35,428 nt of DNA. Source: Candidatus Magasanikiibacteriota bacterium. GTDB lineage: Bacteria; Patescibacteriota; Patescibacteriia; Magasanikbacterales; UBA922. The position numbers and the translations under genes were made by a program. This document shows, piece by piece, positions 1 through 35,428 of the stretch (positions are counted from its first letter, which is position 1; each line of letters starts with the position of its first letter). The stretch lies in contig CAILTG010000060.1 of NCBI GenBank assembly GCA_903837125.1, positions 1-35,428 of the forward strand. The letters are read 5' to 3'. The notes under the pieces are model-generated. The model searched no databases, had not been told where the DNA came from, and saw only the letters and a program-made list of their open reading frames with translations.

Positions 1-877
1 AATCAGCAAGTGCCAAATCAAAATGATAACCTATTTTTTCTGGCAAATTATCTAACGAAAAATAATTAAAACTATCAATTTCTATATTAGCTGAAAATAT
101 TTGACTTTTAATTTTTACAAAATACAGGGCCACTGCACTAGCATATTTAGTATTCTTTCCTTTATCAGAATATATTTGAAATAAATTGCCTATCTCAATA
201 TCCGCACCAATTTCTTCCCAAATTTCTCTAATTAAACACTGTTCAATATTTTCATTGGCATACATATGCCCACCCGGTAAATCCCAACAATCATAAAAAG
301 GTTTTTGAACGCGATGAGCTAAAAAGATTTCATTTTTTTCACTTAAAATTAAAGCTTTTGTAGAAAAATAAAATCCACGATCTAGTAAATAATTAAAATA
401 TTTTCCATAATTATCCACCAAACAACTTCGTGTTGCCGGTATTAATTTATAATTATTAAAATTCTTTATCAGTTGATTGTGATTATATCCTAAATTCATT
501 TGTTCTACTTCTTTAAAATCAAACCATGCACCATCTTCTACGTCTCCTTTGGGAATAAAATTACCAGCCAAATAGACCGCTTTATAAAAAATAACCACCT
601 TACAAAACATATCTTCCAAAACAGTACGAATTTTTTCATCAACCACCACACCTAATAAATGAGTAAGACCTATCTCAAAACCCAACTCTTCTTTAATTCT
701 CATAACAACTTCTGACTCCACACTATCACTTTGTTGACGCATCCGACCTCCAGGTAAGACCCATTCAATCTGATCAGCTATTCTTTTTTTAACCAAAAAA
801 ATTTTGTTCTCGTGATTAAAAATAAAAGTATCAAAGGCTACAGTGGCGTATTCAATATCAGAATAATTCAAATTCAT
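1..877 (-). CDS. Tandem NUDIX-domain hydrolase, 3' end outside window
   Basis: The open frame starts at ATG 877 and is still open at base 1, so the C-terminus is missing (292 codons visible). It holds two NUDIX domains. The second has a perfect Nudix box at about residues 203-225 (G-x5-E-x7-REIWEEIGA), so it should bind Mg2+ and hydrolyse a nucleoside diphosphate linked to another group. The first, around residues 43-68 (LPGGRMRQQ ... RIKEELGF), has lost the canonical RE pair and carries a one-residue spacing change. This recalls the altered box of GDP-mannose mannosyl hydrolases, but that is only a resemblance. The gene lies 23 nt after the next NUDIX gene on the same strand, so the two and the HIT gene before them are probably cotranscribed. 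The substrate cannot be read from the sequence. Confidence 0.85.
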   Translation of the reverse strand, partial: MNLNYSDIEYATVAFDTFIFNHENKIFLVKKRIADQIEWVLPGGRMRQQSDSVESEVVMRIKEELGFEIGLTHLLGVVVDEKIRTVLEDMFCKVVIFYKAVYLAGNFIPKGDVEDGAWFDFKEVEQMNLGYNHNQLIKNFNNYKLIPATRSCLVDNYGKYFNYLLDRGFYFSTKALILSEKNEIFLAHRVQKPFYDCWDLPGGHMYANENIEQCLIREIWEEIGADIEIGNLFQIYSDKGKNTKYASAVALYFVKIKSQIFSANIEIDSFNYFSLDNLPEKIGYHFDLALAD

Positions 878-900
878 ATTAGCTGGAATATACAAACATT

Positions 901-1443
901 TTATTTGTGTAATAAATGATGGTGTACCAAAGCCCAAGCAGCTAAAGTTTGTCCATCCCAAATTTCATTTTTACGAACCATTTGATCTACTTCATCGGGC
1001 CGACGGACAATCAACTCAATAGATTCCGTAGGGTCATGATACGGTTCACCAACCTGATCCAATTGCTCGGCAATAAACACATGACAAGCATCTTTAACTA
1101 ATCCTTTAAGACCTTCAAAAACGCCAATCTTGGCAAATTCATGTGCTTTATAACCAGTTTCTTCTGTCAATTCCCTATTTGCAGCGTCTTGGGGCGATTC
1201 ACCTATATTTAATCCGCCACAAGGAAATTCTATACTTTCTTTTTCTCTTAAATATCGGTACTGCCGAACTAAAACCAATCGGCCGTCATCTAATATTGGC
1301 ACCACCATGGCGCAACCATTTGTTTCTAAATAATAATAATCGCCACTATTTTTATCACTCAATTGAAAAACATCATGTTTGTATTTAAACCAGGGATTGG
1401 CATGCAAAACTTCTTCAGATATTTTTTTTAGATGTTTGTTCAT
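901..1443 (-). CDS. NUDIX hydrolase, ADP-ribose pyrophosphatase-like
   Basis: This 180-residue protein has a complete Nudix box at about residues 76-98 (GGLNIGE, then RELTEETGY). The layout, with an N-terminal beta region before the box and the RQYRYLRE segment upstream of it, fits ADP-ribose/nucleoside-diphosphate-sugar pyrophosphatases (NudF group), which cleave ADP-ribose to AMP and ribose-5-phosphate. I start it at ATG 1443 (MNKHLKK). An in-frame ATG at 1467 would add eight residues, but these are encoded by an interspersed repeat arm (1451-1486) and do not look like family sequence. It follows the HIT gene in the same direction with the repeat element between them. Exact substrate is inference. 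Confidence 0.88.
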   Translation of the reverse strand: MNKHLKKISEEVLHANPWFKYKHDVFQLSDKNSGDYYYLETNGCAMVVPILDDGRLVLVRQYRYLREKESIEFPCGGLNIGESPQDAANRELTEETGYKAHEFAKIGVFEGLKGLVKDACHVFIAEQLDQVGEPYHDPTESIELIVRRPDEVDQMVRKNEIWDGQTLAAWALVHHHLLHK

Positions 1444-1450
1444 AGGTCGT

Positions 1451-1572
1451 CGTAATCCTGAGTCCACAGACGAAGGATCCCTTTCCAGTAAATTTTAATT
1501 GGCGTTAAAACTAATTATTTTTTTGCACCTATTTTTATGTTAAAAAGGGATTTCTCGCTACGCTCGAAATTT
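1451..1572. repeat. Paired inverted repeat element, copy A
   Basis: Two G+C-containing arms, 1451-1486 and about 1543-1572, face each other across an A+T-rich core of about 55 nt. The inner edges read GGATCCCTTT and AAAAGGGAT, and the outer edges TAATCC and CTCGAAAT. The same plan recurs at 11288-11409 and 28711-28813. The TAG stop of the HIT gene lies in the right arm, and the start of the NUDIX gene sits just beyond the left arm. It resembles a small non-autonomous inverted-repeat element (MITE/REP-like); no transposase is nearby. Confidence 0.7.
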
Positions 1573-1965
1573 TGCAGCCACCTCTTCAACACTTATAACC
1601 CCTGCATTCTTAATAATTGAATGCACACTCCCTCCCCCATCGCCATTGTAGCGTGGAAAGATATGAATGTGCAAGTGAGGCACCACTTGCCCGCCGGCTG
1701 GTCGTTCATTCCAACCCACATTAAAACCATCTGGATTTAACACTATCTGAATTTTATCCATCACTTTTTTAACAGCAACAATCAATTTCTTCATCTCATC
1801 TTCATTCAAATCCACAAACTTTTCTGTATGTTTTTTGGGAATTACCACCGTATGGCCTTTAGCATGCGGAAAAATATCTAAAAATGCCAACGCAAAATCA
1901 TCCTCATAAACTGTGTAATTAGGTACTTCTTTGTTTAAAATTTTACAAAAAATACAATCTGACAT
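1558..1965 (-). CDS. HIT family nucleotide hydrolase (HinT-like)
   Basis: The 135-residue protein is the normal length for the HinT branch of the histidine triad family, which hydrolyses purine nucleoside phosphoramidates such as aminoacyl-AMP. The triad HLHIHIF is at residues 97-103 (His97, His99, His101). The N-terminal CIFCKI (Cys4, Cys7) is the half zinc site often seen in these proteins. The C-terminal residues AAKFRA and the stop codon are encoded inside an interspersed repeat arm, so the native tail may have been replaced. A good promoter lies upstream (1988-2016). It leads a run with two NUDIX genes, suggesting a nucleotide-cleaning unit. Confidence 0.93.
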   Translation of the reverse strand: MSDCIFCKILNKEVPNYTVYEDDFALAFLDIFPHAKGHTVVIPKKHTEKFVDLNEDEMKKLIVAVKKVMDKIQIVLNPDGFNVGWNERPAGGQVVPHLHIHIFPRYNGDGGGSVHSIIKNAGVISVEEVAAKFRA

Positions 1966-1987
1966 AATTTTAAATTTTATAATTTTA

Positions 1988-2016
1988 ATTTTACCTCATC
2001 TTTGTCCCCTTTTCAA
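1988..2016 (-). promoter_or_regulatory. Sigma70-type promoter for the HIT gene
   Basis: On the minus strand TTGAAA (2016-2011) is followed after 17 nt by TAAAAT (1993-1988). This predicts a start near 1981 and a leader of about 16 nt before ATG 1965. No Shine-Dalgarno motif is visible in that leader. Confidence 0.65.
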
Positions 2017-2033
2017 GAGTTAATGACATAACC

Positions 2034-2834
2034 TTAAATAACAGATGGTCTCTTTCGGCAAATCATAATTTCAGTGGTAGGACTATCTTTTACAATTTTA
2101 ACCAGCAGTAATTCTAAAGAATACAATTTGTTGGCCAATATTTTGAATAGCAGACCATTTTTCTGAGCTAATTTAACTTCTACTTTCCAAATAAATTTTA
2201 CCAACCAATTAGGATTGTCAACAGGATAATTCATTAAGACAAACATTGGCGCTCGGCTGATTATTTCAAAACCATTTTTTGCCAAACTATTTTCAATAAA
2301 TTTTATATTTCGGCTAACATGGTGTTCACCTCTAATAGTTTCACCGTGAATAAAATTGTCAGAAAATATAAATATACCTTTATCTACTAACAGCGAATTT
2401 ATATTTTGAATTGCTTTCTCAAAACCATTATCATCAACCACATGAAATAAAACATCAAAAGCAGAAACTGCGTCAAATTTTTTATTTAATTTACTTATGT
2501 CACCACTAATATCCGCTTCAAAGAAAGTGTTTTGTGGGTATTTTAATTTAAGTCCGGAGATAGCCACCTCGGTAATATCCAAACCAGTAATATTGTTTAC
2601 ACCTAATTTTTTCCACTGGTCAAGATAAAATCCCGTACCACAACCCACATCCAAAACCGACAAATTTATGAAGTCCTTAATTACTTTTTTAACTTGAGAT
2701 TTAAACACCACGCTCCTAACTAAATATAACCATTTATTAAACCCCTCACCCAAACCAAGACAACCAACTCCTTCCAAGTTAAAATTCTTGTTCAATCTAT
2801 TTTCCCAATATTTTTTTACCTCAAAATCACTCAT
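2034..2834 (-). CDS. Class I SAM-dependent methyltransferase
   Basis: The 266-residue protein has the SAM-binding glycine loop VLDVGCGTGFY at residues 60-70, an acidic residue at the end of strand 2 (ITGLDITEVA) and a motif resembling post-I (FFEADISGD). These mark a Rossmann-fold methyltransferase. The region after the core (MFVLMNYPVDNPNWLVKF) has nothing diagnostic of a substrate. Its start codon lies 2 nt after the stop of the large membrane protein gene at 2837-5206, so the two are probably cotranscribed and may act on the same cell-surface glycan or lipid. That role is inference. Confidence 0.85.
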   Translation of the reverse strand: MSDFEVKKYWENRLNKNFNLEGVGCLGLGEGFNKWLYLVRSVVFKSQVKKVIKDFINLSVLDVGCGTGFYLDQWKKLGVNNITGLDITEVAISGLKLKYPQNTFFEADISGDISKLNKKFDAVSAFDVLFHVVDDNGFEKAIQNINSLLVDKGIFIFSDNFIHGETIRGEHHVSRNIKFIENSLAKNGFEIISRAPMFVLMNYPVDNPNWLVKFIWKVEVKLAQKNGLLFKILANKLYSLELLLVKIVKDSPTTEIMICRKRPSVI

Positions 2835-2836
2835 AA

Positions 2837-5206
2837 TTAATGTTTAATTTTTTTTACAGAAACAATCACCGGCGTTGAACTCACCTCTTTCCATACCAAC
2901 AAACTCCCAAATTGCACTGATTCTGAATTAAAAATTTTATTAATCTTTAATCTTAATTCTTGATTCTTCGTTTCCGTCACCAACCAACAACTCCCAACAC
3001 CAGTTTTTTCATGTGCCAGTTCAAGAGTGGTTGTACTGGGATTGGTATTCATTTCATTAAACAAAGCAATTCGCTCTGGCTGGCTGAATTGATTGTCTAT
3101 AGGAAAACCTCCACCAACTATTTGGCCATTGCTTAATGCCTCTAAAGGAAGAAGAACATAAGTGTCGGCGAGGACACACGATTTAAAATTTAAAGATTGT
3201 ATGAGAGAAAGATTATCATCAATATATTGTGCTACACTAAACTCGTCTTTACTAACAACACGCAAATCCGGACCACTGGCATAAACAAAAGTACCAAACC
3301 AACTAAACAATATAACTATCAAGATCACGATAAATTTTTTTAAATTGTTATTTGTTATTTGATATTTGCTATTTGCTAAATGATAAATGATAAATAATAA
3401 ACCTTGAACAAACAAAACCGCTATCAACAACGCCACCACCATATTCAATCTCCGCGCCAACAATCTCTGCCCATCTAAAAAAACCCAAGAAATAAAATAA
3501 CCACCAAAGACTGTGGAAAACAACAGAGCAATAATCATCAATTTTAAATTAGCTGTCTTAAATATTTTATAAGCACCAAACCCAACTGCCAACCCAAAAA
3601 TAACCATAGCTGGAATCAGCCACCAACGCCAATTAATAAAAATATTGCCCACTAAAGCAGCACTAGGCAAATGATTAAAAATAAGATTGCCAGCTGGTAA
3701 AAGATCCGGTCTAATGGCTGAGGCAAAATACCAGCCAGAATATTCTCCTGCAAACTGTTTTAGATTATTTATTACTTGTGAAAAACTGCTAAAATAATCT
3801 AATTTAAAAATAAGTTCAATCACGGGAATGATAAATATACTTAATAAAATTAAACTAGCCCAGGCCGCTTTGTTCAAAACCCTATGTTCCGAGTTTAGAG
3901 TTGCTACTTTATACTTTGTACTTTCTACTGATTTTGATAAATGATAGATGATAGATGATAAAAATATAATTACCCAAATCAAAATAAAATATAATGAGTA
4001 ACTAAACAACATTAAAAATGCAAAAAATAGAACAATATTTCTCTGCAACTTCAAATCATCACGTAAATATTGCAACCATAGCATGAATATATAAGCAAAA
4101 ATTATAAAATCAAAACTTACTGGCAAAGTTAAAGCAGCTAAAGCCTGTAAAGGATAAAAAAACATTGACACCCACGACAAAATCAAACCACTGCGCCGGC
4201 TACCGAACACTATCCACCCAATACGGTAAATAATAAATGGCATCACCAAAGACCAAATTATTGGCTCCAACCACTTATTAATATCCAATAAATTTACCTG
4301 CAAAGTATTAGAGAGCAAAACACTGGTACCCCACAAATGTCCATACGAATATTTGCTAGACATCAAAAAAACTTCCGGTAAATTAATATTTATTACTTCT
4401 TTCCAAGTAGCCTCTGGCCCAACCAAAACCGGCAAAATCATTTCCCCATTCTGGATTTGATTTTCCCTGGCTAAATGACGCCAGACATCTCCACCCCAAG
4501 GGTTTTGTTGAGTTAAAGGCAAATACAAATGTAAAAGTAATGTTTGTAAAACCAAAATAAACAAAATAGTCTTAGTTTTAAATTTTACAAATAAAAATAC
4601 TCCACTTAAAATTGTCAAAATAAAAAATATTGGTAAATAATAATTATTGATTGTTTGCCAAGGAGATTGGAGGGCGACTAGGCTGTGAGATTTAATAAGT
4701 AAGTAGAGAGCAAATAGCCACAAGATTAAATAAAAGATAAATGATAAATGATAAATGATAGATTTTTTAAATAAAATAAGTGAACTATCACTAATTTCGT
4801 TGTTTCCTCTATCCACAATTTCGATCTGCCTCGTTAGCAGGTAGGCTTTAATTTTTTTACTTTCTACTAACAGCCAAATTAATAAAGTTACTATTCCAGT
4901 TACCACATAACACCACCAGGTTAATAATACATCTAACTTATAAAAAATCACCAAAATTGAACTGGACAAAGTTAAAATTGTAAAAGCAGCAAACCAGCCA
5001 AAAACTTTAGTACCCCAGCTTTTATGATTCAGGGCAAATATTTTTCTAAATATTTCTTGCCAGTATGAACCAACCAATAAATGATAAATGATAAATGATA
5101 ATAGACCAATATAAAAATTATGCCAAAGAGTATGTTGGTAATACAATATGACTATGGCTAAGATTAAGAAAATAAATTGTAATGATTTTTTTATAAAATT
5201 AATCAT
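2837..5206 (-). CDS. Large polytopic membrane protein, GT-C glycosyltransferase-like
   Basis: The 789-residue protein is dominated by hydrophobic helices and ends in a soluble C-terminal part of roughly 130 residues. In the middle, after several helices, an extracytoplasmic-looking loop reads NPWGGDVWRHLARENQIQNG. An acidic residue in an early outer loop followed by a positively charged helix is typical of GT-C enzymes, which use polyprenyl-phosphate sugars. I cannot name a family. The gene carries four copies of a TGATAAA-type tandem repeat (near 3346, 3936, 4736 and 5076), each translated in the same frame as IIYHL. Other stretches (such as KVATLNSEHRVLN) also look repeat-derived. It is probably cotranscribed with the downstream methyltransferase and diverges from the phosphatidyltransferase gene. 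Confidence 0.7.
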   Translation of the reverse strand: MINFIKKSLQFIFLILAIVILYYQHTLWHNFYIGLLSFIIYHLLVGSYWQEIFRKIFALNHKSWGTKVFGWFAAFTILTLSSSILVIFYKLDVLLTWWCYVVTGIVTLLIWLLVESKKIKAYLLTRQIEIVDRGNNEISDSSLILFKKSIIYHLSFIFYLILWLFALYLLIKSHSLVALQSPWQTINNYYLPIFFILTILSGVFLFVKFKTKTILFILVLQTLLLHLYLPLTQQNPWGGDVWRHLARENQIQNGEMILPVLVGPEATWKEVININLPEVFLMSSKYSYGHLWGTSVLLSNTLQVNLLDINKWLEPIIWSLVMPFIIYRIGWIVFGSRRSGLILSWVSMFFYPLQALAALTLPVSFDFIIFAYIFMLWLQYLRDDLKLQRNIVLFFAFLMLFSYSLYFILIWVIIFLSSIIYHLSKSVESTKYKVATLNSEHRVLNKAAWASLILLSIFIIPVIELIFKLDYFSSFSQVINNLKQFAGEYSGWYFASAIRPDLLPAGNLIFNHLPSAALVGNIFINWRWWLIPAMVIFGLAVGFGAYKIFKTANLKLMIIALLFSTVFGGYFISWVFLDGQRLLARRLNMVVALLIAVLFVQGLLFIIYHLANSKYQITNNNLKKFIVILIVILFSWFGTFVYASGPDLRVVSKDEFSVAQYIDDNLSLIQSLNFKSCVLADTYVLLPLEALSNGQIVGGGFPIDNQFSQPERIALFNEMNTNPSTTTLELAHEKTGVGSCWLVTETKNQELRLKINKIFNSESVQFGSLLVWKEVSSTPVIVSVKKIKH
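3346..3402. repeat. Short tandem repeat, TTTGYTA / AAATGAT units
   Basis: Units ATTTGCT then AAATGAT repeat with a 7-nt period inside the membrane protein gene. The minus-strand frame reads IIYHLANSKYQITNNN here. Confidence 0.7.
3936..3963. repeat. Short tandem repeat, GATAAAT/GATAGAT units
   Basis: About four 7-nt units (GATAAAT, GATAGAT, GATAGAT, GATAAAA) lie inside the membrane protein gene and are translated on the minus strand as SIIYHLSK. Confidence 0.7.
4736..4762. repeat. Short tandem repeat, GATAAAT units
   Basis: Three GATAAAT units plus GATAGA, translated on the minus strand as KSIIYHLSF within a hydrophobic segment. Confidence 0.75.
5076..5104. repeat. Short tandem repeat, AAATGAT units
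   Basis: Three AAATGAT units near the 5' end of the membrane protein gene, translated on the minus strand as SFIIYHLLV. Confidence 0.75.
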
Positions 5207-5281
5207 AAATTATTGACTTTTTGCCTTTAATAGGATTAACTAGAGCGGGCGTTTTTTCAACTCTTGAAGGGATGTATTACC

Positions 5282-5872
5282 ATGAGGCGGACTCTCCCGG
5301 ACAACCTGACATGGTCCAGGCTGTGGTTCGGCGGGGCTACCAGTGGTATCCCCTGCCTTTTCCACTGTTGGTGGTTAATGCTAGTAGCATTTATCATCAT
5401 GTGTATATGGGAACTCTCCGACCTTCTGGACGGATTTCTGGCTCGCCTATGGCACCAGACTTCTGACTGGGGGAAGGTGAATGATCCTCGAGCGGATGTG
5501 TTTTTTCACGTTCCGCTCTTTCTTATCATGACCCACCTTGGCCGGATACCGTGGTGGGTTTGCGGCACGATCTGTGCTCGAGAAATAATGATCACCGTGG
5601 GCCGACATTTCATGGCATCAACGGGCAACGGCGCTCATGGAGCCAAAACTCTAGGTAAGTTCAAAACCTGGAGTTATGGTATCTGCTTAGGCTACGCCAT
5701 TCTTCAGGAAATGTTCCTGCTCCATAATCCGGAAGCAATTCCTGGATTTTTCCAAAACGAGTGGGCGAGCATAGGCATACCGAGCGTTGCCACAACCTTA
5801 TCGGTAATTTCAGGTGTGATGTACTTACACAACTTCTGGACGAAAATCCGGAAGCCAAAACAGGAGATGTGA
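5282..5872 (+). CDS. CDP-alcohol phosphatidyltransferase, PgsA-like
   Basis: The 196-residue membrane protein contains the complete family signature D-x2-DG-x2-AR-x8-G-x3-D-x3-D at residues 47-72 (Asp47, Asp50, Gly51, Ala54, Arg55, Gly64, Asp68, Asp72). The enzyme moves a phosphatidyl group from CDP-diacylglycerol to an alcohol. The length and the N-terminus MRRTLPDNLTWSR suggest the PgsA (glycerol-3-phosphate) branch, but substrate is inference. I chose ATG 5282 because AAGGG at 5267-5271 stands 10 nt upstream; an in-frame TTG at 5264 is less likely. The gene is much richer in G+C than its neighbours (about half G+C on the lines I counted), has a Shine-Dalgarno motif, and ends in its own terminator. 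It looks acquired. Confidence 0.9.
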   Translation: MRRTLPDNLTWSRLWFGGATSGIPCLFHCWWLMLVAFIIMCIWELSDLLDGFLARLWHQTSDWGKVNDPRADVFFHVPLFLIMTHLGRIPWWVCGTICAREIMITVGRHFMASTGNGAHGAKTLGKFKTWSYGICLGYAILQEMFLLHNPEAIPGFFQNEWASIGIPSVATTLSVISGVMYLHNFWTKIRKPKQEM

Positions 5873-5887
5873 AGAACGAAGGAGCTA

Positions 5888-5926
5888 GACCCACAACCAT
5901 ATCGGTATGTGGGTCGCTCTGTTTTT
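5888..5926 (+). terminator. Intrinsic terminator after the phosphatidyltransferase gene
   Basis: GACCCACA (5888-5895) pairs with TGTGGGTC (5908-5915). The loop has an extra ACC/GGT pairing, and the stem is followed by GCTCTGTTTTT. Confidence 0.75.
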
Positions 5927-5951
5927 AAGGAGCAATAAAACTTTTATAAAT

Positions 5952-5980
5952 TTGCTTGCATTTGTAAATTAAGCTAAAAT
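5952..5980 (+). promoter_or_regulatory. Promoter for the 717-aa membrane protein gene, probably leaderless
   Basis: TTGCTT (5952-5957), 17 nt, TAAAAT (5975-5980). The ATG at 5990 begins 9 nt after the -10 box, so the transcript would start within a few nucleotides of the start codon. Confidence 0.55.
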
Positions 5981-5989
5981 ATAGACAAT

Positions 5990-8143
5990 ATGCCAAATAT
6001 TATCCTTTTCAAGGGAAAGTATACCATTCCTGCTGTCTTAATTACAACCTTGGCTGTTTTAGCTATTTTTAAATTTTCTAGCCCTCTAGTTGGTTTAATT
6101 ATTTGTTTAGCTTATTTACTATTTTTTGGATACTATTTAGGACAATTTTTTTTAATTAATGAAAAACGTTTTTGGCAAATTGTAACTGGCACTTTAGCCT
6201 TGATCGCTATTTTAACCATAATTTTAACTGTCATTTATTGGTTTGGACAAATTAACCGCTCTTTACTCGCCATAGTAATGATTATTTTGCCACTGTTTAT
6301 TTCCTTTCAAAAATATGAGGAGGAGGATCAAACTGTTGAAAATGAAATTGATTTAGAATCATACGTTTACATTAAATCACATTTAGGAACAAAACTGCTG
6401 GCAGGTATGGCGTTATTTTTAGATATTTTACTTTTTTGGTATTTATGGCAAAAACAATCTACTGATACTTTAATGTCTCCTTGGACTTTAATTGGTTCTC
6501 ATTTTTATTTTACTTTTGTAATAGCCACTATTTTAATTATTTGGGTCTTACAAAAATCAAAACACACACCTTCAAATTTGTTTTTAATCATAGTGCACTA
6601 TGGCTTGATTTTATCGGTAGCTCTAATTATTTTTGGCTTAGGCTATGGTTTTGATCCTTTTATTCACCAAGCTAGCGAAAAATGGATTGCTAATTACGGC
6701 TTTCTGTTGCCTAAGCAACCATACTATTTAGGACAATACCTAGCAGTAGTTTCTGCCTATTTTATTTCACATTTACCAATTGATATTATTGATCGAATAA
6801 TTGTACCTATTGGTACAGCCATTTTAATGCCTCTTTTTACTTATTTTGCTTTTTCTCGTAAAGAATGGAAGGAAAAAATCTTTCCTGCAATTTTACTTAT
6901 TCCAATATTTCCTTTAATTTTTTTTACTACTACTTCACCAAATAATCTAGCCCAACTCTTGGCTTATCTAATTATCATGTGGATTTGGTATGAAAAAAAT
7001 AATGCGAACTGGCACACCAGACTATGGGGTCTAATTATTACTTTATTTATCTGCACCATTCATCCATTTATAGGACTCCCAATTTTAATCATCTATTTTG
7101 GTTCAATATTTCAGCACTTCAACACCTCAGCACTTCAACACCTCAGGACACAATTATTCAATAAAATCTTTTATCCCCTTTACTTTATAATATTGTCTCT
7201 CATTCTTCCCGCGACATTTTATCTAAATTCACTTCGCTCTGGCCAAACAATTTCACTAAGCAATCCCTTAAATAATTTAAATAGTTATTGGTCAATGTTT
7301 ACCCGACCATTTTATTATTGGATGAACAGCGGCAACTGGGCCTGGAAGCTACTTTATTATTACCATGATGCTCTACTTTGGATTATAGTTGGCTGCATAA
7401 TTTTTGGCATAGTAATCTCCTTAAAAAAATATCAGGAAAAACAGACCTACTTTTTTATTACTACTTCACTAGCACTTTTAGCTACCACTTTTATTTTAAG
7501 CACCACTTTAAAATACCCAGATGTTATTGGCTATGAACAAAATGTGTATGCACACCGCATTTGGGAATTATGTTTAATTATCTTGATCCCCTATTTAGTT
7601 ATTACTTTCCGCGAATTATTTTTATTTGTTAGAAGGCAACCATTTAAGCAACTCGGAATGGCCCTTGTATTATCACTAGTAATGCTAGTTTCTTGGTATT
7701 TTACCTATCCTACTCGCGACCCCATTTCTCATTATACTGGCTATAATATACGTCAGGCAGATATTGATGCTGTTAATTTTATTAATAAACGAAATAATGG
7801 AAATTTTGACTATATTGTCTTAACCAACCAGGCTGTGGCCACTGCTGCTTTACATGAGTTTGGTTTTGCTAAATATTTTAATACAACAGCTGGTGAACAA
7901 TTTTTGTATTCAATACCAACTGGTGGACCTTTATATCAATATTTTCGTAAAATGATTTATGAGGAACCTAAAAAACAATGGATGATTGAAGCCATGAACT
8001 TTGCCCATGTAGAAAAAGCCTATTTTATACACACCAACTATTGGGCCCCAGCCGCAGAGATTCGTGATAAAGCAAAATTGGAAGCAGATAGTTGGTGGGA
8101 GATTGATAATGGAAGGGTGTGGGTGTATGAGTATAAGTTATAA
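5990..8143 (+). CDS. Large polytopic membrane protein, GT-C glycosyltransferase-like
   Basis: The 717-residue protein has many hydrophobic helices and a soluble C-terminal domain of about 140 residues (from around TYPTRDPISHYTGYN). An outer-loop segment, GYGFDPFIHQASEKWI, has an acidic residue followed by an amphipathic helix, matching the position of the GGDVWRHLARE loop of the membrane protein at 2837-5206. The two share overall architecture and may be distant paralogues. A GT-C role in transferring lipid-linked sugars to cell-surface polymers is inference. A 16-nt unit is tandemly duplicated inside the gene (7111-7142) and encodes FNTSALQHL. The gene has its own promoter and terminator, so it is a single-gene unit between divergent and convergent neighbours. 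Confidence 0.68.
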   Translation: MPNIILFKGKYTIPAVLITTLAVLAIFKFSSPLVGLIICLAYLLFFGYYLGQFFLINEKRFWQIVTGTLALIAILTIILTVIYWFGQINRSLLAIVMIILPLFISFQKYEEEDQTVENEIDLESYVYIKSHLGTKLLAGMALFLDILLFWYLWQKQSTDTLMSPWTLIGSHFYFTFVIATILIIWVLQKSKHTPSNLFLIIVHYGLILSVALIIFGLGYGFDPFIHQASEKWIANYGFLLPKQPYYLGQYLAVVSAYFISHLPIDIIDRIIVPIGTAILMPLFTYFAFSRKEWKEKIFPAILLIPIFPLIFFTTTSPNNLAQLLAYLIIMWIWYEKNNANWHTRLWGLIITLFICTIHPFIGLPILIIYFGSIFQHFNTSALQHLRTQLFNKIFYPLYFIILSLILPATFYLNSLRSGQTISLSNPLNNLNSYWSMFTRPFYYWMNSGNWAWKLLYYYHDALLWIIVGCIIFGIVISLKKYQEKQTYFFITTSLALLATTFILSTTLKYPDVIGYEQNVYAHRIWELCLIILIPYLVITFRELFLFVRRQPFKQLGMALVLSLVMLVSWYFTYPTRDPISHYTGYNIRQADIDAVNFINKRNNGNFDYIVLTNQAVATAALHEFGFAKYFNTTAGEQFLYSIPTGGPLYQYFRKMIYEEPKKQWMIEAMNFAHVEKAYFIHTNYWAPAAEIRDKAKLEADSWWEIDNGRVWVYEYKL
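7111..7142. repeat. Two tandem copies of a 16-nt unit
   Basis: TCAGCACTTCAACACC occurs at 7111-7126 and again at 7127-7142, then starts a third time (TCAGGACAC). Two copies add 32 nt. The frame stays open through the region. A related ATTTAACAATTCAACAA string occurs at 8199-8216. Confidence 0.85.
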
Positions 8144-8150
8144 AACAAAA

Positions 8151-8180
8151 AAATCTGCCGTTATTGGTGGATTTTATTTT
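8151..8180 (+). terminator. Terminator after the 717-aa membrane protein gene
   Basis: AAATCTGCC (8151-8159) can pair with GGTGGATTT (8166-8174) using two G-T pairs, with loop GTTATT and then TATTTT. A-rich sequence on the left suggests it could also serve the convergent glycosyltransferase gene. Confidence 0.55.
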
Positions 8181-8201
8181 GATATAATAACACACAGCAA
8201 T

Positions 8202-9362
8202 TTAACAATTCAACAATAAGGCATTTTTAAGTGCTTCAACATCTCCAGGTTTGATCAAACTTTCTTTGTTAACTAATTCCGCCACTCCCCCGGTATCTGA
8301 AGCAATAATCTTTAAACCATATTTTTGCGCTTCTAAAATAACCGTTGGGCGATTTTCCAAACAAATTGACGGAAAAATTAATACATCAGAATTTTTATAA
8401 ATTTCTTCCAATTCTTGACCTTCCAATCGGCCTAGAACTTTAATATTAGAATATTGTTTAGCCCATTTTTTAACTTTATCTTCCAAAATGCCAGAACCAA
8501 CGATATTAAGTGAAACAACCTGAGATTGCTTCGTTGCCTGCGACGGCTCCTCGCAATGACATAATGCATCCCACGCCTGCATTAAAACACCAACACCTTT
8601 GTGTTCAACCAAAGATCCTACAAATAAAAATTTGATATTTGAATTTTGGATTTGATTGGAAATTGGAAATTGAAAATTGGAAATTTTTTCAACCTTCCAT
8701 TCACTTCGTCCAAAAAAACCTCTGCTCTTATAGAAATTCTTTAAAAACTCTGACGGCGAAATAACCAAATCCGGATTCCCCATTCTCCATTTCATTATCC
8801 AACTGTAAATTTTTTGATACCATTTATCTTTAGTGTGATTCCAGGGCAATACGCCACTTGGCTCAACCAGCTGCACATCGTGCAGATAATGAATCCACTT
8901 AATATCAGACTTAACGGACTTTAAGACTTTATCCCGATTTTGCTTTCGAGCAAAATAGAGGATCCTCGATTTCGTCACAGCGAAATCGGGATAACTTCCC
9001 ACACCCATCAAATTGTGAGTTTCAATAACATTTGGTATTTCTTGTTTTAAAATTTTATAAATAATCCTTGCACTCCAAAAATTAAAAATATCAATTTTGT
9101 GCCAAATTAACTTAAACAAAAAATTATGCTTGACTAAATCTTTATACCAACATAAATTGGGAACATAAAAACGATAAATTACAACTTTACCATCATTTCC
9201 AATTTCTGGCTTCAACGACCTCAATCCCTGATAAGGACGGCTAGTAATAATCAAGACTTCATTTCCTTCTGCCGCATACTTTTTTGCTCGTTCCTCTACC
9301 ACTTTTTCCGCCCCACCAACAGCATAAGGTTTGTATAAATTGTTTATTAAACAAATTTTCAT
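8202..9362 (-). CDS. Glycosyltransferase family 4 (GT-B fold)
   Basis: The 386-residue cytoplasmic enzyme starts KICLINNLYKPYAVGGAEKV, the N-terminal GT4 signature with the glycine-rich loop, and has the C-terminal E-x7-E motif (ENRPTVILE) that contacts the nucleotide sugar. It should transfer a sugar from a nucleotide sugar to a lipid-linked or polysaccharide acceptor; specificity is unknown. I start at ATG 9362; the in-frame extension to 9389 lacks family sequence. Three different interspersed repeats are translated in frame: the 64-nt palindrome (8930-8993), an A+T-rich element (8631-8689) and a CHCEE-type element (8521-8562). The C-terminus stops inside an AATTCAACAA-type repeat, so the last helix appears cut short. 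It may be a degrading but still open gene. Confidence 0.85.
   Translation of the reverse strand: MKICLINNLYKPYAVGGAEKVVEERAKKYAAEGNEVLIITSRPYQGLRSLKPEIGNDGKVVIYRFYVPNLCWYKDLVKHNFLFKLIWHKIDIFNFWSARIIYKILKQEIPNVIETHNLMGVGSYPDFAVTKSRILYFARKQNRDKVLKSVKSDIKWIHYLHDVQLVEPSGVLPWNHTKDKWYQKIYSWIMKWRMGNPDLVISPSEFLKNFYKSRGFFGRSEWKVEKISNFQFPISNQIQNSNIKFLFVGSLVEHKGVGVLMQAWDALCHCEEPSQATKQSQVVSLNIVGSGILEDKVKKWAKQYSNIKVLGRLEGQELEEIYKNSDVLIFPSICLENRPTVILEAQKYGLKIIASDTGGVAELVNKESLIKPGDVEALKNALLLNC
8521..8562. repeat. In-frame GC-rich repeat encoding CHCEEPSQATKQS
   Basis: The sequence from TGAGATTGCTTCG to CCTCGCAATGAC has complementary ends (ATTGC / GCAAT) and inserts CHCEEPSQATKQS into the GT4 protein. It closely recalls the CHCEERSDEAI-type peptides that dispersed palindromic repeats create in other bacterial genomes (recollection, not searched). 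Confidence 0.7.
8631..8689. repeat. A+T-rich CCAATTTCC element inside the GT4 gene
   Basis: Repeated GGAAATT units (GATTGGAAATTGGAAATTG) belong to the same family as 16540-16654, 18211-18265 and 32693-32800. In the GT4 frame it reads ISNFQFPISNQIQNSNI. Confidence 0.75.
8930..8993. repeat. 64-nt palindromic element, copy 1 (inside the GT4 gene)
   Basis: Ends TATCCCGATTT and AAATCGGGATA are inverted, with a GAGGATCCTC palindrome at the centre. A near-identical copy lies at 29234-29296. On the minus strand it is read in frame, adding about 21 residues (YPDFAVTKSRILYF, then ARKQNRD) to the glycosyltransferase. Confidence 0.88.
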
Positions 9363-9447
9363 AACGAAATTATAATTAAAATTAGCCAATTTTGCAAGCT
9401 TTTAAAACTATCAACACCTTCCCCACACTCTACCCCCAATTGAACGG

Positions 9448-9476
9448 TTGAACAAAAATGAAAGATAAGCTACAAT
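9448..9476 (+). promoter_or_regulatory. Promoter for dnaB
   Basis: TTGAAC (9448-9453), 17 nt, TACAAT (9471-9476). The ATG is at 9526, giving a leader of about 43 nt. A second TTGAAC at 9440 is spaced too far. Confidence 0.6.
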
Positions 9477-9525
9477 TCATCTGCTGCAAACGACTTTACG
9501 AACTTTATGAACTTTTAACTTGTCT

Positions 9526-10956
9526 ATGTCCGATATAACTCAAATTGAAAAAATTCCCCCACAAAACCTTGAAGCTGAAATGTCTCTTCTGGGGTCTATT
9601 TTATTGGATAAAGATGCCATGTTAAAAATTGCTGATATTGTTGACCCTGAAGATTTTTATAAAAATTCACATGGCCACATTTTTGAAATAATGTCCGAAC
9701 TTTATAACAAAAATGAACCAATTGACGTTCTCACTTTAGGTAATCGTTTGGAAGAAAAAAAATTATTGGAAAAAATCGGTGGACGAAGTTACTTAGTACA
9801 GTTATCAAATGCCGTGCCTACCGCTTCACACATTGTTCACTATGCTAATATTGTTCGTCGTAAAGCCACTTTACGAAAATTATTAACAGCAGCCAGTGAA
9901 ATAACTCGCTTAGGATTTAAAGAGGATGTGGAAAATGTAGAAAGTATCTTGGATGAAGCACAACAACAATTATACAGTGTCACCCAAAAACATATTAAAC
10001 AGTCCTTTACCCCCATTAGAACTGTCTTAAGTGATGCGTTTGAACGTATAGATGAACTGCATCGTGAAAAAGGAAAATTACGTGGCGTTTCAACTGGCTA
10101 CAAAGCCCTGGATAATTTGTTGGCCGGACTGCAAAAATCTGACTTGATTATTTTGGCCGCACGTCCTAGTGTTGGTAAAACCTCTTTGGCTTTAGATATT
10201 GCTCGTAATGTGGCAGTACGTGGTAAAATATCTGTAGGCATGTTTTCTTTGGAAATGAGCAAAGAACAACTAGTTGATCGTTTGCTTTGTGCTGAAGCAG
10301 GTGTAGATTTATGGAAAATGCGTACTGGTAATTTATCTGATCGTCCAGGTAGTGATGATTTTCCCCGCATTGGTCAGGCTATGGGTGTGTTGTCTGAAGC
10401 GCCAATTTATATTGATGATTCACCAGGAAACAATGTCATGCAAATCCGCACCAAGGCCCGTCGCTTGCAAGCCGAGCATGGCTTGGGATTAATAATTATT
10501 GATTATTTACAATTAATGGAATCTCATCATGATTTTGGCGGAGACAATCGTGTGCAAGAAGTGGCCGAAATCAGCCGTAATTTAAAAGGTTTGGCGCGCG
10601 AACTAAATGTTCCAGTTTTGGCTTTATCACAGTTAAGTCGCGCGGTAGAATTGAGTAAACCAGCCATACCAAAATTGGCCCACTTACGCGAATCCGGCGC
10701 TTTGGAACAAGATGCAGATGTGGTATTATTTATTTATCGCAAAGCCGCTGATAGAAATTATCGTTTGGAAGATATCTCCCCAGATGAACGCCATATTGCC
10801 GAAGTTCACATAGCCAAACACCGTAATGGACCAACAGGCCAAGTGAATTTATTCTTTGAAGAAACCAGAGCAAGTTTTCAAAATTTAGATACTAAATTTA
10901 GTGAACCAACAGCAGCCCCCAAACCACCAGTTAAACAAGGAATGCCAACATTCTAG
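9526..10956 (+). CDS. dnaB: Replicative DNA helicase DnaB
   Basis: The 476-residue protein has the N-terminal DnaB domain (PPQNLEAEMSLLGSILLD) followed by a RecA-like helicase domain. Walker A (AARPSVGKTSLAL) is near residues 204-216, and the Walker B/H3 segment LIIIDYLQLM follows. LRESGALEQDADVVLF is the conserved arginine-finger region. It is the ring helicase that unwinds DNA at the replication fork. Length matches the family, and no intein is present. I start at ATG 9526 (MSDITQIEK); a TTG two codons upstream is less likely. ybaB and recR follow on the same strand. Confidence 0.97.
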   Translation: MSDITQIEKIPPQNLEAEMSLLGSILLDKDAMLKIADIVDPEDFYKNSHGHIFEIMSELYNKNEPIDVLTLGNRLEEKKLLEKIGGRSYLVQLSNAVPTASHIVHYANIVRRKATLRKLLTAASEITRLGFKEDVENVESILDEAQQQLYSVTQKHIKQSFTPIRTVLSDAFERIDELHREKGKLRGVSTGYKALDNLLAGLQKSDLIILAARPSVGKTSLALDIARNVAVRGKISVGMFSLEMSKEQLVDRLLCAEAGVDLWKMRTGNLSDRPGSDDFPRIGQAMGVLSEAPIYIDDSPGNNVMQIRTKARRLQAEHGLGLIIIDYLQLMESHHDFGGDNRVQEVAEISRNLKGLARELNVPVLALSQLSRAVELSKPAIPKLAHLRESGALEQDADVVLFIYRKAADRNYRLEDISPDERHIAEVHIAKHRNGPTGQVNLFFEETRASFQNLDTKFSEPTAAPKPPVKQGMPTF

Positions 10957-10987
10957 AATTCATAAAGTTTATTTTTAACTCATATCT

Positions 10988-11290
10988 ATGTTCAACAAGC
11001 TCAAACAGTTCCGCGACATGCGCTCACAGGCAAAAACTCTTCAAAGTAAATTAGCTGACGAATCAGTAACAGTTAACACAGTAGGTAATAAAGTGGTCAT
11101 GACTATGGATGGAAACTTAAATTTGACCGCCCTAGCAATTGATGACGAATTAATGTCTCCTGATAAAAAAGACAAACTTATTAGTGGTATTAAAGATGCT
11201 CACGGGGATGTTATGAAAAAAATGCAGCGCATTATGGCAATGAAAATGAAGGAAATGGGCGGACTGCCACATATTCCTGGGTTGTCATAA
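10988..11290 (+). CDS. YbaB/EbfC family nucleoid-associated protein
   Basis: A 100-residue protein with the family pattern: an N-terminal helix rich in K/Q (MFNKLKQFRDMRSQAKTLQ), a central beta segment (VTVNTVGNKVVMTMDGNL) and a C-terminal Met-rich helix (KKMQRIMAMKMKEMGGLP). Family members are dimers that bind DNA. It precedes recR, the usual ybaB-recR pairing, although dnaX, the customary third partner, lies 5 kb away here. Its TAA stop is the first triplet of a repeat element arm (11288). Confidence 0.9.
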   Translation: MFNKLKQFRDMRSQAKTLQSKLADESVTVNTVGNKVVMTMDGNLNLTALAIDDELMSPDKKDKLISGIKDAHGDVMKKMQRIMAMKMKEMGGLPHIPGLS

Positions 11291-11409
11291 TCCCGAACGA
11301 AGTGAGAGATCCCTTTTTTAATGCACAAATAATTGCATTAAAATAAGTTTTTCTTAATATAGATTTAAACCCTTGGAAAAGGGATCCCTCGCCTGCGGAC
11401 TCGGGATTA
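11288..11409. repeat. Paired inverted repeat element, copy B
   Basis: Left arm 11288-11319 (TAATCCCGA ... GAGAGATCCCTTT) and right arm 11377-11409 (AAAAGGGATCCCTCGC ... TCGGGATTA) form an inverted pair around a core of about 57 nt rich in A+T. This is the clearest of three copies. It contains the ybaB stop codon and ends 8 nt before the recR start. Confidence 0.8.
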
Positions 11410-11417
11410 CGGATGCT

Positions 11418-12044
11418 ATGTACTCAAAACCAATCCAACAACTTATCAGTGCTTTTTCCAAACTTCCCTCCGTTGGCGAGCGCACAGCCGAACGCTATGT
11501 TTTTTATTTGTTAAAATCCGGCAAGAAAAATGTAGCTGAATTAACTCTAGCTTTAAAAAATCTTATAGAATCCATTAAAACCTGCCCCATTTGTTTTGAT
11601 TTTACTGATTCAGAACCTTGTTTAATTTGTGCTGACAAACGACGGGATCATTCCACCATTTGTGTGGTAGAAGAATCCCAAAATGTCCAAACTATTGAAA
11701 AAACTGGTGAATACCACGGAGTTTATCATGTTTTAAGAGGGGTAATAAAAGCTGATGAAGATAATTTAGGAGAATTAAAAATTAATGAGCTAATCAAAAG
11801 ATTATCCGCCATAGAGGTACCCACTTCGGATGGAAAAGATTATAAGAGTAAAGAGGTAATACTGGCTCTTAATCCCGACCTGAATGGAGAAACCACAATG
11901 ATGTACTTAGCCAAAAAAATTAAAGCAAACAATCTTAACATCAAAATTTCCCGCTTAGCACGTGGATTACCAATGGGTAGTGATTTGCAATACGCGGATG
12001 AAATAACTTTGGCCAACGCAATAAAAAACAGAAACATACAATAG
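11418..12044 (+). CDS. recR: Recombination protein RecR
   Basis: The 208-residue protein has the RecR order: helix-hairpin-helix near residues 10-30 (SAFSKLPSVGERTAERY), a four-cysteine zinc site (Cys56, Cys59, Cys68, Cys71), a Toprim domain beginning ICVVEE and the C-terminal region ISRLARGLPMGSDLQYADE. RecR works with RecF/RecO to load RecA at gaps. I start at ATG 11418 (MYSKPIQQL), which gives the normal length. An in-frame upstream start at 11373 would add 15 residues, 12 of them encoded by repeat arm sequence, which is unlikely to be native. Confidence 0.95.
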   Translation: MYSKPIQQLISAFSKLPSVGERTAERYVFYLLKSGKKNVAELTLALKNLIESIKTCPICFDFTDSEPCLICADKRRDHSTICVVEESQNVQTIEKTGEYHGVYHVLRGVIKADEDNLGELKINELIKRLSAIEVPTSDGKDYKSKEVILALNPDLNGETTMMYLAKKIKANNLNIKISRLARGLPMGSDLQYADEITLANAIKNRNIQ

Positions 12045-12075
12045 TTAATTTGGCTGAATTAGAAATTATCCCCAC

Positions 12076-12096
12076 CACCATTTTGGTGTTTTTTTA
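12076..12096 (+). terminator. Terminator after recR
   Basis: CACCA (12076-12080), loop TTT, TGGTG (12084-12088), then a T run. The stem is short but the T tract is strong. Confidence 0.6.
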
Positions 12097-12108
12097 TTGT
12101 TTTTATGC

Positions 12109-12114
12109 TATAAT
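12109..12114 (+). promoter_or_regulatory. -10 element for the unknown/ATPase gene pair
   Basis: A perfect TATAAT stands 55 nt before ATG 12170. No convincing -35 is visible 16-18 nt upstream. Confidence 0.4.
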
Positions 12115-12169
12115 AACGGAAGTTAATTATTAAAGTACTAATCAGCTAAATAGTTTGGTTAGTTAATTT

Positions 12170-12772
12170 ATGAATATACCAAAAGAAGAAGTTAATAATG
12201 ATCTGGAAACACCACAAGTTAAACATTTAGAAAAACAAAATTTAAATTCTGCCGCTAATCTGTCTTTGCCAGATAATTTGTTGAACAATTTAGAAAGTCA
12301 GCCGTTATCAACAGAAAATGGCACCGGAGAAAAATCTAATAGACCGGAAACAAAGGTTGAACAAATTGAAAATAATCAAACAGAACAAAAAACAGAAAAA
12401 GGGGCAATAGGCGGAGCTGTAAAAAATTTAAGTGAAAAATTAGGGTTTACCAAAAAAAAACCAACACAAATCCCCCAGGTTAGAGATGAAATAACTATTA
12501 AGGTAGAAAATATTTTAGAAGAAGGTTTAAAAGATGTCTTTAAAGAACTATCTCCGGTAGAAAGACAAAAATTTAAAATTCAGGGAGAAGAAACGGCTTT
12601 TAAAATTCGCGATTTATTAAAATCAACTCATCTTAAAGTAAAAAATATTTTTCAACTTATTTTAGAGTGGCTAAAAATGTTACCTGGCATCAATCGTTTC
12701 TTTTTGGAACAAGAAGCTAAAATTAAAGCCGATAAAATTATTACTCTTAAAGACCTCAATAAACAGCAGTAG
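12170..12772 (+). CDS. Unknown protein upstream of a VirD4/TraG-like ATPase
   Basis: I do not recognise this 200-residue protein. The first 80 residues or so are polar and low in complexity (many N, E, Q, K, T), so probably disordered. From about residue 105 the sequence becomes helical and charged (KVENILEEGLKDVFKELSPVERQKF) and contains one moderately hydrophobic helix (VKNIFQLILEWLKMLPGI) before a charged tail. No signal peptide or clear membrane span is seen. It ends 5 nt before the ATPase gene, so the two are very likely cotranscribed. It may be an accessory or adaptor for that ATPase, which is inference from position only. Confidence 0.75.
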   Translation: MNIPKEEVNNDLETPQVKHLEKQNLNSAANLSLPDNLLNNLESQPLSTENGTGEKSNRPETKVEQIENNQTEQKTEKGAIGGAVKNLSEKLGFTKKKPTQIPQVRDEITIKVENILEEGLKDVFKELSPVERQKFKIQGEETAFKIRDLLKSTHLKVKNIFQLILEWLKMLPGINRFFLEQEAKIKADKIITLKDLNKQQ

Positions 12773-12777
12773 TAATT

Positions 12778-15342
12778 ATGTTTATTCTAATTTTACAAAC
12801 AATAATGTATCCTGAATATCAGTCAACCTATCAGTTATCAAATACTGATTCTTTGTTTTTTAGCTTATTTATTATTGCAGGTATCTTAGCTATTTTTATT
12901 TCCTGCTTGTATATTTTACGAGCTTTTTTTCGCATGCAAAGCCGTCAAAGTAAAGCTTTTTACAAAGTTGTACTACAAATTTTAGTTCCTAAAGAAAGAA
13001 AATCAGAAGGCCAAGGCGGACAGGCCGGCACTGAAGATCGATTGGAACAAATACGCGAAGAAATTGCTGCTACCGAAACACTATTTTCCACAATTGGTGG
13101 GCTAAAAGCTCAGCGTGGATTTATGAATTGGCTACGCGGACGTACTGATCATTTTTCTTTTGAAATTGTAGCTCGCAACAACCTTATTTACTTTTATGTA
13201 GCAGTGCCGATTAAAATGCGCAGCTTTGTAGAAGAACAAATTCATGCCCAATATCCTCATGCGGAAATTGAGGAAATGATTGATTATAATATTTTTGGTG
13301 AAAAAAGCAACATTGTTGGAGCATATTTAGATGATCAACAAAAATCTATCTTTCCCTTCAAGACCTACAAAAAAATGGAGTCTGATCCTCTATCAGCCAC
13401 TTTAAATGTTCTGTCGCGAATACATGAAAATAACAGTACGGCCGCGGTGCAATTTATTATCCGTTCTGCTCATCGCAAATGGCGTCGCTGGGGAGTAAGA
13501 ATTGTTCGGGAAGTGCGCAAAGGTAAACGTTTTGAAAAAGTTGCCATACAGTCCAAATTTACCTACTACTTTGTTAAAATATGGGAGACATTCAAAGAAA
13601 CTGCCAAAAAAGAACAAAACAAAGAAACTTATCATCTTTCACCAATGGAAGAGGAAATGATTAAAGGCATTGAAGAAAAGCTTTCCAAAGGCGGTATGGA
13701 TGTTAATATCCGCTTATTAAGTATTTCTGACAGTGCTGAAATCGCCCGTTCTAATTTAGATAATCTCATCAATGCTTTTAATCAATACAATCATTATCGT
13801 TACGGTAATTCTTTTTTTGCAGCGATTCCCAAAAAGCAAACTACACTAATTCAAGATTTTATTTATAGATCATTTAATGAAAAAAGAAAATTGGTTTTAA
13901 ATTCCGAAGAAATGGCCGGATTTTGGCACTTGCCACTCCACTCTACCGAGGCTCCGGGAATTAAATGGTTGCAAGGTCGCCGCGCTCCCCCACCTGCAAA
14001 CTTACCCAAGGCAGGACTACTCTTGGGACACATTGACTACCGCGGCCAGGACGTGCCAGTATTTATGAAGGAAGCTGATCGACGCCGACACTTATATGTG
14101 GTTGGTAAATCCGGTGGAGGAAAATCTGTTTATATTGAAAGTTTAGCCATTCAAGATATTAAAGCGGGTAAAGGTGTGGCTGTGGTTGATCCACACGGAG
14201 ACTTTGTAGAATATGTTTTGGAACACATTCCCAAAGAACGAGCCGACGACGTAATTGTTTTTAACCCATCGGACATGGACCGGCCGATTGGTTTGAACAT
14301 GTTGGAAGCAAAAACAGACGACCAAAAAGATTTCGCGGTGCAAGAAATGATTGCTATTTTTTACAAACTTTTTCCGCCAGAAATGATTGGTCCAATGTTT
14401 GAACACAACATGCGCAATGTAATGCTGACTTTAATGGCTGACTTAGAAAATCCTGGTACTATTGTTGATATTCCCCGCATGTTTACTGATGATGCTTACG
14501 TTAAAGTATGGTTAAAAAAATTAAAGGATCCTGTAGTACGCTCCTTTTGGGAAAAAGAAATGGCCAAAACTTCTGACTTCCATAAATCCGAAATGTTAGG
14601 TTATCTTATTTCCAAAGTTGGCCGATTTGTGGAAAATGAAATGATGCGCAATATCATGGGACAACAAAAATCTGGTTTTGACTTTAGACAAGTAATGGAC
14701 GAAGGTAAAATTCTTTTAGTAAATTTATCAAAAGGTACCACTGGCGAAGTGAATGCCAAACTCTTAGGCCTAATTATTGTGGCTAAATTACAAATGGCAG
14801 CCATGGGTCGAGCGGCACTTCCTGAAGAACAGCGCAAAGATTTTTATTTATATATTGATGAGTTTCAAAATTTTATTACTGATTCTATTGCCACTATTTT
14901 ATCTGAAGCACGTAAATACCGCTTGGATTTAATAATTGCCCATCAGTATTTGGGACAACTGGTAGATAATGGCAAAACTCAAATCCGTGATGCTGTGCTT
15001 GGTAATGCTGGCACCATTTGTGCTTTTAGAATTGGCCCTGATGATTCAGAGATTTTAGCCAAAGAATTTGCCCCCACTTTTGGTTCTTATGACTTATTAA
15101 ATGTACCAGAATTTACTACTTACACCAAGTTACTTATTGATAATACTGCTTGCAAACCATTCAATATGAAGACTTACCCTCCAGTCAAAGGTAATCGTGA
15201 ACTAGCTTCAGCCATTAAAGAACTCTCCCGCTTAAAATATGGTCGCGATCGGGGTATTGTAGAGGCAGAAATTATGGAAAGAACCAAACTAGGAGTTTCC
15301 ACTGCCGAAAGCAAGACTGATATGATTGAAGCGAGTTTGTAA
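12778..15342 (+). CDS. Membrane-anchored VirD4/TraG-like (HerA/FtsK-type) ATPase
   Basis: The 854-residue protein has an N-terminal membrane helix (about residues 28-50, LFFSLFIIAGILAIFISCLY), a long middle domain of about 380 residues, and a P-loop ATPase domain. Walker A is VGKSGGGKSVY near residue 442, with VAVVDPHGDFVEYVL after it. Walker B is LYIDEFQNF near 690, followed by the sensor-like LIIAHQYLGQL. This arrangement fits the ring ATPases that couple DNA or protein substrates to type IV secretion or conjugation. No other secretion genes are in the window, so its partners lie elsewhere or it works alone. A start at Met10 (nt 12805) is also possible. Confidence 0.8.
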   Translation: MFILILQTIMYPEYQSTYQLSNTDSLFFSLFIIAGILAIFISCLYILRAFFRMQSRQSKAFYKVVLQILVPKERKSEGQGGQAGTEDRLEQIREEIAATETLFSTIGGLKAQRGFMNWLRGRTDHFSFEIVARNNLIYFYVAVPIKMRSFVEEQIHAQYPHAEIEEMIDYNIFGEKSNIVGAYLDDQQKSIFPFKTYKKMESDPLSATLNVLSRIHENNSTAAVQFIIRSAHRKWRRWGVRIVREVRKGKRFEKVAIQSKFTYYFVKIWETFKETAKKEQNKETYHLSPMEEEMIKGIEEKLSKGGMDVNIRLLSISDSAEIARSNLDNLINAFNQYNHYRYGNSFFAAIPKKQTTLIQDFIYRSFNEKRKLVLNSEEMAGFWHLPLHSTEAPGIKWLQGRRAPPPANLPKAGLLLGHIDYRGQDVPVFMKEADRRRHLYVVGKSGGGKSVYIESLAIQDIKAGKGVAVVDPHGDFVEYVLEHIPKERADDVIVFNPSDMDRPIGLNMLEAKTDDQKDFAVQEMIAIFYKLFPPEMIGPMFEHNMRNVMLTLMADLENPGTIVDIPRMFTDDAYVKVWLKKLKDPVVRSFWEKEMAKTSDFHKSEMLGYLISKVGRFVENEMMRNIMGQQKSGFDFRQVMDEGKILLVNLSKGTTGEVNAKLLGLIIVAKLQMAAMGRAALPEEQRKDFYLYIDEFQNFITDSIATILSEARKYRLDLIIAHQYLGQLVDNGKTQIRDAVLGNAGTICAFRIGPDDSEILAKEFAPTFGSYDLLNVPEFTTYTKLLIDNTACKPFNMKTYPPVKGNRELASAIKELSRLKYGRDRGIVEAEIMERTKLGVSTAESKTDMIEASL

Positions 15343-15385
15343 TTTTATTGTCCCCCGTTCTTCCCCTACTCCTCCACAACCAAAC

Positions 15386-15414
15386 CTGACAAAAAATAGC
15401 AACAATGATAAAAT
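15386..15414 (+). promoter_or_regulatory. Promoter for the 204-aa unknown gene
   Basis: CTGACA (15386-15391), 17 nt, TAAAAT (15409-15414), 29 nt before ATG 15444. Confidence 0.55.
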
Positions 15415-15443
15415 AACAAAACAAAACAAATAAAAACCAAAAT

Positions 15444-16058
15444 ATGAACTCTATCAATGATATTCTATCACAAAAAGCTGATAATATATTTAAAACCCCC
15501 TCAATTTTAACTACTGTCATAGAAAATAACGATCCAAAAAATGAAAATTCTGTATTAGACACCGAAGAACTTAAAAAAATGCTGTATTCTTTAAAAGATC
15601 AAGTGGAAATGATTTTGAGAATAGTGGATGGTCAAAAAATTGCTTGGCAAAAACCTGTCTCCATAAACATGGATATTTTAAAAACTGGTGAACGAATTAT
15701 TGAAGGAGTATTCAATGGCGAAAAAATGATTGGTTCTGATGGTGCGGAATATGGGGTGCCCCCCAATTATGCTAGTAAGTCTAAAATTGTTGAGGGAGAT
15801 CTAATGAAATTAACTATTACCAATAATGGCTCCTTTATTTATAAACAAATTGGACCAATTGAACGCAATCATTTAGTTGGTGAATTAGTCGGCAGCCCCG
15901 AAGGACAATGGAGCGTACTAGCGAATGGCAAAACTTACAAAATACTTACTGCTTCAGTAACTTTTTATAGAGGCAAAGCTGGAGACGAAACAATAATTTT
16001 GGTACCCAAGGGGGATGCGAGCGATTGGGCCGCAGTAGATAATATTATTCACAAATAA
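15444..16058 (+). CDS. Unknown soluble protein, 204 aa
   Basis: I do not recognise a named family. An N-terminal helical part (about residues 1-70, EELKKMLYSLKDQVEMILRIV) precedes a compact beta-rich domain with the pattern ERIIEGVFNGEKMIGSDG, then VPPNYASKSKIVEGDLMKLTI and FIYKQIGPIERNHLVGEL. No signal peptide or membrane segment is present. From memory, similar sequences occur as conserved hypotheticals in Parcubacteria-type genomes, but I could not search. It has its own promoter and a strong shared terminator, so it is a single-gene unit. Confidence 0.75.
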   Translation: MNSINDILSQKADNIFKTPSILTTVIENNDPKNENSVLDTEELKKMLYSLKDQVEMILRIVDGQKIAWQKPVSINMDILKTGERIIEGVFNGEKMIGSDGAEYGVPPNYASKSKIVEGDLMKLTITNNGSFIYKQIGPIERNHLVGELVGSPEGQWSVLANGKTYKILTASVTFYRGKAGDETIILVPKGDASDWAAVDNIIHK

Positions 16059-16088
16059 AAATGCCCCGCAATTGCGGGGCATTTTTTT
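16057..16088. terminator. Strong bidirectional terminator between convergent genes
   Basis: ATGCCCCGCA (16061-16070) and its perfect complement TGCGGGGCAT follow AAAA on the left and are followed by seven T on the right. The hairpin can end both the 204-aa gene (plus) and the SWIB gene (minus). Confidence 0.92.
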
Positions 16089-16096
16089 GATAGCGC

Positions 16097-16357
16097 TTAT
16101 TCGTTTGTTAAATGTTTTGAAACCAACTTAGTCATTTCAAACATATTTACCAAATCCTTACCAAAAATTGGTTTTAATTTGGCGTCGGCGTGGATATTTC
16201 TCTTGTTAACTTTATCCTGTAAATCATTCTTTTTAATATATTCCCACAACTTTTTTACTACTTGACCGCGTGGCAATGGGCCCTTGCCCACAACTGCTTC
16301 TAGCAATGCTGAAAGCTTTAAAGGCTTCATCAAAGCTGGGTTGGCTTTTCTTGGCAT
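16097..16357 (-). CDS. Stand-alone SWIB/MDM2-domain protein
   Basis: Nearly the whole 86-residue protein is one SWIB domain: LKLSALLEAVVGKGPLPRGQ, then KKLWEYIKKNDLQDKVNKRN and LKPIFGKDLVNMFEMTKLV. The domain is best known from eukaryotic SWI/SNF complex subunits and MDM2, but stand-alone bacterial copies exist (for example in Chlamydia). It likely binds DNA or a protein partner in the nucleoid; its bacterial role is not established. The basic N-terminus MPRKANPA could be a DNA-binding tail. It has its own promoter, divergent from dnaX. Confidence 0.92.
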   Translation of the reverse strand: MPRKANPALMKPLKLSALLEAVVGKGPLPRGQVVKKLWEYIKKNDLQDKVNKRNIHADAKLKPIFGKDLVNMFEMTKLVSKHLTNE

Positions 16358-16417
16358 AAAAAATTAAAATTAAGATTAGACTTGGACTAATAACTTAGCC
16401 CTATTTAATCTGAAACC

Positions 16418-16446
16418 AGTATATCACACTTCCTTCTCCTAGGCAA
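16418..16446 (-). promoter_or_regulatory. Promoter for the SWIB gene
   Basis: On the minus strand TTGCCT (16446-16441), 17 nt, TATACT (16423-16418), about 60 nt before the start codon. Confidence 0.5.
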
Positions 16447-16501
16447 AGGGGGTAACAGGTGGGGTGTGTATATCCTCAGCGAGACAAAAAAAAGAAGGGG
16501 G

Positions 16502-16530
16502 TTTACTACATACCAAATTTAAGATATAAT
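16502..16530 (+). promoter_or_regulatory. Promoter for dnaX
   Basis: TTTACT (16502-16507), 17 nt, perfect TATAAT (16525-16530). The predicted leader of about 125 nt contains a repeat with inverted arms. Confidence 0.6.
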
Positions 16531-16539
16531 AAACACAGT

Positions 16540-16654
16540 TTAAAATTTCAAATTACCAATTTCCAATGTCAAATCAATGACAAATACCAAAAATTCAATT
16601 TGATATTTGAATTTAGGTTTTTTTTGGAAATTGGAAATTAGGATTTTGTAATTT
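16540..16654. repeat. A+T-rich inverted element in the dnaX leader
   Basis: The left part (AAATTTCAAATTACCAATTT) and the right part (GGAAATTGGAAATTAGG) are roughly inverted copies. The reverse complement of the right half of the purN-purH spacer shares long matching runs with the left half here (TCAAATTACCAATT, CAAATCAAT), so they are one family. Confidence 0.7.
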
Positions 16655-16660
16655 AGTACT

Positions 16661-18202
16661 ATGGCTCTTTATCTTAAATACCGCCCTCAAGTATTTTCTT
16701 CAGTTATTGGTCAGGATCACATTATTCAAACACTTACCAATCAAGTGGCTGGCAATAAATTAAGCCATGCTTATTTGTTTTCTGGTCCACGCGGTGTTGG
16801 TAAAACTACCATTGCTCGAATTTTGGCCAAGGCTGTAAACTGTCCCAATCGTGAGGATCATAAATCCGAACCGTGTAATACCTGTAACTCTTGCCAGGAA
16901 ATTAGTGAATCTCGCTCAATTGATGTAATTGAAATAGATGCTGCTTCACACACCGGCGTAGACAATGTACGAGAAAATATTATTGAAAACGCCCAATTTA
17001 AACCCACCAGGTCAAAATTCAAAATTTTCATCATTGACGAGGTGCACATGCTTTCTACCTCAGCTTTTAATGCACTTTTAAAAACCTTAGAAGAGCCACC
17101 GGCCCATGTAATTTTTATTTTGGCCACCACTGAACTCCACAAGCTTCCTGAAACCATTATTTCTCGCTGCCAAAGGTTTGAATTTAAAAAAGTGTTGTTT
17201 GAAACCATGGCCAAACACTTGGAAAATATTGCTAAAGAAGAAAAAATTAAAATTGACAAAGAAGTAATAGAACGTCTAATTAACAAAGGCGACGGTTGTG
17301 TACGCGATACTGTAAGTTTACTGGACCAACTAATGGCTAGCGGCGACAAACACCTTACTCTGAATGAAGCAGCTTTGCTTTTGCCCAATACCAATATTGA
17401 ACAAACTTTTAATTTTACTGAGAAACTTATTAATCAAGAAATGTCTACCACTCTAGAATACTTAAACCAACTGGCTGAACAGGGCATCAATTTTAATCAA
17501 TTCGCCCATGACACCATTATGTTACTGCGTACGATAATGATCGCTAAGGCTAGTAGCCAAATTGATTCTACTCTTGACCTTAATGATAAAGTCAAAAAAG
17601 AACTTCGCAAAATCCTAGAAAAAATTTCTTATGCTGATATAATCAAGCTAATAGATTTAATTCTCTTGCGAGCCGGTCAAATTAAATCCTCTCCTTTGCC
17701 ACAATTACCACTAGAGCTGGCGGTGATAGCCTGGTGTGACAAAAATGATGCAAATCTACAAATAATTGCGAATACAACAAATGAAAAAAAAGAAATTAAA
17801 GAAATTAAGGAAACTAAAACTGACGAACCCAAAAAAACTATTGTAGAAAGAGTTAAAGATTTGGTTTCCAATACCACCCCGTTTGATTTGAATCAACTTA
17901 ACACAGGGTGGGGAAAATTCATGGAACAGATTGAAAAACGTTTTCCCACTCTTTCTTTTATCTTAAAAATGGCCGAAATAAAAAATGTGGAAAATAATAC
18001 GGTCATTTTGACTGTGGAATACAGTTTTCACAAAGACAAATTAACTGAAAAACAAACCCAACATCATTTAGAAGACACCCTTTCACAAATTTTAAATACT
18101 AGAGCCAGAATTGAAGTTTTGGTTGTTGAAAAACAAGAACAACCACAAAATCAGGAACTGGCTGAACTGGCATCTTCTTTAGGTGGACAGATAGTTAATT
18201 GA
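16661..18202 (+). CDS. dnaX: DNA polymerase III subunit gamma/tau
   Basis: The 513-residue clamp-loader ATPase starts MALYLKYRPQVFSSVIGQDH, typical of DnaX. Walker A (SGPRGVGKTT) is at residues 41-50, the zinc module has Cys61, Cys72, Cys75 and Cys78, and Walker B (FIIDEVHM) is near 123-130. LLKTLEEPPAHVIFILATTE is the conserved sensor region. After domain III the sequence turns into a K/E-rich linker (about 365-400) and a short C-terminal domain, so it is shorter than long tau forms. I see no obvious frameshift site for a separate gamma product. It lacks its usual neighbours ybaB-recR, which lie at 10988-12044. Confidence 0.97.
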   Translation: MALYLKYRPQVFSSVIGQDHIIQTLTNQVAGNKLSHAYLFSGPRGVGKTTIARILAKAVNCPNREDHKSEPCNTCNSCQEISESRSIDVIEIDAASHTGVDNVRENIIENAQFKPTRSKFKIFIIDEVHMLSTSAFNALLKTLEEPPAHVIFILATTELHKLPETIISRCQRFEFKKVLFETMAKHLENIAKEEKIKIDKEVIERLINKGDGCVRDTVSLLDQLMASGDKHLTLNEAALLLPNTNIEQTFNFTEKLINQEMSTTLEYLNQLAEQGINFNQFAHDTIMLLRTIMIAKASSQIDSTLDLNDKVKKELRKILEKISYADIIKLIDLILLRAGQIKSSPLPQLPLELAVIAWCDKNDANLQIIANTTNEKKEIKEIKETKTDEPKKTIVERVKDLVSNTTPFDLNQLNTGWGKFMEQIEKRFPTLSFILKMAEIKNVENNTVILTVEYSFHKDKLTEKQTQHHLEDTLSQILNTRARIEVLVVEKQEQPQNQELAELASSLGGQIVN

Positions 18203-18210
18203 CAACTTAA

Positions 18211-18265
18211 TACAAATTTCAAATTAATAATATCCAATTTCAAATTAAATCCAAAATTCCAATAT
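18211..18265. repeat. A+T-rich CAAATTTCAAATTAAT element before the C39-like gene
   Basis: TTTCAAATTAATAATATCC then AATTTCAAATTAAATCC and AAAATTCCAATATC belong to the TTTCAAATT/CCAATTT family. The element occupies the place where the start codon of the next gene would be expected. Confidence 0.65.
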
Positions 18266-19197
18266 CTATATTATTTGCTGCTATCGGCAGTGTTTTTTTA
18301 TTTTTTCCTAACAAAATTTTTGCCACAACTCTTGAGGTGCCCTTTACTTCCCAAGCTCCTGCTGGAATTTGGATTCAACCGTGGCAAGACGCTTGTGAAG
18401 AAACTTCTATTGCTATGGTTGATAGTTTTTATACAAACCAAACAATTACCAAGCAAAATGCCAAAGCAAAAATTTTACATATTTTTGATATTAAAAATAA
18501 CTTTTTTGGCAAAAGTTTAGACGAGAATACCGAAGAAATAACCAGTTTAATTAATAATTTTCTAGCTTGGTCAGCCACTACTACTGTTGACCCAACACTT
18601 GATCAAATAAAAAATGAACTTGATAAGGGTCATCCGATAATTATACCAGCCTACGGTAAAGCGCTCCACAATCCTAATTTTCGCTCTGGCGGGCCATTTT
18701 ATCATGTTTTAGTAATAAAAGGATATGATGATGAAAAACAGGAATTTATAACCAATGATCCAGGTACTCGTCGTGGCCTTGACTTTCGCTATTCTTATGA
18801 TACAATCATGAACGCCATTCATGATTTTTTACCAAAAAAACAAACAGCCAATGGCCAAAAAGTGATGATTTTCACTTCACCAGAACTAGGAAATACAGCA
18901 CTGATTGATGCAGATCGAGATGGACTTAATAAAGTTGATGAATTAAAATATGGCACAAATCCTTGGCAAATGGATACTGACCATGACGGTTTTGCAGATG
19001 CCGCGGAAGTAATCAGTGGCTATTCCCCTACTGTGGCAGAAGCAAAATTAAAAAATGGCACCTTTATTAAAACAATAGATAATGGACAAATTTATCAATT
19101 AAAAAATGTAACCAAGCACCCAATTGTAAATATTCCCAAAAATACTAAAATTATTGTGGTGAGTAATAAATTTTTAGATTCTTTAACAATAAAATAA
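18256..19197 (+). CDS. Exported C39-like cysteine peptidase with Ca2+-binding repeats
   Basis: The core fits the peptidase C39-like fold: Cys in QPWQDACEETSIAM, His in GGPFYHVLVIKGYDD, and ND in FITNDPGT. Downstream are two EF-hand/thrombospondin-3-like loops, DADRDGLNKVDE and DTDHDGFADAAE. The first conventional start in frame is GTG 18337, but it would cut off a signal peptide. The frame is open back to 18211 and encodes ISILFAAIGSVFLFFPNKIF ending in FA-TTLEV, a good hydrophobic segment with a cleavage-like site. No ATG, GTG or TTG lies in frame there, so I set a provisional start at ATT 18256. An A+T-rich repeat covers the region. The protein probably acts outside the membrane on peptides. 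Confidence 0.7.
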   Translation: MPISILFAAIGSVFLFFPNKIFATTLEVPFTSQAPAGIWIQPWQDACEETSIAMVDSFYTNQTITKQNAKAKILHIFDIKNNFFGKSLDENTEEITSLINNFLAWSATTTVDPTLDQIKNELDKGHPIIIPAYGKALHNPNFRSGGPFYHVLVIKGYDDEKQEFITNDPGTRRGLDFRYSYDTIMNAIHDFLPKKQTANGQKVMIFTSPELGNTALIDADRDGLNKVDELKYGTNPWQMDTDHDGFADAAEVISGYSPTVAEAKLKNGTFIKTIDNGQIYQLKNVTKHPIVNIPKNTKIIVVSNKFLDSLTIK

Positions 19198-19240
19198 TGT
19201 GTATCCACCTTGGGCGGAGAATCTATTATTCTAAACTAAC

Positions 19241-19246
19241 TATAAT
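19241..19246 (+). promoter_or_regulatory. -10 element for tRNA-Gln
   Basis: A perfect TATAAT ends 6 nt before the first base of the tRNA. No good -35 is seen at 16-18 nt. Confidence 0.45.
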
Positions 19247-19252
19247 CAATAT

Positions 19253-19326
19253 TCGGGGATCGTCTAATGGTAGGACAACAGACTCTGAATCTGTTTATCT
19301 TGGTTCAAATCCAAGTCCCCGAGCCA
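19253..19326 (+). tRNA. tRNA-Gln (anticodon CUG)
   Basis: A 74-nt cloverleaf is visible. Acceptor TCGGGGA pairs with TCCCCGA, and the D arm contains CTAATGGTAGGAC. Anticodon stem ACAGA/TCTGT carries loop CTCTGAA with anticodon CTG. The T arm is TTGGTTCAAATCCAA, and the 3' end GCCA is encoded. U1-A72 and discriminator G73 match the glutamine identity set. It decodes CAG only, so a UUG tRNA must exist elsewhere. Confidence 0.96.
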
Positions 19327-19355
19327 AATACCACCTAAATATGTGGTATTTTTTT
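19327..19355 (+). terminator. Terminator after tRNA-Gln
   Basis: AATACCAC (19327-19334) and GTGGTATT (19343-19350) form a perfect 8-bp stem, followed by TTTTT. Confidence 0.88.
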
Positions 19356-19380
19356 GCGTCAATTACCATTAAGATTTTTC

Positions 19381-19410
19381 TTGACAGCACCTCTTAAATA
19401 ATGCTATAAT
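19381..19410 (+). promoter_or_regulatory. Consensus promoter for the 111-aa unknown gene
   Basis: TTGACA (19381-19386), 18 nt, TATAAT (19405-19410): both hexamers match the sigma70 consensus perfectly. The leader to ATG 19448 is about 30 nt. Confidence 0.85.
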
Positions 19411-19447
19411 TAATTCTAATATATTTAGAAATTAATTTTAAACTAAT

Positions 19448-19783
19448 ATGAGCGAATTCGAAAAACCTTTGGCAGAAGAAATTGCCGCTACAAGCACAAT
19501 AGATGATTTAATTGAATTGGCCGAAAAAAAAGGGCTAAAAACTAGTCGTGGAACTGAAATTGATTTCCCAGGTCTAAAGTATCAATTAATAATGAACATG
19601 GAAAGTATTAGAGTAAATGGCTTAAAGAAAGGAGAAGATGAATTGGAAGCCAGAACATTATACATCTGTTCTGTAGCACCAAGGGCAGATGGATATAGGA
19701 AAAAAATGAGTGAACTTGTTAAAAATTATCTACGCGAATTCGTGGCTGGCTTGCCTAGTGCACCCGCCTCTTCCACAAAATAG
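19448..19783 (+). CDS. Unknown small soluble protein, 111 aa
   Basis: I do not recognise a family. The protein is charged and probably helical, with the central segment KKGLKTSRGTEIDFPGLKYQ and a C-terminal helix (KKMSELVKNYLREFVAGL) before a short A/S/P tail. There is no signal peptide or membrane span. It is preceded by a perfect consensus promoter, the strongest in the window, so it is probably highly expressed. The same-strand methyltransferase gene follows after 72 nt. Confidence 0.7.
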   Translation: MSEFEKPLAEEIAATSTIDDLIELAEKKGLKTSRGTEIDFPGLKYQLIMNMESIRVNGLKKGEDELEARTLYICSVAPRADGYRKKMSELVKNYLREFVAGLPSAPASSTK

Positions 19784-19855
19784 TAACGATACTTGTGCTT
19801 GCACGTAACAAACTAACCTCATACCTTCTAATAATTCAAGAAGACTTAACTTCAC

Positions 19856-20833
19856 ATGAAATGTCCAGTTTGTAATAATGAAAACTCGAAATTAATTTTT
19901 TCCAACTTTAAAGGCCATTACCATGGTCTTTTTGATATTTACCAATGTTCCAAATGCGGTGTAAAATTTGCCATAAATAAAAATAAACAAACTGACCAAC
20001 TTTATAACAAAGTATATTCAGAAAATGATTTTGGTTATTATAATGAATACAAAATCCAGGCAAAAGAAATAAAGAATCAAAAAGAACCTATAAAATATTT
20101 GGCCAAAAAATCAATCCCCTACTTTGGAGTTTATAACTTATTAAAAAAACAAAATAACCAAAGAACACTGGATATTGGCTGTGGCTTGGGTTATTTAACA
20201 TACGCGATGCGTAATTCTGGCCACCAGGCCACTGGCCTGGATATTTCTGAACCAGCTGTTAAGTGGGCCAAAGAAAATCTGGGTGATTATTATGATAATG
20301 AATCGTTTCAAATTCATGCTAATAATCACGAAAAAGAATATGATTTTATTAGTGCTTTGGAAATTATTGAACATTTGGAAAACCCTCTTGATTTGTTAAG
20401 CAGTATAAAAAAAGCTCTAAAACCCGATGGCGAAGCTTTAATTTCTACCCCCAATAGTTTATATTATCCTCAAAAGGCAGTCTGGAATACTGAATGGCCT
20501 CCGATTCATTTATGGTGGTTTAATGACCAGTCAATTCAAGAATTGGCCAAAAAGACTAGCCTAAAGTGCCAAAAACTAAATTTAGGCAAACTTGGCTATT
20601 GCTTTTTTTGTCCAAATAATCTATTATTAGATTACTACTACTCACGCAATTTTAGCTTTAATAATTTTAGCGCTATAAAGACTGAAGACAAAAAAACTTC
20701 TCATTCTTTATTCAATAAAACGGTAAAATATTTATTAATAGACTTTTACCCACTACGAATGATTTCAAATTTTATTTACCTACTATTTAACGGCCAAACA
20801 CAAATTTCTATTTACAAATTAACTAATAATTAA
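19856..20833 (+). CDS. Zinc-ribbon class I SAM methyltransferase
   Basis: The 325-residue protein begins with a zinc ribbon, CPVCNN then CSKCGVKF (two CxxC pairs, residues 3-6 and 31-34), followed by a SAM-binding core (TLDIGCGLGYLTYAM). ISALEIIEHLENP and LKPDGEALISTPN are typical of the Methyltransf_23 group. Such proteins are often found with cell-surface glycan genes and methylate sugars or lipids, but the substrate here is unknown. The 26-aa peptide gene begins 5 nt after its stop, so both probably share a transcript ending at the terminator near 20930. Confidence 0.85.
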   Translation: MKCPVCNNENSKLIFSNFKGHYHGLFDIYQCSKCGVKFAINKNKQTDQLYNKVYSENDFGYYNEYKIQAKEIKNQKEPIKYLAKKSIPYFGVYNLLKKQNNQRTLDIGCGLGYLTYAMRNSGHQATGLDISEPAVKWAKENLGDYYDNESFQIHANNHEKEYDFISALEIIEHLENPLDLLSSIKKALKPDGEALISTPNSLYYPQKAVWNTEWPPIHLWWFNDQSIQELAKKTSLKCQKLNLGKLGYCFFCPNNLLLDYYYSRNFSFNNFSAIKTEDKKTSHSLFNKTVKYLLIDFYPLRMISNFIYLLFNGQTQISIYKLTNN

Positions 20834-20838
20834 TAATT

Positions 20839-20919
20839 ATGAATAAGAAAAAAATACAAGCCAACCGCAAGCATCGCAAAAAAGCCGGCAAAAAAATGAC
20901 CAGCGCCCGCTATCACTAA
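20839..20919 (+). CDS. 26-residue highly basic peptide
   Basis: ATG 20839 opens a 26-codon frame ending at TAA 20917: MNKKKIQANRKHRKKAGKKM followed by TSARYH. Twelve of 26 residues are Lys, Arg or His beyond the first Met, so it should bind RNA or DNA. Length and charge recall small ribosomal proteins such as bTHX, but I see no clear alignment. It lies 5 nt behind the methyltransferase gene, and a terminator begins right after its stop codon, which supports a real gene. It has no visible Shine-Dalgarno motif. Confidence 0.6.
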   Translation: MNKKKIQANRKHRKKAGKKMTSARYH

Positions 20920-20945
20920 CCCCCCAAAGGGGGTTTTGTATTTTT
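20920..20945 (+). terminator. Terminator after the 26-aa peptide gene
   Basis: CCCCC and GGGGG (20929-20933) around AAA form a short G+C stem followed by TTTTGTATTTTT. It separates this unit from the purine operon. Confidence 0.8.
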
Positions 20946-20963
20946 AATTAGATATGGTAAAAT
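20936..20963 (+). promoter_or_regulatory. Candidate promoter of the purine operon
   Basis: TTGTAT (20936-20941), 16 nt, TAAAAT (20958-20963). The folD ATG (20973) begins 9 nt after the -10, so the mRNA would be nearly leaderless. The -35 is weak. No riboswitch or PurBox-like repeat is visible in this short region. Confidence 0.45.
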
Positions 20964-20972
20964 AAAATTAAT

Positions 20973-23115
<2,143 letters not shown>

Positions 23116-23126
23116 AAAATTAGTAC

Positions 23127-25460
23127 ATGTTTACAACGGAAACAATTGACTTTTCCTCACTGAATGAACAACAAATAAAAGAAACTCTTGCAAAATACAA
23201 GATTTCTTTAACTTGTGATGAAATTTTGAAAATCCAAAATGAAATACTAAAACGACCACCCTCAATTGCGGAGTGTGTTTTATGGTCCATTCAAGGTTCA
23301 GAACATTGTTCTTATAAATCTAGCCGAATACATTTAAAACAATTTGTAACTTCTGCTCCTAATGTAATTTTAGGACCAGCTGAAGACGCCGGAATTATAG
23401 AAATTGCCCGTGATAATGAAGGTAGTAAATATGGCCTAGTTATTTCTCATGAATCACACAATCATCCTTCACAAATTGTACCTTATGAAGGAGCAGCCAC
23501 TGGCGTGGGAGGGAATGTACGTGATGTTTGTTGTATGGGCGCCAAAGTAATTGCTTCTGCTGATCCCCTGCGTTTTGGTAACATTAAAAATAACAAAACA
23601 CTTTGGATAAATGAAGGTGTGGTTTCGGGTATTGCTGGCTATGGCAACCCCATTGGTGTACCAATTATTGCCGGTGATATTTATTATGATGAATCTTATA
23701 ACGATAACTGTTTAGTAAATGTGGTAACGATTGGTGTGCTTAAAGAAGATGAAATTATTCACTCACGCGCTCCGAAGAATGCTAACGGCTATGATTTAAT
23801 TTTAATAGGCAAGCCTACAGACAATTCTGGCTTTGGCGGCGCTAGTTTTGCTTCACTGGAAATGAAAGAAGAAGAAAAAGAACTAAACAAAGGCGCAGTG
23901 CAAGAACCAAATGCTTTTTTAAAACGTCATATCTTGAAATCTACTTACACTTTATTTGAATTACTAAAACAAAAAAACTTGCTGGACAAAGTTGGTTTTA
24001 AAGATTTGGGAGCCGGCGGTATTGCTTGTGCTAGTGTGGAATTGGCTGATGCAGCTGATTATGGCGCTGAAGTAAATATTAATTTAGTTCACAAATCAAT
24101 GAATAATTTACCGCCATTTGTAATTTTATGTGCTGAAACTCAAGAAAGATTTATGTGGGTAGCCCATCCTGATGTCACACCAATTATTCTTGAACACTAC
24201 AATCAAACTTTTGCTCTACCTGAAGTTTCCGAAGGAGCCAGAGCGAGTATAATTGGTAAAATAAGAGATGATGGACAATACATTGTTACTGCCAATGACG
24301 TAGAAATCATCAATGCCAAGGCCAGTGATATTACTAGCGGGTTATTATATGATCGTCCATACAATGAACCACAAAGAAATTTTTCTGAACCAAATTTAAA
24401 CGAACCAAAAAATTATAATGAAATATTTTTAAGAATTCTTTCGCACGAAAATGTGGCTTGTCGCGTACCGATTTATGAACAATATGACAAGCAAGTTCAA
24501 GGTATTACCGTAATTGAAGCTGGGTTAGCTGATGCTGGAGTGATACAACCGTTTAAAGATGAAAAATATCCTGAAGAAATAAGAAAAACTGGTGTGGCTT
24601 TAAAAGTAGACCAAAATCCACGCTACGGAAAAATTTCTGCTTATTGGGGTGCGTTAAATGCCGTAGTAGAATCAATGAGAAATATAACTGCTGTGGGTGC
24701 CACTCCACAATGTATTACCGATTGTTTATGTTATGGTAATCCTGAAAAACCAGACCAAATGTGGGATTTTGTGGAGGGTGTACGCGGCGTGGCTGATGGT
24801 TGCAAAGGTATTCATTTAAAAGAATATCCCGAATCCCCCGTGCCTGTAGTTTCTGGAAATGTTTCACTTTATAATGAATCAAAAGGAAAACCAATTGCTC
24901 CAAGCGCAGTTATTTCTTGTACAGGAAAATTAACTGATGTAGGTAAAGCTATTACCATGAGTTTTAAACAAGCTGATTCAATTATTTTAATGATTGGCAA
25001 GCGTAAAGATGAATGCGGTAGCAGTGTGTATTATGAGCTATTTAATGAACTGGGTGCCAATTTACCTAAACCAAACCTAACTGAGTGCCAAGGTCAAATT
25101 TGGGCCTTAAGTGAGGCAATAGACCAGGATTTAGTGTCGGCAGCTCATGATATATCAGATGGTGGAATAGCGGTTACTTTGGCAGAAATGTGCTTTGGTA
25201 GTGAGGTTGGTTGCGAAGTGAATATTCCTGGTGATTTGAGAAATGATAAAAAATTATTTGGGGAAACTGGCGGGTTTATTATTGAAGTTGAAAGTAAAAA
25301 AGTTGAAAGTTTAAAGGTAATTTTTGATAATTATAAAGTTGAATATTTTGAAATTGGCAAAACAACTGAAGAAAAAAGAATCAAAATTCAAGATTGTATT
25401 GATATAGAGTTAACAACAGCCAAAAAAGAATGGCTGGAAGGGCTACGAAATAAATTATAA
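23127..25460 (+). CDS. purL: FGAM synthase large subunit PurL (small-type)
   Basis: PurL makes formylglycinamidine ribonucleotide from FGAR with ammonia from PurQ. At 777 residues this is the small type (Bacillus-like, which needs separate PurS and PurQ) and is slightly longer than usual. The catalytic His60 lies in GSEHCSYKSSR, then SHESHNHPSQIVPYEGAATG and GGNVRDVCCMGA. The second half has VSGNVSLYNES and AAHDISDGGIAVTLAEMC. PurQ is encoded two genes later and carries the likely PurS units. The gene starts 11 nt after purA. Confidence 0.97.
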   Translation: MFTTETIDFSSLNEQQIKETLAKYKISLTCDEILKIQNEILKRPPSIAECVLWSIQGSEHCSYKSSRIHLKQFVTSAPNVILGPAEDAGIIEIARDNEGSKYGLVISHESHNHPSQIVPYEGAATGVGGNVRDVCCMGAKVIASADPLRFGNIKNNKTLWINEGVVSGIAGYGNPIGVPIIAGDIYYDESYNDNCLVNVVTIGVLKEDEIIHSRAPKNANGYDLILIGKPTDNSGFGGASFASLEMKEEEKELNKGAVQEPNAFLKRHILKSTYTLFELLKQKNLLDKVGFKDLGAGGIACASVELADAADYGAEVNINLVHKSMNNLPPFVILCAETQERFMWVAHPDVTPIILEHYNQTFALPEVSEGARASIIGKIRDDGQYIVTANDVEIINAKASDITSGLLYDRPYNEPQRNFSEPNLNEPKNYNEIFLRILSHENVACRVPIYEQYDKQVQGITVIEAGLADAGVIQPFKDEKYPEEIRKTGVALKVDQNPRYGKISAYWGALNAVVESMRNITAVGATPQCITDCLCYGNPEKPDQMWDFVEGVRGVADGCKGIHLKEYPESPVPVVSGNVSLYNESKGKPIAPSAVISCTGKLTDVGKAITMSFKQADSIILMIGKRKDECGSSVYYELFNELGANLPKPNLTECQGQIWALSEAIDQDLVSAAHDISDGGIAVTLAEMCFGSEVGCEVNIPGDLRNDKKLFGETGGFIIEVESKKVESLKVIFDNYKVEYFEIGKTTEEKRIKIQDCIDIELTTAKKEWLEGLRNKL

Positions 25461-25472
25461 AATAAAACCAGT

Positions 25473-25721
25473 ATGTCAATCACCTACAAAGATGCTGGAG
25501 TAAACATAGATGACGCCAACAAAGCAAAATCTGCAATAAAAGATATTTTAAAAACCACTGAAAAACGAGTACTAAACAAAGTCGGCGCTTTTTCATCTCT
25601 TTATGATATTAAATTACCTGAATATAAACATCCAGTTTTAGTTTTAAAAACCGAAGAACCAGGATCTAAACAACTTTTAGCTTTCAACACAATAAGATTG
25701 AATCTGTTTGTTTTGACATGA
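25473..25721 (+). CDS. purM: PurM (AIR synthetase) N-terminal fragment, frameshifted
   Basis: These 82 codons match the start of PurM: ITYKDAGVNIDDANKAKSAI, then PVLVLKTEEPGSKQLLAF. After LLAF (nt 25685) the frame goes wrong and the final residues (NTIRLNLFVLT) are not PurM-like. Reading on in the other frame gives HNKIESVCFDMINHLINDC, the expected continuation. One base appears to be missing near 25685-25688 (for example TTCAAACAC read as TTCAACAC). Together with 25718-26503 it makes one gene of about 343 codons, the usual PurM length. The altered GTDGVGTK-type loop (KTEEPGSK) is a divergence, not obviously a defect. Confidence 0.85.
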   Translation: MSITYKDAGVNIDDANKAKSAIKDILKTTEKRVLNKVGAFSSLYDIKLPEYKHPVLVLKTEEPGSKQLLAFNTIRLNLFVLT

Positions 25722-26503
25722 TTAATCATTTAATCAATGATTGTATAGTAATGGGTGCTCGTCCGTTAACAGTTCAAGATGCGATTATTTGTGGAAAACT
25801 TGAACCAGCCAAAATAAAACGAATGGTAAAGGCCTTTGCTCAGGCTTGTAAAGAACAAGGTTGCGTTTTAACTGGAGGTGAAACCTCGGAACAACCTGGA
25901 GTTATTCCAGCCGGAACTTATATTATTACTTCAAGTATCGTGGGAATAGTAGAAAAAGAAGAAATAATTGATGGTTCAAAAATTCAAAAAGGTAATATTG
26001 TTTTAGCTCTTGAATCTAGTGGCCCCCATACCAACGGCTACACACTAATCAGAAAATTGATTGAACAAAATCCAAAAATTATTAATGAAAAAATTGCCGG
26101 CAAAACTTTTTTGAAATTAATTTTAGAGCCACATCGTTGTTATTATAAAATAATCAAAGATCTATTTAATAAAAAATATATCACTGGTTTGGCTCACATT
26201 ACCGGTGGTGGCATCAAAGAAAATTTAAATAGAATTTTACCAGATAATTTGGACGCTGAAATTGATTTAGCTAAATACCAAATCCTGCCAATATTTAAAT
26301 TTATTAAAAATACAGCAGGGCTGAATGACACTGAGATGCTTCGAACTTTTAACATGAGTATCGGATTAACTGTGGTGGTAAAAAAAGAAAGTGTTCAGAA
26401 AATAATTAATTTTATTAAAGAAAAAAATGTTAATTGCTACGAAATCGGCAAAATTATTTCTGGAAATAGACAAATAAAAGTAATTGGAAAATTAAATTGG
26501 TAA
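25718..26503 (+). CDS. purM: PurM (AIR synthetase) C-terminal fragment, frameshifted
   Basis: This 261-codon frame holds most of PurM, which closes FGAM to AIR using ATP. Visible motifs are NDCIVMGARPLTVQDAI, VLTGGETSEQPGVIPAGTY, ALESSGPHTNGYTLIRK and LAHITGGGIKENLNRILP. Its first ATG overlaps the stop of the preceding fragment as ATGA, so it could be reinitiated, but the product would lack the N-terminal ATP-binding part unless the fragments associate. I read it as the second half of one frameshifted gene; sequencing or assembly error is a real alternative. purQ starts 3 nt later. Confidence 0.85.
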   Translation: MINHLINDCIVMGARPLTVQDAIICGKLEPAKIKRMVKAFAQACKEQGCVLTGGETSEQPGVIPAGTYIITSSIVGIVEKEEIIDGSKIQKGNIVLALESSGPHTNGYTLIRKLIEQNPKIINEKIAGKTFLKLILEPHRCYYKIIKDLFNKKYITGLAHITGGGIKENLNRILPDNLDAEIDLAKYQILPIFKFIKNTAGLNDTEMLRTFNMSIGLTVVVKKESVQKIINFIKEKNVNCYEIGKIISGNRQIKVIGKLNW

Positions 26504-26506
26504 TTT

Positions 26507-27757
26507 ATGCGCATCGCTATCATTCAATTCCCCGGCTCAAACTGTGAATCTGAATCAATTAGAGCCATAAAGCAAGCTAGTCTGGAACCAGTGGAATTTT
26601 TGTGGAATCAAAATCCTCATGATTTAAAAAACTTTGACGGCTTTTTTATTGTTGGCGGTTTTTCTTATGAAGACCGTTCACGCTCAGGAATTATTTCCGC
26701 CCTAGATCCAATAATGGAATACATAAAAAACGAATCAGAAAAAGGTAAACCAATTTTGGGTATTTGCAATGGCGCTCAAATATTGGTGGAAACCGGCTTG
26801 GTGCCTGGCTTAAAAAATAATCAATTGGGAATGGCACTAGCAATAAATGAACGGATCAAAAACGGAAAAATTTTAGGCACTGGTTTTTATAATACCTGGA
26901 TAAATATGCAATCTTCTGCTGAACCAGGGACTTGTGCTTTCAATAAATATCTAAAAATAAACGAATTTATAAATATACCAATTGCTCATGGCGAAGGCCG
27001 TTTTATAATTCCCGAAGCATTACTTCAAGAAATGAAGGCCAACAACCAAACAGTTTTTCGTTATTGTGATAACAACGGAAAAATTTCTGAAGAATTTCCG
27101 GTAAATCCCAACGGCTCTGTTTACAATTTAGCGGCGGTTACCAATACAGCTGGCAATGTGATGGCCATGATGCCCCACCCCGAACGAACAGCCAATGGCC
27201 AGCCAATCTTTACTTCCATGCGCGATTATATCCAAACAGAAAAAACCATTGATTTAACTCCTCTCACCTATACTCCACCTATACAGACTATTAAACAATT
27301 TCAACCAAAAAAAAATAGTGTTGAATTACTTGTGGAATTAATTATTACCGATAATGAAGCAGCCACCGTTAAAAATACCTTGAGTAATTTGGATATTTAT
27401 GCGGAAATTAAAAAATTTACCCATTGGGAAATTGTTGGTGAAAATAATGAAGACCTCCTGAAAAAAATTATTAAATCCGGAGAATTATTTAATTCTAATA
27501 AAGAAAAAATCATAACTAAATTAGAAAATATACCTAATTCTGTATCATTTCTTATTAGGTACAAAGATGATTTCGTTGGTCAAAGTAAGGCCACAACTTT
27601 AACCAATCGTTTGGGAATAACTGGCATTGAAAAAATCATTAAAGGAACAGTTTGGCAGATTTCTATCAATCGTGGTAATATTGAAGAAGTTGAAAAATAC
27701 ATTCTAGACAGTCATATTTTATTCAATCAATTTTCAGAAAACTGCTATATAATATGA
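26507..27757 (+). CDS. purQ: PurQ glutaminase with C-terminal PurS-like extension
   Basis: Residues 1 to about 245 are a class I glutamine amidotransferase of FGAM synthase: FPGSNCESE near the start, nucleophile Cys87 in GICNGAQ, and His224/Glu226 in MMPHPERT. It supplies ammonia to PurL. Stand-alone PurQ is commonly 220-260 residues, so about 150 residues are extra. The tail contains two similar units, about 271-345 and 346-416, each with beta-helix-beta-helix order; compare IIKSGELFNSN with YILDSHILFNQ. The second (GITGIEKIIKGTVWQISI) resembles PurS, the small bridging subunit needed by small PurL. No separate purS is seen. The stop overlaps the purC start (ATGA). Confidence 0.92.
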   Translation: MRIAIIQFPGSNCESESIRAIKQASLEPVEFLWNQNPHDLKNFDGFFIVGGFSYEDRSRSGIISALDPIMEYIKNESEKGKPILGICNGAQILVETGLVPGLKNNQLGMALAINERIKNGKILGTGFYNTWINMQSSAEPGTCAFNKYLKINEFINIPIAHGEGRFIIPEALLQEMKANNQTVFRYCDNNGKISEEFPVNPNGSVYNLAAVTNTAGNVMAMMPHPERTANGQPIFTSMRDYIQTEKTIDLTPLTYTPPIQTIKQFQPKKNSVELLVELIITDNEAATVKNTLSNLDIYAEIKKFTHWEIVGENNEDLLKKIIKSGELFNSNKEKIITKLENIPNSVSFLIRYKDDFVGQSKATTLTNRLGITGIEKIIKGTVWQISINRGNIEEVEKYILDSHILFNQFSENCYII

Positions 27758-28719
27758 ACTATAAATTAATAATTGAACAAAATCTAAATAATTGTCTCAC
27801 CGCCACCAACTTAAATATTGGTAACAAAAAAATAGGTAAAGTTCGTGACACTTATGAATTGTCCGACAAAATGATTTTAATTACCACAGACCGTCAAAGC
27901 GCCTTTGATCGTATTTTAGCCTCTGTGCCATTTAAGGGGCAGGTGCTAAACCAAATTAGTGCTTGGTGGTTTGCCCAAACTAAAAATATTATTTCTAATC
28001 ATGTTTTAGAAATTCCTGATCCTAATGTGACAGTAGGTAAAAAATGCAAAGTTTTTCCAGTGGAATTTGTGGTTAGAGGCTACCTGACAGGTTCAACAGA
28101 CACTTCAGTGTGGATAAATTATCAAAAAGGTGTTCGTGAATATTGTGGTAATACTTTACCTGAAGGAATGAAAAAAAACCAAAAATTTATTAAACCAATT
28201 GTCACACCCACAACAAAATCAACTGAACATGATCGTCTAATAACACCAAATGAAATTGTGGCTGAAAAACTAATGACACAAACTGAATGGGATTATGTAA
28301 GTAGTAAAGCTTTAGAATTATTTATTTTTGGACAAAAAATTGCTCTAAAAAACAATTTAATTCTAGTGGATACTAAATACGAATTTGGCAAAGATGCCAA
28401 TGGAAATATTTTATTGATTGACGAAATTCATACTCCAGACTCCAGCCGTTATTGGTTGGCCAATACTTATGAAGAAAGACTTAATAATAATCTTGAACCA
28501 GAAAATATTGATAAAGAATTTTTACGACTTTGGTTCAAAGAACATTGTGATCCATATAATGATGAAAAGCTTCCCGAAGCTCCGGCTGAACTGGTAATTG
28601 AACTTTCAAATAGATATATTCAACTTTATGAAATGATCACTGGTGAAAAATTTGTTTTTCCAACTGGTAATATTAATGAAAGATTGAAAAATAATCTCGA
28701 ACCGCTCATTAAGCGGTGA
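27754..28719 (+). CDS. purC: SAICAR synthetase PurC
   Basis: PurC couples CAIR and aspartate with ATP. The 321-residue protein has GKVRDTYELSDKMILITTDR, SAFDRILASVPFKGQVLNQI, EFVVRGYLTGST and the acidic segment LIDEIHTPDSSRYWL. It is longer than the roughly 240-residue Bacillus form and closer to the 300-residue yeast Ade1 type. It starts within the purQ stop (ATGA overlap). Its last codons and TGA stop fall in the left arm of a repeat element, so the extreme C-terminus (LIKR) may be repeat-derived. Confidence 0.96.
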   Translation: MNYKLIIEQNLNNCLTATNLNIGNKKIGKVRDTYELSDKMILITTDRQSAFDRILASVPFKGQVLNQISAWWFAQTKNIISNHVLEIPDPNVTVGKKCKVFPVEFVVRGYLTGSTDTSVWINYQKGVREYCGNTLPEGMKKNQKFIKPIVTPTTKSTEHDRLITPNEIVAEKLMTQTEWDYVSSKALELFIFGQKIALKNNLILVDTKYEFGKDANGNILLIDEIHTPDSSRYWLANTYEERLNNNLEPENIDKEFLRLWFKEHCDPYNDEKLPEAPAELVIELSNRYIQLYEMITGEKFVFPTGNINERLKNNLEPLIKR

Positions 28720-28813
28720 GAGATCCCTTTCCCTAAATTTAACCTAACTATAAAGTACAAATCTTAATTTTAATTTCTGCGCGTCAAAAAGGGATTCCTC
28801 ACTACCGCTCGGA
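28711..28813. repeat. Paired inverted repeat element, copy C
   Basis: Left arm AAGCGGTGAGAGATCCCTTT (28711-28730) and right arm AAAAGGGATTCCTCACTACC plus GCTCGG (to 28811) face each other across about 55 nt rich in A+T. It lies between purC and purE and contains the purC stop. Confidence 0.7.
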
Positions 28814-28824
28814 ATAAAAAAAAT

Positions 28825-29211
28825 ATGAAAGCCGTCATCATCATGGGCTCAAATTCAGATCAAGAATGGGCCAAAAAAATTACCAACAAACTAACTGAAT
28901 TAAATATTGAACACGAAGAACATATCGCCTCAGCCCACAAAGAAGCTAAAAAATGTTTAGAAATTTTAGAAAAATACCAAGATCAGTCAGTAATTTATAT
29001 CACTATCGCCGGACGTTCCAATGCCCTGTCTGGTTTTGTAGCTGGAAACTCCAATAAACCAGTAATCGCCTGCCCACCATTTAAAGATAAAGAAGATCTA
29101 ATCATAAATATTCACTCAACTTTACAAATGCCCAGCAATGTTCCAGTTTTAACTATTTTAGATCCAGTAAATTGTGCCTTAGCTGTAAAACGAATCAGTG
29201 AACTATTATAA
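28825..29211 (+). CDS. purE: PurE, class II-type AIR carboxylase
   Basis: The 128-residue protein has the PurE phosphate loop MGSNSDQEWA and His38 in ASAHKEA. In place of the class I signature AGxAAHLPG it has AGRSNALSGFVAGN (62-75), followed by PVIACPP. AGRSN-x-L and the CPP segment are features I associate with class II PurE, the metazoan PAICS type, which carboxylates AIR directly with CO2. Class I PurE instead needs N5-CAIR from PurK, and no purK is in this operon. It is somewhat shorter than typical class I PurE (about 160). The class assignment is from motif recollection. Confidence 0.93.
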   Translation: MKAVIIMGSNSDQEWAKKITNKLTELNIEHEEHIASAHKEAKKCLEILEKYQDQSVIYITIAGRSNALSGFVAGNSNKPVIACPPFKDKEDLIINIHSTLQMPSNVPVLTILDPVNCALAVKRISELL

Positions 29212-29233
29212 ATCAACCAAATTTATCTAACTT

Positions 29234-29296
29234 TATCCCGATTTTGCTTCGAGCGAAATCGAGGATCCTCGATTTCGTCACAACGAAATCGGGATA
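29234..29296. repeat. 64-nt-type palindromic element, copy 2 (purF leader)
   Basis: TATCCCGATTT and AAATCGGGATA flank a perfect inner palindrome centred on GAGGATCCTC (CGAAATC arms). It nearly fills the 103-nt purE-purF spacer. It differs at only a few positions from 8930-8993. As RNA it would fold into a long hairpin just upstream of purF. Confidence 0.9.
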
Positions 29297-29314
29297 AACT
29301 TTTAACTATCACCT

Positions 29315-30784
29315 ATGTGCGGCACACTTGGAATTTTTTCCCACAAACCTGTAGCTCAGGAACTATATGAAGGTCTAATTCATCTACAACATCGAGGACA
29401 AGATGCTTGTGGAATTTTAACTTATAATGAAAAATTCCACATAAAAAGGGGTAGTGGTTTGGTGCGTGATACTTTTGTACAAGAAGACATGGAAATGCTT
29501 AAAGGTAATATCGGTATTGGACATGTGCGTTATCCTACTGCTGGTTCAAAATTTAGTTTTGAAAATACCCAACCACTAATGATCTTTGCGCCTTATGGCA
29601 TTGCCATGTCACACAACGGAGATTTAACAAATTATTTTGAATTGCGTGAAGAATTATCAACCAAAGATCGTTCTTATTTTAATACCACTTCTGACTTGGA
29701 AATTATTTTAAATATTTTTGCCATGGAAATGCAAAAACGTTTTGATAATGACAGTGATATTTTTCAAAATATTTGTGAATCTGTAGAAGTTGTTTTTAAT
29801 CGCTGCCGTGGAGCTTATTCTGTTTGTGGAATTGTGGCTGGCAAGGGTATGGTAGTTTTTAGAGATCCCCATGGTATTAGACCCCTTGTTTGTGGTTTAC
29901 GTCAAAATGAAGACGGTACCCGAGATTATATTTTTGCTTCTGAAAATACCATGTTTTATCCTTTGGGTTTCAAACATCAAGGCAATGTCCAGCCTGGCGA
30001 AGTGGTGTTTATTAATATGAAAGGTGAAATGTACAGTAAAAAACTACGCAACGAAATTTTTACTCCAGATATTTTTGAATATGTTTATTTATCCAGACCA
30101 GACTCCATGATAAATAATGTTAGTGTCTATCGAGCGCGCTTGCGCATGGGACAAAATTTAGCCAAACGCTGGATGGAAAAATATCCTGAGATCAAACCTG
30201 ACATTGTCATCCCGATTCCCTTTTCTTCCAATACTGCAGCTTTATCCTTTGCTCATGAAATTGGTGTGCGTTACTCAGAAGGAATATATAAAAATCCTTT
30301 TGTAGGCAGAACTTTTATGATGCCCGGACAAACACAACGCCGGAAATCGGTTTTACAAAAACTTTCCCCGCAAGAAGTAGAAATTAAAGGTAAAAATGTT
30401 ATGCTCATTGATGATTCTATTGTGCGCGGTACCACCAGCAAAGAAGTGGTAAAAATGGTACGCGAATCTGGTGCCAAGAAAATCTATTTTGCCACACCTT
30501 GTCCACCAATTAAATTTCCGGATTTTTATGGCATAGATATTCCCACACGGGGCGAATTAATTGCTGCCAATAGAACAGTGGAAGAAATTCGTGACTATAT
30601 TGGAGTTGATATTTTACTTTACCAAGAAATTGCTGACTTGGTAGAAGCAGTAACCAGACGCGGTGACCATAATATTGATCGACCTTCAATGCCCTACCTT
30701 GATGGCTGGTATGTTACCGGAGATGTGGATGATGAAAAAATTAATAAATATGAAAAATTGAAAGAACACACTAAACGTGGTTAA
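29315..30784 (+). CDS. purF: Amidophosphoribosyltransferase PurF
   Basis: PurF starts the pathway by making phosphoribosylamine from PRPP and glutamine. The 489-residue protein begins MCGTLGIFS, so Cys2 is the N-terminal nucleophile after Met removal and there is no propeptide. HLQHRGQDACGI and GIGHVRYPTAG are glutaminase motifs. The PRPP loop VMLIDDSIVRGTTS is near residues 362-375, and FYGIDIPTRGELIAANRTVE follows. The C-terminal cysteine cluster that binds 4Fe-4S in the Bacillus type is absent; the tail (DGWYVTGDVDDEKIN) is like the E. coli type. It follows a palindromic repeat. Confidence 0.97.
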   Translation: MCGTLGIFSHKPVAQELYEGLIHLQHRGQDACGILTYNEKFHIKRGSGLVRDTFVQEDMEMLKGNIGIGHVRYPTAGSKFSFENTQPLMIFAPYGIAMSHNGDLTNYFELREELSTKDRSYFNTTSDLEIILNIFAMEMQKRFDNDSDIFQNICESVEVVFNRCRGAYSVCGIVAGKGMVVFRDPHGIRPLVCGLRQNEDGTRDYIFASENTMFYPLGFKHQGNVQPGEVVFINMKGEMYSKKLRNEIFTPDIFEYVYLSRPDSMINNVSVYRARLRMGQNLAKRWMEKYPEIKPDIVIPIPFSSNTAALSFAHEIGVRYSEGIYKNPFVGRTFMMPGQTQRRKSVLQKLSPQEVEIKGKNVMLIDDSIVRGTTSKEVVKMVRESGAKKIYFATPCPPIKFPDFYGIDIPTRGELIAANRTVEEIRDYIGVDILLYQEIADLVEAVTRRGDHNIDRPSMPYLDGWYVTGDVDDEKINKYEKLKEHTKRG

Positions 30785-30790
30785 ACAGCT

Positions 30791-32107
30791 ATGAATATTT
30801 TATTAATTGGTTCTGGTGCCCGCGAACACGCTATTGCTCGCGCCTTTAAAAGATCACCACAAAATCCTAATCTTTTTTGTTTTGGAGCAAATGTTAATCC
30901 AGGTATCAAAGATATTTCAACTGGTTATACTACTGGAAAAATTACTGATCTAGAAGCAATTTTGAATTTTGCCTTAACCAATAAAATTGAATTGGTTTTT
31001 GTTGGGCCAGAAGCACCGTTGGCCGCAGGTGTTGCTGACAAACTTTGGGAAAACAATATTCCTTGTGTAGGACAAAAACAAATACTGTGTCAAGTAGAAA
31101 CCAGCAAAGGTTTTACTAGAGACTTAATAATTGAATACAATATTCCTGGTTCAATAAAATATAAAAGGTTTAATTCACTAGAAGGGGTTGAAGATTTTCT
31201 AATTGAACTTGAAGAACTATATGTAGTTAAAGCCGATGGTCTGGCTAATGGTAAAGGCGTAAAAGTGGCTGGTGATCATTTACACAGTCACCTAGAAGCA
31301 CTAACTTATTGCCAGGAGTTGATTACTGAAAAAAGTAATTTTGTAATTGAAGAGAAATTAATTGGTCAAGAATTTTCTTTAATGAGTTTCTGTGATGGCA
31401 CTAACTTAGCACATATGCCGGCAGTGCAAGACCATAAACGCGCTTTTGCCAATGACGAAGGCCCTAATACTGGCGGTATGGGTACTTATTCTGATGCCAA
31501 TCACTTACTCCCATTTTTAACTGCTGAAGATATTATACAGGCACAAACCATCAATCAAGCTACAATTAATGCCCTTAAAAACAAATTTGGTGAAGATTAT
31601 GTGGGAGTTCTATATGGAGGATTTATGATAACCAAAAACGGTGTAAAGCTAATTGAATACAATGCCCGCTTTGGTGACCCAGAAGCCATGAACGTTTTGG
31701 CCATATTAGATTCTGATTTTATAGAATTGTGCCAAGCAATTGTAAATGGAACTTTAACCCAAGAACATGCTAAATTTAAAAATCTGGCCACTGTCTGTAA
31801 ATATGCTGCGCCAATCGGCTATCCTGATAATCCAGTAAAAAACCAGAAAATTGATATTTCAAATATACAAAATAAAGAACAATTATACTTTGCTTCTGTT
31901 GATGAGCGTGAAGACGGATTATATGAAATTGGTTCACGAACTGTGGCTGTTGTTGGCATCGCCCAAACTATTTATGAAGCAGAAAAAATTGCCGAAGCAG
32001 AAATAAATAAAATCAAAGGACCCTTATTTCATAGAAAAGATATTGGCACTAAAGAATTGATTGAAAAACGGGTTAAGATGATGAAAAGAATAAGAAATGA
32101 TAGATGA
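30791..32107 (+). CDS. purD: Phosphoribosylamine-glycine ligase PurD
   Basis: PurD is an ATP-grasp enzyme making GAR. The 438-residue protein has LLIGSGAREHAIARAF at the N-terminus, KADGLANGKGV (ATP-binding), PNTGGMGTYSDANHLLPF and EYNARFGDPEAMNVL (metal-binding). Length is normal. It starts 6 nt after purF. The last residues (KRIRNDR) run into a 7-nt tandem repeat, so the native tail may be altered. Confidence 0.97.
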   Translation: MNILLIGSGAREHAIARAFKRSPQNPNLFCFGANVNPGIKDISTGYTTGKITDLEAILNFALTNKIELVFVGPEAPLAAGVADKLWENNIPCVGQKQILCQVETSKGFTRDLIIEYNIPGSIKYKRFNSLEGVEDFLIELEELYVVKADGLANGKGVKVAGDHLHSHLEALTYCQELITEKSNFVIEEKLIGQEFSLMSFCDGTNLAHMPAVQDHKRAFANDEGPNTGGMGTYSDANHLLPFLTAEDIIQAQTINQATINALKNKFGEDYVGVLYGGFMITKNGVKLIEYNARFGDPEAMNVLAILDSDFIELCQAIVNGTLTQEHAKFKNLATVCKYAAPIGYPDNPVKNQKIDISNIQNKEQLYFASVDEREDGLYEIGSRTVAVVGIAQTIYEAEKIAEAEINKIKGPLFHRKDIGTKELIEKRVKMMKRIRNDR

Positions 32108-32126
32108 TAGATGATATATATGATAA
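32095..32126. repeat. Short tandem repeat at the purD-purN junction
   Basis: AAATGATAGATGATAGATGA then TATATATGATAA: the same GATARAT family as in the membrane protein gene. It includes the purD stop codon and the candidate purN starts. Confidence 0.7.
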
Positions 32127-32728
32127 AATTAGCAATACTTGGCTCAACAAAAGGCACCGACCTACAAGCAATTATTGAGGCCATAAAAAATGGAAAATTA
32201 GATGCCAAAATTGAAATAGTAATTAGTAATAAGGTGGATGCTTATATTCTTGAACGCGCTAAAAATCACAAAATAAAATCAATTTTTATAGACCCGAGCT
32301 TGCCCGACGGAGCGAAGCAGAGCCGAGAAGAATATGACCAAAAATTAATCAACAAATTATCCAATCACCAAATTGACTTAATTTTATTGATTGGCTGGAT
32401 GCGAATTTTTTCGTCGGTATTTATTAATCAATACCGCGGACGAATTATCAATGTCCACCCTTCCTTACTTCCCGCCTTTGCTGGTGGTATGGATTTAGAT
32501 GTTCACGAAGAAGTAATTAAATCAGATGCAAAAGAAACTGGTTGTACTGTTCACTTGGTAGATGAAGGAGTAGATACTGGAAAAATTTTAGTTCAAAAAA
32601 AATATTTTGTTGAATCAACCGATACTCCGGAAACTTTAAAAAATAAAGTACAAAAATTAGAGGGCGAAGCGCTTATCGAAAGTATTAGATCATTTAATTT
32701 CAAATTTCCAATCAATGATAAAATCTAA
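32120..32728 (+). CDS. purN: GAR formyltransferase PurN
   Basis: PurN transfers formyl from 10-formyl-THF to GAR. The protein (202 residues from ATG 32120) has LAILGSTKGTDLQAI, the catalytic IINVHPSLLPAF (Asn, His) and VDEGVDTGKI (Asp). I prefer ATG 32120 (MIKLAIL) over 32111, which would add MIY from a tandem repeat. Between IFID and SREEYD an insertion of about 9 residues (PSLPDGAKQ) is encoded by a G+C-rich repeat-like segment (32293-32327). The C-terminus (FNFKFPINDKI) is encoded by the A+T-rich repeat that follows. Core motifs are intact, so it may still work. Confidence 0.93.
   Translation: MIKLAILGSTKGTDLQAIIEAIKNGKLDAKIEIVISNKVDAYILERAKNHKIKSIFIDPSLPDGAKQSREEYDQKLINKLSNHQIDLILLIGWMRIFSSVFINQYRGRIINVHPSLLPAFAGGMDLDVHEEVIKSDAKETGCTVHLVDEGVDTGKILVQKKYFVESTDTPETLKNKVQKLEGEALIESIRSFNFKFPINDKI
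32293..32327. repeat. G+C-rich repeat-like insertion in purN
   Basis: CCCGAGCTTGCCCGACGGAG then CGAAGCAGAGCCGAG contrasts sharply with the A+T-rich gene around it, and CCCGAG..GAGCGAAGC resembles the arms of the paired elements. It is read in frame. Confidence 0.55.
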
Positions 32729-32800
32729 ATTTCAAAAAAATATTTTGGAATTAGTCATTTGATATTGATTTGGCATTGGTAATTGGTAATTTGACATTTT
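32693..32800. repeat. A+T-rich inverted element between purN and purH
   Basis: The left half (TTTAATTTCAAATTTCCAAT) and right half (GGTAATTGGTAATTTGACAT) are approximately inverted around AAAATATTTTGG. Same family as 16540-16654, in the opposite orientation. It encodes the last purN residues and its stop. Confidence 0.75.
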
Positions 32801-32842
32801 ATACCAACATTTTATAAATTCTAAACAAAAAAACTCCAACTT

Positions 32843-34381
32843 ATGAATAAATCTATTACTACTATCAAGAGAGCCCTAATCTCTGTCTCCAAAAAAGATG
32901 GTATTATTGAACTGGCTCAACAACTAGACAAACTTGGTGTAGAAATAATTTCTACTGGTGGAACCTTTAAAAAATTACAAGAATCTGGAATTCCCGCCAT
33001 TGAAATTTCTAATTTTACCGGCTTTCCGGAAATGATGGACGGCCGAATAAAAACTTTGCACCCACTGGTACATGGTGGAATTCTTGGTTTAAGGGATAAA
33101 CACGCTGAGGTGGCAAAAGATAATAATATTAAATGGATTGACCTTGTAATAGTAAATCTTTACCCCTTTTCCGAGACTATACAAAAACCCGGTGTAACCG
33201 AAGAAGAAGTGATTGAAAACATTGATATTGGTGGCCCCAGTATGATTCGCTCAGCTGCTAAAAATATTGGTTGGGTGGGAGTCGTAGTTGATCCTAATGA
33301 TTATTCTTTAATTCTAAACGAGTTAAAAAATCAAAATGGCTTAACTTATGAAACACGAAAAAAATTATCTGCGAAAGCTTTTTCTCATACTGCGCAATAC
33401 GACACGATAATCGCCAATCATTTTAATCAAGAACCATTTCCAGACAATTTATCTCTTACCTTCAATAAATATTATGATTTAAGATATGGCGAAAATCCCC
33501 ACCAATTGGCTTGTGTATACAAAGAACCAAATAATACTAGTTGTAATATCTTGAATGCCAAAATTTTGCAGGGCAAACAACTATCTTTCAATAATATTAA
33601 TGATGCTGATGGCGGACTGGCGACCTTAAAAGAATTTTCTGAACCAACCTGTGTGGTGGTAAAACACGCCAATCCTTGCGGGGTAGCCACAGGAAATGAT
33701 ATAACCGAAGTTTTCAAACGCGCCTACAATGCCGATGCTTTATCAGCTTTTGGTGGAATTATTTGTTTAAACAGAATTTGTACCAAAACTATTGCCGAGG
33801 AAATTGCCAAAGTGTTTGCTGAAATTGTCCTGGCACCAAGCTATGAACCAGAGGCCTTGGAAATTTTTGCCAAAAAGAAAAATTTAAGAATTTTAGAATT
33901 AGGTAAAATTACCCCCTTGATGCCAAAACACGAATTTAAATTTATTGATGGCGGACTTTTGGTACAAGATCAGGATATTAAAACATTAAATCAAACCGAA
34001 CTAAAAATTGTTACTCAAAAAATACCCACTGAAAAAGAACTGTCTAATATGCTGTTTGCCTGGAAAGTTCTAAAGCATGTAAAGTCAAATGGAATTTTAC
34101 TAGCCAAAGACAATTGCACAGTTGGCATCGGGCCAGGACAAGTTTCCCGCGTGGAAGCAGTGGATATTTCCATTCACAAAGCTGGAGAAAACATCAGAGA
34201 CTGTATTCTGGCATCCGATGCCTTCTTTCCTTTTCGGGACAGTATTGATAAAATAGCCAAAACCGGAATCAAAGCTATCATTCAGCCTGGTGGCTCAATT
34301 AAAGATGAAGAAGTAATTCAAGCTTGTGACGAACATGGCATCTCAATGGTCTTCACCGGATTTAGATGTTTTAAACATTAA
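32843..34381 (+). CDS. purH: Bifunctional AICAR transformylase/IMP cyclohydrolase PurH
   Basis: PurH performs the last two steps to IMP. The 512-residue protein has the N-terminal IMP cyclohydrolase domain (ISTGGTFKKL, then MDGRIKTLHPLVHGGIL and NIDIGGPSMIRSAAKN) and the transformylase domain (KYYDLRYGENPHQLA, VVVKHANPCGVA, GIGPGQVSRVEAVDI, SDAFFPFRDSID, IQPGGSIKDEEVI). Length and all main motifs are normal. A repeat fills the 114-nt gap after purN. The next gene starts 1 nt after its stop. Confidence 0.97.
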   Translation: MNKSITTIKRALISVSKKDGIIELAQQLDKLGVEIISTGGTFKKLQESGIPAIEISNFTGFPEMMDGRIKTLHPLVHGGILGLRDKHAEVAKDNNIKWIDLVIVNLYPFSETIQKPGVTEEEVIENIDIGGPSMIRSAAKNIGWVGVVVDPNDYSLILNELKNQNGLTYETRKKLSAKAFSHTAQYDTIIANHFNQEPFPDNLSLTFNKYYDLRYGENPHQLACVYKEPNNTSCNILNAKILQGKQLSFNNINDADGGLATLKEFSEPTCVVVKHANPCGVATGNDITEVFKRAYNADALSAFGGIICLNRICTKTIAEEIAKVFAEIVLAPSYEPEALEIFAKKKNLRILELGKITPLMPKHEFKFIDGGLLVQDQDIKTLNQTELKIVTQKIPTEKELSNMLFAWKVLKHVKSNGILLAKDNCTVGIGPGQVSRVEAVDISIHKAGENIRDCILASDAFFPFRDSIDKIAKTGIKAIIQPGGSIKDEEVIQACDEHGISMVFTGFRCFKH

Positions 34382-34382
34382 C

Positions 34383-35428
34383 ATGCAATTAAATAAATAC
34401 ACAAACAATATTCGCCTGCTGGCGGCAGTTATTGGAATAATTGGATTTTTAACATTTTTACCAAATTTAAATACTGGTTTTCTTTCTGATGACTATGATT
34501 TTTTAGCCCGAATGGACAATGTAAAAAATTTAACTACTGCCGTTGAAACGATTAATCCTGCTGGACAAAGTTTCTGGCGCCCAGTATTAAACACCAGTTT
34601 TCTTTTAAACTATGCTATTTTTGGAGAAAATTCAGCTATTTCCTATCATCTAATTAATAACTTACTCCACGCCCTTACTGCCGCTTTTGTTTTTTTAATA
34701 TTTTACGAACTTCTCAATGACAAAAAAACCGCTTTTTTAGGAAGTCTACTTTTTGTCATTTACCCCATGCATCATGAGTCAATCACCTGGATTGCCGGAC
34801 GCACAGATTTGTTGGCAGCAGTTTTCTTTGTGTCTTCACTGGATTTGTATATTTTATATTTAAAAAGAAATAAAATATATTTATATCTTAGCAGTTTATT
34901 ATTATTTATTTTGTCAGTTTTAAGCAAAGAAATGGCGCTCTCACTGCCCATCATGTTTTTTTTAGTTGATTTAATCTGGTTCAAAAAAAATATATCTCTA
35001 AATTCATACTTAAAAAAGTATGCTCCTCTTATTTTAATTTTATTATTATATTTTGTTGGCAGATATTTTTCCATTCATCAATTAATCGGCGGCTATTCAT
35101 CATTTGGAAAAAGCACACAATTAAATGTGGATCTATTCAGTCCAATTATTTCTCCGGTTTTTTATTTTACAAAAATTATAAATTTTTCTTTTTTAATTAA
35201 TTACCCCAGCCACTTCATTGCCGAAATCGCCAACTTCAGTTTAATTTTTAGAAAATATATTGTTTTTGGTTTTTTTGCCCTCCTAGCTGTTTTTTTAAAC
35301 AAGATAAAAACTAACTACAAAAATTTAGCTGCTCTCTACTTACTAGCAATAATTTCAGTACTACCGGCTTGGTCAATGTTAAAAGGTATCCAAATTAACG
35401 GCGAAAGCAGTCGTTTTTTATACATACC
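34383..35428 (+). CDS. TMTC/PMT-like GT-C membrane glycosyltransferase, 3' end outside window
   Basis: The frame starts at ATG 34383 and is open to the last base (348 codons). It begins with a membrane helix, then the outer loop NTGFLSDDYDFLARM with the acidic pair typical of GT-C mannosyltransferases. A later segment, MHHESITWIAGRTDLLAAVF, matches the His-x-Glu...Trp-Ile-x-Gly-Arg-x-Asp pattern I associate with TMTC-type O-mannosyltransferases. Several more hydrophobic helices follow. It should glycosylate exported proteins or lipids from a polyprenyl-phosphate sugar. It is 1 nt behind purH, so it is probably cotranscribed with the purine genes, an unrelated pairing. Confidence 0.8.
   Translation, partial: MQLNKYTNNIRLLAAVIGIIGFLTFLPNLNTGFLSDDYDFLARMDNVKNLTTAVETINPAGQSFWRPVLNTSFLLNYAIFGENSAISYHLINNLLHALTAAFVFLIFYELLNDKKTAFLGSLLFVIYPMHHESITWIAGRTDLLAAVFFVSSLDLYILYLKRNKIYLYLSSLLLFILSVLSKEMALSLPIMFFLVDLIWFKKNISLNSYLKKYAPLILILLLYFVGRYFSIHQLIGGYSSFGKSTQLNVDLFSPIISPVFYFTKIINFSFLINYPSHFIAEIANFSLIFRKYIVFGFFALLAVFLNKIKTNYKNLAALYLLAIISVLPAWSMLKGIQINGESSRFLYI

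What the first reader, a model, noticed from the sequence alone, without database searches (positions are those of the whole stretch)
11288..11409. Paired inverted elements at gene junctions that supply stop codons
Three loci (1451-1572, 11288-11409, 28711-28813) share one plan: two arms of about 30 nt with GGGATCCCTC-like inner parts, inverted around an A+T core of about 55 nt. In all three the upstream gene's stop codon is inside an arm, and the next co-directional gene begins just beyond the other arm. This looks like an element family with a strong preference for, or tolerance at, intercistronic sites, possibly acting as RNA processing or attenuation hairpins.
Basis: seen in the sequence. 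Interest (0 to 1): 0.6.

Follow-up and report, generated by a model that had tools for sequence, protein, structure and literature searches.

The report
Paired hairpin repeats and their nuclease
The three spots are copies of a small selfish DNA element made of two inverted hairpins, which sits at gene ends and even inside essential genes without breaking them; in relatives the same hairpins enclose a tiny GIY-YIG DNA-cutting enzyme gene, a good candidate for the long-missing enzyme that spreads this class of bacterial repeat.

Summary
Three elements (1453-1572, 11288-11409, 28692-28817; the third starts 19 nt earlier than stated) each have two inverted arms around an A+T core, with the upstream stop codon in an arm. 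Each arm is its own hairpin, with strong covariation inside arms. The genome has 19 such elements: 13 of 14 outside genes lie at or within about 12 nt of a stop codon, and 5 lie in frame inside genes (uvrA, comEC, tsaD, pgk, dus). Most relatives lack the uvrA, comEC and tsaD inserts. The family is a REP-dimer-like, RPE-like dispersed element rather than an RNA-processing signal.

In relatives the same arms enclose a small GIY-YIG nuclease gene. This "GFTKKY" GIY-YIG clade is flanked by inverted CGTC-type palindromes across many phyla (41/80 strong inverted repeats against 0/807 neighbouring ORFs; motif on both sides 31/45 in relatives against 0/34 for other GIY-YIG clades). CGTC REPs were published as lacking a dedicated transposase. 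I propose this nuclease mobilises or maintains them: inferred, not shown. A homing gene living inside REP dimers is the main rival. The window's own genome lacks this nuclease clade.

The parts
1453..1484 (-). element A, arm 1 (hairpin ATCCT..AGGAT)
   Evidence: R1 model match 46.5 bits
1485..1543 (.). element A, A+T core
   Evidence: sequence
1544..1572 (+). element A, arm 2; holds the stop codon (1558-1560, - strand) of the HIT-domain gene 1558-1965
   Evidence: R1 match 41.3 bits; ORF and Pfam
11288..11316 (-). element B, arm 1; its first bases TAA (11288-11290) are the stop of ybaB (10988-11290 +)
   Evidence: R1 match 46.2 bits
11317..11377 (.). element B, A+T core
11378..11409 (+). element B, arm 2; recR ATG follows at 11418
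   Evidence: R1 match 47.2 bits
28692..28730 (-). element C, arm 1 (long hairpin ACCGCT..AGCGGT); encodes the last 8 residues and stop (28717-28719) of purC
   Evidence: R1 match 43.5 bits; fold z -4.8
28731..28787 (.). element C, A+T core
28788..28817 (+). element C, arm 2; purE ATG follows at 28825
   Evidence: R1 match 37.3 bits

Best explanation
Each locus is a non-autonomous, REP-dimer-like (REPIN-like) selfish repeat: two inverted copies of one small hairpin (boundary TAAT, stem ATYYC/GRRAT, 2x2 TC internal loop, variable covarying tip, tail CCCTTT) around an A+T core. Copies that survive are those the host tolerates: at gene 3' ends, where an arm supplies a new stop codon, or in frame within variable loops of proteins, like Rickettsia palindromic elements. 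In relatives the same arms enclose a small GIY-YIG nuclease ORF; short elements are most simply ORF-less versions of that longer element. I propose that the 'GFTKKY' GIY-YIG nuclease recognises and cuts at or near the hairpins, and that repair from another copy spreads or converts the element. Shown: the element family, hairpin covariation, in-frame insertions with empty sites in relatives, arm-ORF-arm architecture, and the specific association across phyla. Inferred: that the nuclease acts on the hairpins, and the repair-based movement.
For: Covariation inside arms: 98.4% of cells paired, 5 of 7 pairs with changes on both sides, 0/500 shuffles on the main measures. Census of 34 arms in 19 elements. 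Five in-frame copies, with the uvrA, comEC and tsaD inserts absent from relatives; 8 more in frame in relatives. Same arms around a GIY-YIG ORF at unrelated sites in two relatives, with one arm identical over about 27 nt. GFTKKY-clade GIY-YIG genes: 41/80 with strong flanking inverted repeats against 0/800 windows and 0/807 ORFs; motif on both sides 47/80 and 31/45 against 0/34 other GIY-YIG and 2/397 background. Bradyrhizobium: 13-33 matches of the same REP pattern per genome, as tight dimers or, in three of five genomes, also as a pair about 315 nt apart around the ORF. One orthologous site is long in one species, a short dimer in another. Downstream of groEL: full, inverted, truncated, short-dimer and empty states. 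The arms are CGTC palindromes at GIY-YIG loci of Neisseria gonorrhoeae and Azospirillum lipoferum 4B, where the insert separates sufB and sufC.
Against: The window's own genome has no GFTKKY-clade GIY-YIG, so its copies have no identified mobiliser at present. About half of the 80 loci do not reach the strong inverted-repeat threshold, and one further record checked (Photobacterium, L401) has no such flanks. No target-site duplication or exact empty site at DNA level was obtained. No biochemical evidence exists for cutting of the hairpins.
Confidence: 0.62

Rival explanations
1. The GIY-YIG gene is a homing endonuclease gene that has adopted REP dimers as its landing site. It cuts dimers and is copied into them, but the REPs themselves are spread by something else.
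For: GIY-YIG enzymes are classic homing nucleases (established knowledge). The ORF lies inside the dimers, and its orientation differs between species at one orthologous site (L301 against L307). The window's genome has REPs but no such gene.
Against: No other enzyme is consistently linked to these REPs (Di Nocera 2013, PMC3733652; Y1 transposase absent from the window's genome). GFTKKY-clade genes flanked by GTCAT-type palindromes recur across many phyla.
Confidence: 0.27
2. REPIN mobilised by a Y1 (RAYT) transposase now lost from this genome.
For: Inverted hairpin dimer of about 120 nt as in REPINs; Y1_Tnp is present in G020 and G029, two of the arm-rich relatives.
Against: No Y1_Tnp in the window's genome, nor in G044 or G009, which have 11 and 7 arm matches. 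No arm-flanked Y1 gene was seen at the one Y1 locus read at length (L115; nearest elements about 1.7 kb away), though the other Y1 loci were not all inspected. The GTAG tag that defines RAYT-linked REPs is absent.
Confidence: 0.06
3. Functional RNA elements at operon junctions (attenuation, processing, transcript stabilisation), kept by selection.
For: Strong bias to co-directional gene junctions and stop codons; hairpin covariation.
Against: Copies inside coding genes in frame; no terminator-like site; patchy presence between genera of one family; covariation is also expected if the DNA hairpin is what a nuclease recognises.
Confidence: 0.05

Closest known systems
CGTC-tagged REPs (Di Nocera et al. 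2013, PMC3733652; include Rickettsia RPE-4/RPE-6 and Neisseria dRS3)
   Same: Short palindrome whose stem begins with AT/AT, variable tip, 3' unpaired tail, mostly head-to-head inverted dimers, often downstream of genes, some copies intragenic including uvrA.
   Different: Window arms end T-AAT, not CGTC; tail CCCTTT rather than CCA; core about 57-61 nt. Di Nocera found no associated transposase; here a GIY-YIG gene is associated with the arms in relatives and with true CGTC arms in Bradyrhizobium, Azospirillum and Neisseria.
REPIN / REP with RAYT (PLoS Genet 2011, PMC3116915; BMC Genomics 2010, PMC2817692)
   Same: Two inverted REP hairpins forming a unit of about 100 nt; non-autonomous dispersal; companion gene flanked by REPs.
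   Different: No GTAG tag; companion is GIY-YIG, not a Y1 HUH transposase.
Rickettsia palindromic elements (RPE)
   Same: Palindromic insert kept in frame inside essential genes; the same reading frame of the left arm (...SL[SF]...) in all 10 full-length intragenic copies listed.
   Different: Different host phylum (the window's genome looks like Patescibacteria; inferred, not tested); sequence homology to RPE not tested.
UPF0213 / COG2827 small GIY-YIG proteins (PDB 1zg2, 1ywl)
   Same: GIY-YIG domain only, about 95-125 aa.
   Different: The GFTKKY clade is separable by score (most above about 75 bits, others below about 60) and alone carries the GTCAT-type palindromic flanks.

Membership tests
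CGTC-type REP | CGTC (or TGTC/CCTC) tag next to the stem | tested here: not met
   Own arms: T-A before the AT stem, no CGTC; G029 arms T[AC]. Met by the GIY-YIG-flanking arms of many other genomes.
CGTC-type REP | stem starting with complementary AT | tested here: met
   AT/AT invariant in 26 own arms
CGTC-type REP | mostly head-to-head inverted dimers | tested here: met
   Most of the 19 own elements are inverted pairs; a few are single arms
CGTC-type REP | CCA tail | tested here: not met
   Tail is CCCTTT
REPIN with RAYT (GTAG REP) | GTAG tag | tested here: not met
REPIN with RAYT (GTAG REP) | RAYT (Y1_Tnp) gene in the genome | tested here: not met
   0 matches in the window's genome
Rickettsia palindromic element-like | in-frame insertion in conserved genes, absent in relatives | tested here: met
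   uvrA, comEC, tsaD inserts against relatives; pgk and dus copies are single arms in variable loops, with little net length change in pgk
Rickettsia palindromic element-like | sequence homology to RPE-1..8 | not tested
   no RPE reference was loaded
Classical MITE | target-site duplication | tested here: inconclusive
   Outer flanks of the arms share no obvious repeat, but no exact empty site was available
GIY-YIG nuclease (companion ORF) | GIY-YIG domain with conserved Tyr, Arg, His, Glu | tested here: met
   PF01541 5e-15; Y15, Y25, R35, H39, E72 invariant in 8 members
GIY-YIG nuclease (companion ORF) | cuts the palindromes | not testable with these tools
   needs biochemistry

The most novel reading that the evidence does not exclude
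The small 'GFTKKY' GIY-YIG nuclease is the dedicated mobilising or maintaining enzyme of CGTC-type palindromic repeats across bacteria, including the kind that insert in frame into proteins. That would make palindrome-GIY-YIG-palindrome elements a second autonomous REP system beside RAYT-REP, and the window elements orphan non-autonomous derivatives.
Probability: 0.5. Interest if true: 0.85.

Novelty: new variant of a known kind. Interest (0 to 1): 0.72.

Why it matters
CGTC REPs are widespread, lie inside genes of bacteria such as Rickettsia, and were explicitly reported to lack a dedicated transposase (PMC3733652). A specific, testable nuclease partner would answer how they spread, give RPE-like 'protein-coding palindromes' a possible mechanism, and give a possible function to a common small GIY-YIG family now annotated only as 'GIY-YIG nuclease family protein'.

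Tried and rejected
RAYT partner: PF01797 absent from the own genome and unevenly present in relatives. Intrinsic terminator: none at the site. Rfam family: only a tRNA in the window. Single long hairpin or cruciform as the unit: only element B folds so; covariation sits within arms. Other GIY-YIG clades as partner: 0/34 with the motif on both sides, though 4/34 carry some inverted repeat of another sequence. A first alignment (A3) was too diverse for the collection scan; A4 worked. Literature: no paper in the held library pairs GIY-YIG with REP sequence or REP elements, and broader searches listed none on the topic; subscription papers and preprints are not held.

Full report
Observation. The three loci are real. 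A covariance model of the arm (R1, built from 26 arms) finds all six window arms and 28 more in the window's genome (34 arms), which group into 19 elements; a few are single arms or lie at a contig end. Bounds are 1453-1572, 11288-11409 and 28692-28817. Each arm is a hairpin: tail AAAGGG, stem ATYYC/GRRAT, a TC/TC internal loop, a variable tip stem, then TA. Stem changes are compensatory inside an arm (ATCCC/GGGAT, ATCTC/GAGAT, ATTCC/GGAAT, ATTTC/GAAAT; A-U against G-C at the tip): 98.4% of cells paired against 88.7% shuffled, 31 double-sided changes against 9.7, 0/500 shuffles. The two arms of one element need not match each other, so the arm, not the whole palindrome, is the conserved unit (folds).

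Where the elements sit. Reading frames around the 19 elements (my reading) give 5 copies in frame inside genes: uvrA, comEC, tsaD, and single-arm copies in pgk and dus. Gene names here rest on my reading of the translations and on the composite search, not on a family scan. Of the other 14, nine have the upstream stop codon inside an arm, four within about 12 nt, one neither. Two relatives carry many arms (G029 49, G020 13), with 8 further in-frame cases, among them lepA, an Elp3-like gene, polA and uvrA. Relatives without the element show an ordinary short loop at the uvrA, comEC and tsaD positions; in comEC and tsaD the element appears to replace part of a variable loop. G020 shares the uvrA insertion site with the window's genome. 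In pgk the single arm replaces a loop of similar length. In the dus loop two relatives carry unrelated extra sequence that looks like other repeats, so these are tolerant loops. All ten full-length intragenic copies listed are read in the same frame of the left arm. This is the behaviour described for Rickettsia palindromic elements and for intragenic REPs, which Di Nocera et al. also found in uvrA.

An element with an ORF. In G029 (L110 781-1203) and G020 (L141 851-1274) the same arms lie about 423 nt apart, end to end, and enclose a GIY-YIG ORF (125 and 119 aa; Pfam PF01541 5e-15). The flanking genes differ between the two (a BNR-repeat-like protein and frr, against gatA and a LOG-like gene), while one arm is identical over about 27 nt. 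The GIY-YIG C-terminus is encoded in the arm.

Is the association general? A scan of 84,980 species genomes for relatives of this protein (chosen by protein similarity, not by flanks) gave 80 loci from many phyla. Inverted repeats between 150 nt upstream and 200 nt downstream reach score 16 in 41/80, against 0/800 windows of the same geometry in the same loci, 0/807 neighbouring ORFs and 15/400 cross-locus pairs. They are CGTC-type palindromes, e.g. CGTCATTCCCGCGAAGGCGGGAATCCAG on both sides. A search of 59 relatives separates a GFTKKY clade by score. A GTCAT-type motif on both sides is seen in 31/45 of that clade, 47/80 of the named loci, 0/34 of other GIY-YIG genes and 2/397 background windows (Fisher p 2e-11 for 31/45 against 0/34). 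Arms with the window's own GATCCCTT inner part also flank the gene in G014, G019 and G044. Caveats: the named loci include over ten Bradyrhizobium, and some of the relatives' loci were among those that suggested the hypothesis.

Short and long forms. In five Bradyrhizobium genomes a strict REP pattern occurs 13 to 33 times, many as tight inverted dimers; in three of the five (G060, G062, G063) one further pair about 315 nt apart holds the GIY-YIG gene. At one orthologous junction B. huanghuaihaiense has the long form (L195) and B. uaiense an ORF-less dimer (L197). Downstream of groEL, genomes of the genus show the full element in either orientation, a truncated ORF, a short dimer, a lone arm, or nothing; groEL is multicopy, so not every locus there is proven orthologous. 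In Azospirillum lipoferum 4B the gene with CGTC dimers on both sides separates sufB and sufC, and in Neisseria gonorrhoeae CGTC-type repeats flank it. Di Nocera et al. list Azospirillum, Neisseria and Bradyrhizobium as CGTC-positive.

Mechanism. Shown: a dispersed hairpin-dimer family, tolerated at gene ends and in frame; the same arms around a GIY-YIG ORF; a specific association of that GIY-YIG clade with CGTC-type palindromes. Inferred: the nuclease cuts at or near the hairpins, and repair from another copy spreads, converts or inverts the element; ORF-less dimers ride along. The main rival is that the gene homes into REP dimers that spread by other means. The window's genome (98% complete) has no GFTKKY-clade gene, so its divergent copies (about 72% identical) look like old, orphaned derivatives.

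Known and new. CGTC REPs, their dimers, and intragenic copies are known (PMC3733652); that paper states they are not associated with transposase genes. I found no paper in the held library linking them to GIY-YIG, but the library lacks most subscription papers and all preprints. The window's arms fail the strict CGTC tag and CCA tail, so I describe them as CGTC-REP-like, not as members.

Noticed in passing
window 8930-8996 and 29231-29297: A second palindromic repeat family (TTATCCCGATTTTGCTTTCGAGC...GAGGATCCTCGATTTCGTCACA...GGGATAA), one copy in frame in the glycosyltransferase gene 8202-9389, the other between purE and the amidotransferase (purF-like) gene.
   Followed up: partly
window 8202-9389 (- strand): This glycosyltransferase gene seems to hold three different repeat families in frame: SYPDFAVTKSRILYFARK, KISNFQFPISNQIQNSNIKF (A+T-rich family also at 16542-16654, 18214-18284, 32693-32804) and CHCEEPSQATKQSQ.
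   Followed up: partly
dus loop: G000 L012, G020 L291, G022 L292: Three genomes carry three different repeat-like insertions at the same loop of a tRNA-dihydrouridine synthase.
   Followed up: no
L153, L159, L163, L166, L167: Another clade of small GIY-YIG genes lies next to tRNA genes, in L163 and L153 beside partial tRNA duplications, suggesting a different GIY-YIG element that uses tRNA genes.
   Followed up: no
L364, L368, L375, L157: Some non-GFTKKY GIY-YIG genes have a different inverted flank (e.g. GCCCCTCACCTATGCCTTTA; TTTACCCCGTTAGATA), possibly a second palindrome system.
   Followed up: no
L137 (G020 uvrA), L138 (G020 polA): Both genes carry further in-frame repeat peptides of other families (RGSANEALTKQS, VIPAKAGI...RLRGDD, CHAEFISASPKILKRVQDD).
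   Followed up: no
hairpin tips of G029 arms, e.g. L126 3003-3039, L130 1236-1294: Tips are replaced by other small palindromes (TCCGCCCAGGGCGGA, TCCGTCAGCTGACGGA, CCCGATTCGCATCGGG), suggesting nested insertion or conversion of tips.
   Followed up: no
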